From Serpens gallinarum (GTDB taxonomy: Bacteria; Pseudomonadota; Gammaproteobacteria; Pseudomonadales; Pseudomonadaceae), in NCBI RefSeq assembly GCF_014836765.1, contig NZ_JACSQG010000001.1, forward strand, positions 124,001-188,000: DNA of 64,000 nt. Direction: 5' to 3'. The translations under genes and the position numbers were made by a program. The notes under the pieces were generated by a model. It was not told where the DNA came from, searched no databases, and saw only the letters and a program-made list of their open reading frames with translations. This document shows positions 1 to 64,000 of this stretch, piece by piece. Positions within the stretch are counted from its first letter, which is position 1. Each line of letters opens with the position of its first letter.

Positions 1-751
1 GGGCCAGGTGCTCCCAGCACAAACCGGGCTCCATCTTGTGGGCCATGAAATGCGCGGCGCCGGCGGTGTTCTTGGCATCGCCGGGCAGGTAAGCCAACAG
101 GTTGCCCATCTTCGGCAGGCCCTGGGGCCACAAGGCCCGCTTGATCCAGCGCGGATGGCAGGCGACGTCGAGCTTGTTGCGCCAGGTGAGCTGCAGCGGT
201 TTGGCGAAGTTGCGCCGGTCCCACTCGCGGTTGCCGATTAGCACCGCATCGCTGGTCAGCAGCAGGGTGCGGCAGCCGACCGCCTCGGCGCGGCGCAGCA
301 GGTCGTCTTCGACGGCCGGGTCGTTCAGGCTGTACAGCTGGTACCAGAGCTCAACGTCCGGCACGGCGGCGGCGACTTCTTCCAGCGAGTTGCTGGAGAC
401 AGTGCTCAGGGTGAAAGGGATGCCCTTGTCGCGCGCCGCCCTGGCCAGCAGGATGTCGGCATCCTTGTAGAGCATGCCATTGAAGCCGGTGGGGCCGATG
501 GCCAGCGGCAGGGGTCGCTGCTGGCCGAGAAACGCGGTGCGGGTGTCGATCTGCGCGCAGGAGATCAGCGTCGACGGCAGCAGGCCGATCTCGGCGAAGG
601 CCTGGCGATTGCGCCGCAGGGTGACTTCGTCCTCGGCGCCGCCGGCCAAGTACTCCCAGGCGAAATGGGGCAGGTGCCGGCGCGCCATGTGTTCCAGTTC
701 GGCAATACTCTGAGCGTGTTCAAAGCGAGTGTCGTTACGGTAGCGCCGCAT
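1..751 (-). CDS. FMN-dependent alpha-hydroxy-acid dehydrogenase (partial, C-terminus outside window)
   Basis: The reading frame runs from an ATG at 751 off the left edge, giving about 250 N-terminal residues of a family usually 360-400 long. The N-terminus has the family pattern: a short helix, then FAWEYLAGGAEDE, RNRQAF, and LPLAIGPTGFNGML around residue 80, followed by the STVSS and WYQLY strands that line the FMN site. Enzymes of this family (L-lactate dehydrogenase LldD, mandelate dehydrogenase MdlB, glycolate oxidase) oxidise 2-hydroxy acids to 2-keto acids. The catalytic His and Arg lie in the missing part. The N-terminus resembles mandelate dehydrogenase-like members more than LldD, but the substrate cannot be fixed. 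It is transcribed away from kauB across a 242-bp intergenic region. Confidence 0.85.
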   Translation of the reverse strand, partial: MRRYRNDTRFEHAQSIAELEHMARRHLPHFAWEYLAGGAEDEVTLRRNRQAFAEIGLLPSTLISCAQIDTRTAFLGQQRPLPLAIGPTGFNGMLYKDADILLARAARDKGIPFTLSTVSSNSLEEVAAAVPDVELWYQLYSLNDPAVEDDLLRRAEAVGCRTLLLTSDAVLIGNREWDRRNFAKPLQLTWRNKLDVACHPRWIKRALWPQGLPKMGNLLAYLPGDAKNTAGAAHFMAHKMEPGLCWEHLA

Positions 752-993
752 AAGCAATCCTTGGTTGCGAAAAGGCAGAGGCAATCAGCGCTACCGGCCC
801 GCAGCGGGCGCCAGCGCGCCGGCCAAGATTACCAGAGCGCTTGCTTGGGCGGTTCCGTTTGATAAAACGAACGCAGTACGCCAAATTTGTGGGCTGCTGT
901 AAAAAATATTGAAAACGATTCGGCCACTGGGTAGGGTGCGGTGATCACCTGCCTCCGCATACCGGCGGCCCCACAAAATAAGAGGAAGCCTCC

Positions 994-2484
994 ATGAGCC
1001 TGACCCGCAGCGATTGGGAACAGCGTGCCACCACTCTGGTAATCGAAGGCGGCGCCTTCATCGACGGCGCCCTTCGCCCGGCAGTGTCCGGCGCCACGTT
1101 CGACTGCATCAGCCCGGTGGATGGCCGTGTGCTCGGTCAGGTGGCCAGCTGCGATCAGGCGGATGCTGAGGCGGCCGTACAGGTGGCCCGCGCACGCTTC
1201 GAGTCCGGCGTCTGGTCGCGCCTGGCGCCAGTCAAGCGCAAGCAGGTGATGATCCGCTTTGCCGACCTGATCGAGGCGCACCGCGAGGAACTGGCCCTGC
1301 TGGAAACCCTGGACATGGGCAAGCCGATCACCGATGCCCTGAAGGTCGACGTGACGGCGGCCGCGCGGGCGATCCGCTGGAGCGGCGAGGCGATCGACAA
1401 GATCTACGACGAAGTGGCGGCCACGCCCCATGACGAACTGGGTCTGGTGACCCGCGAGCCGATCGGCGTAGTGGCGGCCATCGTGCCGTGGAATTTCCCG
1501 ATGATCATGAGCTGCTGGAAGCTCGGCCCGGCGCTGGCGGCGGGCAACTCAGTAATCCTCAAACCCTCGGAAAAATCGCCGCTGACCGGCATTCGCCTGG
1601 CCGCGCTGGCCCTTGAGGCGGGCATTCCGGCCGGGGTGTTCAACGTGTTGCCAGGCTTTGGGCATACCGTCGGCAAGGCGCTGGCGCTGCACATGGATGT
1701 CGATTGTCTGGTGTTCACCGGCTCGACCAAAGTGGCCAAGCAACTGATGATCTATGCCGGCGAGTCGAACATGAAACGCGTCTGGCTGGAGGCGGGCGGC
1801 AAGAGCCCGAACATCGTCTTCGCCGACGCTCCCGATCTTGCAGCCGCCGCCGAGGCTGCCGCCAGCGCCATCGCTTACAACCAGGGCGAGGTGTGCACTG
1901 CCGGTTCGCGGCTGCTGGTCGAGCGTTCGATCAAAGACCAGTTCGTACCCATGGTGGTCGAGGCGCTCAAGCAATGGCGGCCGGGCCATCCCCTGGATCC
2001 GCAGACCCGCGTCGGCGCCATCGTCGATCAGCAGCAGCTGGGCAATGTGCTGGGCTTTATCGAGGCGGGTCGTGCCGAAGGCGCCCAGTTGCTGGTCGGT
2101 GGCCAGCGCGTTATGCAAGATACCGGCGGCACCTATGTGGAGCCGACCCTGTTCGACGGCGTGAGCAATGCGATGAAGATCGCCCGCGAGGAAATCTTCG
2201 GGCCGGTGCTCTCGGTGATCGCCTTCGACACGCCCGAGGAAGCGGTACAGATCGCCAACGACACACCTTATGGGCTGGCGGCGGCGGTGTGGACCAGCAA
2301 CCTGTCCAAGGCCCATTTGACCGCCAAGGCCCTGCGCGCCGGCAGCGTGTGGGTCAATCAGTACGATGGCGGCGACATGACCGCGCCGTTCGGCGGTTTC
2401 AAGCAGTCCGGCAACGGCCGCGACAAATCCCTGCATGCCTTCGACAAGTACACCGAACTCAAGGCCACCTGGATCAAGCTATGA
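994..2484 (+). CDS. kauB: Gamma-glutamyl-aminobutyraldehyde dehydrogenase (PuuC/KauB type)
   Basis: This is a 496-residue NAD(P)-dependent aldehyde dehydrogenase that oxidises the aldehydes made during polyamine breakdown. It keeps the family landmarks: IVPWNFP near residue 165, the catalytic Glu in LEAGGKSPN, the catalytic Cys in EVCTAG near residue 303, EEIFGPV and PFGGFKQSGNGRD at the C-terminus. It aligns by eye over its full length with E. coli PuuC (495 aa), including the long N-terminal extension. The nearby puuB and pauR genes support a polyamine role. The start follows an AAGAGGAAG-type ribosome site. A perfect 14-bp inverted repeat about 75 bp after the stop may end transcription. 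Confidence 0.9.
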   Translation: MSLTRSDWEQRATTLVIEGGAFIDGALRPAVSGATFDCISPVDGRVLGQVASCDQADAEAAVQVARARFESGVWSRLAPVKRKQVMIRFADLIEAHREELALLETLDMGKPITDALKVDVTAAARAIRWSGEAIDKIYDEVAATPHDELGLVTREPIGVVAAIVPWNFPMIMSCWKLGPALAAGNSVILKPSEKSPLTGIRLAALALEAGIPAGVFNVLPGFGHTVGKALALHMDVDCLVFTGSTKVAKQLMIYAGESNMKRVWLEAGGKSPNIVFADAPDLAAAAEAAASAIAYNQGEVCTAGSRLLVERSIKDQFVPMVVEALKQWRPGHPLDPQTRVGAIVDQQQLGNVLGFIEAGRAEGAQLLVGGQRVMQDTGGTYVEPTLFDGVSNAMKIAREEIFGPVLSVIAFDTPEEAVQIANDTPYGLAAAVWTSNLSKAHLTAKALRAGSVWVNQYDGGDMTAPFGGFKQSGNGRDKSLHAFDKYTELKATWIKL

Positions 2485-2540
2485 CCCGATGTACCCTTGG
2501 GTGCGCACTCGCTGTCTGTGTCTATCCGACACTGTCCAGT

Positions 2541-2612
2541 GGATGGGAAAAGCGCCATCCACCCTACGGGTTGCTGTAACCCGTAGGGTGGACAACCGTT
2601 GTGCGTTGTCCA
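2541..2612. repeat. GTAGGGTGGA-type palindromic repeat block
   Basis: Two imperfect palindromic units of the same family lie here. They share a perfect 14-bp inverted repeat, CCACCCTACGGGTT at 2559-2572 against AACCCGTAGGGTGG at 2578-2591. The second unit continues as GGGTGGACAAC...GTTGTCCACC. Related copies occur at 9727-9879, 48418-48446 and 61522-61617. The block lies between kauB and the MFS gene and could act as a transcription terminator, although it has no T-run. Confidence 0.75.
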
Positions 2613-2634
2613 CCGCATGCGACCTGGATTTTCT

Positions 2635-3777
2635 ATGCGTTGGTTAACTTATTTTGCCGTCTGCGGTGCGGTAATCAGCGTCGGTCTGGCGCTGGGCATC
2701 AGCCTGCCGCTGGTGTCGTTACGCCTGGAAGCCTGGGGTTACGGGACCTTTGCCATTGGCGTGATGGCGGCGATGCCGGCAGTCGGCATTTTGGTGGGCT
2801 CGGCGCTGTCCGGGCGGCTGGCCCAGCGCCTGGGCAGCGCCCGGCTGATGCGCCTGTGCTTGCTGAGCGGGGCGGTGTCCGTAGGTCTGCTGGCGCTGTG
2901 GCCGCACTATTCGCTGTGGCTGCTGTTGCGGTTATGGCTGGGCATGTCGCTGACCGTGGTGTTCATCCTCGGTGAAAGCTGGATCAATCAACTGGCGGTG
3001 GAACATCTGCGCGGCCGGCTGGTGGCGTTGTACGGCACCGGCTATGCCCTCAGTCAGTTGTGCGGACCGCTGCTGCTCGGCGCATTGGGCAGTGAGAGCG
3101 ACACGGGATTCTGGTGCGGCGTTGGCTTGCTGGTCGGTGGCGCGCTGTTGCTGGTGGGGCGCGATGGCGCGCCTGAAGTGAGCAGTTATGACGCCAGCCT
3201 GCGGGGGCTGCTGCAGTTCTGTCGCAGCCTGCCGGCCATTGCCTGGGCGGTAGCGCTGTTCGCTGCGTTCGAGTCGATGGTGCTGACGTTGTTGCCGGTG
3301 TACGGCCTGCGCCAGGGGTTTGCCCCGGAAATCGCCTTGCTGATGGTCAGCGTGGTGGTGGTCGGCGATGCACTGCTGCAGTTGCCGATCGGCTGGCTCG
3401 CCGATCATGTATCGCGCCCGCTGTTGTTCCAGGGTTGCGCATTGGCGCTGTTACTCAGCAGCCTGGGCATTCCTGCCCTGTTGCACACGCCGCTGATCTG
3501 GCCGCTGTGGGTACTGTTCGGGGCCAGCGCCGGTGGCTTGTTCACCCTGTCGCTGATTTTGATCGGCGAACGGTATCGGGACAGCGAGCTGGTGCGCGCC
3601 AATGCCCATGTTTCGCAACTGTGGGGCATTGGCTGCCTGCTCGGTCCGCTGGCCACGGGAGCGGCCAGCCAGTGGGTCAGCGGCCATGCCCTGCCGCTGT
3701 TGATGGCCCTGGGCGCCGGCGGGTTGGTAGTTCTGTTGCGCGGCAGGCATGGCTTGGCGCAACAGGCCAGCCCATAA
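2635..3777 (+). CDS. MFS transporter (YcaD-like)
   Basis: This 380-residue protein has about 12 predicted membrane segments and belongs to the major facilitator superfamily. Between segments 2 and 3 is a loop SGRLAQRLGSARLMR that fits the family motif A, and a second copy (GWLADHVSRP) follows segment 8, as expected for the duplicated fold. The segment AVEHLRGRLVALYGTGYALSQLCGPLL resembles small-molecule transporters such as YcaD. The substrate is unknown. The ATG at 2635 is preferred because upstream in-frame starts fall inside the repeat block. The ribosome site is weak. It is convergent with the phospholipase D gene, with a 40-bp gap. Confidence 0.82.
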   Translation: MRWLTYFAVCGAVISVGLALGISLPLVSLRLEAWGYGTFAIGVMAAMPAVGILVGSALSGRLAQRLGSARLMRLCLLSGAVSVGLLALWPHYSLWLLLRLWLGMSLTVVFILGESWINQLAVEHLRGRLVALYGTGYALSQLCGPLLLGALGSESDTGFWCGVGLLVGGALLLVGRDGAPEVSSYDASLRGLLQFCRSLPAIAWAVALFAAFESMVLTLLPVYGLRQGFAPEIALLMVSVVVVGDALLQLPIGWLADHVSRPLLFQGCALALLLSSLGIPALLHTPLIWPLWVLFGASAGGLFTLSLILIGERYRDSELVRANAHVSQLWGIGCLLGPLATGAASQWVSGHALPLLMALGAGGLVVLLRGRHGLAQQASP

Positions 3778-3817
3778 GGGTATAGAGCCGTTTCGCGTCG
3801 TGCCGCGTGCGGGGTCG

Positions 3818-5362
3818 TTACAACATTCGTTCCAGGCCGATCCAATCGGCCAACCAGGCATTCAGGCGGCGCCACAGGTTGCCGGGCTCGCGTTCGATAC
3901 GCCGGGTAATGCCCTGGTCTTCGGCCATCCACACCAGGCGTGGCCGGGCGTCTTGTTCGTCCAGTTGCACCTCGTAGCTGATGGACGGCCGCATGCCTTC
4001 CAGGGTCAGGCGACGCACTTCGCCGGCCAGCGCGGGGCTGTCCACCAGCACGCCCACTTCGCTGTTCCACAGCACCGAGCGTGGATCGAAATTGAACGAG
4101 CCGATGAAGACTTTTTCCCCATCGATGACCAGCGCCTTGCTGTGCAGACTGGATTCGGACGAGCCGCTGAAGCTGTAGCTGCTTTCCTCGTCCGGTTGGC
4201 GGCGCAGCTCGAACACCCGGATGCCGTGCTTCAACAGGCTGATGCGGTAGGGCGCGTAGGCACCATGCACGGCGGGCACATCGGTGGCTTCCAGCGAGTT
4301 GGTCAACAGGCGTACATCGATGCCCTGATCCGCCCGGCGGGTGAGGTCCAGCAGGCCTTCGCGAGCGGGAATGAAATACGCCGAGACCAGCAGAAGTTCC
4401 TTGCGGATATGCGCCAGGTGGGGCGACAACTGAGTCGTGAGTAGCCAGTGCGGGTCCGGCTCACGCTCGGCGAGGATCTTGTTAGGCGCATCCCACAATG
4501 CCTGGCCGCGTGCCCAAATCAAGGATTCCAGCCAGCCTTGCAGTTGCGGTGTTTGCTGGTAGGCGAGCAGTGGCGCAATGCGCTGCGGTTCGTGTTGCTG
4601 GACGTCGGCGAGGTACTGGGTGAGTGTGCGGCGCGCCTTGTCCAGGGTCCGCTGAGAGGGCGGTCGGTAGAGAAAGTGCTGAATCGGCACGCTCAGGCGG
4701 TGATTCCAGAACTGGTCGAAGCTTTCCGCCAGGCTGACGGCCACCGGCCCGGCGGCGAGCAGGTCGATGTCGGCGAAGTTGAGTTGCGGCTGGGCATCGA
4801 AGTATTCGTCGCCCAGATTGCGCCCGCCGACAATGGCCACGCTGCTGTCGGCCAGCCATAACTTGTTGTGCATGCGCCGATGCTGGCGGTTGAGGTTGAA
4901 CAGCCTGCCCAGGAGACGGGTGATGCCATTGCTGCGGCCCACATGCAGGGCATTGAACACGCGGATCTGAATGTTCGGGTGGGCGGCCAGCGTGGCAATT
5001 TCATAATCGCGCCCATCGCTTGCGGTGTCATCGAGCAAAACGCGCACCCGCACGCCGCGATCGGCGGCGCGCAGCAGTTCCTCGACCAGCAGGCTCGTGC
5101 TGAGGCCCTCGTGGACGATGTAGTACTGCAAATCGAGGCTGTGCCGGGCACGGCGGATCAGCTCGGCGCGGGCGCTGAACGCCTCGCTGCTGGAAGCCAG
5201 CAGGCGAAAGCCTGATTCGCCAGCCGGATGGGCTTGGGCCTGCTGGCGCAGCGTCAAGGCAATGGGTGACTCCCCCGGCGCCAGGGCTTGGCTGGGGATG
5301 GGTTGGGCAATGCTGGTACAGCCGGCGAGCCAGAGCAGGCCGAGCAGCAAATAGGTGTGCAC
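3818..5362 (-). CDS. Phospholipase D family lipoprotein (ClsC/YmdC-like)
   Basis: The protein of about 514 residues has two HKD catalytic motifs: MHNKLWLAD followed by GGRNLGDEYFD in the first half, and LHSKALVIDGEKVFIGSFNFDPRS in the second. Enzymes with this arrangement transfer or hydrolyse phosphatidyl groups, as in cardiolipin synthase C. The GTG at 5362 is chosen because it begins a lipoprotein signal peptide (hydrophobic run ending LAGC). Longer in-frame starts would overlap the upstream araC-type gene with implausible sequence. A membrane-anchored location facing the periplasm is inferred. The exact substrate is not known. Confidence 0.85.
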   Translation of the reverse strand: MHTYLLLGLLWLAGCTSIAQPIPSQALAPGESPIALTLRQQAQAHPAGESGFRLLASSSEAFSARAELIRRARHSLDLQYYIVHEGLSTSLLVEELLRAADRGVRVRVLLDDTASDGRDYEIATLAAHPNIQIRVFNALHVGRSNGITRLLGRLFNLNRQHRRMHNKLWLADSSVAIVGGRNLGDEYFDAQPQLNFADIDLLAAGPVAVSLAESFDQFWNHRLSVPIQHFLYRPPSQRTLDKARRTLTQYLADVQQHEPQRIAPLLAYQQTPQLQGWLESLIWARGQALWDAPNKILAEREPDPHWLLTTQLSPHLAHIRKELLLVSAYFIPAREGLLDLTRRADQGIDVRLLTNSLEATDVPAVHGAYAPYRISLLKHGIRVFELRRQPDEESSYSFSGSSESSLHSKALVIDGEKVFIGSFNFDPRSVLWNSEVGVLVDSPALAGEVRRLTLEGMRPSISYEVQLDEQDARPRLVWMAEDQGITRRIEREPGNLWRRLNAWLADWIGLERML

Positions 5363-5429
5363 CTTGAGGTCTCGTCGATGACTGCGGGTGCCCTTTAGCG
5401 TAGCGGCAGATAGGCAGGCTGGGCGGGGG

Positions 5430-6398
5430 CTAGGCGTAGCGCCGCCGCCAGGCGGCTGGTGGCAGGCCGAAATGCTGGCGAAAAGCCCGATTGAGTGCGG
5501 CTTCCGAGGCGTAGCCGACTTCCTCGGCAATGCGTGCCAGGGTGCGGCCCTCGCGCAATTGCTGGGCAGCCAGCAGCAGGCGCCAGTGACATAAATAGCG
5601 CATCGGCGGTTGGCCGATCAGTTGGGTAAAACGCTCAGCGAAGGCTGAGCGCGACAGTCCGACTGCGCTGGCCAGCGCCTCGGTGGTCCAGTGGCGGGCG
5701 TGCTGGCCATGCAGCAGCGCCAGGGCCTTGCCGACCTGTGGGTCGCGCAGGCCGGCCAACCAGCCATGCTCGCGGTTTGACGAGGTGTCTAGGTAATGGC
5801 GCACGGCCTCGATGAAGAGCAGCTCGGCCAGCTTGCTGAGCGCGGTGACCGAGCCCGGCCGCTGCGAGGCAGCTTCCCGGGCGGCGCGCTGGAACGACTG
5901 CTCGATCCAGGCACCGTCGGCGATGCGCAACGTGAGGATGTCGGGCAGGGTGCGCAGCAGCGGATTGTCGGGCACCTCGCAACCGATGTAGCCGCAGATC
6001 ACCTCTGTCGTGGCGCCTCCGCCACCGTAGCGCAGGTGGGCCAGCCCAGGACCGTCCGGCGGTTGCAGCAGATGATCGATAATCTGCACCGGTAGCTGTG
6101 TGGCGCTGGCGAGGATATGTGGCGGGTTGCGGGGTAACAGGATGATCTCACCCGCCTCGACAGCCAACGGCGGGGCTTCGCCGACGCTGAGCAGCAAGCG
6201 GCCGGCGAGTACATAGTGGTAGGCCATGAGATGAGCCGGAGGTAGGCCTTGGGAGCTGAAATCCTCGGGGCCAACTTGCGAGCGTATGCACCAGGGCGCG
6301 GTAAATTCGGCGTGCAGAAAGGCACCTGCGGACAGGTGCACCGTCGTCAGCACGCTGGATAACGCATCCACGGCGGCCTCGCTTGGCGGCTGGATCAA
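5430..6398 (-). CDS. AraC-family transcriptional regulator with cupin sensor domain
   Basis: The 322-residue protein has an N-terminal cupin-type effector domain (roughly residues 10-200, with HYVLAGRLLLSV and a proline/glycine-rich sensor region). A C-terminal double helix-turn-helix follows (residues 225-320), with the AraC signatures ALASAVGLSRSAFAERF and IAEEVGYASEAALNRAF. The layout matches AraC regulators with a Cupin_6 domain, which often respond to small organic molecules. It is divergent from the TPR protein gene at 6519, with 120 bp between them, and that gene is a plausible target. The effector is unknown. Confidence 0.88.
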   Translation of the reverse strand: MIQPPSEAAVDALSSVLTTVHLSAGAFLHAEFTAPWCIRSQVGPEDFSSQGLPPAHLMAYHYVLAGRLLLSVGEAPPLAVEAGEIILLPRNPPHILASATQLPVQIIDHLLQPPDGPGLAHLRYGGGGATTEVICGYIGCEVPDNPLLRTLPDILTLRIADGAWIEQSFQRAAREAASQRPGSVTALSKLAELLFIEAVRHYLDTSSNREHGWLAGLRDPQVGKALALLHGQHARHWTTEALASAVGLSRSAFAERFTQLIGQPPMRYLCHWRLLLAAQQLREGRTLARIAEEVGYASEAALNRAFRQHFGLPPAAWRRRYA

Positions 6399-6518
6399 AA
6401 ATGCCGGCGTCTGGGCTATAGGCAGCCCTTGGCCTCTTTTTTACCGTAGCAGGCACGCGGTGACGGGAGCAGGCCGTACGGCAGCGCGTTGAGAAGACAG
6501 CCATATGAGGATCATCCA

Positions 6519-7847
6519 ATGACGATGCGCGACCCTATGGGACTGGAAATTTCCGGTGCCGATCACGACAGCTTGCACCACTATCAAGATGCCCTGGCAC
6601 AGTTTCAGTGTTATGTCGGCGACCCGCTGACCACCCTCGACGCCGCCCAGGCGCAGCGCCCGGAGATGATCATGGCCCACGTGCTGCGGGCCTGGCTGAA
6701 CCTGCTGGGCACCGAGCCCGATGGCCTGGTCGCGGCGCGCGCGGCCTATCGGCAGGCCGCGGCATTGCCGCACAACGCACGCGAGCAGGGACACCTGAAG
6801 GCCATCGGCGCGCTGCTCGACGGGCGCTGGAAGGAGGCCGGCGTGTTGTTGGAGGATGTGAGCATCGCCTGGCCGCTGGATATTCTTGCCCTGCAGGCCG
6901 GCCATCTGGTGGATTTCTTCTGCGGTCATGGACGCATGCTGCGCGACCGCATCAGCCGCGCACTGCCGGAATGGCAGGCACAAATGCCGGGCTATCATGC
7001 ACTGCTTGGCATGCATGCGTTCGGCCTGGAGGAAAACGCCGATTACCTCGCCGCCGAGCGAGCCGGGCGGCGTGCCGTCGAGCTACAGCCACGCGATGGG
7101 TGGGCGCAGCATGCGGTGGCCCATGTGCTGGAGATGCAAAACCGCCCGCGCGAAGGCATCGCCTGGATGCGCGAGCGCCAACCGCACTGGGCGGGTGACA
7201 GCTTCTTCCAGGTGCATAACTGGTGGCATCTGGCACTGTTTCACCTGGATCTGGAGCAGTATGACGAGGTGCTGGCGCTGTTCGACGGCCCGGTCTTCGG
7301 CGCCCGCTCGGCGTTGGTGCTCGATCTGGTGGATGCTTCAGCGCTGCTCTGGCGCCTGCAACTGCTCGGCGTGGACGTGGGCGAACGCTGGCGCGCGGTG
7401 GCGGATCTCTGGACGCCTCATGCGGACGTCGGCCTCTATGCGTTCAACGACGCCCACGCCATGCTGGCCTTCGTCAGCGCCGGGTACAGTGCGCAGGCTG
7501 AGGCGGTGCTGGCGGCGCAGCAGCGAGTGATCGAGACGTGTGCTAACGACAACCGGCAGTTCAGCGGCGAAGTGGGGTATCCGCTGTGCCGGGCGATCCA
7601 GGCCTTCGCCGTTGGCGAGTATGTTAACTGCGTGCGCCTGCTCCGACCGCTGCGTTCCATCGCTCAGCGTTTCGGCGGCAGTCACGCGCAGCGCGACCTG
7701 ATTGACTTGACCCTGTTCGAAGCGGCGCGGCGTAGTGGCCAATCTGAGCTGGCACGGGCGCTGGCCAACGAGCGACGGCTGGCCCGGCCGAACAGCGCGC
7801 AAACGCGCCGCCTGGCCCTCAGGGCGAGCCAGACCGAGGCGGCCTGA
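6519..7847 (+). CDS. Tetratricopeptide repeat protein (TTC38-like)
   Basis: This is a 442-residue soluble protein of helical TPR-type repeats, with recurrent patterns such as AAERAGRRAVELQPRDGWAQHAVAHVLEMQ and HNWWHLALFHLDLEQYDEVLALFD. It resembles the TTC38 group of conserved proteins, which have no established biochemical role. The ATG at 6519 is chosen over the upstream TTG because it has a GAGG eight bases upstream. It is divergent from the AraC regulator. It is convergent with puuB with only 9 bp between stop codons, so the two transcripts must overlap. Confidence 0.8.
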   Translation: MTMRDPMGLEISGADHDSLHHYQDALAQFQCYVGDPLTTLDAAQAQRPEMIMAHVLRAWLNLLGTEPDGLVAARAAYRQAAALPHNAREQGHLKAIGALLDGRWKEAGVLLEDVSIAWPLDILALQAGHLVDFFCGHGRMLRDRISRALPEWQAQMPGYHALLGMHAFGLEENADYLAAERAGRRAVELQPRDGWAQHAVAHVLEMQNRPREGIAWMRERQPHWAGDSFFQVHNWWHLALFHLDLEQYDEVLALFDGPVFGARSALVLDLVDASALLWRLQLLGVDVGERWRAVADLWTPHADVGLYAFNDAHAMLAFVSAGYSAQAEAVLAAQQRVIETCANDNRQFSGEVGYPLCRAIQAFAVGEYVNCVRLLRPLRSIAQRFGGSHAQRDLIDLTLFEAARRSGQSELARALANERRLARPNSAQTRRLALRASQTEAA

Positions 7848-7856
7848 GGGCGTGGG

Positions 7857-9158
7857 TTAGCTCAGCTCCTTGAGGCGATGCCAGAGCATGCCCAGTGCCA
7901 GCAACGGCGAGCGCAACAGACGCCCGCCGGGGAAGGTGATGTGGGGCACCTGGGCGAACAGCTCGAAGCCGCGGCTGTGCTGTTCGGCAATGGCTTCGCC
8001 GAGCAGTTTGCCGGCCAGGTGGGTGGCATTCAGGCCGTGACCGGCATAGGCCTGGGCGTAATACACGTTGGGGTGCTCGCGCAGCCGGCCAATCTGTGGC
8101 AGGCGGTTGGCACCGATGCCGATCATGCCGCCCCACTGGTACTCGATGCGCACGTTGGCCAACTGCGGAAACACCTTGAGCATCTTCGGCCGCATGTACG
8201 CGGCGATGTCCTTGGGGTCGCGCCCGGAGTAATGGCAGGCGCCGCCGAACAGCAGGCGATGGTCGGCGGACAAGCGATAGTAATCCAGGGCCACGCGCTG
8301 GTCGCTCAGCGCCATGTTCTGCGGAATCAATTCATGGGCGTGTTCGGGGTTCAGCGGCTCGCTGGCAATGATGTAGCTGCCGGCGGGCAACACCTTGCCG
8401 CCAATGGCGGGTTCCAGGTCGTTGAGGTAGGCGTTGCAGGCCAGTACCAGCGTATCGGCGCGCACCTGACCTTGGGCTGTGTGCACGCTGACCTGCGGCC
8501 CATGCTCGATGCGCGTCACCGCCGAATGCTCGTACAGGCGCACGCCCAGCGCGGCGGCTGCGGCGGCTTCACCCAGCGCCAGGTTGAGCGGGTGCAGGTG
8601 ACCGGAGCCCATGTCGATCAGCCCGCCGACATAGCGCTCCGAACCCACCACCTCGTGCATCTGCCCAGGCTGCAGCAGGCGCAGTTCATGGCGATAACCC
8701 AGGCTGCGCAATTCCTCGGCGTCGGCGGCAAACCCTTCGAGATCGGCGGGCTTGTTGGCCAAGTCGCAGTAGCCCCAGGTCAGGTCGCAGTCGATGGCAT
8801 GCCGTTTGATGCGCTGGCGCACGATGTCCACCGCTTCCAGCCCCATCAATTTCAGCTCACGAACGCCATCTTCACCGAGCAGAGGCAAGAAGCGCTCGAC
8901 CTCATGGCCTACGCCACGAATCAGTTGCCCGCCGTTGCGCCCGCTGGCGCCCCAGCCGATCTGCCGCGCCTCCAGCAGCACTACCGAAAGGCCGCGCTCG
9001 GCCAGTTCGATGGCGGTATTCAGCCCGGAAAAACCACCGCCAACAATGCACACGTCAGCCTGCACCGCTTCACGAAGGGCCGGAAATTGCAGAGTAGGGC
9101 GGTTGCGTGTGGCTGCGTAATAAGAGGCGGCGTGCTGCTCCGGGGCATGGGCGGGCAT
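7857..9158 (-). CDS. puuB: FAD-dependent gamma-glutamylputrescine oxidase (PuuB/PauB type)
   Basis: This 433-residue flavoprotein of the DAO/GlcD fold removes the amino group from gamma-glutamyl polyamines and yields the aldehyde that KauB/PuuC oxidises. The N-terminus has SYYAATRN, typical of PuuB. A dinucleotide-binding motif VCIVGGGFSGLNTAIELAERG follows at residues 36-56, and then GASGRNGGQ. The C-terminus has YAQAYAGHGLNATHLAGK, the second FAD contact. The start has AGGA about seven bases upstream. The neighbouring kauB and pauR support the assignment. P. aeruginosa has several paralogues, so the preferred polyamine is not certain. Confidence 0.87.
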   Translation of the reverse strand: MPAHAPEQHAASYYAATRNRPTLQFPALREAVQADVCIVGGGFSGLNTAIELAERGLSVVLLEARQIGWGASGRNGGQLIRGVGHEVERFLPLLGEDGVRELKLMGLEAVDIVRQRIKRHAIDCDLTWGYCDLANKPADLEGFAADAEELRSLGYRHELRLLQPGQMHEVVGSERYVGGLIDMGSGHLHPLNLALGEAAAAAALGVRLYEHSAVTRIEHGPQVSVHTAQGQVRADTLVLACNAYLNDLEPAIGGKVLPAGSYIIASEPLNPEHAHELIPQNMALSDQRVALDYYRLSADHRLLFGGACHYSGRDPKDIAAYMRPKMLKVFPQLANVRIEYQWGGMIGIGANRLPQIGRLREHPNVYYAQAYAGHGLNATHLAGKLLGEAIAEQHSRGFELFAQVPHITFPGGRLLRSPLLALGMLWHRLKELS

Positions 9159-9322
9159 AACGAGATCCTAGGTGCGCGGGTGTGTGGAAATTTTTACGCA
9201 GAGTAAGGCGCCCGCGGCCAGCTTGCCAATCATCAAAAACGGGCCACTGAGCCGAGCAGGTTGTGGCCGCTCGCCTGGCTAGGCAAGCTGATGGCCACAG
9301 AGTCCCGCCGGAGAGCCCATCG

Positions 9323-9676
9323 ATGTCCTGTAACAGCCAGAAGATTCGCGCCTTGCGTGGGCAGATCCCCGCCTTCGCCTGCGTGCCGGGTTGTCACGAC
9401 TGTTGCGGTCCGGTGACCGCGTCGTCGGAGGAAATGGCCCGCCTGCCGGTCAAAAGCGACGCCGAGCATGAGGCGGCGCTGGCCGAACTGAACTGCGTGC
9501 ATCTGGGGGCCAACGGTTGCGAGGTGTATAACGAGCGTCCGCTGATCTGCCGGCTGTTCGGCACCACGCCGCGCATGCCGTGCCCCAATGGCCGTCGCCC
9601 CGATGAATGGGTCGAGCCGCACATCGAGGCCGGGGTGCATCGTCTGATTGCAACCACCCGGCAGGTGTTGGTGTAG
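9323..9676 (+). CDS. YkgJ-family cysteine-cluster protein
   Basis: This 117-residue protein has the cysteine pattern CVPGCHDCCGP near the N-terminus, then LNCVHLGANGCEVYNERPLICRLFG and PCPNGRRP. That is the layout of the YkgJ/UPF0153 family, thought to bind zinc or iron ions. No enzymatic role is established. The ATG at 9323 is chosen because the family sequence begins there and a GGAG lies about ten bases upstream. It stands alone between puuB, which faces away from it, and a repeat-rich intergenic region. Confidence 0.8.
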   Translation: MSCNSQKIRALRGQIPAFACVPGCHDCCGPVTASSEEMARLPVKSDAEHEAALAELNCVHLGANGCEVYNERPLICRLFGTTPRMPCPNGRRPDEWVEPHIEAGVHRLIATTRQVLV

Positions 9677-9726
9677 CTCACCGTAACCTGTGCGCAGTAA
9701 GTGATGGCCCGCCCCGCCGTGTGCGG

Positions 9727-9879
9727 TTGTCCACCGAGCGAGGCACTGGTGGATGTACAAAGCGACATCCACCCTACGAGTGGCGATGCTGCTTACGGGT
9801 TCAGCATGTAGGGTGGACAACGTTTTTCTTGTCCACCGAGCGGTGCCCAGGGTGGATGTACAAGCGACATCCATCCTAC
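9727..9879. repeat. Cluster of GTAGGGTGGA-type palindromic repeats
   Basis: At least three full palindromic units lie in tandem: GGTGGATGT...ACATCCACC at 9748-9773, GTAGGGTGGACAAC...GTCCACC at 9808-9836, and GGTGGATGT...ACATCCATCC at 9851-9875. A half unit lies at 9727-9735. Most units end in CCTAC or start with GTAGG. No coding frame is plausible across the region. This is the densest cluster of the family in the window, between the YkgJ gene and the 3' end of dadR. Confidence 0.8.
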
Positions 9880-9930
9880 AGCTTGCCCGTGTGCGGCGAG
9901 CGACGCCTATGGCAGCGCCGCGCATTATGT

Positions 9931-10419
9931 TTAGCCCGGCACCGGCAGTTTCAAGGTCTCCTTGACCTCTTCCATGACGATATAGCTCTTCGACTCGCGC
10001 ACATGGGGCAGCTTGAGGAGGATGTCGCCGAGCAGCTTGCGGTAGGAGGCCATCTCCGAGATGCGGGCCTTGATCAGGTAGTCGAAGTCGCCGGAGACCA
10101 GGTGGCATTCCAGCACTTGCGGCAGTTTGAGCACGGCGCGGCGGAATTCTTCGAAGATATCCCCTGACTTGTACGCAAGATTGATCTCGACGAAGACCAG
10201 CAGGTCGGCTTTCAGGTGATGGGGATTGAGCTGCGCGCTATAGCCCATGATCACCCCTTCGCGCTCCAAGCGCCGCACCCGCTCCGTGCAGGGCGTGGTG
10301 GACAGGCCGATTCGCTCACCCAGCTCGGTAAAGGAGATACGCCCTTCGTCCTGCAGGATGCGCAGGATGCTGCGGTCGATCTTATCCAGATCATGACGGG
10401 CCCGACGCGGGGTTTTCAT
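9931..10419 (-). CDS. dadR: Lrp/AsnC-family regulator DadR
   Basis: The protein is 162 residues. An N-terminal helix-turn-helix (IDRSILRILQDEGRISFTELGERIGLS, then TERVRRLEREGVI) is followed by an AsnC/RAM ligand-binding domain with GDFDYLIK. It is divergent from dadA with a 151-bp gap, the same arrangement as the Pseudomonas alanine-responsive activator DadR, which induces dadA. It is also closely similar to Lrp. Two palindromes in the shared promoter region are candidate binding sites. Confidence 0.85.
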   Translation of the reverse strand: MKTPRRARHDLDKIDRSILRILQDEGRISFTELGERIGLSTTPCTERVRRLEREGVIMGYSAQLNPHHLKADLLVFVEINLAYKSGDIFEEFRRAVLKLPQVLECHLVSGDFDYLIKARISEMASYRKLLGDILLKLPHVRESKSYIVMEEVKETLKLPVPG

Positions 10420-10446
10420 GAATATTTACCTCTATTAAAGGCATTA

Positions 10447-10496
10447 TTGCCGTGACTTAACGGCAAATATAGCCAGTTATATAGTGAATATCACTA
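10447..10496. promoter_or_regulatory. Two palindromes in the dadR-dadA intergenic region, candidate DadR operators
   Basis: TTGCCGT-N6-ACGGCAA (10447-10466) and TAGTGA-ATA-TCACTA (10482-10496) are both perfect inverted repeats. Their centres lie about 32-33 bp apart, near three helical turns. A candidate -10 element TATACT follows at 10509-10514 in the dadA direction. Lrp-type proteins bind as dimers of dimers at phased sites, so these fit operators for the adjacent regulator. The binding itself is inference. Confidence 0.5.
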
Positions 10497-10570
10497 CTGA
10501 CGCTTTCTTATACTCGGGCTCTTGTGCGGCGCCGTCTGTGCCCGCCATCCAGAATCGAGGAGGTTGTGTC

Positions 10571-11866
10571 ATGCGTGTACTGGTACTTGGCAGCGGTGTG
10601 ATTGGCACGACCAGCGCCTATTACCTGGCCCGTGCGGGCTTTGAAGTAACGGTGGTGGATCGCCAGCCCGCGCCGGCTCAGGAAACCAGCTTTGCCAATG
10701 CCGGGCAGATATCTCCGGGTTATGCCTCGCCATGGGCGGCCCCGGGCATTCCGCTCAAGGCCATCAAGTGGATGCTGCAAAAGCATGCGCCGCTGGCTAT
10801 TCGTCCCACCGCTGACATCAACCAGTACCTGTGGATGCTGCAGATGCTGCGCAACTGCACGGCCAGCCGTTATGCGGTGAACAAAGAGCGCATGGTGCGC
10901 CTGTCGGAATACAGCCGCGATTGCCTCGACGAGCTGCGCGCAGAAACCGGCATTGCCTATGAAGAGCGTCAGCTGGGCACCACTCAGTTGTTCCGCACCC
11001 AGGCCCAAGTGGATGCCGCCGCCAAGGATATCGCCGTTCTCGAACAATCCGGCGTGCCTTACGAAGTACTGGATCGTGCCGGTATCGCCCGCGTTGAGCC
11101 GGCCCTGGCCGCCGTGACCGACAAGCTGGCCGGTGCCCTGCGGCTGCCCAATGACCAGACTGGCGACTGCCAGCTGTTTACTACGCGTTTGGCGGAAATG
11201 GCCAAAGAGCTGGGTGTCGAATTCCGTTTCGGACAGAACATCGAGCGCCTTGAAGGCGACGGTAATCGCCTTGCCGGTGTCTGGATCGACGGCACGCTGG
11301 AAACCGCCGACCATTACGTGCTGGCTCTGGGCAGCTACAGTCCGCAACTGCTCAAGCCGCTGGGCATCAAGGCGCCGGTGTATCCGCTCAAGGGCTATTC
11401 CCTCAGCGTGCCGATCACCAATGCCGAGATGGCGCCCACCTCGACCATCCTTGACGAGACCTACAAGGTGGCCATTACCCGTTTCGACCAGCGCATTCGG
11501 GTGGGCGGCATGGCCGAAGTTTCAGGTTTCGATCTGAGCCTCAATCCGAGTCGCCGGGCCACGCTGGAAATGATTACCGCCGACCTGTATCCGCAGGGTG
11601 GCGATCTGGCCAAGGCCGAATTCTGGACGGGCTTGCGCCCGGCCACGCCGGACGGTACGCCCATCGTGGGTGCGACCCGTTACAGCAACCTGTTCCTGAA
11701 TACCGGTCACGGCACGCTGGGCTGGACCATGGCCTGTGGCTCGGGCCGCCTGCTGGCCGACCTGTTGGCCGCCAAGCGCCCGCAGATCAGCACCGAAGGT
11801 CTGGATATTTCTCGCTACGGCGACACCCAGGAGGCCCTTGATGGCAATACAGCGTCTGCACACTGA
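10571..11866 (+). CDS. dadA: D-amino acid dehydrogenase, small subunit DadA
   Basis: This 431-residue flavoprotein oxidises D-amino acids, chiefly D-alanine, to the keto acid and ammonia and passes electrons to the respiratory chain at the inner membrane. The first residues form the FAD-binding motif [23 protein letters not shown]. The [21 protein letters not shown] and [17 protein letters not shown] stretches are characteristic of DadA. The ATG at 10571 has a strong GAGGAGG site. An upstream in-frame extension lies in the promoter and is rejected. Its 3' end overlaps the ridA-type gene by 26 bases, which indicates co-transcription and probable translational coupling. Confidence 0.95.
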
Positions 11867-12197
11867 CAAACGGATGAGTCAGGTCGTTATCCATCGCGAC
11901 ACCGTCTATCTTGCGGGTCAGGTAGCCAATGACCTGAGCGCCGATATCGAGCAACAGACCCGCGAAACCCTGGCGATGGTCGAGCAGCTGTTGCTTGAAG
12001 CGGGAACCGACAAGCATCATGTGCTATCGGTGACCCTTTACCTGAAGGACATTGATGCCCACTTCGCGGCCATGAACGCGGTGTGGGATCAATGGCTGCC
12101 TGACGGCGTCGCGCCTGCGCGCGCCACTGTTCAGGCCGCCCTGTGCGAGCCGGAGATTCTTATAGAAGCCACGGTAGTCGCCGCCCTGCCAGGCTGA
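11841..12197 (+). CDS. RidA-family enamine/imine deaminase
   Basis: This 118-residue member of the YjgF/YER057c/RidA family hydrolyses reactive imine or enamine intermediates, such as those released by amino acid oxidation, and so suits a partner of DadA. Visible family features are YLAGQVA near residue 32, the VEQLLLEAG helix, and [23 protein letters not shown], which contains the Arg that binds the carboxylate. The ATG at 11841 lies inside the last codons of dadA and follows AGGAG. The same gene lies after dadA in other pseudomonads, where dadX follows; dadX is missing here. Confidence 0.88.
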
Positions 12198-12251
12198 CTC
12201 GAGACGTTCTCATGCGGTCACCAATAAATCTAAAAAAGAGATGATGTAGTA

Positions 12252-13343
12252 ATGAATAAGCAGTCGATTCAAATAGCGCTTGCGTACATGTCAGTGGTGA
12301 TTGGCGGAGGCTTTGCCTCCGGCCAGGAGGTGCTGCAGTTTTTCACTCACTTCGGCGTGATAGGTGTTGCTGGCACCGTGATCAGCGCTCTGCTGTTCGC
12401 TTTCATCGGCATGCAGATCGCCCGCATGAGTTCGAAAATGCAGGCCGATTCCCACAAACAGGTGCTGAGCAGGCTATTTGGCGCGAAAGCCGGCCTGGGC
12501 GTCGACCTGGTGTTGTCGTTCTTCCTGTTCGGCGTCGGTGTGGTGATGTTGGCGGGCAGCGGCTCTACCTTGAGCCAACAGTTTGGTCTGCCACCCTTGG
12601 CGGGCGCGATCTTGCTGACAGTGTTGGCCGTTCTGACTCTGTGCCTGAACGTGAAGCGCATCATTCACCTCATTAGCGTGGTGATGCCGTTCCTGCTGAC
12701 CATGGTGCTGCTGATCACTGCTTACTCGATTTTCAACTACAACGCACCGCTGGAAACACTGGAAGCCGTGGCGACCAGCAACACCGATAAGGCGTCGTCC
12801 AACTGGTTCCTCAGCGCGCTGCTCTATGCCTCGTTCAACATCGCCGTGGGCTTCCCCATGCTGGCGGTGATCGGCGGCCTGACCAAGCAGCCCAAGGCTG
12901 CAGCCATTGGCGGCGTCGTGGGCGGTCTGGGCCTGGGAGCATTGATCCTGACCCTGAACGTCGGTCTGTTCGCCAACATCAACCAGCTGCAGGGTGTCGA
13001 ACTGCCGACCCTGGCACTGGCCGGGCGCATCGCGCCGTGGCTCAGCGTGCTGATGTCGCTGTCGCTGATCTGCATGATCTACAGCACCGCGGTGGGCATG
13101 TTCTTCGCCTTCAGCGCGCGCTTCGCGCGGCCGGAAACCACCCGCTTCAAGCTGGTCAGCCTGGTCTCCATCCTGATCGGCCTGGGCCTGAGCCAGGTGG
13201 GCTTCACCAAGCTGGTGGGCACGGTTTATCCGCTGCTGGGCTACGTGGGCCTTGCGCTGATCCTGGCCATCGCCTTCAGCTGGATTCGCGGTCGCTCTGC
13301 TGATGCGGCGGCCCAGAAGGCTGAGCTGGAAGCTTCGCTCTAA
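12252..13343 (+). CDS. YkvI-type membrane transporter in the dad operon
   Basis: This 363-residue protein has about ten hydrophobic segments. It begins IALAYMSVVIGGGFASGQEVLQFF, a pattern of the YkvI family within the LeuT/APC fold, where the GGGFASGQE stretch resembles an unwound substrate-binding helix. Its substrate is unproven. Its place 54 bp after the ridA-type gene, and the terminator after it, suggest an amino acid substrate such as alanine, which is inference. In P. aeruginosa this slot holds alanine racemase dadX. The start follows AAAGAGATGATG. Confidence 0.75.
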   Translation: MNKQSIQIALAYMSVVIGGGFASGQEVLQFFTHFGVIGVAGTVISALLFAFIGMQIARMSSKMQADSHKQVLSRLFGAKAGLGVDLVLSFFLFGVGVVMLAGSGSTLSQQFGLPPLAGAILLTVLAVLTLCLNVKRIIHLISVVMPFLLTMVLLITAYSIFNYNAPLETLEAVATSNTDKASSNWFLSALLYASFNIAVGFPMLAVIGGLTKQPKAAAIGGVVGGLGLGALILTLNVGLFANINQLQGVELPTLALAGRIAPWLSVLMSLSLICMIYSTAVGMFFAFSARFARPETTRFKLVSLVSILIGLGLSQVGFTKLVGTVYPLLGYVGLALILAIAFSWIRGRSADAAAQKAELEASL

Positions 13344-13360
13344 CCGGCACGCATCATCCG

Positions 13361-13393
13361 AACGCCCCGGCACGCGAGTGTCGGGGCGTTTTT
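13361..13393 (+). terminator. Rho-independent terminator of the dad operon
   Basis: AACGCCCCG and CGGGGCGTT form a stem around a loop of about 15 bases and are followed by TTTTTG. It lies 18 bp after the YkvI-type gene. Confidence 0.85.
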
Positions 13394-13510
13394 GTTTCAC
13401 CGCCTGGCACTGTGTGCGCCAATCGCGGGATGACGCGTTGTAAATTCTGAACACTGTTGCGATGATTGTCCGATTCTTTCCATCCAGCCTTTTTCTTGAG
13501 GAATTCGCCA

Positions 13511-14059
13511 TTGGACGTCGGTGTTCGACTGCAATCCATTCGCAAACAGAAAGGCCTGTCCCAGCGTGAACTCGCCAAACGCGCGGGCGTTACCAACAGC
13601 ACCATCTCGATGATCGAAAAAAACAGCGTCAGCCCCTCGATCAGCTCGCTTAAAAAAGTACTGTCCGGCATTCCCATGTCGCTGGTGGACTTTTTCTCGC
13701 TGAATGCCGAGCACGGCAATGACACCCAGGTGGTGTACAAGGCCGATGAGCTGATGGACATCTGCAGTGGTGCGGTGACCATGAAACTGGTGGGCAAGGC
13801 GTACCCGAACCGTGCCATGTCGGTACTGGATGAAACCTACCCGCCGGGCAGCGATACGGGGGAGGAAATGCTCAACCACGATGGCGAAGAGGCCGGCGTC
13901 GTGGTGGAGGGACGACTGGAGCTGACCGTGGGCGGTGAGTTGTTCATCCTGGAAAGTGGCGACAGTTATTATTTCGAAAGCAATAAACCGCACCGTTTCC
14001 GCAATCCGTTCGATCGGCCCGCGCGGTTGATAAGTACGACAACACCTGCCAACTTTTGA
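13511..14059 (+). CDS. pauR: Polyamine-responsive repressor PauR/PuuR
   Basis: This 182-residue protein has an N-terminal XRE helix-turn-helix (RLQSIRKQKGLSQRELAKR, then TNSTISMIEKN) and a C-terminal cupin domain (GEEAGVVVEGRLELTVGGE, GDSYYFESNKPHRFRNP). It matches PauR of P. aeruginosa and PuuR of E. coli, which repress gamma-glutamyl polyamine genes until polyamines bind. The start is probably the TTG at 13511: GAGG lies nine bases upstream, and the family sequence begins DVG at that point. A longer TTG-initiated frame from 13466 is less likely. kauB and puuB in this window are probable targets. Confidence 0.88.
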   Translation: MDVGVRLQSIRKQKGLSQRELAKRAGVTNSTISMIEKNSVSPSISSLKKVLSGIPMSLVDFFSLNAEHGNDTQVVYKADELMDICSGAVTMKLVGKAYPNRAMSVLDETYPPGSDTGEEMLNHDGEEAGVVVEGRLELTVGGELFILESGDSYYFESNKPHRFRNPFDRPARLISTTTPANF

Positions 14060-14315
14060 TCCTGCGACCCATTGCCGCATGCCATGGCAGGCATTGGCAA
14101 ACCCAGGTCGACCTGGCGGAGGCCGGCAGATGCCAGAAACGCGCCGCACACCTGTACTGGCGCAATGTTGCAATAACCCCTAAAGCCCGCCACGAACGCT
14201 GCCTGGCCTGTGCGGCATGCTGCTCACGTGTTTCGGCAAACCGGGCTTCCCGTTATACTGTCGCCCGCTCGCGAACCGTGGCCGCGGGCGTTTCTAGCCA
14301 CGATGAGGGTGTAAG

Positions 14316-14741
14316 GTGAACTGGACTAAGAAGATGCTGGTGGCCAACGCCGCCGTATTGGCCCTGTGGGCGGTGAGCGCTCAGGCTACGACCAACGATG
14401 CCATTGCCGAGCGCTTGAAGCCGGTAGGTGAAGTCTGCGTAGCGGGCCAGGAGTGCAAGGGCGTGGGTGCAGTCGCCGCTGCAGCTGCTGGTGGTGCCGC
14501 GCGTAGCGGTAGCGACATCGTCGCCAAGCACTGCAACGCTTGCCATAGCGTCGGCCTGCTGGGTGCGCCGAAAAATCACGATACCGCTGCCTGGCAAGCC
14601 CGCGCGGACGCACAAGGTGGTCTGGACGCTCTGCTGGCGTCGGCAATCAAGGGCATCAATGCCATGCCGCCGAAGGGCACTTGTGCAGACTGCTCTGACG
14701 ATGAAATGCTGGCCGCTATCAAGGAAATGTCCGGTCTGTAA
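14316..14741 (+). CDS. cycB: Cytochrome c5
   Basis: This 141-residue periplasmic monohaem cytochrome has an N-terminal signal peptide (residues 1-24, cleaved after AQA) and a haem-binding CNACH with a distal Met expected in INAMPPKG. A second cysteine pair, CADC, near the C-terminus is typical of the c5 family. It shuttles electrons to terminal oxidases or reductases. A TATACT box at about 14254 is a candidate -10. A strong terminator follows. The same gene lies next to pauR in P. aeruginosa as I recall. Confidence 0.88.
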   Translation: MNWTKKMLVANAAVLALWAVSAQATTNDAIAERLKPVGEVCVAGQECKGVGAVAAAAAGGAARSGSDIVAKHCNACHSVGLLGAPKNHDTAAWQARADAQGGLDALLASAIKGINAMPPKGTCADCSDDEMLAAIKEMSGL

Positions 14742-14760
14742 GATCGCACAGCCTGCTGCA

Positions 14761-14786
14761 ACAAAGCCGCCCTCGGGCGGCTTTGT
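14761..14786 (+). terminator. Terminator after cytochrome c5
   Basis: The perfect stem CAAAGCCGCCC / GGGCGGCTTTG lies 20 bp after the cycB stop. The T-run is short, so termination may be partial. Confidence 0.75.
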
Positions 14787-14987
14787 CATGTCTGGACACT
14801 TTGGGACAAGCGGGGCGGTTGCCGCGTCGAAAATACTGAGCGGCGCGCCTGCTGATTCGCCGCTTTGCTCATGCCATCCCAGGGGCGCGTGTCTGGCGTT
14901 AACGGGGGCGTGCGACGCACTGGATACGTGCCTGGCGCAGGGCTATTCCGCCTGCTGCGAGCGCTCCGCCTACGCGCTTGAGACCGC

Positions 14988-15653
<666 letters not shown>

Positions 15654-15786
15654 TTACTGAAAACGACCTTGTTATTCGTTAAAGGTATAAGTAAATCAGT
15701 ATTGATTCTTTTTGGGTTGCAAGGCGGTCAAGGCATAGTGGCTCCACTTCGCCCTCGCAGGGCTTTCAGACCAGGAGCTGACCGAC

Positions 15787-16425
15787 ATGAGCCTCAAGCT
15801 TGGCGACATCGCCCCCGACTTCGAACAGAAATCCAGCGCAGGTCGCATTCGTTTCCACGAGTGGCTGGGTGACAGCTGGGGAATTCTGTTCTCCCATCCC
15901 GCTGACTTCACTCCAGTCTGCACCACGGAGCTGGGCTTTACCGCCAAGCTCAAGGATGAATTTGCCCAGCGCAACGTCAAAGCCATTGCCCTGTCCGTAG
16001 ACCCGGTGGACTCTCACCTGAAGTGGATCGACGATATCAACGAAACCCAGGATACCCAGGTGAATTTCCCGATTCTGGCCGATGCCGACCGCAAGGTGTC
16101 CGATCTCTACGATTTGATCCATCCCAATGCCAGCGACACACTGACCGTGCGCTCGCTGTTTGTTATCGATCCGAACAAGAAGGTCCGCCTGACTATTACC
16201 TATCCCGCGAGCACCGGGCGTAACTTTCACGAGATCCTCCGCGTGGTCGACTCGCTGCAACTGACCGACAGCCACAAGGTGGCCACACCGGCCAACTGGC
16301 AGGACGGCGACGAGGTGGTGATCGTGCCGTCGCTCAAAGATGAAGAGGAGATCAAGCAGCGCTTCCCCAAGGGGTATCGTGCGGTGAAACCCTACCTGCG
16401 CCTGACCCCTCAGCCGAACCGCTGA
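15787..16425 (+). CDS. lsfA: 1-Cys peroxiredoxin LsfA
   Basis: This 212-residue peroxiredoxin of the Prx6 group reduces hydroperoxides. The peroxidatic Cys lies in ADFTPVCTTELG (about residue 45), and the long C-terminal dimerisation region after residue 170 is complete. In Pseudomonas LsfA is made during sulfate starvation and lies just before ssuE, as here (12-bp gap). CysB-dependent control is expected from relatives but no operator was identified. Confidence 0.92.
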   Translation: MSLKLGDIAPDFEQKSSAGRIRFHEWLGDSWGILFSHPADFTPVCTTELGFTAKLKDEFAQRNVKAIALSVDPVDSHLKWIDDINETQDTQVNFPILADADRKVSDLYDLIHPNASDTLTVRSLFVIDPNKKVRLTITYPASTGRNFHEILRVVDSLQLTDSHKVATPANWQDGDEVVIVPSLKDEEEIKQRFPKGYRAVKPYLRLTPQPNR

Positions 16426-16437
16426 GGACCAAGCGCC

Positions 16438-16974
16438 ATGTTGGTCGTGTCCATCGCCGGCAGTCCCGGCACGCGCTCGCGCTCCGGTGAGCTGCTGAAC
16501 TATGCCTCGCAGTTGCTGCAACGCAGGGGTGTCGAAGTCGTCTCCTACCGGGTGCGCGACTTCGCCGCCGAGGACTTGCTGTATGCGCGCTTCGACAGTC
16601 CACAGGTCCGCCAATTGCTCGAGCATGTGCAGCAGGCTGACGGGTTGATCATTGCCACGCCGGTCTACAAGGCGTCATTTTCCGGCGCGTTGAAGGCGCT
16701 GCTCGATCTGTTGCCGGAGCGCGGCCTGGCTGACAAGGTGGTGTTGCCCATCGCCTCTGGCGGCAGTGCGGCGCACATGCTGGCGGTAGACTATGCACTG
16801 AAGCCGGTACTGGCCGCGCTCAAGGCTGAGGAAGTGCTACAGGGGGTGTATGCGGTGGATGCGCAGATTCAGTACGCCGAAGCCGATTGCCCCGCTGCGC
16901 TGGAGGCACACCTGCGCGAACGGCTAGACGAAGCCTTGGAGGATCTGCTCTTGGCCTTGGCGCGTCGCCCGTAA
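16438..16974 (+). CDS. ssuE: NADPH-dependent FMN reductase SsuE
   Basis: This 178-residue flavodoxin-like reductase supplies FMNH2 to the alkanesulfonate monooxygenase SsuD. It begins [18 protein letters not shown], the phosphate-binding loop of the family, and has [21 protein letters not shown] in the middle. It appears intact. However, ssuD and ssuC are absent and ssuA, ssuB and ssuF downstream are broken, so it lacks its usual partner here. It could serve another monooxygenase elsewhere, or be on its way to loss. Confidence 0.88.
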
Positions 16975-17129
16975 CCGCCGGATCCGGTCATTTTGCATGA
17001 CCGTTTGCGGACGTCTCGCCGGAGTAATTGACCGCAACACCGTTGTAATCACGTTACGAACCCCACCTTACTCGCCCGCGAACGGGCCAGCAGGAAGCCA
17101 ACAATCCGTTTTGCCAAGGAGCGACTTTG

Positions 17130-17362
17130 ATGAGTCAACGTACTTTGCGCCTCGGAGTTGCCGGCCTGCTGGCTGCGGCAATTTCCCTCGGCGCCATCAC
17201 ACACCCAGGCCCAGGCTGAAACTTTGCGTATCGGCACGCTGGTGATTCTCAAGCTAAAGGCACGCTGAAAAAGCGCCTGGCCGAACAGCGCATGGAGGTG
17301 ATGTGGACCGAGTTCCCCAGGCCCGCAGCTTTTCGAAGAGCTGAATGTCGGCGATGCGGATC
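17130..17362 (+). pseudogene. ssuA: ssuA remnant (aliphatic sulfonate-binding protein)
   Basis: The ATG at 17130 with AAGGAG upstream opens a normal signal peptide (MSQRTLRLGVAGLLAAAISLG). The frame breaks near 17200, where the other frame continues as AQAETLRIG. Further fragments in shifted frames read TLVILK, AKGTLKKRLAEQRMEVMWTEFP and GPQLFEELNVGDAD, which follow the order of the SsuA N-terminal lobe. At least three frame disruptions and a short deletion after RIG are visible. Only about 75 of roughly 320 codons remain. Confidence 0.85.
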
Positions 17363-17430
17363 CCACGACGTGAGGCGGTCGCCATCGCCGAGCGCGTGAT
17401 CCTGATCGAAGGCGGCCAAGTCGGCGACGT
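17363..17430 (+). pseudogene. ssuB: ssuB remnant (sulfonate ABC transporter ATPase, C-terminal piece)
   Basis: A short stretch reads HDV then EAVAIAERVILIEGGQVG, the switch-histidine region and following strand of an ABC ATPase such as SsuB. It joins directly to the ssuA remnant, so ssuD, ssuC and most of ssuB appear deleted. The exact ends of the fragment are approximate. Confidence 0.65.
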
Positions 17431-17557
17431 GCAAACGCCGCCGGTACCGTCACCTCAATGATCACCACCCGCTCGGTGCGCGAGCTGGACCTCCAAGGTG
17501 GGCAGCGAGGTGATCGCCTTCGTGAAATCCACCGAGGTGTCAATCGCCACGTTGTAA
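17431..17557 (+). pseudogene. ssuF: ssuF remnant (molybdopterin-binding TOBE-domain protein)
   Basis: Fragments in two frames read GTVTSMITTRSVRELDL and VGSEVIAFVKSTEVSIATL followed by a stop, the C-terminal half of a SsuF-type Mop/TOBE domain. A one-base insertion near 17494 separates the frames. Its position last in the remnant matches the ssuEADCBF order of Pseudomonas. Confidence 0.7.
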
Positions 17558-17582
17558 AAGGCGAGGCTCGGGTTTGATGCTG

Positions 17583-17613
17583 ACGCGGGGTAAGCGTCAC
17601 GTTTACCCCGCGT
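17583..17613. terminator. Candidate terminator between the ssu remnant and the GGDEF/EAL gene
   Basis: ACGCGGGGTAA and TTTACCCCGCGT form an 11-bp stem around a short loop. It could serve the old ssu operon and the convergent GGDEF/EAL gene. There is no long T-run. Confidence 0.45.
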
Positions 17614-17624
17614 GATGCATGGGT

Positions 17625-19580
17625 TTAGCGACTCTGCTGCAGGTTATACACAACCTTGGGCAACGGTCGGGGACGCCAATCGAGCAACTCGGCCGGCGCC
17701 GGACGGCCGAACCAGTAGCCCTGGCCGAGACCGCAGCCGTGACGGCGCAGGAAAATCGCCTGTTCCGGCGTTTCGATACCCTCGGCGACCACCGTCAGTC
17801 CCAGACTGTGGGCCAGGGCGATGACCGCCCGTGTAATGGCGGCGTCATCGTCATCCTCGGGCAGGCCGGCGACGAAGCCTTGGTCGATCTTCAATTTGTG
17901 CACCGGCAGGTTTTTCAGGCGCAGCAGCGAGGAATAGCCGGTGCCGAAGTCGTCGATCGACAGGCGCACACCGAGGCTGCACAGGCGATGCAGCAGGCTC
18001 TGGGCATTATCGGGGTTGTCCATGACCGCGCTTTCGGTGACTTCCAGTTCCAGATAGCGGGGTTGCAGGCCGGTTTCCTCGAGCACGTCTTTTACATACT
18101 GATCCAGTTCGCCCCGGCTGAACAGCCGGCTGGACACGTTCACCGCGATGAAGTCCAGATGGATGCCTGCCTGCTGCCAGGCGCGCATCTGACGGCACGC
18201 CTGGGCCAGGACCCAGGAGTCGATGGCGGCGATCAGCCCGCTTTCTTCAGCCACCGGGATGAACACGTTGGGCGGCACCAGGCCCAGGCCAGGATGCTGC
18301 CAGCGCACCAGGGATTCGACCCCGAGCACCCGGCCGCTGGCCAGATCGATGATCGGCTGGTAATGCAGGCGCAGCTCACCCAGCTCCAGCGCCTGGCGCA
18401 GGGCGGCACCCAGCTCCACGCGCTGGCGTGCCTGCAGGGTCAGTTCCTGGGTGTAGAAGGCATAGGTTTGCCGCCCGCTGTGTTTGGCCTTGAACAAGGC
18501 TGAGTCCGCATTACGGATGATCTGCTCGAGTTGCGTGCCATCGTCGGGGAACAGACTGATGCCGATGCTGGCGCTGACGAACAACTCGTTGCCGGCGAGA
18601 CGGATCGGGCTGCCCAGCGTAGCCAATACCGTTTCGGCCAGACTGGCCGCGCGTTTGGCCTGGTTGCCGTCGTCGCACAAGAGCGCGAATTCATCCCCGC
18701 CCAGACGTGCAACGGTAAGCCCCTTGCCGAGGCTATTGAGTCGGTCCGCCACGATCTTGATGACTTCGTCACCCATGCTGTGGCCGAGGCTTTCGTTGAT
18801 GTCCTTGAAGAAGTCGATATCGAGGAACAGCACGCAACCGCCGCCCTGCCGATGTTTGTAGCGCTCCAGGGCGTGCTGGACACGCTCGTTGAACAGCAAG
18901 CGGTTGGGCAGGCCGGTCAGCGGGTCGTGGTGGGCAAGGTAATCAAGTTCCTGCTGGGACTGCTTGATGGCGCTGACATCGGAAAAAATCGCCACGTAGT
19001 GGGTGAGCATGCCCAATTCATTACGCACGGCGCAGATGCGTTGCCACTGGGGAAAAATCTCCCCGTTCTTGCGCCGGTTCCAGATCTCCCCGCTCCACAG
19101 GCCGGCGTTCTGTAACTGATCCCAGACGACCTCGTAAAAACTGCGGTCATGCCGGCCCGACTTGAACATCTGCGGTGTTTGGCCCAGGACTTCGGCCGCG
19201 CTGTAGCCGGTGATCCGTTCAAAGGCCGGATTTACATGCACGATGCGGTTCTTGGCATTGCTGATCAGCACGCCTTCCAACGTTTGATCAAACACCACGG
19301 CCGCCTGGCGCAAGCGATTCTCCTGCTTGCGGCGAATACGCAACTGATTGTCCAGGCGATTGAGTTGCAGGCGCAGCAAGCTGTACAGCAGCAGGCTGCT
19401 GAAGGCGACAAAGATCAGGCTTTTGAGTGTCTTCCACTGCGCCAGGCGTTCGGACTGGCCGAGCCATTCCATAAGCAGATGGTCGCTGAGCAGTACCCAG
19501 GACGTGGCGCACGCGGCATACAGCAACGCCAGACGCAGGGCATTACGAGAGGCTTTCATGTGAATGCAAACGACCATCAT
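17625..19580 (-). CDS. Membrane-anchored PAS-GGDEF-EAL cyclic-di-GMP protein
   Basis: This protein of about 650 residues has two N-terminal membrane helices (residues 10-70), a PAS domain (about 90-215, with VFDQTLEGVLISN and NPAFERITGYSAAEVLGQ), a GGDEF domain with intact RLGGDEF, and an EAL domain. The EAL signature is ESLVRW, which keeps the catalytic Glu. DDFGTGYSS, KIDQGFV and EGIET are intact, so phosphodiesterase activity is likely. The inhibitory RxxD site before GGDEF is absent. Whether cyclase, phosphodiesterase or GTP-sensing activity dominates cannot be told from sequence. The start may be 19580 or the second Met at 19559. Confidence 0.88.
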   Translation of the reverse strand: MMVVCIHMKASRNALRLALLYAACATSWVLLSDHLLMEWLGQSERLAQWKTLKSLIFVAFSSLLLYSLLRLQLNRLDNQLRIRRKQENRLRQAAVVFDQTLEGVLISNAKNRIVHVNPAFERITGYSAAEVLGQTPQMFKSGRHDRSFYEVVWDQLQNAGLWSGEIWNRRKNGEIFPQWQRICAVRNELGMLTHYVAIFSDVSAIKQSQQELDYLAHHDPLTGLPNRLLFNERVQHALERYKHRQGGGCVLFLDIDFFKDINESLGHSMGDEVIKIVADRLNSLGKGLTVARLGGDEFALLCDDGNQAKRAASLAETVLATLGSPIRLAGNELFVSASIGISLFPDDGTQLEQIIRNADSALFKAKHSGRQTYAFYTQELTLQARQRVELGAALRQALELGELRLHYQPIIDLASGRVLGVESLVRWQHPGLGLVPPNVFIPVAEESGLIAAIDSWVLAQACRQMRAWQQAGIHLDFIAVNVSSRLFSRGELDQYVKDVLEETGLQPRYLELEVTESAVMDNPDNAQSLLHRLCSLGVRLSIDDFGTGYSSLLRLKNLPVHKLKIDQGFVAGLPEDDDDAAITRAVIALAHSLGLTVVAEGIETPEQAIFLRRHGCGLGQGYWFGRPAPAELLDWRPRPLPKVVYNLQQSR

Positions 19581-20035
19581 GAAGAGTGCGCGGAGTATAT
19601 CGACAGGCGCATGGTCGAGGCTACGACCAAAGGCTTAGAGGGAGCCCGGCAGGGGGACAAAGCCGCATGAATATGGGTTGCCGGCGGCCTAAAAAGGGGC
19701 TCCGGCCGCAAAGAAGCCGGACAGGCTCCCTGATCAGAGCGATGAAGTCCAGCGTTAACTGAACTCTGCTCGGAAAATTTGCCCTGCCGCAATCTCTGCT
19801 TTTTGTGGGCTTCAAAACTCATTACATTTCTGTCATAAAGGTTCGCAGAACTTACGTCGGGATAGACCGGTTCGTTTGGAAATTACCGTGTGGCGGTTTC
19901 GCTATGCGGGACGCAGATGTCGCCAGGGTTGTGCCGAGGGGGGTCTTGGGCTGGCCTGGTAGAAGCGAAACGAGGACGTCGGACAGTCGGACAACTGCCG
20001 ACCGCCTCGAACTAAAAAAATAACTGGAGTGAAAC
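19581..20035. other. 455-bp intergenic region upstream of the porin
   Basis: No coding frame is supported here. It contains the divergent promoter area for the GGDEF/EAL gene and the porin. The segment 19745-19870 is more AT-rich than its surroundings and includes CTGTCATAAA at about 19830, which resembles one half of a Pho box. The porin ribosome site ACTGGAGTG lies at the right end. Confidence 0.6.
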
Positions 20036-21247
20036 ATGAAAAAAACTGCCGTGGCCGTAGCCGTAGCCGTCAGCGCCCTGGGCTTGAGCCAGTTCGCTGC
20101 TGCTGATTTCGTCAAGGACAGCAAGCTGAGCCTGGATCTGCGTAATTACTACTTCAACCAGGAAACCGATGGTGGTGCCGAGGGTGGCCAGTGGGGCCAG
20201 GCCTTCATGCTCAACTACAAGTCCGGCTTCACCGAGGGTGCGGTGGGCGTCGGTGTCGATCTGTTTGGTGCAGCTGCTTACAAGCTGGCGGACCATGGCG
20301 ATCAGCAGGCTGGCATGCTGTTCGAGCGGTACAGTGCAGATGAATCTGCGGAGCGCCTCAACAAGGCTGGCGCCACGCTGAAGGCTCGTGCAGGCAAGAC
20401 CACTGCCTATGCCGGTGCCCTGCGTCCCAACACTCCAGTGCTGGTGGCTAACGATGCCCGCATGCTGCCGCAACTGTTCGAAGGCGTAATGGTCACTAAC
20501 CAGGACGTCGCCGGCCTGACCCTGACCGCTGCCCATATAACCAAGGCCTCGATGCGTGACGAAGATGTCTGGACCGATGCGACAGATGAGTTCGGTGGTG
20601 AGTTCTCCCTGGCAGGTGTCGATTACAAGATCGTCGACGGTCTGACCGCTCAGTACTACTTCGGTCAGTTGCACAACACCTACAAGCAGCACTTTGCCGG
20701 TCTGAAGTACGCTGCCAACCTGGGTGTTGGCAAGCTGGGCGCTGATCTGCGCTACTTCGATACTTCGGAAGATGGCGATGGTCTGGGCCGCGCTAATCCT
20801 CGGAACGACAACCAGCTGTGGAGCGCCCTGGTTAACTATTCGGTTGCCGGCCACACCTTCGGCCTGGGTTACCAGGATCTGTCCGGCGATACCGGTTTCG
20901 GACAGATGAGCAACACCAACTACACCATGTCCGAGCGCATGATCGGTGCGGGCCTGATGACTCGTCCGGATGAAACCGTCATGCTGGCCAGCTACGGTTT
21001 TGACTTCGGTACTGTGGGCATCAAGGGGCTGAGCGCGACCGTTATTCACCAAAAAGGTGACTATGATCTCGGCGCTGCCAAGGATCGCTCCGAGAAGGAG
21101 ACCGACGTGATCATCGGTTACGTCGTTCCGGAAGGCCAGTTGAAGGGCTTGGGTGTGCGCCTGATGCACGGCATGTACAGCGGCGATGACAATGCCGACA
21201 TCGACCAAACCCGCTTCATCGTGAACTACAGCATTCCGCTGATGTAA
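20036..21247 (+). CDS. OprD-family outer-membrane porin
   Basis: This 403-residue protein has an alanine-rich signal peptide (residues 1-23, ending AAA) followed by DFVKDSKLSLDLRNYYFN, the start of the first beta strand in OprD-family channels. Alternating strand patterns continue to the C-terminus (TRFIVNYSIPLM). These porins take up specific small molecules such as amino acids or organic acids. The substrate is unknown. The ending is Leu-Met rather than the more common aromatic residue. It is preceded by a long promoter region and followed by a strong terminator, so it is a single-gene unit. Confidence 0.88.
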   Translation: MKKTAVAVAVAVSALGLSQFAAADFVKDSKLSLDLRNYYFNQETDGGAEGGQWGQAFMLNYKSGFTEGAVGVGVDLFGAAAYKLADHGDQQAGMLFERYSADESAERLNKAGATLKARAGKTTAYAGALRPNTPVLVANDARMLPQLFEGVMVTNQDVAGLTLTAAHITKASMRDEDVWTDATDEFGGEFSLAGVDYKIVDGLTAQYYFGQLHNTYKQHFAGLKYAANLGVGKLGADLRYFDTSEDGDGLGRANPRNDNQLWSALVNYSVAGHTFGLGYQDLSGDTGFGQMSNTNYTMSERMIGAGLMTRPDETVMLASYGFDFGTVGIKGLSATVIHQKGDYDLGAAKDRSEKETDVIIGYVVPEGQLKGLGVRLMHGMYSGDDNADIDQTRFIVNYSIPLM

Positions 21248-21267
21248 TCACGGTTCTGCTGTAACCG

Positions 21268-21302
21268 AACCCCTGTCGCCTTCGGGCGACAGGGGTTTTT
21301 TA
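21268..21302 (+). terminator. Terminator of the porin gene
   Basis: The stem AACCCCTGTCGCC / GGCGACAGGGGTT has a TTCG tetraloop and is followed by six or more T residues. Confidence 0.92.
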
Positions 21303-21373
21303 TTTCTATCAGAAACGCCGGAGCGGTCCCGGTCCTTTCGCCGCACCCCTAGTCTGGTCTTTCTCTGTCCACC

Positions 21374-21387
21374 TTGATCTGCATCAA
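21374..21387 (+). promoter_or_regulatory. Anr/FNR box upstream of ccpA
   Basis: TTGATCTGCATCAA is a perfect match to the Anr/FNR consensus TTGAT-N4-ATCAA. It ends 58 bp before the cytochrome c peroxidase start, a usual distance for activation under low oxygen. Anr control of ccpA is known in Pseudomonas. Confidence 0.85.
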
Positions 21388-21445
21388 TATGGCTGATTGC
21401 CATGCTGGCATCGTTGAGCTATCTGTCACGTAGTAGGAGCGGCAC

Positions 21446-22441
21446 ATGTTCAAACCCTTGTTGTTGGCCCTTGGCCTGAGTATGGGGACCGGCGCCTGGG
21501 CGGCGCTGCCCAGTAATGAACCGATCCAGCCAATCGAGCCGGCCAAGATCACTAATCCGGCCAAGGTCGAGCTGGGCAAGCAGCTGTGGTTCGATCCGCG
21601 CCTGTCCAGGTCGGGCTTCATCTCCTGCAACTCCTGCCACAACCTGTCCATGGGCGGCAGCGACAACCTGCCGACCTCCATCGGCCACAACTGGCAAGAA
21701 GGCCCGATCAACTCGCCGACCGTTCTGAACTCCAGCCTGAACCTGGCGCAGTTCTGGGATGGCCGAGCGGCCGACCTGAAAGAGCAGGCCGGTGGCCCGA
21801 TCGCCAACCCGATGGAAATGGCGTTTACCCACGACCTGGCCCTGGGGGTGCTGGACTCCATTCCCCAGTACCGTGCCTCCTTCAAGAAGGTCTACGGCAG
21901 CGACACGATCAGCATCGACAATGTCACCGACGCCATTGCCGCCTTCGAGGAGACCCTGGTCACCCCGAACTCGCGCTTTGACCTGTGGCTCAAGGGCGAC
22001 AAGAAGGCGCTGAACAAGACCGAACTCGCGGGCTACCAGCTGTTCAAGGACGTGGGCTGCACGGCTTGCCACAACGGCTCTGCAGTGGGCGGCAACTCCT
22101 TCCAGAAAATGGGACTGGTTGAACCCTATGCCACCACTAACCCGGCCGAAGGTGTCGCTGGCCTGACCGGTAACGATGCCGACCGCATGAAGTTCAAGGT
22201 GCCGACCCTACGCAACGTCGAACTCACCTACCCCTACTTCCACGACGGTGCCTACTGGAAACTGGAAGAGGCCGTGGACGTGATGGCGCGTCTGCAACTG
22301 GGCCGCAAGCTGGAAACCAAACAGATCGAGCAGATCACGGCCTTCCTGAAGACCCTTACTGGCGAACAGCCGAGTTTCACGATGCCGACCCTGCCGCCGT
22401 CCACCAACAAAACCCCGCTGCCGCAGCCGTTCAACAAGTGA
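21446..22441 (+). CDS. ccpA: Dihaem cytochrome c peroxidase
   Basis: This 331-residue periplasmic enzyme reduces hydrogen peroxide with electrons from cytochrome c or azurin. It has a signal peptide ending AWA and two haem motifs: CNSCH at about residue 56, which is the low-potential peroxidatic haem, and CTACH at about residue 205. Between them MEMAFTHDLA carries expected haem-contact residues. The Anr box upstream fits expression when oxygen is low. It stands alone, with a terminator after it. Confidence 0.93.
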   Translation: MFKPLLLALGLSMGTGAWAALPSNEPIQPIEPAKITNPAKVELGKQLWFDPRLSRSGFISCNSCHNLSMGGSDNLPTSIGHNWQEGPINSPTVLNSSLNLAQFWDGRAADLKEQAGGPIANPMEMAFTHDLALGVLDSIPQYRASFKKVYGSDTISIDNVTDAIAAFEETLVTPNSRFDLWLKGDKKALNKTELAGYQLFKDVGCTACHNGSAVGGNSFQKMGLVEPYATTNPAEGVAGLTGNDADRMKFKVPTLRNVELTYPYFHDGAYWKLEEAVDVMARLQLGRKLETKQIEQITAFLKTLTGEQPSFTMPTLPPSTNKTPLPQPFNK

Positions 22442-22475
22442 TGGCTGCCTGAGGCGCAACCTGCCTCATGCGAAC

Positions 22476-22505
22476 GCCCCGAGACCGCAAGGCTCGGGGC
22501 TTTTT
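22476..22505 (+). terminator. Terminator of ccpA
   Basis: GCCCCGAG / CTCGGGGC form a stem around a 9-base loop, followed by TTTTT. Confidence 0.88.
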
Positions 22506-22585
22506 GTGTCCGGTTGGCTCGTATCCAGGCGGTAACGAGGTTTTGGCCCTAGGCGCCGGAAGCGCGCGGCGCCCCTTTACCGATC

Positions 22586-24085
22586 CTATGCGTTGTCACG
22601 AGCGGGACGGTAGTGCAGCGCCTCGGCCAAGTGCTGGCGATCCAGGGCGTCGAGCCCGGCGAGGTCGGCCAGGGTGCGCGCAACCTTGAGGATGCGATGG
22701 GCGGCGCGCAAAGACAGGCCAAGGCGTTCGCAGGCCTGCTCCAGCCAGTGGCGATCCTCGTCTTGCAGCCTGCAATGCTCACGCAGTCCGTTCAGGTCGA
22801 GAAACGCATTGGCGCAGCCCTGGCGATCCAACTGATGCTGGCGCGCCCGGGCCACCTGGGCAGCTGCCGTTGCACTGCTTTCGTTAGCGGCGGGAGGGGC
22901 ATTAAGTACGGTGGCTTCACGGGCCACGGTGAGGTGCAGGTCGATACGGTCGAGCAAAGGACCGGACAGTTTGTTGCGGTAGCGCTGGATTTGCTCCGGT
23001 CCGCACCGGCAGCGTCCGCCCGGGTCGCCCAGATAGCCGCACGGACAGGGATTCATGGCCGCGACCAATTGAAAGCGTGCCGGAAAACGCACCTTGTCGC
23101 TGGCTCGGGCAATAACGATTTCGCCACTTTCCATGGGCTCGCGAAGCACCTCGAGGACCTTGCGATCAAACTCCGGCAATTCATCAAGGAACAGCACGCC
23201 TTGATGGGCCAGGGTGATTTCCCCTGGTCGCGGCCTACTGCCACCGCCCACCAAGGCTGGCCCAGACGCGCTGTGGTGGGGATGGCGGAAGGGTCGTTGC
23301 GGCCAGGCGTCCAGCGGTGCGTGGCTGGCTACTGAATGAATGGCCGCTACTTCCAAGGCTTCCTGTTCGTTCAGGGGTGGCAACAGACCGGGTAGCCGGC
23401 TGGCCAGCAGGGTCTTGCCAGTGCCTGGCGGCCCGGTAAAAAGAAGATTGTGCGAGCCCGCGGCCGCGATCAGCAGGGCTCGCTTGGCGGCCGCTTGGCC
23501 CTGCACGTCGGCCAAGTCGGGATAGGGACGGACTTCCAGCAACAGTCCCTGGGCCTGGTAGGGTTCCAGTGGCGCCTGGCCATTGAGATGGCCGACGAGC
23601 TGCAGCAAGTGCTCGATGGCGTACACGCGCAGTCCAGAGGCCAGGCTGGCTTCTTCCGCATTGGCCAGCGGGACGATCAGGCTGCGTCCCGCTGCGCGGG
23701 CGGCGAGGGCGGCGGGCAAGACGCCCTGTACGGGACGCACAGCGCCGGACAACGCCAGTTCACCTAGGCATTCAGAATGTTCGAGGGATTCGACAGGTAC
23801 CTGGCCGCTGGCAGCCAGGATGCCCAGTGCAATGGCCAAATCGAAGCGCCCGCCATCCTTGGGCAGATCCGCCGGTGCCAAGGACAGGGTGATGCGTCGC
23901 GCCGGGAAATCGAAGCCGGAGGTGAGTAATGCGCTGCGCACACGGTCCTTGCTTTCCTTGACGCTGGTTTCCGGCAGGCCGACCAGGGTCAGCGAGGGAA
24001 GGCCATTAGCCAGGTGTGCCTCGACGGTGACGGCCGGGGCTTCAACGCCCACTAGAGCGCGGCTGTGAACGAGGGCCAGGGACAT
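22586..24085 (-). CDS. comM: Mg-chelatase-like AAA+ ATPase (YifB/ComM)
   Basis: The 499-residue protein has an N-terminal Lon-like ChlI domain (residues 1-180), a Walker A TGPPGTGKT (about 217), a Walker B VLFLDELPEF, and the cysteine-rich AMNPCPCGYLGDPGGRCRCGPEQIQRYRNKLSGPLLDRIDL region. ComM is a branch-migration helicase that extends donor DNA during natural transformation in other gammaproteobacteria. It is widely conserved even in non-competent species. It is transcribed the same way as ubiK, 112 bp downstream of it. Confidence 0.92.
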   Translation of the reverse strand: MSLALVHSRALVGVEAPAVTVEAHLANGLPSLTLVGLPETSVKESKDRVRSALLTSGFDFPARRITLSLAPADLPKDGGRFDLAIALGILAASGQVPVESLEHSECLGELALSGAVRPVQGVLPAALAARAAGRSLIVPLANAEEASLASGLRVYAIEHLLQLVGHLNGQAPLEPYQAQGLLLEVRPYPDLADVQGQAAAKRALLIAAAGSHNLLFTGPPGTGKTLLASRLPGLLPPLNEQEALEVAAIHSVASHAPLDAWPQRPFRHPHHSASGPALVGGGSRPRPGEITLAHQGVLFLDELPEFDRKVLEVLREPMESGEIVIARASDKVRFPARFQLVAAMNPCPCGYLGDPGGRCRCGPEQIQRYRNKLSGPLLDRIDLHLTVAREATVLNAPPAANESSATAAAQVARARQHQLDRQGCANAFLDLNGLREHCRLQDEDRHWLEQACERLGLSLRAAHRILKVARTLADLAGLDALDRQHLAEALHYRPARDNA

Positions 24086-24197
24086 GCATCACTCCTTGAT
24101 GACGAATCCTTTGGTGAAACGGCAGCCCGCAGCTCGAAGCGGGGCGGCTGCACTGCAGACACCACCCTGCCGCAGCCGCGGCTAAAAAGCGCTTCTG

Positions 24198-24470
24198 CTA
24201 GAGGGGCGGCTCGGCCGTGTCGCCCGCCAGCCGGTCTTCCAGCTCGGCAACCTTGGCTTCCAGTGCCTCCAGGCGTGCGCGGGTGCGGGCGAGTACGACC
24301 ATCTGGCTGTCGAACTCCTCACGGCTGACCAGATCGAGTTTGCTGAACGCGCTTTGCAGGAGCATTTTCAACTGCGATTCCAGCTCGTTATGAGGCAGCG
24401 AAGTCTCGCCGCTGAACAAGCGCGACGCTTGATTGCTGAGAGTTTCAAACAGGGCTTTGGGCGGCAACAT
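24198..24470 (-). CDS. ubiK: Ubiquinone biosynthesis accessory factor UbiK (YqiC/BMFP)
   Basis: The protein is about 90 residues with an amphipathic N-terminal part and a C-terminal coiled coil (SREEFDSQMVVLARTRARLEALEAKVAELE), as in the UbiK/BMFP family that helps assemble the ubiquinone pathway. The Met at 24470 is preferred because a GGA lies nine or more bases upstream. The Met at 24479 and an upstream alternative are possible. Its place before comM and near glnK-amtB matches other Pseudomonas genomes as I recall. Confidence 0.85.
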   Translation of the reverse strand: MLPPKALFETLSNQASRLFSGETSLPHNELESQLKMLLQSAFSKLDLVSREEFDSQMVVLARTRARLEALEAKVAELEDRLAGDTAEPPL

Positions 24471-24609
24471 TGAGGTCATTCCGATGGACGTCGGCGCGCA
24501 GTTTAGCACGGGGCGTTAGCCCGCACTGATTCAGTCCCGGGCGGGCGGGGGGTTACCACCCGTTAGGACCGCTCGGCTGCGACCTTGGTGGGGCTTGTTT
24601 ACAAAGGGC

Positions 24610-24659
24610 TGCACGATTTGAGCGCAGGGGTACTGATGTTTATGCACCGTTGTGGTGCT
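24610..24659 (+). promoter_or_regulatory. Two NtrC binding sites upstream of glnK-amtB
   Basis: TGCACG-N5-AGCGCA (24610-24626) and TGCACC-N5-GGTGCT (24643-24659) match the NtrC enhancer pattern TGCACY-N5-RGTGCA with few mismatches. They lie 33 bp apart, three helical turns, and 75 to 124 bp upstream of the RpoN promoter. This is the standard layout for nitrogen-starvation activation. Confidence 0.8.
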
Positions 24660-24723
24660 CCGCTTTCTCTCCATTACGCGCTGCATCGCTCCTATTCCGT
24701 ATAAATGCTAGATAAATCAGTGA

Positions 24724-25275
<552 letters not shown>

Positions 25276-25316
25276 GCAAGCCCTCCGAACCCACCCCGCC
25301 CCAGGAGTAACACACG

Positions 25317-26633
25317 ATGACTCTGCGAAAAATCGCAGGGCTAGGCGCCCTGTTGTCTGTAATAACCCCTTCCGTGGCCCTGGCCCAAGAGGCCACGCTC
25401 GATTCCGGTGACACGGCGTGGATGCTCACCTCCACTGCCCTGGTACTGTTCATGACCATCCCGGGCCTGGCCCTGTTCTATGCAGGCATGGTGCGCTCGA
25501 AGAACATCCTGTCGGTGATGATGCAATGCTTCGCGATCACCGGCCTGATGAGCATTCTCTGGTTCGCCTACGGTTACAGCCTGGCATTCAGCACCACCGG
25601 TATGGAAGCTGGGGTGATCAACTTCAACTCCTTCGTGGGCAGCCTGGACAATGCCTTCCTGGCCAACCTGACCAAGGACAGCCTGGTCGGCGCCTTCCCG
25701 GAAAGCGTATTCATCACGTTCCAGATGACCTTCGCAATCATCACTCCAGCGTTGATCGTTGGCGCCTTCGCTGAGCGTATGAAGTTCTCCGCCATGCTGA
25801 TCTTCATGGCCGTATGGTTCACCTTGGTCTACGCGCCTATGGCGCACATGGTATGGGGCGGCGACGGCGCCCTGCTGTGGGATGAAGGCGTGATCGACTT
25901 CGCCGGTGGCACCGTGGTGCACATCAACGCCGGTATCGCTGGCCTGGTGGCGTGCCTGATGCTGGGCCGCCGCAAGGGCTTCCCGACCACGCCGATGGCA
26001 CCGCACAACTTGGGTTACACCCTGATGGGCGCGGCCATGCTGTGGATTGGCTGGTTCGGTTTCAACGCCGGCTCTGCCGCTGCTGCTGACGACACAGCTG
26101 GCATGGCCATGCTGGTCACCCAGATTGCCACGGCCGCTGCCGCACTGTCCTGGATGTTTGCCGAGTGGATCACGCACCGCAAACCCAGCGCTCTGGGGAT
26201 CGCATCCGGTGTGGTTGCTGGCCTGGTGGCCATTACCCCGGCTGCCGGTGCAGTGGGCCCGGTCGGCGCACTGGTGATTGGTCTGGCTTCCGGTGTGATC
26301 TGCTTCTTCTGTGCCACCAGCCTCAAGCGCAAGTTGGGCTACGACGACTCTCTGGACGTGTTCGGCGTACACTGTGTCGGCGGTATCGTGGGTGCGATCC
26401 TGGTTGGCGCGTTCGGCGCCCCGGCCCTGGGCGGCTTCGGTGAGTTCGAAAGCATCGCCACCCAGTTGTGGATCCAGACTGAAAGCGTTGTCTTCACCGT
26501 GGTCTACACCGCCGTTCTTACCTACCTCATTCTCAAGGTGATCGATGTGGTGATGGGGCTGCGTGTCAGCGACGAGGAGGAGACTGTCGGCCTCGACCTC
26601 AGCCTGCACAACGAGCGCGGCTACAACCTGTAA
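25317..26633 (+). CDS. amtB: Ammonium transporter AmtB
   Basis: This 438-residue inner-membrane channel conducts ammonium. It has a signal peptide (to about residue 23, ALAQ) and eleven further helices. The two pore histidines lie in VVHINAGIAG and FGVHCVGGIVG, and the outer gate Phe is expected in ITFQMTFAIITPALI. The cytoplasmic C-terminus (ERGYNL) is the family's GlnK contact. It follows glnK in one NtrC/RpoN-controlled operon and ends at a strong terminator. Confidence 0.96.
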   Translation: MTLRKIAGLGALLSVITPSVALAQEATLDSGDTAWMLTSTALVLFMTIPGLALFYAGMVRSKNILSVMMQCFAITGLMSILWFAYGYSLAFSTTGMEAGVINFNSFVGSLDNAFLANLTKDSLVGAFPESVFITFQMTFAIITPALIVGAFAERMKFSAMLIFMAVWFTLVYAPMAHMVWGGDGALLWDEGVIDFAGGTVVHINAGIAGLVACLMLGRRKGFPTTPMAPHNLGYTLMGAAMLWIGWFGFNAGSAAAADDTAGMAMLVTQIATAAAALSWMFAEWITHRKPSALGIASGVVAGLVAITPAAGAVGPVGALVIGLASGVICFFCATSLKRKLGYDDSLDVFGVHCVGGIVGAILVGAFGAPALGGFGEFESIATQLWIQTESVVFTVVYTAVLTYLILKVIDVVMGLRVSDEEETVGLDLSLHNERGYNL

Positions 26634-26650
26634 ACGACAGCACGCAATAG

Positions 26651-26694
26651 ACACGCCCCAGCCTTCGCACGAGGCTGGGGCGTGTTGCTTTTCG
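26651..26694 (+). terminator. Terminator of glnK-amtB
   Basis: A 13-bp perfect stem ACACGCCCCAGCC / GGCTGGGGCGTGT lies 17 bp after amtB and is followed by TGCTTTT. Confidence 0.88.
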
Positions 26695-26819
26695 CACTCG
26701 CGATTTGCTCCGCTAACGTGCCGCGTTGGCCAGTTTAAATCTCAGTCAAACCGACTCTTTGCTTTTTCTGGCACCGCGTTAGAATGCGCGCGAAAAGGTG
26801 CTGAGCAGCGATTTTTGAC

Positions 26820-27245
26820 ATGTGGCAGCAGACGATCATTACCCTGCGACCCCGCCCACGAGGTTTCCATCTGGTGACCGACGAGCTGCTTGCCGGTCTG
26901 CCGGAACTGGCCTCATGTCGCGTGGGTCTGTTGCACCTCTGGTTGCGCCACACCTCGGCCTCGCTAACCGTGAATGAGAACGCCGACCCCGCGGTACGTC
27001 GCGATTTTGAGCGCTTCTTCAACCGCCTGGTGCCCCAGGGCGAGCGCGGTTATGAACATGATGATGAAGGGCCGGACGATCTACCGGCGCACTTCAAAGC
27101 CAGCCTGCTGGGCTGTCAGCTGAGCCTGCCGGTCAACGCCGGACGCTTGCAGCTGGGCACCTGGCAAGGGGTCTATCTCGGCGAACATCGCGATCATGGC
27201 GGAGTACGGCAGGTAGTGGCCACGCTGCACGGTGAAGGTTTTTGA
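26820..27245 (+). CDS. yjbQ: YjbQ/UPF0047 family protein
   Basis: This 141-residue single-domain protein of the YjbQ family has the conserved stretches [20 protein letters not shown] and the C-terminal [28 protein letters not shown]. Conserved His residues in these motifs probably bind a metal. E. coli YjbQ has weak thiamine-phosphate synthase activity, but the physiological role is unsettled. It lies just before sutA, as in other Pseudomonas genomes as I recall. Confidence 0.88.
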
Positions 27246-27319
27246 ATTTTTTCCTCGCGGGTCGATAAATTCCGCGACTGGTCTATAACTAATCAGCTTC
27301 GAGCAGACATGAGGTGAAT

Positions 27320-27637
27320 ATGAGTGACGATGATCTCGAACAAGACGAACTGGAAACCACCGATGAGGATGACGGCGAGGAGCTGGCAACCGCAGACGAA
27401 GAGGATGACGGCGATAGTGATGTAGACGTTGTCGCCCCGGTAGGCAAGAAGGCCAGACCTGCTGCCGAGCCGGAGGAGCTACTCAATGTGGAGGCCAAGC
27501 AAAAAGAGCGTGATGCATTGGCCCGTGCCATGGAAGAGTTCCTGGCTCGTGGTGGCAAGGTTCAGGAAGTCGAGCCGAACGTCGTTGCCGATCCGCCCAA
27601 AAAACCGGACAGCAAATACGGCAGCCGCCCGATCTGA
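27320..27637 (+). CDS. sutA: RNA polymerase-binding slow-growth regulator SutA
   Basis: This 105-residue acidic protein has a disordered Asp/Glu-rich N-terminus (residues 1-50), a central helix VEAKQKERDALARAMEEFLARGGKVQE, and the conserved tail NVVADPPKKPDSKYGSRPI. It matches P. aeruginosa SutA in length and tail. SutA binds RNA polymerase and raises ribosomal RNA and other transcription during slow growth. The ATG at 27320 has GAGGTGA upstream. A GTG six bases earlier is less likely. Confidence 0.93.
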   Translation: MSDDDLEQDELETTDEDDGEELATADEEDDGDSDVDVVAPVGKKARPAAEPEELLNVEAKQKERDALARAMEEFLARGGKVQEVEPNVVADPPKKPDSKYGSRPI

Positions 27638-27656
27638 TCGCGCCGGTTGTTAATTG

Positions 27657-27687
27657 AAAAAACCGCCTCTTATGGGGCGGTTTTTTT
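27657..27687. terminator. Bidirectional terminator between sutA and the HAD gene
   Basis: AAAAACCGCC / GGCGGTTTTT forms a stem with A-rich and T-rich flanks on both sides. It can end both sutA and the convergent lysA-dapF-HAD transcript. Confidence 0.9.
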
Positions 27688-27727
27688 ATGCGCACGACGC
27701 TCTCTGCAGGCTGGCGAGCCCTTCGGG

Positions 27728-28426
27728 CTATGCGTGCCAGGCGCTCAGCACAGCGGGTAGCTCGGCCAGGCTGCGGATTTGCGCATCGGGTGCTGGCGCG
27801 CCGGCCCAGGTTTTTGCGCCTGGATTGAACCAGATTGCCCGCAATCCGGCTGCCTTGGCGCCGCCGATGTCATCGACAGGGTGGTCGCCGACATGCACGG
27901 CTTCATGGGGCTGCACGCCGCCACGCTTGAGAGCTTCGTGAAATGGACGGGGATCGGGTTTTCCCACGCCCAGGTCTTCGGCACACAGCGCAAACTGAAA
28001 GTAGTCGGCCAGACCCAGGCGGCTGACATCGGCATTGCCATTGGTCAGGACGGCCAAGCGGTAATGGTTGGCCAGCACTTCCAGCGTCGGCTGGACCTCG
28101 GGAAACAGGGTGATCTGATGGCGGGCGGCGAGGAAAACCTCAAACCCCTCTTCGGCAAGCGCGGCAGCCTCTGCGGCTGCGTAGCCTGCGTCAATCAGAG
28201 CGTGGGCCAGGATGCGCCGGCGCAGTTCACTGATGCGGTGCTTGAGCGCAGGCTCTTTTTCCAGCAGCGCAGCGCGGATCTGCCATAAGTGCTCGATCGG
28301 CATCTCACCCAGGTGCTGTGTCTGCCGGGTTAGCCAGTCACGCAGCGCGGCCTCGGCGCTGAGCAGAACGGGTGCCACGTCCCACAAGGTGTCGTCGAGG
28401 TCGAAGGTGATCAGCTGAATGGCCAT
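27728..28426 (-). CDS. HAD-superfamily hydrolase (YigB type)
   Basis: This 232-residue haloacid dehalogenase-like phosphatase has motif I FDLDDTLWD at residues 8-16, motif II VLTNGNAD, and motifs III/IV VGKPDPRPF and HVGDHPVDDIGGAKAAG. It is a Mg-dependent phosphatase similar to E. coli YigB, an FMN phosphatase, though the substrate here is inferred. In E. coli and Pseudomonas xerC precedes this gene. Here the DUF484 gene does, separated by 21 bp. Confidence 0.88.
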   Translation of the reverse strand: MAIQLITFDLDDTLWDVAPVLLSAEAALRDWLTRQTQHLGEMPIEHLWQIRAALLEKEPALKHRISELRRRILAHALIDAGYAAAEAAALAEEGFEVFLAARHQITLFPEVQPTLEVLANHYRLAVLTNGNADVSRLGLADYFQFALCAEDLGVGKPDPRPFHEALKRGGVQPHEAVHVGDHPVDDIGGAKAAGLRAIWFNPGAKTWAGAPAPDAQIRSLAELPAVLSAWHA

Positions 28427-28447
28427 GGGGTGACTGACTGTAGGCTC

Positions 28448-29128
28448 CTAGCGTACCGAACGCAGCGGCGTGCCGAAACGCGGCAGTACGCGGGCGAGTA
28501 TTTCCGCGATGTAACCGAGAAACAGCGTGCCCAGCGAGCTTTTGTAATGTTGCGGGTCGGGACTGCCGATGGCCAGGACGCCGAACTGGCCCTGTGGGCC
28601 GAGGCCGACCACGGCGGCGGAGCCGATTTGCGCCCCGTCTTCACCAAACAGAAAGGCCAGTTCGCCCTGGTGCAAGGCGCCACAGGTAGCCTTGCCGTTC
28701 CCGAGCAAGCCGCCGATGGTTTTCTGCGCTTCGCTGAGGCTTGCCGTGCGGCCGACTTCGCTGGGGTTGTCGCGAAACAGCACCAGGCTCACATAAGGCA
28801 CCAGAAAATCATGGCGCAGGCTGTCTTCGGTGGTGCTTACCACTTCTTCCAGACCGCTGGCGTCGAGCAAGGAAAGAATCAGGCGACGCGACTTGTCGAA
28901 CAGGCGGTCATTGTCGCGCGCCACGTCCATTAGTTGACTGAGCCGCTGGCGCAATTCGATGTTGCGCTCGCGCAACAGCTTGACCTGACGTTCGACCAGC
29001 GAGACAGCATGGCCGGATTGGTGGGGAATGCGCAGCTCGGGAATCAACTCGTCGTGGTCGACAAAAAATTCCGGGTGCTGACGCAGATAAGCAGCCACGG
29101 CGGCGGCGTCGAGCATAGGTTCGGTCAT
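28448..29128 (-). CDS. DUF484 family protein (YigA type, GAF-like)
   Basis: This 226-residue protein has an N-terminal helical segment ([29 protein letters not shown]), a coiled coil ([23 protein letters not shown]) and a GAF-like C-terminal domain. DUF484 has no proven role but is consistently encoded with dapF and xerC. The start ATG overlaps the dapF stop (ATGA), which shows translational coupling. Upstream in-frame extensions run through dapF and are rejected. Confidence 0.87.
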
Positions 29129-29955
29129 AGACGGATTTGTCCTTCGTAAACGCGAACGGCGGGTCCGGTCATGATAACCGGGCGACCGGAACCGGCCCAT
29201 TCAATGGACAGACGGCCGCCGGGCAATTCGATCTGCACCGGCGAGTCCAGCCAGCCCTGGCGGATCGCCGCTACCGCAGCGGCGCAGGCGCCGGTGCCGC
29301 AGGCCTGGGTCTCTCCCGCGCCCCGTTCCCAGACGCGCAGGCGCGCCTGGTGGCGATCAATGATCTGCAAGAAGCCAACGTTGACGCGTTGCGGAAAGCG
29401 CGGATGATGCTCAAGGCGTGGGCCCAGCTCATGCACCGGCGCGCTGTCGACATTGTCAACGCGCAGCACGGCATGGGGATTGCCCATGGATACTGCGGCC
29501 AATTCAACCTGGCGGCCATCCAGATCGATCGCATAACTCGGCGCCTCGGCCTCGGCCTGAAAGGGAATCTGCGCCGGCGCCAGGCGCGGCGGTCCCATGT
29601 TCACGCTGACTTGCCCGTCATTGCGAATGCTCAGTTCGATGATGCCGCTCTTGGTTTCCACGCGAATGGTTTTCTTGGTGGTCAGGCGCTTATCGAGCAC
29701 GAAACGCGCGAAACAGCGCGCCCCGTTGCCGCACTGCTCCACTTCCGAGCCGTCTGCGTTAAAGATGCGGTAGCGAAAGTCCACGTCCGGATTGTTCGGC
29801 GGCTCAACGATCAACAGCTGATCGAAACCGACGCCGGTATGCCGGTTACCCCAGGCTTTGGCGTGCTTGGGTTGGATATGCGCGTGCTGGCTGATCAGGT
29901 CGAGGACCATGAAATCGTTGCCCAGGCCGTGCATCTTGGTGAAACGCAAAAGCAT
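29125..29955 (-). CDS. dapF: Diaminopimelate epimerase
   Basis: This 276-residue enzyme interconverts LL- and meso-diaminopimelate for lysine and peptidoglycan synthesis. Both catalytic cysteines are present, in [13 protein letters not shown] (residue 75 region) and [16 protein letters not shown] (residue 219 region). The start [16 protein letters not shown] is the family N-terminus. It lies 9 bp after lysA and overlaps DUF484 by 4 bases. Confidence 0.96.
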
Positions 29956-29964
29956 GGGGCATCC

Positions 29965-31212
29965 TCAGTCCGGCAACAGGCTTTCGCCGGCGTAGAGTTC
30001 GGCGAGCGTCTCTCGGCGGCGTACTTCGTAAACCTGTTCGCCATCCACCAGCACTTCGGCGGCGCGGCCCCGAGTGTTGTAGTTGGAGCTCATGACGAAA
30101 CCATAGGCACCGGCCGAGCGCACAGCCAGCAGGTCGCCTTCCGCCAAGGCCAGCTCGCGATCCTTACCGAGGAAGTCACCGGTTTCGCAGATCGGGCCGA
30201 CGATGTCATAGGGACGGGTCGTGGCATCGCGTGGCTGAACCGGCACGATGTCCATCCAGGCCTGGTACAGCGCCGGGCGGATCAGGTCGTTCATCGCCGC
30301 ATCGACGATGGCGAAATCCTTGTGCTCGGTGTGCTTGAGGTATTCCACGCGAGTCAGTAGCACACCGGCATTGGCGACGATCGAACGGCCCGGCTCGAAC
30401 ACCAGGGCCAGGTCGCGACCGGCGATGCGCTCACGGACCTTGGCAATGTAATCGCCGGCCAACGGCGGTTGTTCGTCGCGGTATTGCACGCCCAGGCCGC
30501 CACCCAGGTCGAGGTGCTTGATATGGATGCCGCGCTCGGCGAGGCGGTCGACCAGTACCAGCAGGCGCTCGAGGGCGTCGAGGAAGGGTGCCAGGGTGGT
30601 CAGCTGCGAACCGATATGGCAATCGACGCCGATCACGTGCAGGTGGGACAGTTCGGCGGCGCGGGCATAGACCGCTTCGGCCTGCTCGATGTCGATGCCG
30701 AACTTGTTTTCCTTGAGCCCGGTGGAGATGTACGGGTGGGTGCCGGCGTCCACGTCAGGATTGACGCGCAACGACACCGGTGCCTTGACGCCCAGTTCGG
30801 CGGCCACCTGTTGCAGGCGCTCCAGCTCGTCAACGGACTCCACGTTGAAGCAGTGCACGCCGACTTGCAGGGCGCGGCGCATGTCGTCGCGACTCTTGCC
30901 GACGCCGGAGAACACGATCTTGCCGGGCTCGCCGCCGGCGGCCAGCACACGTTCCAGTTCGCCCCGCGAGACGATGTCGAACCCGGCGCCCAGTCGCGCC
31001 AGTACATTCAATACACCGAGATTGGAGTTGGCCTTCACCGCAAAGCAGACCAGATGCGGCATGCCCGTCAGCGCATCGGCGTAGGCACGATACTGGGCTT
31101 CGATGTGGGCACGGGAATAGACGTAGGTGGGGGTGTCAAAACGCTCGGCGATGGCGGACAGCGCCACGCCTTCCGCGAACAGTGCGCCGTCGCGGTACTC
31201 GAAGGGTTGCAT
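29965..31212 (-). CDS. lysA: Diaminopimelate decarboxylase
   Basis: This 415-residue PLP enzyme makes lysine from meso-diaminopimelate. The PLP lysine lies in VCFAVKANSN (about residue 60). HIGSQL, GGGLGVQY and EPGRSIVANAG follow in order, and the catalytic Cys of the partner subunit is in CETGDFLG. The ATG at 31212 is preferred because AGGAGG lies upstream. It begins the lysA-dapF-DUF484-HAD operon after lptM. Confidence 0.96.
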   Translation of the reverse strand: MQPFEYRDGALFAEGVALSAIAERFDTPTYVYSRAHIEAQYRAYADALTGMPHLVCFAVKANSNLGVLNVLARLGAGFDIVSRGELERVLAAGGEPGKIVFSGVGKSRDDMRRALQVGVHCFNVESVDELERLQQVAAELGVKAPVSLRVNPDVDAGTHPYISTGLKENKFGIDIEQAEAVYARAAELSHLHVIGVDCHIGSQLTTLAPFLDALERLLVLVDRLAERGIHIKHLDLGGGLGVQYRDEQPPLAGDYIAKVRERIAGRDLALVFEPGRSIVANAGVLLTRVEYLKHTEHKDFAIVDAAMNDLIRPALYQAWMDIVPVQPRDATTRPYDIVGPICETGDFLGKDRELALAEGDLLAVRSAGAYGFVMSSNYNTRGRAAEVLVDGEQVYEVRRRETLAELYAGESLLPD

Positions 31213-31266
31213 GCGGGCCTCCTGGGGCAACCTGGGGCGCCCACAGAGGACGGGCGCGCCGGTTTT

Positions 31267-31401
31267 TTAGAATTCGAAACGGTCTTTGCTGTGTCCGGCG
31301 CTTTCATCATCCGGGTGGTACAGCGGACCTTTCTGACCGCAGGCACTGAGACCAACGCTGAGCACGAAGAGCGCAAGGAGCGGGAGCAACAGGCGCTTCA
31401 T
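31267..31401 (-). CDS. lptM: LptM-type small lipoprotein
   Basis: This 44-residue lipoprotein has signal peptide [21 protein letters not shown], and mature residues GQKGPLYHP match the LptM (YifL) signature. LptM stabilises the LPS-export translocon LptD/LptE at the outer membrane in E. coli. The family GQKGPLY motif makes the call secure despite the length. It is upstream of lysA, in the same direction. Confidence 0.88.
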
Positions 31402-31595
31402 GGCGAAAATCCTTGTAAAAGCGGTAATTGCGCTGGAGTATACCGGCCCCCCGGCGGCTTGCCTATGCGCCACGCCACCCGTATAGCGGGCCTTGGCCGC
31501 CTTTTTTGATGTAACTTGTCCGGCTATCCTGCAGCTCGTCCCCCTTACCGGACGGGATGAAATCCATCCGTGCCTGCCAGACCATGAGGAATTCC

Positions 31596-31928
31596 ATGAG
31601 CCTTAGCGAAGCCCGTTTTCACGACCTGATCGATGCTGTGCAACAGGAGATCGAGGATGTCTTCGACGACAGCGGCCTGGATGTCGATCTGGAAAATTCG
31701 GCCGGCGTACTGACCGTGCGTTTCGAGAACGGCAGCCAGTTGATACTGAGTCGCCAGGAGCCGCTGCGCCAGTTGTGGGTCGCCGCGCGCTCCGGCGGTT
31801 TTCATTTCGACTACGATGAATCCAGCGAGCGATGGATTTGCGACTCCAGTGATGAGCCCTTGGGCGAATTACTGGCGCGGGTGACCCATGAACAGGCCGG
31901 CGAAGCACTGGAATTCGAAGAGCTCTGA
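31596..31928 (+). CDS. cyaY: Frataxin-like iron protein CyaY
   Basis: This 110-residue protein of the frataxin fold has an acidic first helix ([31 protein letters not shown]) and the conserved strand WICDSS. It binds ferrous iron and regulates iron-sulfur cluster assembly. The ATG at 31596 has TGAGGA upstream. It is divergent from lptM-lysA, 194 bp away. Confidence 0.94.
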
Positions 31929-32001
31929 GAGGCGCATCCCCAGCGGTAGCGCCGCCCTCTTGCTTATTTGCTTGGCTGTGATAGGGTCAATGCCGGTACG
32001 C

Positions 32002-32036
32002 AAAACCCCGCCTTCGGGCGGGGTTTTTGTTTTTTC
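32002..32036 (+). terminator. Terminator of cyaY
   Basis: AAAACCCCGCC, TTCG loop and GGCGGGGTTTT form a stem followed by a T-rich stretch. It lies between cyaY and rnk. Confidence 0.92.
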
Positions 32037-32075
32037 GCATTCGCCAAACACACTACAAGGAGTCACCGACAGGCC

Positions 32076-32486
32076 ATGAGCAGCGCACCTTCGATTACCG
32101 TCACCCGTCTCGACATGCAGCGTCTTGAGCAACTGCTCGACAGTCTGGATGAGTACACCCCGGCCGCCGAGGCGCTGGAGGCTGAATTGTCGCGTGCTCT
32201 CGTCGTCGGGCACGAAGAAGTTCCTGCGGGCGTGGTCACCATGAACTCTCGCGTGCATTGCCGCGATGACGCCAGCGGCAAGGACTATCACCTGACCCTG
32301 GTCTACCCCAAGGACGTCGGCGCTGGCGAAGGTCGCGTCTCGGTCCTGGCCCCGGTGGGCAGCGCGCTGCTGGGGTTGTCCGTCGGTCAGCAGATCGACT
32401 GGCCGGGCCCGGGCGGAAAACCGCTCAAACTAGTCCTGCTGGCGGTGGAATACCAGCCGGAAGCGGCGGGCGACTTCCAGCTGTAA
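32076..32486 (+). CDS. rnk: Regulator of nucleoside diphosphate kinase Rnk
   Basis: This 136-residue protein has an N-terminal helix pair (LDMQRLEQLLDSLDEYTPAAEALEAEL) and a C-terminal GreA/FKBP-like domain (residues 50-130, with VVTMNSRVHCRDDASGKDYHLTLVYP and SVLAPVGSALLGLSVGQQIDWPGP). Rnk proteins resemble GreA and bind RNA polymerase. In Pseudomonas they affect nucleoside diphosphate kinase levels. The ATG at 32076 is preceded by AAGGAG 16 bases upstream, so translation efficiency may be modest. Confidence 0.9.
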   Translation: MSSAPSITVTRLDMQRLEQLLDSLDEYTPAAEALEAELSRALVVGHEEVPAGVVTMNSRVHCRDDASGKDYHLTLVYPKDVGAGEGRVSVLAPVGSALLGLSVGQQIDWPGPGGKPLKLVLLAVEYQPEAAGDFQL

Positions 32487-32532
32487 GCGCTGCAGCATGG
32501 CCGCCGTGCGTCCCCTGCCGGTGGTCGGATAA

Positions 32533-32560
32533 AACCCGGGCGTGTTCGACACCCCGGGTT
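32533..32560 (+). terminator. Candidate hairpin after rnk
   Basis: AACCCGGG and CCCGGGTT form an 8-bp stem with a 12-base loop, 46 bp after rnk. There is no T-run, so intrinsic termination is uncertain. Confidence 0.4.
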
Positions 32561-32749
32561 GACCTGAAAACAATCACCAACCGGTGACACGCGGCAGAAT
32601 TCCACACCCGTATGGCTGCGCCCCGCAACGGTGCGCTGAGTTTGCTGGTGGTTCAATACTCGCGCACCTTTGCTCAACATCCGGCCTCAAATACCTCTGC
32701 CAAGGCATTCTGTGAATCCGCAACTGCAAGCGGTATCCGGCCTCGAGCG

Positions 32750-35569
32750 CTATGGACTTCTGCTTGCCGCTCTGAGCGTTTGCTCGATCTGCTGTTTGTA
32801 TTCCAGATAGTGGAAGGTTTGCTCTGTCCCGGGTTCGAACAGACTGGACAGCTCCAGTGCGTCCAGATGGAGCCCGTTGCGGGCTCTGGACGAGCGGCTC
32901 CAGTACTGGCTCAGGGCGCGGTAGACGCCATGGCGGCCCAGCTCGGCCTGATGGAATGCGTGGTGGCCACAGTAAAGGCTGATGCTGCTGTCCCCCGAAG
33001 GCGTGCGCGTGAGGCGGGCGCGCAGCAGCGGAGCGCCGGCCGGCTCCGGCGGGGATTTTTGCCGGAGCAGCTCACGGGCCGGCGAAGGCGCGACGGGCAG
33101 TAGCTGGTAGTAACGCAGCGTAAGCGGAGCCGCCAGCGGATGGGCTGCTTCGCTTGGTTGCTGACGATGGTGCAGCAGCCGAGTAAGAAAGCCATGCAGG
33201 GGCAGCAGGGCGGATTCATCATGACCTGGCAAGCGTTGCCGCCAGAGCGAATTGCGCTCATCAAGCAGGTAAAGCTGCACGTGCCGTTCGCTGAGCTGAT
33301 AGAACACTTGAATGCAGTTGGGTTCGGCTGCGCGCAGGATCAGCGCCAGTGGATGCCCAGGCAACGCCTGGGGGTCAAGGTGCAGTGGACTGTAATGCGG
33401 GTGTGGACGTGCCAGGGCGGTCTGCAGGGTTGGCAGGTCCCTCAGCGGCTGGCGGACGAGCCTGCCGTCCTGACTCTGCAACAGGTGGTAGTTTTCACCG
33501 AGTTGCAGCACAAAGCGCTGCCTATCGTCGGCGAGCACGCGTGTCGCCTGCCCGAAGAGTTCTTCAAGACGCCGGCAGATTGCCGTGGCACGGTTGCGGT
33601 TGAAACAGCGTACCGCGAGTGTCGGGTGACGCTTATCGCGTCCCGTGATGAGCAACTCTTGCAGGCAGTCAATCAGGCTCAGGGGACCTTCGTAGCGCTT
33701 GAAATGCACCTCGTTCCAGCTGCTGATACTGACCAGATCCAGGCTCTGCACCAGGTTGAGATGGGCGCCGGAATAGTCCAGCACATCGCTGCGACCACTG
33801 GCCAGTTGCGCGCTGGACAGGGTCTTGAGAGGGTCGAGACCTACGTTAACCAGGATCAGGAGCGTAACCGGCCTGCTGGGTTGTAGCATGGCCTCTTCGC
33901 TGACCGGCGCCTGCGCGCCAGGCAACGTTTGCAGCAGGCTGCTGCGCAGGCCTTGCAGTTCAAAATCGAAGAGCTCGCTGCGTCCTGGATGCAGTGTCAG
34001 CCGGCTCGCCCCGTCGATAATGCCGTTGCGGATCGCCCAGACAAGTAGCTCTGCCAGGCTGGGGGCTTGCTTGAGCGGAACAATGTCCTGGCACTGACGC
34101 AGACTCAGGCTGCCGCCATGCAGCGCCCAGTGGTCATGGTCCACCTGCTGTACGGTCAAATGACCTTCCGTCAGGTTAGGTGCAATGCCAGGGTTGAGGG
34201 TTTCGATCTTGCCGGGTGCGCGGGCAAAGACAACCCGCAGCCGTCGCCCGAGAATCGCCAGGTCGCGCTGGCTGAGCGGGTGGCTTGCCAGTTGCGCGCG
34301 GGCGAACTGCTGCAGGCTGCGATAGCTTTTGACCAGGCCGGCGGCCAGCAGGCGCAGTTCCTCGTTGACTTGACGCAGCTTCCACTGCGGGCGGTTGTCG
34401 AGGTTCAGCAGCAGGCGCTCGTCCCAGTCCCACGTAGCGCACAGACGCTGCAGCAGCTGGCGTTGCCAGCTCTTGCGCTGCGCGGTGACCGGCCGGCTGA
34501 GGGGGCGATTGATCTTCAGGTACAGGCAACGGCGCATCAGGGCGATGCGGGGTTGGTCGTTGAGGTTGAGCAAGTAACCTTCAAGGCGGCGGTACAGGAG
34601 CACGTAAGGGTCTAGTTCATCGAGGTCCAGACTGCCGGCGAACACGGCACGCTTGAAATCCAGGGCCAGGCAGTCGCCGTGTGGAAACTCGCTGGCATAG
34701 GCTTCGTTAAGCAGCAATTTGAGCATCGATTTGTAGGGCGACTCGATGCATTTGTATAGCTGCCACAGGCCGGCACCAAGGAATTCATTCGCGGGAATCT
34801 GTCCAAGCTGTCCCAGCTCCAGGTGTTCCTCGGCGCGCAGCAGGCCGCGTGCTTGCAAGGCGCCTACATAGGCCAGGTAGTGATTTTCATGCTCGGCGGG
34901 TACCAGCCACCAGGTGGGCGTCCGCCCGGCCAACCAAATGGCGGTGCGGTAAAACTCGTCGAGCAGCAGATAGTGCTGGCTGCTGCCGCAATCCTCGCCG
35001 CCCAGCTCGGCATCACGCTGGCCACTGGCGAAGCGCGGCGGGTCAACGAGGAAAATATGCAGCTCGGCGCCTTGGCTGGCGGCCCAGGTCTCCAGCAGCG
35101 TGGCCTTGCGCCGCAACTCGGTCAGCTCGCTGGCACTTAATTGCGGGTCATGGCACAGCCACAGGTCCATATCGCTCTGCTCGGCCTGCGCCAGGGTGCC
35201 CAGGCTGCCCATCAGGAACAGACCCTGCAGGGGCATTGGGCCATGCGGGTCGGGTTTGCGGTAGCGGAACGAGCGCGCTACGGCCTGGGCTTCGGCCAGC
35301 AGCACAGGTGTCGGGTTATAACTGCTCAGCCCGGCCGGGGTGGTGACCGAGACATAACCGGGCAGCGCGGGATGATTGGTGTGAAACAGCAGAGGCAGCA
35401 GGCGCAGTACCCGCTGTTGGCGCGTGGGAAGCAGCTGCAAGGCTCGTTCGAGGCGGCCTTGGTTTACCTGCAAAAAGCGTTGACGTAGCTGCCGAAGCGC
35501 CCGGCGGTCAAACTTTGGAGAGAGTTCAACAGGGTCGGGCGTTACATCGACAGGGTCTTTCGACAGCAT
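32750..35569 (-). CDS. cyaA: Class I adenylate cyclase
   Basis: This 939-residue class I adenylate cyclase makes cAMP. The N-terminal catalytic domain contains GSLGTLAQAEQSDMDLWLCHD (about residue 140), with the nucleotidyl-transferase acidic pair DMD. A long C-terminal regulatory region follows, matching the gammaproteobacterial family in length. In Pseudomonas cyaA is one of two cyclases serving Vfr. The ATG at 35569 gives MLSKDPVDV. It is convergent with rnk over a 263-bp gap. Confidence 0.95.
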   Translation of the reverse strand: MLSKDPVDVTPDPVELSPKFDRRALRQLRQRFLQVNQGRLERALQLLPTRQQRVLRLLPLLFHTNHPALPGYVSVTTPAGLSSYNPTPVLLAEAQAVARSFRYRKPDPHGPMPLQGLFLMGSLGTLAQAEQSDMDLWLCHDPQLSASELTELRRKATLLETWAASQGAELHIFLVDPPRFASGQRDAELGGEDCGSSQHYLLLDEFYRTAIWLAGRTPTWWLVPAEHENHYLAYVGALQARGLLRAEEHLELGQLGQIPANEFLGAGLWQLYKCIESPYKSMLKLLLNEAYASEFPHGDCLALDFKRAVFAGSLDLDELDPYVLLYRRLEGYLLNLNDQPRIALMRRCLYLKINRPLSRPVTAQRKSWQRQLLQRLCATWDWDERLLLNLDNRPQWKLRQVNEELRLLAAGLVKSYRSLQQFARAQLASHPLSQRDLAILGRRLRVVFARAPGKIETLNPGIAPNLTEGHLTVQQVDHDHWALHGGSLSLRQCQDIVPLKQAPSLAELLVWAIRNGIIDGASRLTLHPGRSELFDFELQGLRSSLLQTLPGAQAPVSEEAMLQPSRPVTLLILVNVGLDPLKTLSSAQLASGRSDVLDYSGAHLNLVQSLDLVSISSWNEVHFKRYEGPLSLIDCLQELLITGRDKRHPTLAVRCFNRNRATAICRRLEELFGQATRVLADDRQRFVLQLGENYHLLQSQDGRLVRQPLRDLPTLQTALARPHPHYSPLHLDPQALPGHPLALILRAAEPNCIQVFYQLSERHVQLYLLDERNSLWRQRLPGHDESALLPLHGFLTRLLHHRQQPSEAAHPLAAPLTLRYYQLLPVAPSPARELLRQKSPPEPAGAPLLRARLTRTPSGDSSISLYCGHHAFHQAELGRHGVYRALSQYWSRSSRARNGLHLDALELSSLFEPGTEQTFHYLEYKQQIEQTLRAASRSP

Positions 35570-35647
35570 GATGTCCTGGCTGGCCGTTTTGAGGGCAAGC
35601 CAGAGATATCGGCCAGTGGTGCGAAACGTTGAGCGTGTGAGTCCCGC

Positions 35648-35890
35648 TTAGGCGGTGGGTGGGGTGAGAATGGTCAGTACGCTCTGGGCATGCCGTGCCG
35701 CCTCCAGCCCCAGGCTGGTCAGGTAACCGCCATCGTGCAGGGTGGTCAGGCCTTTCTCGTGCAGGCGGCGAGCGGCAGCAATCGTTGCGGCTTCTGCGCT
35801 GTTATGAATTTTCAAGCCTTCCAGGCTGTTGGCCAGGTTGAACTGGTTGAGCAACTCAAGTTCGGCGATCACATCGGCGGTGTAGGTCAT
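35648..35890 (-). CDS. TIGR02647 family small protein
   Basis: This 80-residue protein MTYTADVIAELELLNQFNLANSLEGLKIHN...GGYLTSLGLEAARHAQ is typical of the TIGR02647 family. The family is described as DNA-binding on the basis of its winged-helix look. The ATG at 35890 is preceded by GGGAGTCACC. No function is proven. It lies upstream of cyaA in the same direction, 78 bp away. Confidence 0.78.
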   Translation of the reverse strand: MTYTADVIAELELLNQFNLANSLEGLKIHNSAEAATIAAARRLHEKGLTTLHDGGYLTSLGLEAARHAQSVLTILTPPTA

Positions 35891-35976
35891 GGTGACTCCC
35901 TGGGATGAAAAAAGCGCTGCCGTCTGGCGGCCTGTCGATCGACAGTAAAGCCCATTGTCCTGGCCAATCACCAGGG

Positions 35977-36261
35977 TTATTCGTGGCTGTCCTCGCCTGG
36001 CAGGCTGGGCAGTGCACGCACGGCCGACTCGTAGCCCGCCTGATCGAAGGGGCGATCGTCGCGCAGCATCGCGTTAATTTCCTCGGCCAGTACCAGCGCC
36101 ATCAGGTGCAGGATCTCCTCTCGCTCATACCCAACCAGGGTCAGCTTGTTGAGCGTGGCGCGTACCGCGGGAGGTTCACCGCTTTCCAGCTGGTTCTCGA
36201 TGGCTTGGATCAATGTCTGTTGGGCGAAGGATTCCTCTTCGCTTTCGTCATGGTCGCTCAT
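35977..36261 (-). CDS. Conserved acidic hypothetical protein
   Basis: This 94-residue acidic protein reads SDHDESEEESFAQQTLIQAIENQLESGEPPAVRATLNKLTLVGYEREEILHLMALVLAEEINAMLRDDRPFD. It is helix-rich with no membrane segment. Similar short proteins are found in gammaproteobacteria at this locus, but I do not know a function. The ATG at 36261 has AAGGTGATCC upstream. Confidence 0.72.
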   Translation of the reverse strand: MSDHDESEEESFAQQTLIQAIENQLESGEPPAVRATLNKLTLVGYEREEILHLMALVLAEEINAMLRDDRPFDQAGYESAVRALPSLPGEDSHE

Positions 36262-36396
36262 GGGATCACCTTGTTTAGCGTGCGGGTATGTTGGCACGGT
36301 TTGCCGCACAGAGCATTCAGCGCATCGATACACCTGGGCAGCGGCTCCGAGCCCGTCTATAACCTCTGCTTCAATTGTCCGGCTTGGAGATTTCTC

Positions 36397-37062
36397 ATGC
36401 TCAGTCTGCACGGTTTCGCGGTCAGCAACTACTTCAATATGGTCAAGCTGGCCTTGCTGGAAAAAGGCCTGCCGTTCGAGGAAGTCACCGTTTTCAATAC
36501 GCGCAGCGAAGCGTTTCTGGCCAGCAGCCCGCGAGGCAAGGTGCCGGTATTGCAGACCGATGCGGGCTTTATCAGCGAGACCAGTGCCATTCTCGACTAT
36601 CTGGAAGACCGTGGTGAGGGACGGCCTTTGTTACCAGCCGAACCCTATGCCCGTGCCCAGGTGCGGGCCTTGATGAGAGAAATTGAGCTGTACATCGAGT
36701 TGCCGGCCCGGGCGTGCTACCCGGAAGCATTCTTTGGCGCACAGGTCGACGAGGCGATCAAGGCCAAAGCCCGTGGTGAGTTGCTCGGCGGCATTGCCGC
36801 GCTCAAGCGTCACGGGCGTTTTGCGCCCTATGTAGCCGGTGCAGAGTTCAGCCTGGCGGATATCTATTTGCTGTACAGCCTGGACCTGGCCTGCGAGGTG
36901 GCGCGCAAACTGTTTGGCCTCGACCTGCTGGCCGACTTTCCGGCCGCCACCGAGCTGCTTGCCCGTCTCAAGCAGAATCCCCATGTGCAACGCGTGGCCG
37001 CTGATCGGGAGGCGCAGATGCCGGCGTTCCTGGCCATGGTGAAAAATCAGCGTCAGGCCTGA
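36397..37062 (+). CDS. Glutathione S-transferase family protein
   Basis: This 221-residue protein has an N-terminal thioredoxin-like GST domain (residues 1-80, SLHGFAVSNYFNMVKLALLEKGLPFEEV, and the glutathione-contact GKVPVLQTDAGFISETSAILDYLE) and an all-helical C-terminal domain with EFSLADIYLLY. The likely catalytic Ser or Tyr near residues 10-13 (SNYF) is present. The substrate is unknown. It is divergent from the acidic protein gene, 135 bp away. Confidence 0.86.
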   Translation: MLSLHGFAVSNYFNMVKLALLEKGLPFEEVTVFNTRSEAFLASSPRGKVPVLQTDAGFISETSAILDYLEDRGEGRPLLPAEPYARAQVRALMREIELYIELPARACYPEAFFGAQVDEAIKAKARGELLGGIAALKRHGRFAPYVAGAEFSLADIYLLYSLDLACEVARKLFGLDLLADFPAATELLARLKQNPHVQRVAADREAQMPAFLAMVKNQRQA

Positions 37063-37091
37063 TTACTGTGCATCCCTCGCCAGTGTTGCAG

Positions 37092-37661
37092 TCACTTCTG
37101 CCAGGCACAGAAGCAGCCGCTGGCCAGGGTTTGCGTGGCGAGTACCGGACGGCCCTGTAGCAGCGCATCGAGAATCGGCTCGATAAAACTGTTGGCGGAG
37201 GTGCACACCGCGCCTTCGCTGTAAGGGCCAAAGTAGGCAAGCGAGCCTTGTTGATCCCAGATTGCGACGGCAGGGCTGGCCGGCAAACCCTCGGCGCCGG
37301 CAAGCGTCGCCAGAGGTTGCAGGCTGGCCAGCGGAGCAGGCAGCTGGCCTCGACTGCCGGGCTTTTGCAGCGCATAGAACACCGCATGCGGCTGGTCTTG
37401 ATAGCGTTCCAGCAGCTCGGCCAGATGCTGCTGATTGCCGACATTGCATGGACAGGCCGGATCCCAGAAATGCACCACGCGGATGGGCCCGGGCCCGGCA
37501 AGTGCAGCCGGCAGCTGCAATTGCTGGCCGCTGAACAGCGTGGTCTGGTTGTCGAAGGGGCGCAGATACTGGCCCTGATACCACCAGAAGGCCCATGCTA
37601 TGGCGAAGAGCCAGAGGACGGCGAGCAGCCAGGCGAGCACGGTCTTGCGAGTGGGAGACAT
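37092..37661 (-). CDS. Membrane-anchored thioredoxin-fold protein with CPC motif (DUF6436-like)
   Basis: This 189-residue protein has one N-terminal membrane helix (residues 10-30), then a thioredoxin-like periplasmic domain with RVVHFWDPACPCNVGNQQHLAELL. The cysteines form CPC rather than CxxC. A C-terminal CFCAW adds two more. The fold suggests redox or thiol handling outside the inner membrane, but no partner is known. Assignment to DUF6436 is from memory and tentative. Confidence 0.72.
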   Translation of the reverse strand: MSPTRKTVLAWLLAVLWLFAIAWAFWWYQGQYLRPFDNQTTLFSGQQLQLPAALAGPGPIRVVHFWDPACPCNVGNQQHLAELLERYQDQPHAVFYALQKPGSRGQLPAPLASLQPLATLAGAEGLPASPAVAIWDQQGSLAYFGPYSEGAVCTSANSFIEPILDALLQGRPVLATQTLASGCFCAWQK

Positions 37662-37786
37662 GGTCAGGGGCGGGGTGGACTAAAGGACGTATAGCTTGCC
37701 ATGGAGCGGGGCCTGGCAGTATACCAATGGGCCAGAGTGGCGCGGCCCATCCGCTGCTCTTTGCGTCTGACCTTGGTAAAAACCCC

Positions 37787-38722
37787 ATGATTGATGTCTT
37801 CCAGCCCGAACTTCTGCGTGCCGCTCTGCGACCCTTGGCCGCGGAGCAGGACGAGTCGCCGCAATCGCTGGCGTATCGCAGTTTCTATGGTCTGGACCTA
37901 GCCCATCCTGACGTCAGCACCCGGCTCGGCACTGTGCGTGCAGGGCCTTATCGGCTGGCGGTGCAAGCCTGGTGGCCACCGCGGGCCGAGGGCAGCGTGC
38001 TGTTGCTACACGGCTATTACGACCACATGGGCCTGTATCGGCATGTGATCGATTGGGCGTTGCGGATGAATTTCGCCGTGCTGAGCTGCGACCTGCCCGG
38101 TCACGGGCTGTCCAGCGGACCGCGCGCCAGCATCGGTGATTTCGGCGAATACCAGAGTGCTCTGCATGCTCTGTTCAGCCAGGCCGAAGCCCTGGCGATG
38201 CCCCGCCCTTGGCACTTGTGCGGACAGAGCACCGGTGCCGCAATCCTGATCGATCACCTGCTGCATGCCCGGCGGCGTCCCGAATTGGGTGAAACCATCC
38301 TGCTGGCCCCTTTGGTGCGCCCGCGCTCCTGGGGCTGGTCACAGCTGAGCTACCATCTGGCAAGGCCCTTTGTGGATTCGATACCTCGCCGTTTCAGTGT
38401 CAATTCCGGCGATCAGCAGTTCATTGATTTCGTGCACACTCGTGATCCGCTGCAGCCACGGGTCTTGCCGACCGCCTGGGTCGGCGCGCTGGCGCGCTGG
38501 ATTCCGCGTATCGAAGGTGCCTCGCGCAGCGCCTACAGCCCGCTGATCGTGCAGGGCGAAGAGGACATGACGGTGGATTGGCGACACAATCTGGATGTCC
38601 TGCAAGACAAATTCAGCCAACCGCGCACCTTGTTATTACGCGATGCCCGCCATCATCTGGCCAATGAACGGGAGTTGGTGCGCGAGCAGTACTTTTCTTT
38701 TTTACGTGAGCATCTGGGGTGA
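37787..38722 (+). CDS. Alpha/beta hydrolase (lysophospholipase-like)
   Basis: This 311-residue serine hydrolase has the oxyanion region LLHGYYDHMGLY, the nucleophile elbow CGQSTG (GxSxG) and the catalytic His in RDARHHLANER near the C-terminus, with the acid expected in VQGEEDMTVDW. It resembles the monoacylglycerol-lipase/lysophospholipase group. The ATG at 37787 begins the family sequence. An upstream frame overlaps the preceding divergent gene and is rejected. The substrate is unknown. Confidence 0.83.
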   Translation: MIDVFQPELLRAALRPLAAEQDESPQSLAYRSFYGLDLAHPDVSTRLGTVRAGPYRLAVQAWWPPRAEGSVLLLHGYYDHMGLYRHVIDWALRMNFAVLSCDLPGHGLSSGPRASIGDFGEYQSALHALFSQAEALAMPRPWHLCGQSTGAAILIDHLLHARRRPELGETILLAPLVRPRSWGWSQLSYHLARPFVDSIPRRFSVNSGDQQFIDFVHTRDPLQPRVLPTAWVGALARWIPRIEGASRSAYSPLIVQGEEDMTVDWRHNLDVLQDKFSQPRTLLLRDARHHLANERELVREQYFSFLREHLG

Positions 38723-38759
38723 GGTACCGCCTGATCGGCGGCGCGTGCAACGTCAGGGG

Positions 38760-39518
38760 TTAGAGTGGCTGAAGCTCCTCAGTACCTTGCCCCACCGCCA
38801 GGGCTGCGCGCAGCGCGGCCAGGGCAGCCTGATAATACGCCTGGCCGCCGGGTGAATCGGCAAATGCCACGAAGGCGCTCAGTTCCTGCTCGGACAGGTC
38901 GCGATAGACGTGCAGCAGCGTGTTGTCGAGATTGGTTTCAATCTGGCGCATCAGCCGCTGGCGCTGGGTATTGAGCAGTCCGCGGGTCTGGGCGTTGCCG
39001 AACGGCAGGCCGGGAATCATCTGGCTGAGACTGTCGGCGGCGACGCCGGCCAGCGCCAGGCTGACTTCCGCGCCGGCCTCGCTGGCGGGCAAGGCCTGGG
39101 CAAGGCGCTGGATCAGCGCCCGGCGGCTGTCCGTAACGGTGGGCAGCGGCATGCCCTTGGCATAGCGCTGCAAGGCGGCTTTGCTGGAGGCCTCGACTTC
39201 GGCGGCGACGATCTTGCGCCCCAGAGGGCTGGTGAAAAACCGCAGTGCCGGTTGCGGGTCGGCGAGTTGCTGGCGCAGGGTCGCCAGGGCGCGGTTGTCC
39301 ATGGCAGCAGGTTGGAAACGGCGATTGCTGTTTTCCACCAAGGCGGCGAACACCGCCGGTGGCAGGCTGCTGCGATAGCGCTGCTGTGCCACGCTCAGGG
39401 CATCATGGAAATGGGCGCGTTGTTGCGGCCAGCCGCCCGCCTGGTACAGGCGAGCATGGTCATCGGCGAAAGCAGGCAGGCTGAGCAGGGCCAGACACAG
39501 GCCAAGGAAAAAGTGCAT
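38760..39518 (-). CDS. Periplasmic DUF2059-like protein
   Basis: This 252-residue protein has a signal peptide (MHFFLGLCLALLSLPAFA) followed by a helical domain. The C-terminal half (YRDLSEQELSAFVAFADSPGGQAYYQAALAALR) has the pattern of DUF2059, for which no function is established. A related repeat of the same pattern lies nearer the N-terminus. The ATG at 39518 with GGAGTTCCC upstream begins the signal peptide. Confidence 0.75.
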   Translation of the reverse strand: MHFFLGLCLALLSLPAFADDHARLYQAGGWPQQRAHFHDALSVAQQRYRSSLPPAVFAALVENSNRRFQPAAMDNRALATLRQQLADPQPALRFFTSPLGRKIVAAEVEASSKAALQRYAKGMPLPTVTDSRRALIQRLAQALPASEAGAEVSLALAGVAADSLSQMIPGLPFGNAQTRGLLNTQRQRLMRQIETNLDNTLLHVYRDLSEQELSAFVAFADSPGGQAYYQAALAALRAALAVGQGTEELQPL

Positions 39519-39586
39519 GGGAACTCCAGTCATGCGGGTAGTAATCAAATGGATTGATGAAGGGAAGGTAAAAGGAGAGAACGAGC

Positions 39587-40276
39587 ATGGCGAATACACC
39601 TCGTCCGTCGTTACACAAGTCACTATGCGTAGGCATTTGCGCCACTCTAGAATGCCCGCTCCTCCACCCTTCTGGTGACTCTTCCTTGCTGGCTCCTATT
39701 ATCGACGACCTCGTGACTCACGGCTGGTCGCAACAGCCCGTGTTCCTTCCGCAGACTCTGACCGCTGAACTGGCGCAAGAGTGCCGTACCCGTAACGCCG
39801 CCGGCGAATTGGCGCCAGCGGCCATTGGCCGGGGCGGCGGGCAGATCGTCAACGAAGGGATCCGCAACGACCATATTCTATGGCTGGAAGCGGGGCAATC
39901 GGCAGCGGGCGATCAGTATCTGGCATTGCTCGATGAGTTGCGCCAGGCGCTCAATAGGGAATTGTTTCTTGGCCTGGAGGAGCTGGAGTGTCACTTCGCG
40001 CTCTATCCGCCGGGTGGCTATTACCTGCGCCACCTGGACCGCTTTCGCGATGATGACTGCCGCACGGTGACTGTCGTGGCCTATCTCAACGAGGCTGACT
40101 GGTTGCCCGAGCATGGCGGTGCCTTGCGGTTGCATTTGCCGGATGGCCCACGGGACGTGGTGCCGATGGGCGGGACGCTGATCTGCTTCATGTCCGACCG
40201 GATCGAGCATGAGGTGTTACCCGCCACACGGCCGCGATTGTCGCTGGCGGGCTGGTTTCGTCGCCGGCCGCTGTAA
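39587..40276 (+). CDS. 2-oxoglutarate/Fe(II)-dependent oxygenase
   Basis: This 229-residue protein has the Fe-binding HxD...H set: RHLDRF for the first His and Asp, and HEVLPATRPRLSLAGWF for the distal His and the 2OG-binding Arg. It belongs to the prolyl 4-hydroxylase-like family with a jelly-roll fold. Its target is unknown; protein hydroxylation is one possibility. The ATG at 39587 has GGAGAG upstream. The first 40 or so residues are poorly conserved, and a later TTG start is possible. Confidence 0.8.
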   Translation: MANTPRPSLHKSLCVGICATLECPLLHPSGDSSLLAPIIDDLVTHGWSQQPVFLPQTLTAELAQECRTRNAAGELAPAAIGRGGGQIVNEGIRNDHILWLEAGQSAAGDQYLALLDELRQALNRELFLGLEELECHFALYPPGGYYLRHLDRFRDDDCRTVTVVAYLNEADWLPEHGGALRLHLPDGPRDVVPMGGTLICFMSDRIEHEVLPATRPRLSLAGWFRRRPL

Positions 40277-40316
40277 CCGGCGGTGGAATTTCAACCGTTT
40301 AGGCAGGGGGACTGTT

Positions 40317-40835
40317 GTGGAAAAGATTCTGGTAAGCGCCTGCCTGCTGGGGCAGCGGGTGCGCTATGACGGTGGCAGTCACGGCCCGTTCGATCTGTTG
40401 CGCCAGTGGCGGGCCGAAGGGCGACTGGTTGCGTTGTGTCCGGAAGTGAGCGGCGGCTTGCCGACGCCACGTCCGCCCGCGGAAATTCCGGGCGGGCAGG
40501 GCGCAGCGGTGCTGGATGGCCGTGTGGCGGTGATCAGTATCGACGGAGCTGATGTCAGCGCTGCCTTTGTGACAGGTGCGCAGGCTGCCTTGCGGTTGGT
40601 GCGCGAACACGGCCTGCGCCTGGCGGTGCTCAAGGCGCGTAGCCCATCTTGTGGCAATCAACAGAACTATGACGGCAGTTTCAGCGGCACGCTGGTCGAT
40701 GGCGAAGGCGTCACGGCCGCCGCGCTGCGCCGAGCCGGTGTGCATGTGTTCAACGAGCAGCAGTTGGACGCGGCGGCTGAGGCGTTGCGGCAGCTCGAAT
40801 TTGACCCGAATGCGAGGCGTAACCTGCGGGGCTGA
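40317..40835 (+). CDS. DUF523 family protein
   Basis: This 172-residue protein with MEKILVSACLLGQRVRYDG-like N-terminus (GTG start), ALCPEVSGGLPTPRPP and LKARSPSCGNQQNYDGSFSGTLVDGEGVTAAALRRAGV matches the DUF523 family. Conserved cysteines at about residues 9, 41 and 113 suggest an iron-sulfur cluster or thiol chemistry. No function is proven. The upstream CAGGGGGA supports the GTG at 40317. Confidence 0.82.
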   Translation: MEKILVSACLLGQRVRYDGGSHGPFDLLRQWRAEGRLVALCPEVSGGLPTPRPPAEIPGGQGAAVLDGRVAVISIDGADVSAAFVTGAQAALRLVREHGLRLAVLKARSPSCGNQQNYDGSFSGTLVDGEGVTAAALRRAGVHVFNEQQLDAAAEALRQLEFDPNARRNLRG

Positions 40836-40862
40836 CGGCAGTGAGACGGTGTGACCAGAAAC

Positions 40863-40891
40863 AAAAAAGGGAGGCCATTGGCCTCCCTTTT
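40863..40891. terminator. Bidirectional terminator between DUF523 and serA
   Basis: AAAGGGAGGCC and GGCCTCCCTTT form a stem with A and T tails on both sides. It separates two convergent genes. Confidence 0.92.
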
Positions 40892-40908
40892 CTATCCGCT
40901 GCGCGCGC

Positions 40909-42138
40909 TTAGAACAGTACGCGGCTACGGATGGTGCCCTTCACGTCGTGCAGCTTTTGCAGCGCCAGATCGGAGTAGGCGGCGTCGACGTCGATCACCA
41001 CGTAGCCGACCGATTCGTTGGTCTGCAGGAACTGGCCGGAGATGTTGATGCCGTTCTCGGCGAACACCGTGTTGATCTCGCTCATCACGCCGGGAATGTT
41101 CTGGTGGATGTGCAGCAGGCGGTGCTTGCCCGGGTGCGACGGCAGGGCCACTTCGGGGAAGTTGACCGAGGACACCGAGGTGCCGTTGTCGCTGTACTTG
41201 ACCAGCTTCTCGGCGACTTCCAAACCGATGTTGGCTTGGGCTTCAGCAGTGGAGCCGCCGATGTGCGGCGTCAGAATGACCTTGTCCAGGCCGCGCAGCG
41301 GGCTGACGAATTCCTCGTTGTTGGAGCGTGGCTCCACCGGGAACACGTCGATGGCGGCGCCGATCAGGTGCTCGTCTTCGATGGCCTTGGCCAGCGGCTC
41401 GATTTCCACCACGGTGCCGCGCGAGGCGTTGATCAGGATGCCGCCCTTCTTCATGGCGCGGATTTCCGCTTCGCCAATCATCCACTGGGTGGAAGGCAGT
41501 TCCGGTACGTGCAGGGAGACGATGTCGCAGTGGCCCAGCAGTTCGTGCAGGTTGCCGATCTGTGTGGCGTTGCCCAGCGGCAGCTTGGTCACCACGTCAT
41601 AGAAGAAGACCTGCATGCCCAGCGCTTCAGCCAGCACCGACAGTTGGGTGCCGATCGAACCGTAGCCCACGATACCCAGCTTCTTGCCGCGGATCTCGAA
41701 GGAGTTGGCCGCCGACTTGATCCAGCCGCCGCGGTGGCAGACCGCGTTCTTTTCCGGAATGCCGCGCAGCAGCAGGATGGCCTCAGCCAGCACCAGTTCA
41801 GCCACGGAGCGGGTGTTGGAATAGGGCGCATTGAACACGGCAATGCCGCGCTCACGGGCAGCGTTGAGGTCGACCTGGTTGGTACCGATGCAGAAGCAAC
41901 CGACCGCGACGAGTTTTTTCGCGCAATCGAAGACTTCTTCGGTCAGCTGGGTGCGCGAGCGAATGCCAATGAAGTGGGCGTCAGCGATCTTTTCCTTGAG
42001 TTCCGCCTCCGGCAGCGCGCCGACAAGGTATTCGATGTTGGTGTACCCGGCGGCCTTCAGGGTATCCACGGCGTTCTGGTGAACCCCTTCCAGAAGAAGG
42101 AACTTGATTTTGCTCTTGTCGAGGCTGGTCTTGCTCAT
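40909..42138 (-). CDS. serA: D-3-phosphoglycerate dehydrogenase
   Basis: This 409-residue NAD-dependent enzyme starts serine synthesis by oxidising 3-phosphoglycerate. The Rossmann motif GYGSIGTQL, the catalytic region NASRGTVVEIEPLAKAIE and the His in TPHIGGSTAEAQ are present. The C-terminal ACT domain (SVGYVVIDVD) gives serine feedback inhibition. It can also reduce 2-ketoglutarate to D-2-hydroxyglutarate, which the divergent neighbour reoxidises. The 200-bp gap is a shared promoter region. Confidence 0.96.
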   Translation of the reverse strand: MSKTSLDKSKIKFLLLEGVHQNAVDTLKAAGYTNIEYLVGALPEAELKEKIADAHFIGIRSRTQLTEEVFDCAKKLVAVGCFCIGTNQVDLNAARERGIAVFNAPYSNTRSVAELVLAEAILLLRGIPEKNAVCHRGGWIKSAANSFEIRGKKLGIVGYGSIGTQLSVLAEALGMQVFFYDVVTKLPLGNATQIGNLHELLGHCDIVSLHVPELPSTQWMIGEAEIRAMKKGGILINASRGTVVEIEPLAKAIEDEHLIGAAIDVFPVEPRSNNEEFVSPLRGLDKVILTPHIGGSTAEAQANIGLEVAEKLVKYSDNGTSVSSVNFPEVALPSHPGKHRLLHIHQNIPGVMSEINTVFAENGINISGQFLQTNESVGYVVIDVDAAYSDLALQKLHDVKGTIRSRVLF

Positions 42139-42338
42139 CTGCGTACCTGTGATCCCGTTTTGAATGGCAGGGGAGCGGTCAGCGGCATTGGCTGGCCGGG
42201 CCGGCGTCGGCCGGCCCCGGAAATCGGCCGAAGCGCACGATTAGCGGGGGGCATATGCTAGCATGATCTCCTTTTTTCTGGCTCGGTCGCGACCTGAACT
42301 GTGCTCAGGGCGACCATGAATGATTCGAGAGTTCCACA

Positions 42339-43733
42339 ATGACCCAAGCCGCCCTGATCGAACAACTGAAGACCCTGGTCGAGCCGGGAAAAGTCCTCAC
42401 CGACGCCGCCTCGCTGGAGGCCTACGGCAAGGACTGGACCAAGCATTTCGCGCCCGCACCGAGCGCCATTGTCTTCCCGAAAAGCATCGAGCAGGTGCAA
42501 GCCATTGTGCGCTGGGCCAATCAGCACCAAGTCGCGCTGGTGCCCTCGGGCGGGCGTACCGGCCTGTCGGCTGCGGCCGTGGCGGCCAATGGTGAAGTGG
42601 TTGTATCGTTCGACTACATGAATCAGATTCTCGAACTCAACGAGTTCGACCGTACCGCTCGCTGCCAGGCCGGCGTGGTCACCAAGCAGCTGCAACTGGC
42701 TGCGGAAGAAAAGGGCTTGTACTACCCGGTGGACTTCGCCTCGTCCGGCTCCAGCCAGGTCGGCGGCAACATTGGCACCAATGCCGGCGGCATCAAGGTG
42801 ATTCGCTACGGCATGACCCGCAATTGGGTCGCCGGCATGAAAGTGGTGACCGGCGCAGGCGAGATTCTCGAGCTGAACAAGGATCTGATCAAGAACGCCA
42901 CCGGCTATGACTTGCGCCAGCTGTTCATCGGCGCCGAAGGCACCCTGGGCTTCGTGGTCGAGGCCACCATGCGCCTGGAGCGTACGCCGAAGAATCTCAC
43001 CGCGATGGTGCTCGGCACCGCCGACTTCGACGCGGTCATGCCGGTGCTGCATGCCTTCCAGAGCAAGCTCGATCTGACCGCGTTTGAGTTCTTCTCCGAC
43101 AAGGCTCTGGCCAAGGTGCTGGGCCGAGGCGATGTACCGGCACCGTTCGAGACCGAGTGCCCGTTCTATGCGCTGCTGGAGTTCGAAGCCATCAGCGAAG
43201 ACATCGCCAACGAGGCGCTGGCGATCTTCGAGCATTGCGTCGAGCAGGGCTGGGTATTGGATGGCGTGATGAGCCAGAGCGAGCAGCAGTTGCACAACCT
43301 GTGGAAGCTGCGCGAGTACATTTCTGAAACCATCAGCCACTGGACGCCCTACAAGAACGACATCTCGGTGACCGTTTCCAAGGTGCCGGCGTTCCTCAAG
43401 GATATCGACGCTATTGTCGAGGCCAACTACCCGGACTTCGAGGTGGTATGGTTCGGCCACATTGGCGACGGCAACCTGCACCTGAACATCCTCAAGCCCG
43501 ATGCCATGGACAAGGACGAGTTCTTCGCCAAGTGCGCCACGGTGAACAAGTGGGTGTTCGAGACCGTCGAGCGCTACAACGGCTCGATCTCCGCCGAACA
43601 CGGTGTGGGCATGACCAAGCGTGATTACCTGGGTTACAGCCGCTCGCCCGCGGAAATTGCCTGCATGAAGGCGGTCAAGGCGGTGTTCGACCCCAATGGC
43701 ATCATGAACCCCGGCAAGATTTTTGCGGTTTGA
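42339..43733 (+). CDS. D-2-hydroxyglutarate dehydrogenase (FAD-binding)
   Basis: This 464-residue flavoenzyme has an FAD-binding PCMH domain (residues 40-220, with VPSGGRTGLSAAAV and GSSQVGGNIGTNAGGIKVIRYG), and a C-terminal FAD-oxidase domain with HIGDGNLHLNIL and AEHGVGMTKRDYLGYSRS. D-2-hydroxyglutarate produced by SerA is oxidised to 2-ketoglutarate, and electrons pass to the ETF. Work in P. stutzeri showed this pairing drives serine synthesis. The divergent serA next to it fits. It could act on other D-2-hydroxy acids too. Confidence 0.88.
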   Translation: MTQAALIEQLKTLVEPGKVLTDAASLEAYGKDWTKHFAPAPSAIVFPKSIEQVQAIVRWANQHQVALVPSGGRTGLSAAAVAANGEVVVSFDYMNQILELNEFDRTARCQAGVVTKQLQLAAEEKGLYYPVDFASSGSSQVGGNIGTNAGGIKVIRYGMTRNWVAGMKVVTGAGEILELNKDLIKNATGYDLRQLFIGAEGTLGFVVEATMRLERTPKNLTAMVLGTADFDAVMPVLHAFQSKLDLTAFEFFSDKALAKVLGRGDVPAPFETECPFYALLEFEAISEDIANEALAIFEHCVEQGWVLDGVMSQSEQQLHNLWKLREYISETISHWTPYKNDISVTVSKVPAFLKDIDAIVEANYPDFEVVWFGHIGDGNLHLNILKPDAMDKDEFFAKCATVNKWVFETVERYNGSISAEHGVGMTKRDYLGYSRSPAEIACMKAVKAVFDPNGIMNPGKIFAV

Positions 43734-43770
43734 TTCGCTCTGACAACAACAAGCCTTTCAAGGAGTCGCC

Positions 43771-44436
43771 ATGAGCTACCAACACCAATACATTGACGGC
43801 ACCACCATTCATTACCCGCTGGGCAAGGTGGTCTGCGTGGGGCGCAACTACGCCGAACATGCCAAGGAGCTGAACAACCCGGTGCCCACCGAGCCGTTGC
43901 TGTTTATCAAGCCAGGCAGTTGCACGGTATCGCTGATAGGTGGATTCAGCATTCCCGAAGAGCGCGGCGGTGTGCATTACGAGGCGGAAATCGCCGTGTT
44001 GATTGGCAAGCCGCTGTCGCGCCGGCCAAGTGTCGAGGAAGTGCTGGATGCCATTTCCGGCCTTGCGCCGGCCTTGGACCTGACCCTGCGCGACGTACAG
44101 AGCGCGCTCAAGGAAAAGGGCCTGCCTTGGGAGATTGCCAAGTCGTTCGACGGCGCCTGTGTGCTGGCGCCCTTCGTGCCCGGCGACGCCATCGCTGACT
44201 TAGCCGACCTGGGCATTCGCCTGAGCATCAATGGCGAAGTGCGCCAGGATGGCCACAGTTACGACATGCTCAACCCCATCGTGCCGCTGATCCAGCACAT
44301 GGCCGGGCATTTCAATCTGCAGCCTGGCGACGTGATCCTCACGGGCACGCCCGCCGGCGTTGGCCCGCTGCAGCGTGGTGACGAACTGGTCCTCGAGTTG
44401 CCGGGCCTGTCGCGCTTCGAAAGCCGCGTGTTGTAA
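43771..44436 (+). CDS. Fumarylacetoacetate hydrolase (FAH) family protein
   Basis: This 221-residue FAH-fold enzyme has VVCVGRNYAEHAKELNNPVPTEPLLFIKPG, YEAEIAVLIGKPL with the metal-binding Glu, DLTLRDVQ and LTGTPAGVGPLQRGDE, all expected of the family. FAH-family members cleave C-C bonds in diketo acids or decarboxylate oxaloacetate. The substrate is unknown. It lies 37 bp after the D-2-hydroxyglutarate dehydrogenase gene and is probably co-transcribed. Confidence 0.87.
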   Translation: MSYQHQYIDGTTIHYPLGKVVCVGRNYAEHAKELNNPVPTEPLLFIKPGSCTVSLIGGFSIPEERGGVHYEAEIAVLIGKPLSRRPSVEEVLDAISGLAPALDLTLRDVQSALKEKGLPWEIAKSFDGACVLAPFVPGDAIADLADLGIRLSINGEVRQDGHSYDMLNPIVPLIQHMAGHFNLQPGDVILTGTPAGVGPLQRGDELVLELPGLSRFESRVL

Positions 44437-44472
44437 ACCGGTCTCTCGCATAACTCGCCACCTGCTGACTCT

Positions 44473-44546
44473 GTAGGAGCGACGTGTCCGCGATTTGAGG
44501 GCCATTTCCGTGCTGCCGATATCGCGGACACGTCCGCTCCTCCTAC
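44473..44546. repeat. Pair of inverted REP elements (REPIN-like)
   Basis: GTAGGAGCGACGTGTCCGCGAT (44473-44494) faces ATCGCGGACACGTCCGCTCC at 44521-44540 and TCCTAC at 44541-44546, with 26 bases between. The sequence belongs to the Pseudomonas REP class (GTAGGAGC...GCGAT). A paired inverted arrangement is typical of REPINs spread by RAYT transposases. It lies just after the FAH-family gene. Confidence 0.8.
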
Positions 44547-44633
44547 CAAGCGACCCCGATAAGGCAAATCGCCTATGGGTACCGACCCTCTGCCGCAGCC
44601 AAACGAGCTGCGCCTGGGTCAGACACGCGGTCT

Positions 44634-44671
44634 TTAAGCTTCGTTTAAGGCGCTCTTCAGCTTCGCTTCAG
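44634..44671 (+). promoter_or_regulatory. Four phased half-sites of BqsR/CarR type before the carO-like gene
   Basis: TTAAG-N6-TTAAG (44634-44649) is followed six bases later by TTCAG-N6-TTCAG (44656-44671), so the four repeats all have an 11-bp period. The first pair is an exact match to the TTAAG-N6-TTAAG motif reported for the P. aeruginosa response regulator BqsR (CarR), which acts on Fe(II) or Ca and controls PA0320 (carO), a homologue of the next gene. The second pair is an imperfect copy. The array ends 50 bp before the start codon. Confidence 0.7.
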
Positions 44672-44721
44672 CGGCTAGGCTTACCCTGTGCTGGTCAAAC
44701 CATGATCAAGGGGTAAACCTC

Positions 44722-45069
44722 ATGAAACGTACTCTATTGGCTTTGCTGCTGGTACCGGCCTTCTCCGTCACGGCCTTTGCGGCCGGTTACAGTGGTCCGG
44801 GCGGGGTCGAATCCGTCACCACTGTGTCTGCTGCACTGGAAGCCGCCGACGACACGCCCGTCACCCTGGAAGGCCAGATCGTGCGGCGCATCGGCAAAGA
44901 AACCTACGAGTTCAAGGACGCCACCGGTTCCATCGAGGTGGAGATTGATGATGACGAATGGCCGAACCAGACCGTTTCGGAAACCGCCAAGGTGCGCATC
45001 AGCGGTGAAGTGGACGCGGGCATGACCAGTCGCGATATCGACGTCGAGCGCGTTGAGCTGCTGCAGTAA
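44722..45069 (+). CDS. carO: OB-fold stress protein (YgiW/CarO type)
   Basis: This 115-residue periplasmic protein has a signal peptide (residues 1-21, AFA), then GYSGPGGVESVTTVSAALEAADDTPVTLEGQIVRRIG and an OB-type beta barrel (YEFKDATGSIEVEIDDDEWPN). The family is linked to stress, calcium or metal tolerance, and the P. aeruginosa relative PA0320 (CarO) is induced by calcium. The phased repeats upstream fit such control. A long perfect terminator follows. Confidence 0.85.
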   Translation: MKRTLLALLLVPAFSVTAFAAGYSGPGGVESVTTVSAALEAADDTPVTLEGQIVRRIGKETYEFKDATGSIEVEIDDDEWPNQTVSETAKVRISGEVDAGMTSRDIDVERVELLQ

Positions 45070-45083
45070 CACTTTGGCAGATC

Positions 45084-45120
45084 AACACAACGAACCCGCC
45101 ACTGGCGGGTTCGTTGTGTT
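45084..45120. terminator. Strong terminator after the carO-like gene
   Basis: AACACAACGAACCCGCC and GGCGGGTTCGTTGTGTT form a 17-bp perfect stem with a 3-base loop. It lies between carO and the convergent yegP-type gene and may serve both. Confidence 0.85.
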
Positions 45121-45129
45121 CAGTTGCGG

Positions 45130-45465
45130 TTACACCGCTTCATCAAGCAGCACGGCTTCAACAGCGTGGCGCTTGACCGACTCGCTGCCGTGCTCGGCAC
45201 TGCCCCGGCTGGTATACATCTGGCTTTGTCCGACCACCTGGCCATTGGTGGCCTTGAGCACGAAGTAGTGCTTTTCGTTGCTGCCGGCCTTGATCTCGAA
45301 AGCACCCTCACGCTGGGAATTGTTGCGCACCGATTTAATGCCGTTTAGCGCAGAGTCCTTGGCTTTGTAGAGTTCGCTGGTCAGGATGATCTGGCCATTG
45401 CTGGCCAACAGGTTGAAGTGGAATTGGCCGTTGCTGGAACGTTTCAGATGGAATTTGCCGGACAT
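45130..45465 (-). CDS. YegP/DUF1508 family protein
   Basis: This 111-residue protein has two tandem DUF1508 repeats (FHLKRSSNGQFHFNLLASNGQIILTSELYKAKDSALNGI and FEIKAGSNEKHYFVLKATNGQVVGQSQMYTSRGSAEHGI-like), each of about 50 residues. E. coli YegP has the same design and no known function. It is divided from rpiA by 77 bp, in the same direction. Confidence 0.86.
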   Translation of the reverse strand: MSGKFHLKRSSNGQFHFNLLASNGQIILTSELYKAKDSALNGIKSVRNNSQREGAFEIKAGSNEKHYFVLKATNGQVVGQSQMYTSRGSAEHGSESVKRHAVEAVLLDEAV

Positions 45466-45542
45466 TGCGACACCTCCTGATGTGTACGTCTGTATTACAG
45501 GCTAGACGCAACGGTGGCGCGCGCAATGGTCCGTGGCAGCAG

Positions 45543-46214
45543 TCAGCGCTTGAGGATTTGCACGCCCGTAGCGGTGCCCAGCAGCAGCACATCGGCGGGC
45601 CGGGCGGCGAACAGGCCATTGGTGACCACGCCGACGATGGCGTTGATGTCGGCTTCGAGCTTGGCCGCATCGGTGATGTGCAGGTTGTGAACGTCGAGGA
45701 TGACGTTGCCGTTATCGGTGACCACTCCCTGGCGATACACCGGATCGCCACCCAGGCGGACCAACTGGCGGGCAACATGGCTGCGCGCCATCGGGATCAC
45801 CTCCACCGGCAGCGGGAAACCACCCAGAACCGGCACGCGCTTGCTGGCGTCGGCGATGCAGACGAAGGTCTTGGCCACTGCGGCGACGATTTTTTCGCGG
45901 GTCAACGCCGCGCCGCCGCCCTTGATCAGCTCCAGGCGGTCATTGGCTTCGTCAGCGCCATCAACGTAGAACTCCAGTTCGCCGACCGAATTGAGGTCAT
46001 AGACCGCAATGCCATGGTCTTTCAAGCGCTGGGCAGTGGCTTCCGAGCTGGCCACGGCGCCATCGAAATCGAATGTGTGACGAGCCAGGGCATCGATGAA
46101 GTAGTTGGCGGTGGAGCCGGTGCCCACGCCGATGACGCTGTTGCGCTCCAGGTGCGGGAGGATGTAGTCGACGGCGGCCTGGGCCACTGCCTGCTTGAGC
46201 TGGTCCTGATTCAT
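45543..46214 (-). CDS. rpiA: Ribose-5-phosphate isomerase A
   Basis: This 223-residue enzyme interconverts ribose 5-phosphate and ribulose 5-phosphate. [17 protein letters not shown] (residues 28-44), [26 protein letters not shown] and [12 protein letters not shown] are the family motifs, and the catalytic Glu is in LTREKI. It is divergent from ilvA over a 173-bp gap, an arrangement I recall from other Pseudomonas genomes. Confidence 0.96.
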
Positions 46215-46387
46215 GACGGGTTCCAGGGGTAAATAAGGCGCGAATTATAGCCTTCGGGGGTGGGGCGGTCTCGCCGCGCTGAGACCGGTGAAGCGATTTT
46301 TCCGAGGAATTCGCAGGTGGTCGTCAGCCGAAGCGCTGGAGTAGACTGATTCCCCCGCGCAACGCCTATCACGATAAGACCGCCACG

Positions 46388-47902
46388 ATGCTCGAACAGT
46401 ACGTCAAGAAAACCCTCACCTCGCGCGTCTATGACGTCGCCGAGGAAACGCCGCTGCAACCCGCCCGCCAATTGTCCGAACGCCTGGGCAACCAGATTCT
46501 CCTCAAGCGTGAAGATCTGCAGCCGGTGTATTCCTTCAAGATTCGTGGCGCCTACAACAAGATCGCCCAGCTCAGCGCCGAAGAGCGCAGCCGTGGCGTG
46601 GTCACCGCGTCGGCCGGCAACCATGCCCAGGGCGTGGCGCTGGCCGCCAAATACCTGGGCATCAAGGCCACCATCGTCATGCCGCGCACCACGCCGGAAT
46701 TGAAAGTGCAGGGCGTGCGCGCCCGTGGCGGCAAGGTGGTGTTGCACGGCGACGCTTTTCCCGAAGCGCTGGCCCACTCGCTGAAATTGGTCGAAGAAAA
46801 GGGCTTGGTTTATATCCACCCCTACGATGATGAATATGTCATCGCGGGCCAGGGCACGGTGGCGATGGAAATTCTCCGCCAGCAACAAGGGCCGTTGGAC
46901 GCGATTTTCGTACCGGTTGGCGGCGGCGGGCTGATTGCCGGGATTGTCGCCTACGTCAAATACCTGCGCCCGGAAATCAAGGTAATCGGCGTCGAGCCGG
47001 ATGATTCCAATTGCCTGCAGCAGGCGTTGGCCGATGGCGAACGTACGGTGCTGCCCCAGGTCGGCCTGTTCACCGATGGCGTGGCCGTGGCGCAGATCGG
47101 TGAGCGCCCTTTCGAGATCTGCAAGGATTACGTCGATGAGGTGATTACCGTCAGCACCGACGAAGTGTGTGCGGCAATCAAGGACATCTACGAGGATACC
47201 CGCTCGATCACCGAACCGGCCGGCGCGCTGGGGGTGGCGGGTATCAAGAAGTACATCGCCCGTGAAGGCATCACAGGGCAAGTGCTGGTGGCAGTCGACT
47301 CCGGCGCCAACATCAATTTCGACCGCCTGCGCCATGTCGCCGAACGCGCCGAGCTGGGCGAAAAGCGCGAAGCGATCATCGCCGTGACCATTCCCGAGCA
47401 ACCGGGCAGCTTCAAGACCTTCTGCCAGGCAATTGGCAAACGGCAAATTACCGAATTCAACTACCGCTACAACTCCGAGCGAGAAGCGCACATCTTCGTG
47501 GGCGTGCAGACCCACCCCGAGCACGATCCGCGCGAAGCGCTGGTCGAAGGGCTGCGCGAGAAAGGCTTTCCGGTGCTTGACCTGAGCGAAGACGAGATGG
47601 CCAAGCTGCATATCCGCTACATGGTTGGCGGCCATTCGGCAGCCATCAATGACGAGATTGTGCTGCGCTTCGAGTTTCCGGAGCGCCCGGGCGCGTTGTT
47701 CAACTTCCTCAACAAGCTGGGCGGACGTTGGAATATCTCGATGTTCCACTACCGCAACCATGGCGCGGCCGACGGCAGGGTGGTCGCCGGGCTGCAGGTG
47801 CCCGAGGCGGACCGTCATCTGCTGCCGGCGGCGCTGGAAGCGATCGGTTATCCGTACTGGGATGAAAGCGAGAACCCGGCCTACAAGCTGTTTCTAGGGT
47901 AA
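46388..47902 (+). CDS. ilvA: Threonine dehydratase (biosynthetic)
   Basis: This 504-residue PLP enzyme deaminates threonine to 2-ketobutyrate for isoleucine synthesis. The PLP lysine is in VYSFKIRGAYNKI, and SAGNHAQGVA and VGGGGLIAGI follow. Two C-terminal ACT-like domains (residues 330-500, with AVTIPEQPGSFKTFCQAIG and LRFEFPERPGALFNFLNKLG) indicate allosteric control by isoleucine and valine. Length fits the allosteric type rather than the catabolic TdcB. Confidence 0.96.
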   Translation: MLEQYVKKTLTSRVYDVAEETPLQPARQLSERLGNQILLKREDLQPVYSFKIRGAYNKIAQLSAEERSRGVVTASAGNHAQGVALAAKYLGIKATIVMPRTTPELKVQGVRARGGKVVLHGDAFPEALAHSLKLVEEKGLVYIHPYDDEYVIAGQGTVAMEILRQQQGPLDAIFVPVGGGGLIAGIVAYVKYLRPEIKVIGVEPDDSNCLQQALADGERTVLPQVGLFTDGVAVAQIGERPFEICKDYVDEVITVSTDEVCAAIKDIYEDTRSITEPAGALGVAGIKKYIAREGITGQVLVAVDSGANINFDRLRHVAERAELGEKREAIIAVTIPEQPGSFKTFCQAIGKRQITEFNYRYNSEREAHIFVGVQTHPEHDPREALVEGLREKGFPVLDLSEDEMAKLHIRYMVGGHSAAINDEIVLRFEFPERPGALFNFLNKLGGRWNISMFHYRNHGAADGRVVAGLQVPEADRHLLPAALEAIGYPYWDESENPAYKLFLG

Positions 47903-47961
47903 GCAAGGACAGCGACGTTCGACTGGCTAGACTGCAAGCATCAAACAACGGGGAGCGCGCC

Positions 47962-48399
47962 ATGGAGGCCTACCTGAGCCTGCAGATTCTGCAAGGGTTG
48001 CTGGCGGTCTTGTTGCTGGCCGTCAGTGCCGGCCTGGCATGGATGGTTTGGCACCGCTGGCAGGCTTCGAGCTGGCCGCAGCGGCCTGCCTTGGATGCCT
48101 CGGTTCGGGTGGGCCTGCCGGCGTTGGCCGTGCTGGTTATCGCCGCGCCGATAGTGGCCTGGTGGTTGCTGCACCTGGGCGAGGTGCCGTTCGGTTACTT
48201 GTGGGTGCTGGGTAGCGCCTGTCTCTATCTGCTCGCCGGCATCGCCTGGTTGCTGTTGGGACAGCGCCTGCTGCGCGTGTATCGTCAGCCCGCGCTGGCT
48301 GACCAGGCGCGTTTTTTACCCGTGACATTCGCCTGCGCCGTTGTAGCGCTGGTTGTGTTGCTGATCATTCTGCTGTTGATCGCGCTGCGTCCGCTGTAG
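47962..48399 (+). CDS. Small hydrophobic hypothetical protein
   Basis: This 145-residue protein has four hydrophobic segments (about residues 8-30, 48-70, 75-100 and 120-142) and short charged linkers with an Arg-rich stretch near residue 105. No family motif is recognised. GGGGAG lies upstream of the ATG at 47962. It lies 59 bp after ilvA and may share its transcript. It is likely an inner-membrane protein. Confidence 0.7.
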   Translation: MEAYLSLQILQGLLAVLLLAVSAGLAWMVWHRWQASSWPQRPALDASVRVGLPALAVLVIAAPIVAWWLLHLGEVPFGYLWVLGSACLYLLAGIAWLLLGQRLLRVYRQPALADQARFLPVTFACAVVALVVLLIILLLIALRPL

Positions 48400-48417
48400 C
48401 GAAACCGTCGCCTGCCG

Positions 48418-48446
48418 TAGGGCGGATGTCGCTTTCTACATCCGCC
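48418..48446. repeat. GTAGGGTGGA-type palindromic repeat
   Basis: GTAGGGCGGATGTCGC...TACATCCGCC is a single unit of the repeat family seen at 2541 and 9727, with C for T in the core. It lies between the hydrophobic protein gene and the HAD-IB gene. Confidence 0.7.
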
Positions 48447-48520
48447 ATGACCATCGCGCGGTGGATCGATAACGCGTGACCCACCCTGAACCTCAGTATC
48501 GGCGGCCGGACCTGGTCGGC

Positions 48521-49174
48521 TCAACGCAGCGATATAACCGGCCAGCCGCGTTTTAGCGCTTCCTCGCGCAGGATCGGGTCGGGATCGACGGCTACTGGGT
48601 GGCTGACGCGCGACAGCAGCGGCATGTCATTGCGCGAGTCGCTGTAGAAATAACTGTCGTCCAGGGATTGCCGGTTTTCTGCCAGCCAGCGCTCCAGACG
48701 CGTGACCTTGCCGTCCTGGAAACAGGGCACGTCAATGCAGCGCCCGGTGTAGCGGCCGTCCTGCATTTCGCATTCGGTGGCCAACAGCGTGTCCACACCC
48801 AGGCGTCGAGCGATGGGTGCGGTGATAAAACGGTTGGTGGCGGTGATGATCACCACCCGGTCGCCGGCGTCGCGGTGTTGGCGAATCAGCGCCTCGCCCT
48901 TGGCCAGGATGATGGGCTCGATATGGCTGGCCATGAATTCACGGTGCCAGCCTTCCAGGTCACTCATGGCGCTGCGCCCGAGCAGTTCCTGGCAGAAATC
49001 CTGATAGGCCAGTACGTCCAGGCGACTCTGCAGGTAGTCCTCATAAAAGGCATCGTTGCGTGCGCGGTAGCTGTCGGCGTCGACCAGGCCGCGTTGGCAG
49101 AGGAATTCGCCCCAGGCGTGGTCGCTGTCGCCAGCCAGCAGGGTGTTATCAAGATCGAATAAGGCCAGGCGCAC
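48521..49174 (-). CDS. HAD-IB family phosphatase (SerB-like)
   Basis: This 217-residue HAD phosphatase has motif [13 protein letters not shown] at the N-terminus, the cap helix region, motif [12 protein letters not shown] and motif [21 protein letters not shown]. The helical cap places it in the HAD-IB group with SerB, but the substrate is unknown; in Pseudomonas this gene lies next to rppH. The GTG at 49174 has GAGG upstream. An upstream in-frame extension into rppH is rejected. Confidence 0.87.
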
Positions 49175-49348
49175 GGAAACCTCGCAAATGCGGAAAATAA
49201 AAGAGACCAAGCATACCGGGTCTGTCGGTTTGGCTGAAGGTGACGGACTGCGTTCACGCGCCTTGACACAGAGGCATGCAAGTTGCTTTCGGCACCGAGT
49301 ATTTTTGTGGAACAATGCGGTGAATGTAGGTTTACGAGGTGGTCCGAC

Positions 49349-49816
49349 GTGATCGACTCCGATGGTTTCCGTCCCAATGTCGGCATCATCCTGACCAATG
49401 ATAGTGGCCAGGTGCTGTGGGCACGACGAATCAATCAGGATGCCTGGCAATTTCCCCAAGGTGGCATCAATCCGGAAGAAACGCCCGAACAAGCCCTGTA
49501 CCGTGAATTGAACGAAGAAATCGGTCTGGATCCGCAGGATGTGGAAATCCTCGCCTGTACCCGGGGCTGGTTGCGTTATCGCCTGCCGCAACGCCTGGTG
49601 CGTACTCACAGCCAACCGTTGTGCATCGGTCAGAAGCAGAAGTGGTTTTTGCTGCGCCTGGTCGCGGATGAGCAGCGGGTGCGCATGGACCTGACCGGCA
49701 AGCCCGAATTCGATGGCTGGCGCTGGGTCAGTTATTGGTACCCGCTGGGCCAGGTCGTCACCTTCAAGCGCGAGGTTTACCGCCGCGCCTTAAAAGAATT
49801 AGCCCCGCGCCTGTAG
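49349..49816 (+). CDS. rppH: RNA pyrophosphohydrolase RppH
   Basis: This 155-residue Nudix enzyme removes pyrophosphate from RNA 5' ends and starts RNA decay. The Nudix box [23 protein letters not shown] is complete at residues 37-59, and [10 protein letters not shown] opens the family sequence. The GTG at 49349 begins the family sequence. It has ACGAGG upstream. It is 36 bp before ptsP, a known operon in Pseudomonas. Confidence 0.93.
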
Positions 49817-49851
49817 GCGCGGGACGGGAAACGGGGAGAAAGGCTCTGAGC

Positions 49852-52131
49852 ATGCTCAATACGCTGCGCAAGATCGTCCAGGAAGTGAATGCCGCCAAAG
49901 ATCTTAAAACGGCGTTGGGCATCATTGTGCAGCGGGTGCGCGAGGCCATGGGCAGCCAGGTGTGCTCGGTCTACCTGCTCGACCCGGAAACCAACCGCTA
50001 TGTGCTGATGGCCACTGAAGGCCTCAACAAGCGTGCTATCGGCAAGGTCAGCATGTCGCCCAACGAGGGTCTGGTCGGCCTGGTCGGCAGCCGTGAAGAA
50101 CCCCTCAACCTGGAACATGCATCCGAGCATCCCCGTTACCGTTACTTCGCCGAAACCGGCGAAGAGCGCTACGCCTCGTTTCTCGGTGCACCGATCATTC
50201 ACCACCGACGCGTGATGGGCGTGCTGGTGATTCAGCAAAAAGAACGCCGCCAGTTCGACGAGGGTGAAGAAGCTTTTCTGGTGACCATGAGTGCCCAGCT
50301 CGCTGGCGTCATCGCTCATGCCGAGGCCACCGGCACGATCCGCGGCTTGGGCAAACAGGGCAAGGGCATCCAGGAAGCTCGCTTTGTTGGCATCCCCGGC
50401 GCACCCGGCGCCGCCATCGGTACCGCCGTGGTGGTGTTACCGCCGGCCGATCTGGATGTGGTGCCGGACAAGTCCATTGAGGATATCGACGCGGAGCTCA
50501 AGCGCTTCGACAACGCGCTCGCCGCGGTGCGCATCGACATGCAAAAACTGTCGACCAAGCTGGCCACCCAGTTGCGCCCGGAAGAGCGGGCCTTGTTCGA
50601 CGTCTATCTGATGATGCTCGACGACGCTTCGCTGAGTAAGGAAGTGGTGCGCATCATCAAGAGCGGCCACTGGGCGCAGGGGGCGCTCAGTCAGGTGGTC
50701 AAGGCGCACGTGCATCGCTTTGAAATGATGGATGACGCCTACCTGCGCGAGCGAGCATCGGACATCCGCGATATCGGTCGCAGGTTGCTGGCCTACCTGC
50801 AGGAAGATCATCAACAGACGCTGGAATACCAGGACAACACCATCCTGGTCAGTGAGGAGCTTACCCCGGCGATGCTCGGCGAGGTGCCGGAAGGCAAGCT
50901 GGTCGGCCTGGTCTCGGTGCTCGGCTCGGGCAACTCCCATGTGGCGATTCTTGCCCGGGCGATGGGCATTCCCACGGTGATGGGTGCTGTCGATCTGCCG
51001 TATTCGAAGATCGATGGCATCGAGCTGATCATTGACGGCTACCATGGCGAGGTGTTCACCAATCCCGGCCCGATCCTGCGCAAGCAATACACCGAGGTGG
51101 TCGAGGAGGAGCGGCAACTGACCCAGGGGTTGGATTCCCTAAGGGCGCTGCCGTGTGAAACCCTTGACGGGCAGCGCATGCCGTTATGGGTGAATACGGG
51201 CCTGTTCGCCGACGTGGCCCGTGCCCAGAAGCGCGGTGCCGAAGGGGTCGGCCTGTACCGCACCGAAGTGCCGTTCATGAGCAAGGAGCGCTTTCCGAGC
51301 GAAAAGGAGCAACTGGTCATCTACCGCGAGCAGTTGGCCGCCTTCCATCCGCAGCCGGTCACCATGCGAACCCTGGACATCGGCGGCGACAAAGCGCTGT
51401 CGTATTTTCCGATCAAGGAGCAGAACCCGTTCCTGGGCTGGCGCGGCATTCGCATCACTCTCGACCATCCGGAAATTTTCCTCGTCCAGGTGCGCGCCAT
51501 GCTCAAGGCCAGTGAGGGATTGAACAACTTGCGCATTCTGCTGCCGATGATTTCCGGGCTGCATGAGCTGGAAGAGTCGCTGCACCTGATTCATCGCGCC
51601 TGGAGCGAGGTGCGCGACGAGGAAATCGATATTGCCATGCCGCCGGTAGGGGTGATGATCGAGATTCCCGCAGCGGTGTATCAGATCCGCGAGCTGTCGC
51701 GCCTGGTTGACTTCGTCTCGGTCGGCTCCAATGACCTGACCCAGTACCTGCTGGCAGTGGATCGCAATAATCCCCGGGTTGCCGACCTCTACGATTTCTT
51801 TCATCCGGCGGTCTTGCAGGCGCTCCGTCAGGTGGTTGACGGTGCCCATGCCGAAGGCAAGTCGGCAAGCATTTGCGGCGAAATGGCCGGCGATCCCGTG
51901 GCGGCGGTGCTGTTGCTGGCAATGGGCTTCGACAGCCTGTCGATGAATGCCACCAACCTGCCCAAAGTGAAGTGGCTGCTACGGCAGATCAGTTCGGCCA
52001 AGGCCCGCGAGCTGTTGGAGCAGGTCATGCAAATTGACAGTCCGCATATCATCCGCAGCACGATGAACCTGGCGCTGCGGAATCTGGGGCTGGGGCGGGT
52101 GATCAACCCGGCAGCGTCCATCCAGGCCTGA
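49852..52131 (+). CDS. ptsP: Phosphoenolpyruvate-protein phosphotransferase PtsP (EI-Ntr)
   Basis: This 759-residue enzyme has a GAF domain (residues 1-165) and an EI core. The phospho-His lies in SGNSHVAILARAMGIPTVMG (about residue 357), and the PEP-utilising C-terminus has the DIGGDKALSYFP and CGEMAGDP active-site motifs. It starts the nitrogen PTS relay to PtsO and PtsN, sensing glutamine and 2-oxoglutarate through the GAF domain. The ATG at 49852 follows GGGGAGAAAGG. It is co-transcribed with rppH. Confidence 0.96.
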   Translation: MLNTLRKIVQEVNAAKDLKTALGIIVQRVREAMGSQVCSVYLLDPETNRYVLMATEGLNKRAIGKVSMSPNEGLVGLVGSREEPLNLEHASEHPRYRYFAETGEERYASFLGAPIIHHRRVMGVLVIQQKERRQFDEGEEAFLVTMSAQLAGVIAHAEATGTIRGLGKQGKGIQEARFVGIPGAPGAAIGTAVVVLPPADLDVVPDKSIEDIDAELKRFDNALAAVRIDMQKLSTKLATQLRPEERALFDVYLMMLDDASLSKEVVRIIKSGHWAQGALSQVVKAHVHRFEMMDDAYLRERASDIRDIGRRLLAYLQEDHQQTLEYQDNTILVSEELTPAMLGEVPEGKLVGLVSVLGSGNSHVAILARAMGIPTVMGAVDLPYSKIDGIELIIDGYHGEVFTNPGPILRKQYTEVVEEERQLTQGLDSLRALPCETLDGQRMPLWVNTGLFADVARAQKRGAEGVGLYRTEVPFMSKERFPSEKEQLVIYREQLAAFHPQPVTMRTLDIGGDKALSYFPIKEQNPFLGWRGIRITLDHPEIFLVQVRAMLKASEGLNNLRILLPMISGLHELEESLHLIHRAWSEVRDEEIDIAMPPVGVMIEIPAAVYQIRELSRLVDFVSVGSNDLTQYLLAVDRNNPRVADLYDFFHPAVLQALRQVVDGAHAEGKSASICGEMAGDPVAAVLLLAMGFDSLSMNATNLPKVKWLLRQISSAKARELLEQVMQIDSPHIIRSTMNLALRNLGLGRVINPAASIQA

Positions 52132-52174
52132 AAGCTTTTGCACCCCTGTGGGCAACCCATGAAGGTGACGACTC

Positions 52175-52891
52175 ATGATGCAGCCTGCCCTGGTAGGCAG
52201 TCGCGATGCGGCCCTCGATCTGCTCAAGTGGCTGGCAATGCTGAGCATGTTTGTCGATCACCTGCGGTTTGTCTGGCCTGAGCTGGCCTGGGCGTTCGTG
52301 CCCGGTCGCCTGGCCTTTCCCTTCTTCTGTCTGGCTGTGGCCGCGAATGTCAGGCGCGGTGTACTGTCCTGGCGTTACCTGGCGTGGCTCCTCATGTTTG
52401 CCCTGCTATCGGAGTGGCCGTACCGGTTGCTGGTGGGCAACAGCACGACGCTCAATATCCTGCCCACCTTGGCGCTGGGGTTGCTGATTGCTCAGGGTGT
52501 TGCTCATGAACAAGCGCGAGTGCGCGGGCTGGCGTTGCTGGCACTCGGCGTGGCCTGGTGGGGACAGCAGCATCTGATGTTCGGCTTTATTGGTGCCTTG
52601 CTGCCAACGGCCTGCCTGTTGGCGCTGAGTCGACGCGGCGGTTGGTATTTGCTCGCGGGAATGTGTGCGGTGCTGGCCAATTATTCACCGACGCTATGGG
52701 CCGGCGCGCGACAGTTTCAGGCCTTCGCCTGGGTAGGCGTAATGGTCTGTGGAGTGGCGCCGCTGTTGGGATTGAGCTTGCTGCGGGGTGGACTAGAACT
52801 GCGCATCTGGCCGTTGCGGCGTTGGGGTTACCTGCTGTATCCCGGCCACCTGCTGATCTGGGCGCTGGTGCGCGAGCAGGTGGCCCGATAA
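52175..52891 (+). CDS. TraX family membrane protein
   Basis: This 238-residue protein has eight or so membrane segments and begins DAALDLLKWLAMLSMFVDH, typical of TraX, a family of membrane acyltransferase-like proteins. F-plasmid TraX acetylates pilin, but chromosomal copies such as this one have no known target. A downstream cluster of LWP and GHLLIWALV is also conserved. The ATG at 52175 has GGTGA upstream and follows ptsP by 43 bp. Confidence 0.84.
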   Translation: MMQPALVGSRDAALDLLKWLAMLSMFVDHLRFVWPELAWAFVPGRLAFPFFCLAVAANVRRGVLSWRYLAWLLMFALLSEWPYRLLVGNSTTLNILPTLALGLLIAQGVAHEQARVRGLALLALGVAWWGQQHLMFGFIGALLPTACLLALSRRGGWYLLAGMCAVLANYSPTLWAGARQFQAFAWVGVMVCGVAPLLGLSLLRGGLELRIWPLRRWGYLLYPGHLLIWALVREQVAR

Positions 52892-52898
52892 GACGCGG

Positions 52899-53372
52899 TT
52901 AGCGGTGCTTGTGATGCCAGTGCTCTTTGTAATGGCCCTTGCCACGCTTGTGTTTGTGCTTGTGGCGGTCATGATGCACGCGGCGATGATCACCCCGGTA
53001 GTCGCGGCGGTCATCGTCACCGTAGGCATTGCCCAGGGCACCGCCCGCGGCGCCACCAATGGCAGCACCCAGCAAGCCGCCATTTGCACCGCCTGCCTGT
53101 TGGCCCAGCACGTTGCCGCCGGCCGCGCCCAGGCCGCCGCCCACTGCGGCTTCGGTACGGCTGCGCCGGTCGGCACCCACCGCGCTGCCAGCGGCACCGC
53201 CAACGCCTGCGCCGATCGCGGCACCTGTGCTGCCACCGATATGTCCACCGACCACGCTACCCATTACGCCGCCCAGGGCACCACCGACTGCCGATTCAGT
53301 ATTGTTGCCGGCAAAGACGCCGCCACTGAACAAGCCAAGGGTCAGCAATATAATCGGGGAATGTCTTTTCAT
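52899..53372 (-). CDS. Glycine-zipper protein with His/Lys-rich tail
   Basis: This 157-residue protein has a signal peptide ending VFA, then repeated glycine-zipper patterns (GGALGGVMGSVVGGHIGGSTG, GAGVGGAAGSAVGADRR, GLLGAAIGGAAGGALG), and a basic C-terminal tail rich in His, Lys and Arg. Glycine zippers form tightly packed membrane helices or outer-membrane associations. The His-rich tail could bind metals or polyanions. The Met at 53372 with GAGG upstream is chosen; a Met 15 bases earlier is possible. No function is known. Confidence 0.78.
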   Translation of the reverse strand: MKRHSPIILLTLGLFSGGVFAGNNTESAVGGALGGVMGSVVGGHIGGSTGAAIGAGVGGAAGSAVGADRRSRTEAAVGGGLGAAGGNVLGQQAGGANGGLLGAAIGGAAGGALGNAYGDDDRRDYRGDHRRVHHDRHKHKHKRGKGHYKEHWHHKHR

Positions 53373-53387
53373 CAGGTGTTGCCTCAT

Positions 53388-53749
53388 CGGAATGACGAAG
53401 CGATGCTCGCTGCCAAATGCTTTCTACACAAGCCGGAAGCCGACGAGCTGCATGGCTTTACCGGCTTTTTACTGAGTCTTTACAAGGAGTTGCAGATACA
53501 TGGAACCTTGCTTGCGAGAGCAAGGTCCGATACAGCTTGGCCAACCATTGGAGCAACTCGCAGCTGTTGATTTTTCATCCAGCGCGGGACTTCAACGCGC
53601 ACATCATGGTCGCAGTAGCGGCATCGGCAGCCACAGCCTCGTTCAATGAATGCTGCGCTATGACAGCGAAGTCTGTGTCTTCGCTGTCCCTTCCCCAGTA
53701 GGCAGGCAGTGCGGAGCGCAAACCCCGCGACAGGTGCGGGGTGCTTGGT
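53388..53749. other. Intergenic region between the glycine-zipper gene and the low-GC insert
   Basis: No supported gene lies in these 362 bases. A hairpin, ACCCCGC-N7-GCGGGGT at 53722-53742, is read on the minus strand after the hypothetical gene at 53750. Frames crossing the region lack ribosome sites and family motifs. Confidence 0.5.
53722..53742 (-). terminator. Candidate terminator of the hypothetical membrane protein gene
   Basis: ACCCCGC and GCGGGGT form a 7-bp stem with a 7-base loop, just downstream of the minus-strand stop at 53750, and are followed by TTTG on that strand. Confidence 0.5.
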
Positions 53750-54253
53750 TTAGTTGCAGACCAGTTGATAAACCTTATCTGTGGTATCAACTTTTTCAAA
53801 TATGGTATCGCTGACGGGCTTGCCTCTTTCGTGTGTGGCGCGCTCTTGTGTGGTGCAATTTAAAACGGACTCAAAGATGATTTGGCGCTCGCTCGGGTCT
53901 TTCAGGAAGTGATAAGTGAAATATTCCACCAGAATCTGATGGTTTTGTTCGCTGCGCTTTGAGGTGCCGTCAAAGGCGGTAAAGGCATTGATCACCGGGG
54001 AGATGTAGCTCCAGGGTTTAAAAAAACTGGTGGTGTGTTTCTCGTAAATAACGATGCTTCCTGCGGGTAGTTGGCCGGCTTTAAATTCGTACCAGCTGTA
54101 GTCGTAGTAGGCGTGGTAGCCAAACATGCATAAGCCAGCACCGACTGAGATAGTCCATTTGGGTAGTCTGCCACCGCTTAATTTTCTTAGCAGGTGAAGG
54201 AAGGCGCCTCCGCAAAGACCTATTATCAAAACAGCGAAAAGGTGCCATATCAT
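53750..54253 (-). CDS. Hypothetical inner-membrane protein in a low-GC segment
   Basis: This 167-residue protein has one N-terminal helix (residues 4-20, LFAVLIIGLCGGAFLHLL), a second short one near residues 33-48, and then a mainly polar domain with a YFTYHFLKDPSERQIIFESVLNC stretch and two cysteines in the C-terminal region (VLNCTTQ and LVCN). No family is recognised. The base composition is clearly lower in GC than the surrounding core. It lies between two terminators, so it is its own transcript. Confidence 0.65.
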   Translation of the reverse strand: MIWHLFAVLIIGLCGGAFLHLLRKLSGGRLPKWTISVGAGLCMFGYHAYYDYSWYEFKAGQLPAGSIVIYEKHTTSFFKPWSYISPVINAFTAFDGTSKRSEQNHQILVEYFTYHFLKDPSERQIIFESVLNCTTQERATHERGKPVSDTIFEKVDTTDKVYQLVCN

Positions 54254-54270
54254 TAATTATTACTCCGGAT

Positions 54271-54307
54271 AAAAAAGTGGGCTTTCTAAGAAAGCCCACT
54301 AAAGTTT
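54271..54307 (-). terminator. Terminator of the DUF4212-symporter operon
   Basis: AGTGGGCTTT / AAAGCCCACT form a 10-bp perfect stem with a 5-base loop. On the minus strand, T residues follow. The flanks are A/T rich on both strands. Confidence 0.9.
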
Positions 54308-54335
54308 TGCAACCCTATTTTACACTATTCAAGAT

Positions 54336-56087
54336 TTATGTGTAGCGCACGCGACGTACCATGCCTTGAATTTCTTCTGATGGTTTTTCTGTGAGCAGAG
54401 AAACAGTGATAGCAGCGGTGAAGTTAATGGCTGCACCAATACAGCCAACAGACAGCGGCGAAATGCCAAGTATCCACTCGCTAGGCGTATTCTCCAGGAG
54501 GTTGGTTCCCGGAATAAAGAAGATGCCCAGGTAGGTGAAGATATAGCCAATGGTGAAGAGCGAACCCGCCAACATGCCTGCAACCGCGCCCCTGCTGTTA
54601 ATGCGGGCAAAGAAGATGCCCATCATCAGTACCGGGAAGATCGAGGATGCTGCTATACCGAATGCCAGTGCCACTGTCTGTGCCGCAAAGCCGGGTGGAT
54701 TAAGCCCCAGCCATGTCGCCACGATAATAGCCGCTGTCATGGAGAGACGCGCATAGAGCATCTCCTGTTTATCGGTGATATTTGGCGTTAGCGTATTCTT
54801 CAACAAGTCATGACTGAGTGCAGACGAAATGGCCAGTAGCAAGCCAGACGCTGTGGACAGCGACGCGGCAATGGCACCCGCCGCCATCAAGCCAATCAGC
54901 CACACCGGCATGTTGGCGATCTCTGGCACAGCCAATACCATGATGTCGTTGTTTACAGTCAGCTCGTTACCCATCCAGCCACGCTCTTCAGCCTTGTCGA
55001 AGGACTTGTCGGGCGTCGGCAGGGTGCCATCGTTGTAGAACTGGATGCGACCATCGTTGTTCTTGTCATTAAAGGTAAGAAGGCCGGTAACTTCCCAGTT
55101 TTTGAACCAATCCGGACGCTCTTCGTAAACCAGTGCAGGCTTATCAGTACCGTCTGGGAACACCGTTTCCAGCAGGTTCAGGCGCGACATCGCTGCCAGC
55201 GCGGGCACAGTGGTGTAGAACAGGGCAATGAAGACCAGTGCCCAGCCCGCCGACCAGCGTGCGTCCTGAATGTTGGGTACGGTGAAGAAGCGGATGATGA
55301 CGTGGGGCAGACCTGCAGTGCCCACCATCAAGGTCAGGGTGAACAGGAACATGTTCCACTTGTTAGACACGTCAGCGGTGTAGTCCTGGAAGCCAAGGTC
55401 ACTTACTACTTGGTTAAGTTTTGCAAGTAGTGGCATACCTGAAGCTGTGTGCTCACCCACCAAACCTACTTGTGGCAGGAAGTGCCCGGTCATCATCAGC
55501 GAGAGGTAAATGGCAGGAATGGTGAAGGCTAGAATCAATACAATGTACTGAGCTACCTGAGTGTAAGTTACACCCTTCATGCCACCCAACACCGCGTAGA
55601 AGAACACCACGATAGCCGAGAGGATAAGGCCCCAGTCAGCGCTCACTTCCAGGAAGCGGGCGAAGGCAACACCGGCACCGGTCATCTGGCCGATTACGTA
55701 AGTGAGCGAGATAATGATCAAGCACACAACCGCAACCACACGTGCTGGCTTACTGTCGTAACGCTTCCCAACGAAGTCCGGCACTGTGTAAGTCCCGAAA
55801 CGACGCAGATAAGGAGCTAGCAGAGTAGCAAGTAGCACATAGCCACCCGTCCAGCCCATCACAAAGGAAGAGTTGACGTAACCCGCTGAAATCAAGCCTG
55901 CAACCGAAAGGAAGGACGCAGCAGACAGCCAGTCGGCAGCTGTTGCCATCCCGTTCATTACTGGGTGAACTTCACCCCCGGCGATGTAGAACTCTCTTGT
56001 TGACTTTGCACGGGCCCATACTGCAATCCAGGTGTAGATTACAAAGGAGCCCAGCACAAAGATCAAGTTGACTGCGAATTGGCTCAT
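54336..56087 (-). CDS. Sodium:solute symporter (VC_2705 family)
   Basis: This 583-residue SSS-family transporter of about 13 helices has FYIAGGEVHPVMNGMATAADWLSAASFLSVAGLI near the N-terminus and VIGQMTGAGVAFARFL in helix 5, like ActP. An insert of about 70 residues (VYEERPDWFKNWEVTGLLTF to EERGWMGNELT) is characteristic of the VC_2705 subfamily. It is always, as I recall, paired with a DUF4212 protein, seen here 2 bp upstream. Acetate or another monocarboxylate is the likely substrate. GC content is lower than the core. Confidence 0.88.
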   Translation of the reverse strand: MSQFAVNLIFVLGSFVIYTWIAVWARAKSTREFYIAGGEVHPVMNGMATAADWLSAASFLSVAGLISAGYVNSSFVMGWTGGYVLLATLLAPYLRRFGTYTVPDFVGKRYDSKPARVVAVVCLIIISLTYVIGQMTGAGVAFARFLEVSADWGLILSAIVVFFYAVLGGMKGVTYTQVAQYIVLILAFTIPAIYLSLMMTGHFLPQVGLVGEHTASGMPLLAKLNQVVSDLGFQDYTADVSNKWNMFLFTLTLMVGTAGLPHVIIRFFTVPNIQDARWSAGWALVFIALFYTTVPALAAMSRLNLLETVFPDGTDKPALVYEERPDWFKNWEVTGLLTFNDKNNDGRIQFYNDGTLPTPDKSFDKAEERGWMGNELTVNNDIMVLAVPEIANMPVWLIGLMAAGAIAASLSTASGLLLAISSALSHDLLKNTLTPNITDKQEMLYARLSMTAAIIVATWLGLNPPGFAAQTVALAFGIAASSIFPVLMMGIFFARINSRGAVAGMLAGSLFTIGYIFTYLGIFFIPGTNLLENTPSEWILGISPLSVGCIGAAINFTAAITVSLLTEKPSEEIQGMVRRVRYT

Positions 56088-56089
56088 GC

Positions 56090-56353
56090 TTACTCCTCCA
56101 GGCCGTATTCTTTATCTAGCGCGTTCATTCTCCAGGAGTAGAAGAAGATTAATGCTAGGAAAGTAAAGATCGAACCCTGTTGTGCAAACCAGAAGCCCAT
56201 ATCAGCTCCACCGATGTGGATACCCATTAAGAAAGGGCGCAGTAAGATACCAAAGCCGTATGAGACTGTTGCCCATATGCAAATAGTGATGATGATTAAG
56301 CGTAGGTTGGTTGCCCAATACGCCTTATCTTTTTCGGTGACTTGTTTAGGCAT
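56090..56353 (-). CDS. DUF4212 small membrane subunit of the symporter
   Basis: This 87-residue protein has two membrane helices (residues 14-34 and 50-72) and the family segments KAYWATNLRLIIITICIWATVSYGFGILLRPFL and GFWFAQQGSIFTFLALIFFYSWRMNALDKEYGL. DUF4212 proteins act with VC_2705-type symporters, probably as a regulatory or stabilising subunit. The gap to the symporter is 2 bp. The start follows AAAGGAAAGC. Confidence 0.88.
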   Translation of the reverse strand: MPKQVTEKDKAYWATNLRLIIITICIWATVSYGFGILLRPFLMGIHIGGADMGFWFAQQGSIFTFLALIFFYSWRMNALDKEYGLEE

Positions 56354-56882
56354 AATTATGCTTTCCTTTGATAAATTGTTTTTGTTAGCTAGGATTGCTT
56401 AAGTTATTGTTTTTATGTATGGAATTCCTCTTGAATCTCCATTTTCACGGATGGGCCGTTCTTTTATTGCCACTGGTTTTTTAGTGGTTTTCCTGGGTGA
56501 TTTATACGGCACCCTAACAAGTTTGCCATTCGACTTTAGGATTCTTAACGTTAGTGAGCTAAGTGTTTTTTTGGCGGCTGTGCGATGGCGTGGCGCCCAG
56601 CTCGGCGCTTCCCTGTTCGTGGACCCTCCCAGTCCGCCTTCTTGTGGCGGTAGATGCCCTCAAATCAGGTACAGGTAGAAATACGGGCCCGTACCGCTGT
56701 CGGCGGGCACATGTTCCATGACCATACCTGGTTGGCGATGTTCGGCACATGGCTGGTCGGCGTCTTCACCCGTGCGCGGTGGCTGGCTACGACTGCGGTG
56801 TTGCGGCTGACCGACAGCGTGCAAGACGCGGTAGTGCGTGTGTACCGCGTCGTTTGCCAATAGCGCATCCGCCGCGAAGCGC
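56354..56882. other. 529-bp region between the symporter operon and mtgA
   Basis: The left part (56354-56570) is AT-rich and holds the probable promoter of the DUF4212-symporter operon. Composition turns GC-rich near 56575. A plus-strand frame 56654-56863 (69 codons) and a minus frame in the same place have no ribosome site or family match. Frame 56415-56678 (87 codons) crosses the composition break and is unlikely to be a gene. I see no supported gene, and the GC-rich part may be a remnant. Confidence 0.5.
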
Positions 56883-57575
56883 TTACAGGCGCTGCAGGTA
56901 GTCACTACCGCCCAACTGCCAGCTCTGCTGGCGAATCCACCGGGCGCGCTGTTCGATATAGCGGGTCGGTTGCCCGGCGCTCCAGCGCAGAGGATTGGGC
57001 AGGGTGGCGGCGAGCAGGCTGGCCTGGCGCGCTGACAACTGACGCGCGCCAATGCCGAAATGATGGCGGGCGGCAGCTTCGGCACCGAACACGCCTTTAC
57101 CCCACTCAACGCTGTTGAGGTACACCTCGAGAATGCGCTGCTTGGGCCAGAACACCTCGATCAGCGCGGTGAACCAGGCTTCCAGCCCCTTGCGCACCCA
57201 GTTGCGGCCCGACCAGAGAAACACATTCTTGGCCACCTGCTGGCTGAGTGTACTGGCACCGCGCAACGAGCTGCCGCGCTGGTTGTGGGCCAGAGCGTCT
57301 TGAATGGCATCGAAATCGAATCCCCAGTGCTCGGCAAATTTTTGATCTTCGGCGGCGATCACGGCGACTTTCAGCGAGTCCGGCAATTCAGCCCACGGCC
57401 GCCAGTGACGCTGCAGCTGGGGTTGCCTGCCTTCCAGCCAGGCGTCGACGGTTTGCTCGACCATCAGGGCGGTGCCGGGCGGCGGCACCCAGCGGAAGAT
57501 CACCACCAGGGCAATACTGAGCAGAACCAGGGCCGATATGACCTGCAGCAGACGACGGATCATGGCCCGTATCAT
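56883..57575 (-). CDS. mtgA: Monofunctional peptidoglycan glycosyltransferase MtgA
   Basis: This 230-residue protein has an N-terminal membrane anchor (residues 6-28) and a GT51 transglycosylase domain. Visible motifs are VAVIAAEDQKFAEHWGFD with the catalytic Glu, RGASTLSQQVAKNVFLW, and RILEVYLNSVEWGKGVFGAEAAARHHFG. It polymerises lipid II glycan strands without cross-linking. The Met at 57575 is chosen, and a Met four codons on is possible. In P. aeruginosa it is followed by the DUF423 gene and thiS, as here. Confidence 0.94.
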   Translation of the reverse strand: MIRAMIRRLLQVISALVLLSIALVVIFRWVPPPGTALMVEQTVDAWLEGRQPQLQRHWRPWAELPDSLKVAVIAAEDQKFAEHWGFDFDAIQDALAHNQRGSSLRGASTLSQQVAKNVFLWSGRNWVRKGLEAWFTALIEVFWPKQRILEVYLNSVEWGKGVFGAEAAARHHFGIGARQLSARQASLLAATLPNPLRWSAGQPTRYIEQRARWIRQQSWQLGGSDYLQRL

Positions 57576-57670
57576 GGCTGGCCCGGTACGGCGAGGTGTT
57601 GCGGTGGCAGGCAAATAACGGACTGGCAAGGCATTATGGCGGGTCTGTTTTTATCGGCGGGAGTGTGACC

Positions 57671-58063
57671 ATGTGGCGAGCCTACCTGTTGGCGGCAGCA
57701 TTTTTTGGTTTTACCGGTGTGGCGCTGGGCGCCTTTGCCGCACATGGCTTGAAGAGCCATTTGACCACGCAGTACCTGGCGGTGTTCCAGACCGCTGTGC
57801 AGTATCAGCTGATTCATGCCTTGGCGTTATTGAGTGTCGCGTTGCTGGCCCGCCAGGCTGGCTCGCGCGTGCTGGCCACCGCTGGCGTGCTGGCCACCGC
57901 TGGCGCGCTGTTCAGCCTGGGAATCCTGTTGTTTTCCGGCAGTCTGTACCTGATCACGCTGGCCGGTTTGAACCTGGGACTGGTCACGCCGCTGGGCGGT
58001 GTGCTGTTTCTTTGCGGCTGGTTGTGCCTGGGTGTGGCCGCCTGGCAGCGACCCACGCCGTAA
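57671..58063 (+). CDS. DUF423 family membrane protein
   Basis: This 130-residue protein has four hydrophobic segments. It begins MWRAYLLAAAFFGFTGVALGAFAAHGLKSHL, the DUF423 signature. A tandem 18-base duplication encodes VLATAG twice at about residues 67-78. No function is established for the family. It is divergent from mtgA, with 95 bp between starts. Confidence 0.86.
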   Translation: MWRAYLLAAAFFGFTGVALGAFAAHGLKSHLTTQYLAVFQTAVQYQLIHALALLSVALLARQAGSRVLATAGVLATAGALFSLGILLFSGSLYLITLAGLNLGLVTPLGGVLFLCGWLCLGVAAWQRPTP

Positions 58064-58145
58064 GCCGGACGACGGGGCGCGGCTTGGTCGGCCCCCATGA
58101 TCGGGCTAGAATGTCGTCCCTTTTCCAGACGGTGGGCGTTACGGC

Positions 58146-58346
58146 ATGCGTATCCTGTTGAACGGCGAACCCTACGAGCTGAACGACGGCCAATCCGTCG
58201 CCGATCTCCTGGCGCGGCTCGAGCTGACCGGCCGGCGAGTGGCGGTGGAGCTCAACCTGGACATCGTGCCGCGCAGTCAGCACACCAGTACCTTTCTGGC
58301 CGAAGGTGATCGACTTGAAGTGGTGCATGCCATTGGTGGCGGTTGA
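58146..58346 (+). CDS. thiS: Sulfur carrier protein ThiS
   Basis: This 66-residue ubiquitin-like carrier ends in GGG, with the C-terminal Gly-Gly adenylated and converted to a thiocarboxylate. QSVADLLARLELTGRRVAVELNLDIVPRSQ is the family middle. It delivers sulfur to ThiG for the thiazole of thiamine. It lies 59 bp before thiG. Confidence 0.94.
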   Translation: MRILLNGEPYELNDGQSVADLLARLELTGRRVAVELNLDIVPRSQHTSTFLAEGDRLEVVHAIGGG

Positions 58347-58405
58347 GTCCTGCTGGTAATGCGCTAATCGATGATCGATGTTTTTTCGCTACCGAGGACT
58401 AACCC

Positions 58406-59197
58406 ATGAGCGCAGCACCCCAAGACAAACCCTTCGTGCTGGCCGGCCGCACGTATCAGTCGCGCCTGCTGGTAGGCACCGGCAAGTACCGTGACCTTGA
58501 GGAAACCCGCGTGGCCATCGAGGCTTCAGGGGCCGAAATCGTCACCGTGGCGGTGCGCCGCACCAACATTGGCCAGACAGCGGGTGAACCGAACCTGCTC
58601 GATGTGATTTCCCCCTCGCGCTATACCATCCTGCCCAATACCGCTGGGTGCTATAACGCCGAGGAGGCGGTGCGCACTTGCCGTCTGGCCCGCGAACTGC
58701 TCGATGGCCAACAGCTGATCAAGCTGGAAGTGTTGGCTGACCAGAAAACCCTGTTCCCTAATGTCATCGAAACTCTCAAGGCCGCCGAAGTGCTGGTCAA
58801 GGATGGTTTCGAGGTGATGGTCTACACCAGCGACGATCCGATCATCGCGCGTCAGTTGGCCGAAATCGGCTGCGTTGCGGTGATGCCGCTGGCCGGGTTG
58901 ATCGGCACCGGGCTGGGGATCTGCAACCCCTACAATCTGCGCATCATTCTCGAAGAATCCACCGTTCCGGTGCTGGTGGATGCCGGCGTCGGAACCGCGT
59001 CGGATGCCACCATTGCCATGGAAATGGGTTGCGAGGCCGTGCTGATGAACAGCGCCATCGCCCATGCCCAGCATCCAGTGCTGATGGCCCGTGCCATGCG
59101 CCATGCCATCGAAGCCGGTCGCCTGGCCTGGCTGGCCGGACGCATGCCGAAAAAGCTCTATGCCAGCGCGTCTTCGCCGCTGGATGGTTTGATTTAA
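58406..59197 (+). CDS. thiG: Thiazole synthase ThiG
   Basis: This 263-residue TIM-barrel enzyme forms the thiazole phosphate of thiamine from deoxyxylulose phosphate, dehydroglycine and ThiS thiocarboxylate. [40 protein letters not shown] with the Schiff-base Lys, and [28 protein letters not shown] are family motifs. It follows thiS in one operon. trmB lies 75 bp downstream. Confidence 0.96.
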
Positions 59198-59272
59198 TCA
59201 GGCCGCTGAAAACGCCGACCATCACGTGGCGGGGCCTACCGTCACGTGCCGTTTATTTGTCACAGGTTTTTT

Positions 59273-59989
59273 ATGACTGACCAGAGCCAAGCGCCCGAGC
59301 ACGAGCAGCCGGAGCACCGCCGCACCATCAAGAGTTTCGTCATGCGCGCCGGGCGCATGACCGAAGGCCAGCAGCGCGGGCTGGATCAGGGCTGGCCCTT
59401 GTTCGGCCTGGAATTGGCTGACGGCCTGCGGGATTTCGACCAGGTATTTGGTCGTCAGGCGCCACGTACCCTGGAAATCGGTTTTGGCATGGGGCATTCG
59501 ACCCTGGAGATGGCCGCCGCTGCGCCGGAACAGGACTTTATCGGTATCGAGGTACATCGGCCGGGCGTGGGCGCCCTGCTAAACGGACTTTTGTCACAGA
59601 ACCTGACGAATGTCCGGGTATACAGTTGCGACGCCCTGGAAGTGCTGCGCGACTGTATTGCCGACGCCAGCCTCGACCGGGTACTGCTGTTCTTCCCTGA
59701 CCCCTGGCACAAGTCACGCCACCACAAGCGGCGGATCGTGCAGCCGGCCTTTGCCGAGCTGGTGCGCCAGAAGCTCAAGGTGGGTGGTGTGCTGCACATG
59801 GCTACAGATTGGCATGCGTATGCCGAGCATATGCTGGAGGTCATGCGTGCCGCGCCGGGGTATACCAACCTGGCCGGAGCGGAAGACTTTGTGCCGCGCC
59901 CCGAGGAGCGTCCGATTACCAAATTCGAACGACGGGGTGAGCGACTCGGCCATGGTGTCTGGGACCTGAAGTTCCAGCGCACTGACTGA
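59273..59989 (+). CDS. trmB: tRNA (guanine-N7)-methyltransferase
   Basis: This 238-residue SAM-dependent enzyme makes m7G46 in t[18 protein letters not shown] is the SAM-binding motif I, and [18 protein letters not shown] is the typical TrmB motif. The N-terminus [14 protein letters not shown] agrees with the family. The ATG at 59273 is preferred over an upstream GTG. A short hairpin at 60038-60053 follows but lacks a clear T-run at its base. Confidence 0.93.
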
Positions 59990-60136
59990 AGCCACGCAAG
60001 CGACAGCAGGGCTACAAGGAAAAAACAACAACAATAAACCGGGACCACCCGGTGAGCTGGTTTTTCCTCACAGGCAATGGAGATGGCTTCGGCCAATTAC
60101 AGGAGTGCGACACGTGAGTGTCGCGGGGAGTTAGCT

Positions 60137-61480
60137 GTGTTGAAACCCGTGGTAATACTGCTGATGGCCGGTTGCATGATGCACGCCCAGGCCCAAGTCA
60201 CCCCTGCTCAAGCCGCGCGCCTGGGACAAGATCTTACCCCGCTGGGGGCGGAGCGCGCCGGTAATGCCCAAGGTACCATCCCCGCCTGGACGGGCGGGAT
60301 TACCCAGCCGCCCGCCTCGTATCAGCCGGGCATGCATCACCCGGACCCGTTTGCCGACGATCCGGTGCTGCGGGTCATCGACAAAAGCAACATGGCGGCC
60401 CATCTGGCGCAGCTGCCAGAAGGACTGCAGAAACTGCTCGAGCAAAATACGAATTATGCGCTGCGGGTCTACCCGACGCGGCGCAGCGCTTCGGTGCCAG
60501 AGCGTATCTATGCCGAGACGCAGAGAAATGCGACAACGGTTGAGTTGATCTCCGCAGGCAATGGCGTGGATGGAGCTGCGTCGGGCATTCCCTTCCCGTT
60601 GCCGCAGAACGGGCTGGAAGCTATCTGGAACCATATCCTGCGTTATCGTGGCGAGCAGCTGCATATGGTCACCAACCGGGTGGCGGTGTTGGCCAACGGC
60701 AGTTACACGTTGCTCAAACTGGATCGCGATATCCGCTTCAACTATGGCCGCGAAGGCATGACGCCGGCCGAACTGAACAACACCCTGTTCCATTACAAAT
60801 ACCGGGTGGTATCGCCCTCCCAGCTGTCCGGCTCGGCGCTGGTGATCGAGGAAACTCTTGATCAGGTCATGGCGATCCGCAAGGCCTGGCGCTTCAGCCG
60901 TGGCGAACGTCGCGTACGCCGCCTGCCGACCCTGGCCTACGACTCGCTGCAGCCTGACACCAACGGCATGGCCACGGCGGACATGGTCGATGCCTACAAT
61001 GGCGCACCGGACCGTTACGAGTGGGAGCTGCTGGGCAAGCGTGAAATGATCGTGCCCTATAACAGCTATGCGGTGCATCAGCAGGGTATTCCCTACGAGG
61101 ACATATTGCGTGAGAAAACCGTCAACCCTGACCTGCTGCGCTACGAGCTGCACCGTGTCTGGGTGGTGGAAGCCACGCTGCGTACCGGACATCGCCACGC
61201 CTATGCCAAGCGCCGCTTCTACATCGATGAGGACAGCTGGCAAATCCTGGTGGTGGACCTCTTCGACAAGCAGGGCGAGCTGATTGGCCTGCAGGAAGCC
61301 CATCCGATCAATTATTACGAAGTCCCGGTGTTCGTCAGTACGCTGGAAACCCTGTACGACTTCAAGGACAAGCGCTACTTCGTCGACGGTCTGGACAACA
61401 ACGAGCCGATGTACGACTTCAACGTCAGGCTCCACCCGCGCGACTTCACCGCCCAGGCGTTGCGTCGCGAAGGTAACTGA
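60137..61480 (+). CDS. DUF1329 family periplasmic or outer-membrane protein
   Basis: This 447-residue protein has a signal peptide (VVILLMAGCMMHAQA) and the DUF1329 pattern: LTPLGAERAGNAQGTIPAWTGGI near the N-terminus, and ALVIEETLDQ, RRFYIDEDSWQILVVDLFDKQGEL in the C-terminal half. The fold is related to LolA/LolB lipoprotein carriers. The function is unknown. The GTG at 60137 has GGGGAG seven bases upstream. A signal cysteine (AGC) might also be a lipobox. It is a single gene. Confidence 0.85.
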   Translation: MLKPVVILLMAGCMMHAQAQVTPAQAARLGQDLTPLGAERAGNAQGTIPAWTGGITQPPASYQPGMHHPDPFADDPVLRVIDKSNMAAHLAQLPEGLQKLLEQNTNYALRVYPTRRSASVPERIYAETQRNATTVELISAGNGVDGAASGIPFPLPQNGLEAIWNHILRYRGEQLHMVTNRVAVLANGSYTLLKLDRDIRFNYGREGMTPAELNNTLFHYKYRVVSPSQLSGSALVIEETLDQVMAIRKAWRFSRGERRVRRLPTLAYDSLQPDTNGMATADMVDAYNGAPDRYEWELLGKREMIVPYNSYAVHQQGIPYEDILREKTVNPDLLRYELHRVWVVEATLRTGHRHAYAKRRFYIDEDSWQILVVDLFDKQGELIGLQEAHPINYYEVPVFVSTLETLYDFKDKRYFVDGLDNNEPMYDFNVRLHPRDFTAQALRREGN

Positions 61481-61521
61481 AGGCCTCGAGTTGCACGCGG
61501 ATTAGCCTTAGCCACTCGCAG

Positions 61522-61617
61522 GGTGGAAAACCGCAAAACGTTTTCCACCACTGCGTGTCGCACGTAAGCGTCCTGCCCACGGTAGACGGTGGATGTAAAA
61601 AGCGACATCCACCCTAC
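61522..61617. repeat. Two GTAGGGTGGA-type palindromic repeats
   Basis: GGTGGAAAAC...GTTTTCCACC (61522-61549) and GGTGGATGT...ACATCCACCCTAC (61588-61617) are units of the repeat family also found at 2541, 9727 and 48418. They lie in the convergent space between the DUF1329 and DUF3392 genes. Confidence 0.75.
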
Positions 61618-61709
61618 AAACCGACCGCGCCATCGCCAGCAACACGTTCGGCGAGCAGGCGGCTGCCGCATGTTTGTCGTGCGCGCCGACTGACCACTGG
61701 ATAAGACCG

Positions 61710-62033
61710 TCACCGACGGTCAGCGATAATCCCCAGCATGACGAAGGCCAGCAGGAGCACCGGCGCCAAGCTGTAGTTGTTTAACTGGGCCAGGCCTTTG
61801 ACCAGCCAGGGCGCAACGAAGACGATGCCAAACCCATAGACCAGCGCGCAAAAGATCATGAACAGCAGGGTGCGCAGGAAAAAGTTGAGGCTGCCAATCT
61901 GTCGGCGCAGCCAACTGTTCAGACTGGGACCTAACAGCACCAGCAAGGTGGCCATCAGCGTCAGCGCGATTTCGCTCAGATGGCCGCGACTCCAGCGCGA
62001 CAGGGTGACGAGTAGATCCAGAACAATGTCCAT
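61710..62033 (-). CDS. DUF3392 family membrane protein
   Basis: This 107-residue protein has three hydrophobic segments (about 20-45, 55-75 and 82-105) and begins MDIVLDLLVTLSRWSRGHLSEIALTL, as in the DUF3392 family of small inner-membrane proteins. No function is established. The ATG at 62033 is the family start. An upstream Met adds six residues and is less likely. Confidence 0.82.
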   Translation of the reverse strand: MDIVLDLLVTLSRWSRGHLSEIALTLMATLLVLLGPSLNSWLRRQIGSLNFFLRTLLFMIFCALVYGFGIVFVAPWLVKGLAQLNNYSLAPVLLLAFVMLGIIADRR

Positions 62034-62169
62034 GCGCGTACTGCTCCTCAAAAGCCTGATATCGAGAGGGATGAGGCAGCGTTTATAACCCGAAGAAATA
62101 AAGCAGGAAAGGTTTTACCGCAGTCGATCAAATCCGCGGCGTGTTGCACTACGACGGGGTAGACGGGGA

Positions 62170-63384
62170 TCAGGCGTCCGGCAGAAACAGTTGCAGCAGA
62201 TCATTGAGAAACAGCTGGCCCTTAGGCGTGGCCACCAGACGCTGCGGGTCGGCTTGCAGCAGGCCACGCCGTTCGGCTTCGTGCCGCGCCGCGTTCAGGC
62301 TGGCCAATGGCAGTCCAGTGCGTTGGGTGAACAGTTCGGCCGGCACGCCAGCGGTCAGGCGCAACACGTTCATCAGGAACTCGAAGGGCAACTCGTCGGC
62401 GCCCAACGGGCGGACGCCGGCCTGGAAGGCTTTGGCCGGATCGAGATAGTCCTTGGGTAGGCGCGTTTTCCAACTGCGCAGGATCTGGCCCTGTGGGTCG
62501 CTGAGCTTGGCGTGGGCGCCGGCGCCGAGGCCGAGGAAATCGCCAAAGGTCCAGTAATTCAGGTTATGCCGCGCCTGGCGATCCGCTTGGGCGTAAGCCG
62601 AGGTTTCGTACTGTGCGTAACCGTTGGCAGCCAGCAGCGCCTGCCCGGCTTCCTGGATGTCCCAGAGAATGTCGTCTTCGGGCAGCACGGGCGGCTGGTT
62701 CCAGAACACCGTGTTGGGTTCGACGGTCAGCTGATACCAGGACAGGTGAGTCGGTTGCTGGGCGATGGCGATTTCCAGGTCGTACAGCGCATCCACAATA
62801 CTTTGGCCCGGCAGGCCATGCATGAGATCGAGGTTGAAATTGTCGAAGCCGGCCGCGCGGGCCATGTCGGCGGCGCGTACCGCTTCGTCACCGTCATGGA
62901 TGCGCCCCAGGGCCTGCAGCTTGTCGGCCTGAAAGCTTTGCACGCCGATCGACAGGCGATTGATGCCCAGGCTGCGGTAATCGCGGAACTTGGCCTGCTC
63001 GAAGGTGCCCGGATTGGCTTCCAGGGTGACCTCAATGCCGTCGGCAAAGCCGACCTCATGTTCCAGATCAGCGAGGATGCGTTCCAGCGCCTGAGGCGAA
63101 AACAGGCTGGGGGTGCCGCCGCCGAAGAAGATCGACGTGAGTTTGCGGCCCTGAACATAAGGCAGATCCGCCCGCAGGTCGGCGTGCAGGGCCTGCACAT
63201 ACTCAGCCTCAGGCAGCGACGGGCCGGCGGCATGGGAGTTGAAATCGCAGTACGGGCATTTGCGCACGCACCAGGGGATGTGCACATAGGCCGCCAAGGG
63301 CGGCAGCTCGAAGCGGAGCGCCTCAACCGACAGGTTGGGGCTGTCCGTGCTTGCAGCGTGCGGCTTGTGGCTTTTGGTTTTCAC
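62170..63384 (-). CDS. hemW: Heme chaperone HemW (radical SAM)
   Basis: This 404-residue radical SAM protein of the HemN-like family has [19 protein letters not shown] with the CxxxCxxC cluster motif, [12 protein letters not shown], and the C-terminal HemN_C domain. HemW lacks coproporphyrinogen oxidase activity and inserts haem into respiratory proteins. The GTG at 63384 overlaps the rdgB stop (GTGA), so translation is coupled. Upstream in-frame extensions run through rdgB and are rejected. Confidence 0.9.
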
Positions 63385-63977
63385 ACAATCCCCAACCGCT
63401 GCTTGAGCAGCGCCATGGCGCGGGCGCGGTGACTGAGCTGGTTCTTCTCGGACGGCGACAGTTCGGCGCTGGAGCAGTCGCGCTCGGGCACCCAGAACAG
63501 CGGGTCGTAGCCAAACCCCTGCTCGCCGCGTGCGGCATGCAGGATGCGCCCGTGCCACAGGCCTTCACAGAGGATCGGCAGCGGATCGTCGGCGTGACGC
63601 ACCAGGGCCAGGGCACAGACGAACTGCGCGCCGCGCTCGGCGTCCGGCACGTCCTTGAGCGCCTCGAGCAACTTGGCATTGTTGGCGGCGTCCCCAGCGC
63701 CATCGGCGTAGCGTGCCGAGTAAATGCCCGGCGCACCGCCGAGGGCATCGACGGCCAGACCCGAGTCGTCGGCCAATGCCGGCAGGCCGGACAGGCGCGC
63801 CGCGTGGCGGGCCTTGAGGATGGCGTTCTCGATAAACGACAGGCCGGTTTCCTCGGCCTCGACGCTGGAAAACTCGCCAATCGAACGCACGCGCACATGC
63901 TCGCCGAGCATGGCCTGAAGTTCCTTGAGTTTGCCGGCGTTGTGGCTGGCCAGCACCAGTTCGGGAAAGAGGCTCAT
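63381..63977 (-). CDS. rdgB: dITP/XTP pyrophosphatase RdgB
   Basis: This 198-residue HAM1-family enzyme hydrolyses non-canonical nucleotides (dITP, XTP) and prevents their use in [15 protein letters not shown] with the substrate-binding Lys, [15 protein letters not shown], and the [13 protein letters not shown] and [10 protein letters not shown] stretches are family motifs. The stop overlaps hemW, and its ATG overlaps the upstream gene's stop. Confidence 0.96.
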
Positions 63978-64000
63978 CGTTCGGAGAAGAATTCCTGATT
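63974..64000 (-). CDS. C-terminal end of the gene upstream of rdgB (partial)
   Basis: The last eight codons in frame read NQEFFSER then TGA, and this stop overlaps the rdgB ATG as ATGA. In P. aeruginosa a DUF4426 gene lies here as I recall, but the visible fragment is too short to prove it. Confidence 0.35.

Follow-up and report, generated by a model that had tools for sequence, protein, structure and literature searches.

The window, i.e., the whole 64,000-nucleotide stretch of Serpens gallinarum DNA that was analysed, contains a gene for a small protein of the bacterial OB-fold (BOF) family, preceded by four short direct repeats. In the earlier note, these repeats were described as four half-sites with an 11-bp period, lying upstream of a carO-like gene. 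Their coordinates and spacing were read directly from the sequence and are as claimed, and the PFAM match of the gene product (PF04076, E 4.9e-29) confirms it as a CarO homologue. The features of the control region and the gene are as follows:

44634..44638, plus strand: pentamer 1 of the distal pair, TTAAG in direct reading
44645..44649, plus strand: pentamer 2 of the distal pair, TTAAG in direct reading
44656..44660, plus strand: pentamer 3 of the proximal pair, TTCAG in direct reading
44667..44671, plus strand: pentamer 4 of the proximal pair, TTCAG in direct reading, the same in every array found
44682..44687, plus strand: candidate -10 element TACCCT, 10 nt past pentamer 4, where TAnnnT is found in 90 of 90 arrays
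44722..45069, plus strand: carO-like gene (ATG at 44722), encoding a BOF protein of 115 amino acids
45077..45127, no strand assigned: inverted repeat without a T run, separating carO from the gene for DUF1508, which is convergent with it

The array, TTAAG-N6-TTAAG-N6-TTCAG-N6-TTCAG, runs head-to-tail in 11-bp steps and starts 88 nt 5' of the BOF/CarO gene, whose product has a signal-sequence-like N-terminus and is the one BOF match in the genome. The neighbours of carO are an FAA hydrolase gene and the DUF1508 gene, and the surrounding ORFs resemble SerA, an FAD oxidase, RpiA and IlvA. A promoter scan of 44400-45150 found no sigma-70-like promoter (0.1 expected) and there is no consensus -35, which agrees with, and does not prove, an activator substituting for the -35 element. 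On the downstream side, the inverted repeat at 45077..45127 is a possible transcript end of carO; the terminator scan found no terminators. In addition, a 14-bp perfect inverted repeat (44473-44546, starting GTAGGAGCG) lies between the FAA hydrolase gene and the array; its left-arm motif occurs once in the window and it presumably belongs to the elements that go by the name REP or REPIN in Pseudomonas.

The exact pair TTAAG-N6-TTAAG is a single copy in the window, where 0.013 are expected under a first-order Markov model of the window, and occurs twice in the 3.9-Mb genome. As the backward control also gives two, the exact pair by itself is not improbable in the genome. The relaxed form, TTMAG-N6-TTMAG, has nine matches in the genome versus 11 in the backward control, and three of the nine are overlapping steps of the carO array itself. 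For four-pentamer TTMAG arrays, the same model of the window gives an expectation of 2e-7 per window and 1.3e-5 per genome. The array, unlike the pair, is therefore improbable by chance. Its TTAAG-like pentamers are in direct orientation with spacers of exactly 6 bp, the arrangement by which a BqsR/CarR operator is recognised. A TAnnnT hexamer at +10 stands behind three of the nine genomic TTMAG pairs, namely the last pair of the carO array and one site each on contigs C12 and C13 (see below). The pairs at C1:867306 (the other exact TTAAG pair), C1:1060819, C2:375278 and C14:50774 have no TAnnnT at this offset and were therefore taken as background.

The earlier note had proposed to look for the same array in relatives. 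In a family sample of 298 genomes, drawn evenly from a larger group, a CarO relative was found in 95 (E<=0.001), and all 100 listed BOF matches of these genomes were scanned, allowing each pentamer at most one mismatch to TTAAG. The array is kept in 90 of the 100 CarO-like ORFs, with four pentamers in 68 and two in 22, while an intact set of three was found in none and ten have no array. All 90 arrays carry TAnnnT exactly 10 nt past the last pentamer and at no other offset between 5 and 25, in a scan that did not require the hexamer. The ten ORFs without an array fall in six genomes (G003, G013, G029, G040, G267 and G126). The carO copy of G126 has lost pentamer 4, the -10 and its own 5' part through a deletion that reaches from just behind pentamer 3 to mid-gene; the first three pentamers are left. 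Named genomes gave 221 relatives, and of the 80 best of these all but one carry the array (59 with four pentamers and 20 with two, Azotobacter vinelandii being among them), with a last pentamer TTCAG in all 79, a set which overlaps in part with the family set and whose related species are not independent. The lone exception among these best 80 loci is Deefgea rivuli, with a CarO relative and no array. The genus supplied two genomes to search, and since the second gave no CarO match the family was compared instead. P. aeruginosa is not among the best 80 of the 221 named relatives, nor was it identified in the compared genomes; of 25 genomes from the same genus as G113, the one nearest to the CarR receiver of PDB entry 8gc6 has 97% identity to it, and none of them is taken for P. 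aeruginosa.

Two further arrangements were seen in the family sample. In G149, carO is present as a tandem pair with a four-pentamer array before each copy. G040, G013 and G029 encode distant BOF paralogues with TTAAT-N6-TTAAT (once TTAAA-N6-TTAAT) about 95-116 nt before the gene, and these repeats, judged by their letters, are closer to the PmrA box than to the BqsR site.

The pentamers differ in how strictly they are kept. In the 68 four-pentamer arrays, pentamer 2 is always TTAAG, whereas pentamer 1 is TTAAG in 50, TTCAG in 17 and TTAAT in one, and pentamer 3 is TTCAG in 38 and TTAAG in 30. The first pentamer of the 22 two-pentamer arrays is TTAAG (14) or TTCAG (8). The last pentamer is TTCAG in every one of the 90 family arrays. 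Across 64 distinct four-pentamer sequences, uncorrected for kinship, each within-pair spacer has three columns of at least 1.5 bits, and no column of the between-pair spacer exceeds 0.9 bits. Taken together with the two-or-four counts, this conservation within pairs leads us to regard the pair as the unit and the array as two dimer sites in phase. By the same comparison, the TTCAG-ending promoter-proximal pair is the predicted fixed core and the upstream pair is optional. The earlier note had taken the TTAAG pair for the main site and the TTCAG pair for its degenerate copy; the array itself stands, but these roles do not, since it is the TTCAG-ending pair that is retained in all 90 arrays, at a fixed distance from the -10-like hexamer. 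On a CarO tree of 94 rows, which is poorly resolved given the short protein, four switches between two and four pentamers are required, of which well-supported branches force at least two. It seems somewhat more probable than its opposite that the carO control region changes in steps of one dimer site, with pairs gained or lost as single blocks and the last half-site held at TTCAG, never at the consensus TTAAG. If so, the promoter-proximal half-site would be selected away from the consensus (tuned, or shared with the polymerase), and the distal pair would let evolution adjust the gain of the Fe(II) response.

A search of the genome for bqsSR, as suggested in the earlier note, recovered both an orthologue of BqsR and an adjoining kinase gene, so that the refuting condition set in that note, a genome lacking any bqsR homologue, does not apply. 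There are nine Trans_reg_C matches in the genome, and the one in question is:

Locus L008, 1483-2151 (contig C13), minus strand: BqsR/CarR orthologue, best PDB matches 8gc6 and 9yfa

The first of these is the P. aeruginosa CarR receiver (8gc6, E 8.6e-66); the second, 9yfa, is CarR and matches the DNA-binding part (E 3.6e-43). A histidine kinase ORF (HATPase_c, bqsS-like) follows directly with a 4-nt overlap and a PepSY-domain gene precedes bqsR, giving the order PepSY-bqsR-bqsS. Upstream of these three genes lies the C13 site, TTCAG-N6-TTAAG at C13:40114-40129, followed after 10 nt by TAACGT. The 30 best bqsR loci, of 277 genomes with a match, were compared, and a site with TAnnnT at +10 was present upstream in all 30, as TTCAG-N6-TTAAG in 23 and as TTCAG-N6-TTAAT in seven. 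Because a site like that of carO is found on the bqs operon, the motif can be tied to BqsR. The phyletic distribution points in the same direction, with BqsR (E<=1e-75) in all 89 array-bearing genomes; this co-occurrence is weak by itself, since BqsR is nearly universal in the family (277 of 298 genomes). Among the six genomes with CarO but no intact array, two (G003 and G029) lack a BqsR match at this threshold, which is suggestive at most of a tie between array and regulator.

The site on C12 was found on the minus strand (pair 94219-94234), where TTCAG-N6-TTAAG, 10 nt and TAGCCT precede genes for a DUF1924 protein and a dihaem cytochrome c, and a gene for cytochrome b561/flavin reductase is divergent from them. 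By its motif and position, the C12 site is likely a further BqsR target, linked to electron transfer.

The best-described counterpart is the carO promoter of P. aeruginosa (PA14_04180). According to PMC4682146, it has four pentamers, of which 3 and 4 are critical, whereas 1 and 2 add to the output without being required; expression falls below 10% when the spacer is 5 or 7 bp long, reversing or reverse-complementing the upstream pentamer brings the promoter to background, and carO is the gene most upregulated by BqsR in PA14. That paper also reports arrays of up to five pentamers and places pentamer 4 over the -35. Of the earlier suggestion of cooperative or graded binding, the graded part is supported by PMC4682146, in which the extra pair raises the output and is dispensable; cooperativity between the pairs stays a proposal.

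The main rival to BqsR is a PmrA-like regulator. The genome encodes a PmrA/QseB-like protein (genome G000, contig C4, locus L009) whose best PDB matches are BasR/PmrA structures (4s04, E 9.6e-49), and it could be the main binder, or both regulators could bind, with carO then answering to polymyxin-type or other envelope stress and not to Fe(II) via BqsR. The PmrA box of PMC3973317 matches the array in its 11-bp period and very nearly in its half-sites. Moreover, in P. aeruginosa, polymyxin B and two antimicrobial dendrimers are reported to induce carO together with the arn genes (PMC7179292), and the similar OmdA is reported to be under PmrA/PmrB control (PMC8120321). The distribution of L009 speaks against this explanation. 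The search for it covered G001 and 67 of the 95 CarO genomes, 68 in all, with at most 42 candidates scored per genome, and among the 61 of these with an intact array an orthologue of at least 70% identity was found in 17 and not found in 44, eight of the 61 having no match at E<=1e-55, while BqsR is present in every array genome. Distant PmrA-like regulators (45-57% identity) do occur in most array genomes without a close L009 orthologue and could act in its place. With the position of carO at the head of the genes upregulated by BqsR in PA14 (PMC4682146) also weighing for BqsR, we consider control mainly or jointly by the PmrA-like protein unlikely.

The repeats could also be read as an inverted-repeat operator or an RNA hairpin instead of direct half-sites, given that CTTAAG is palindromic, so that the TTAAG pair reads on the other strand too, and that minus-strand matches with two mismatches overlap the array. 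The last pentamer is the non-palindromic TTCAG, in the same orientation in all 90 arrays and with 11-bp direct spacing, and the upstream pentamer of P. aeruginosa does not tolerate inversion (PMC4682146), which makes a symmetric element highly improbable. As for chance, or mutational leftovers without function, single pairs do occur at the background rate in the genome, but the minute expectation for four-pentamer arrays and the fixed spacing retained in 90 of 90 arrays render this explanation practically negligible, conservation already disfavouring it.

The signal was left in the earlier note as calcium or ferrous iron, and the system was reportedly named CarRS for calcium in earlier work. 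In a 2025 paper, only Fe(II), and not Ca, is reported to stimulate the ATPase of BqsS (PMC12666569). Direct calcium control is for this reason less likely, and of the two options it is Fe(II) that the literature favours. PMC12666569 also gives, for P. aeruginosa BqsS, Glu48 as the key Fe(II) ligand and Glu45 as an auxiliary one, with Asn49 needed for signalling. The BqsS of the host genome has Glu45, Glu48 and Ile49 by residue number, unaligned to the E45xxE48 of P. aeruginosa. By residue number again, and within the 30 best of the 277 bqsR loci, only three kinases have both Glu45 and Glu48, residue 48 is Gln in 16 and Glu in 14, residue 46 is Glu in all 30, and Asn49 is found in none. Either the metal site of the sensor varies from species to species, or these residue numbers may not be equivalent. 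As the signal, Fe(II) is the more likely candidate, on the strength of the literature more than of the residue comparison.

Weighing these points, we interpret the array as the BqsR (CarR) operator and promoter of carO, driven by BqsS most likely on Fe(II), with a probability of roughly 0.82. Under this interpretation, phosphorylated BqsR dimers would sit on pentamer pairs 11 bp apart, head-to-tail; the proximal dimer (pentamers 3 and 4), at a fixed distance from the -10, would replace the -35 and recruit RNA polymerase in the manner of OmpR/PhoB-family activators, and the distal dimer (pentamers 1 and 2), about two helical turns upstream, would be an add-on that raises the output. BqsS, most likely responding to external Fe(II), would in this way drive carO, with its product made under Fe(II) or cation stress. 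The sequence, the conservation, the spacing, the presence of bqsRS and the like site on the bqs operon were observed here. Activation by BqsR, the need for the 6-bp spacer and the roles of the two pairs are shown for P. aeruginosa in PMC4682146, and for Serpens gallinarum we infer binding, activation mode and signal. Some findings stand against the BqsR assignment: the TTMAG-N6-TTMAG pair has no genome-wide enrichment, the PmrA box has a nearly identical sequence and the genome encodes a PmrA-like regulator, and G013, G040 and G267 have BqsR together with BOF genes (38-52% identity) and no array. Against a simple Fe(II) scheme stands the poor retention of the ExxE motif, by residue number, among the 30 best of the 277 loci. 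With the core half of the array identified, the two- and four-pentamer promoters offer a natural series in which doubled activator sites can be set against the strength of the Fe(II) or cation-stress response.

The layout has parallels in other OmpR-type systems. The PhoB (pho) box consists of 11-bp direct repeats that replace the -35 and lie about 10 bp ahead of the -10. The array has a like layout with the second repeat similarly placed, and differs from the PhoB box in its core (TGTCA in the PhoB case) and in its signal. The PmrA (BasR) box of enteric bacteria, given as CTTAAG-N5-NTTAAT in PMC3973317, shares the head-to-tail half-sites, the 11-bp period, the TTAAG/TTAAT cores and an OmpR-family regulator; it is described there with one pair, whereas the carO array has two, a last half-site fixed as TTCAG, and BqsR in every array-bearing genome. 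Searches of one open-access library turned up no account of the array in further species, PMC4682146 being the only paper found there that treats it. The PA14_04180 promoter described there shares four pentamers, 6-bp spacers and an activator, and the gene behind it is likewise a carO of the BOF family, a likeness taken from the published description. Its critical downstream pair and additive upstream pair fit the proximal core seen here, but its pentamer 4 is placed over the -35, whereas here a -10 at +10 puts pentamer 4 just downstream of a normal -35. We therefore regard the array as a real, conserved predicted operator of a promoter kind already known, including for the same-named gene in P. 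aeruginosa. The comparison of sequences adds four points, namely a last pentamer apparently fixed as TTCAG, a constant 10-nt step, the rule of two or four pentamers, and the bqs-operon site in all loci read, by which a promoter known in detail from one species is extended to many species of the family.
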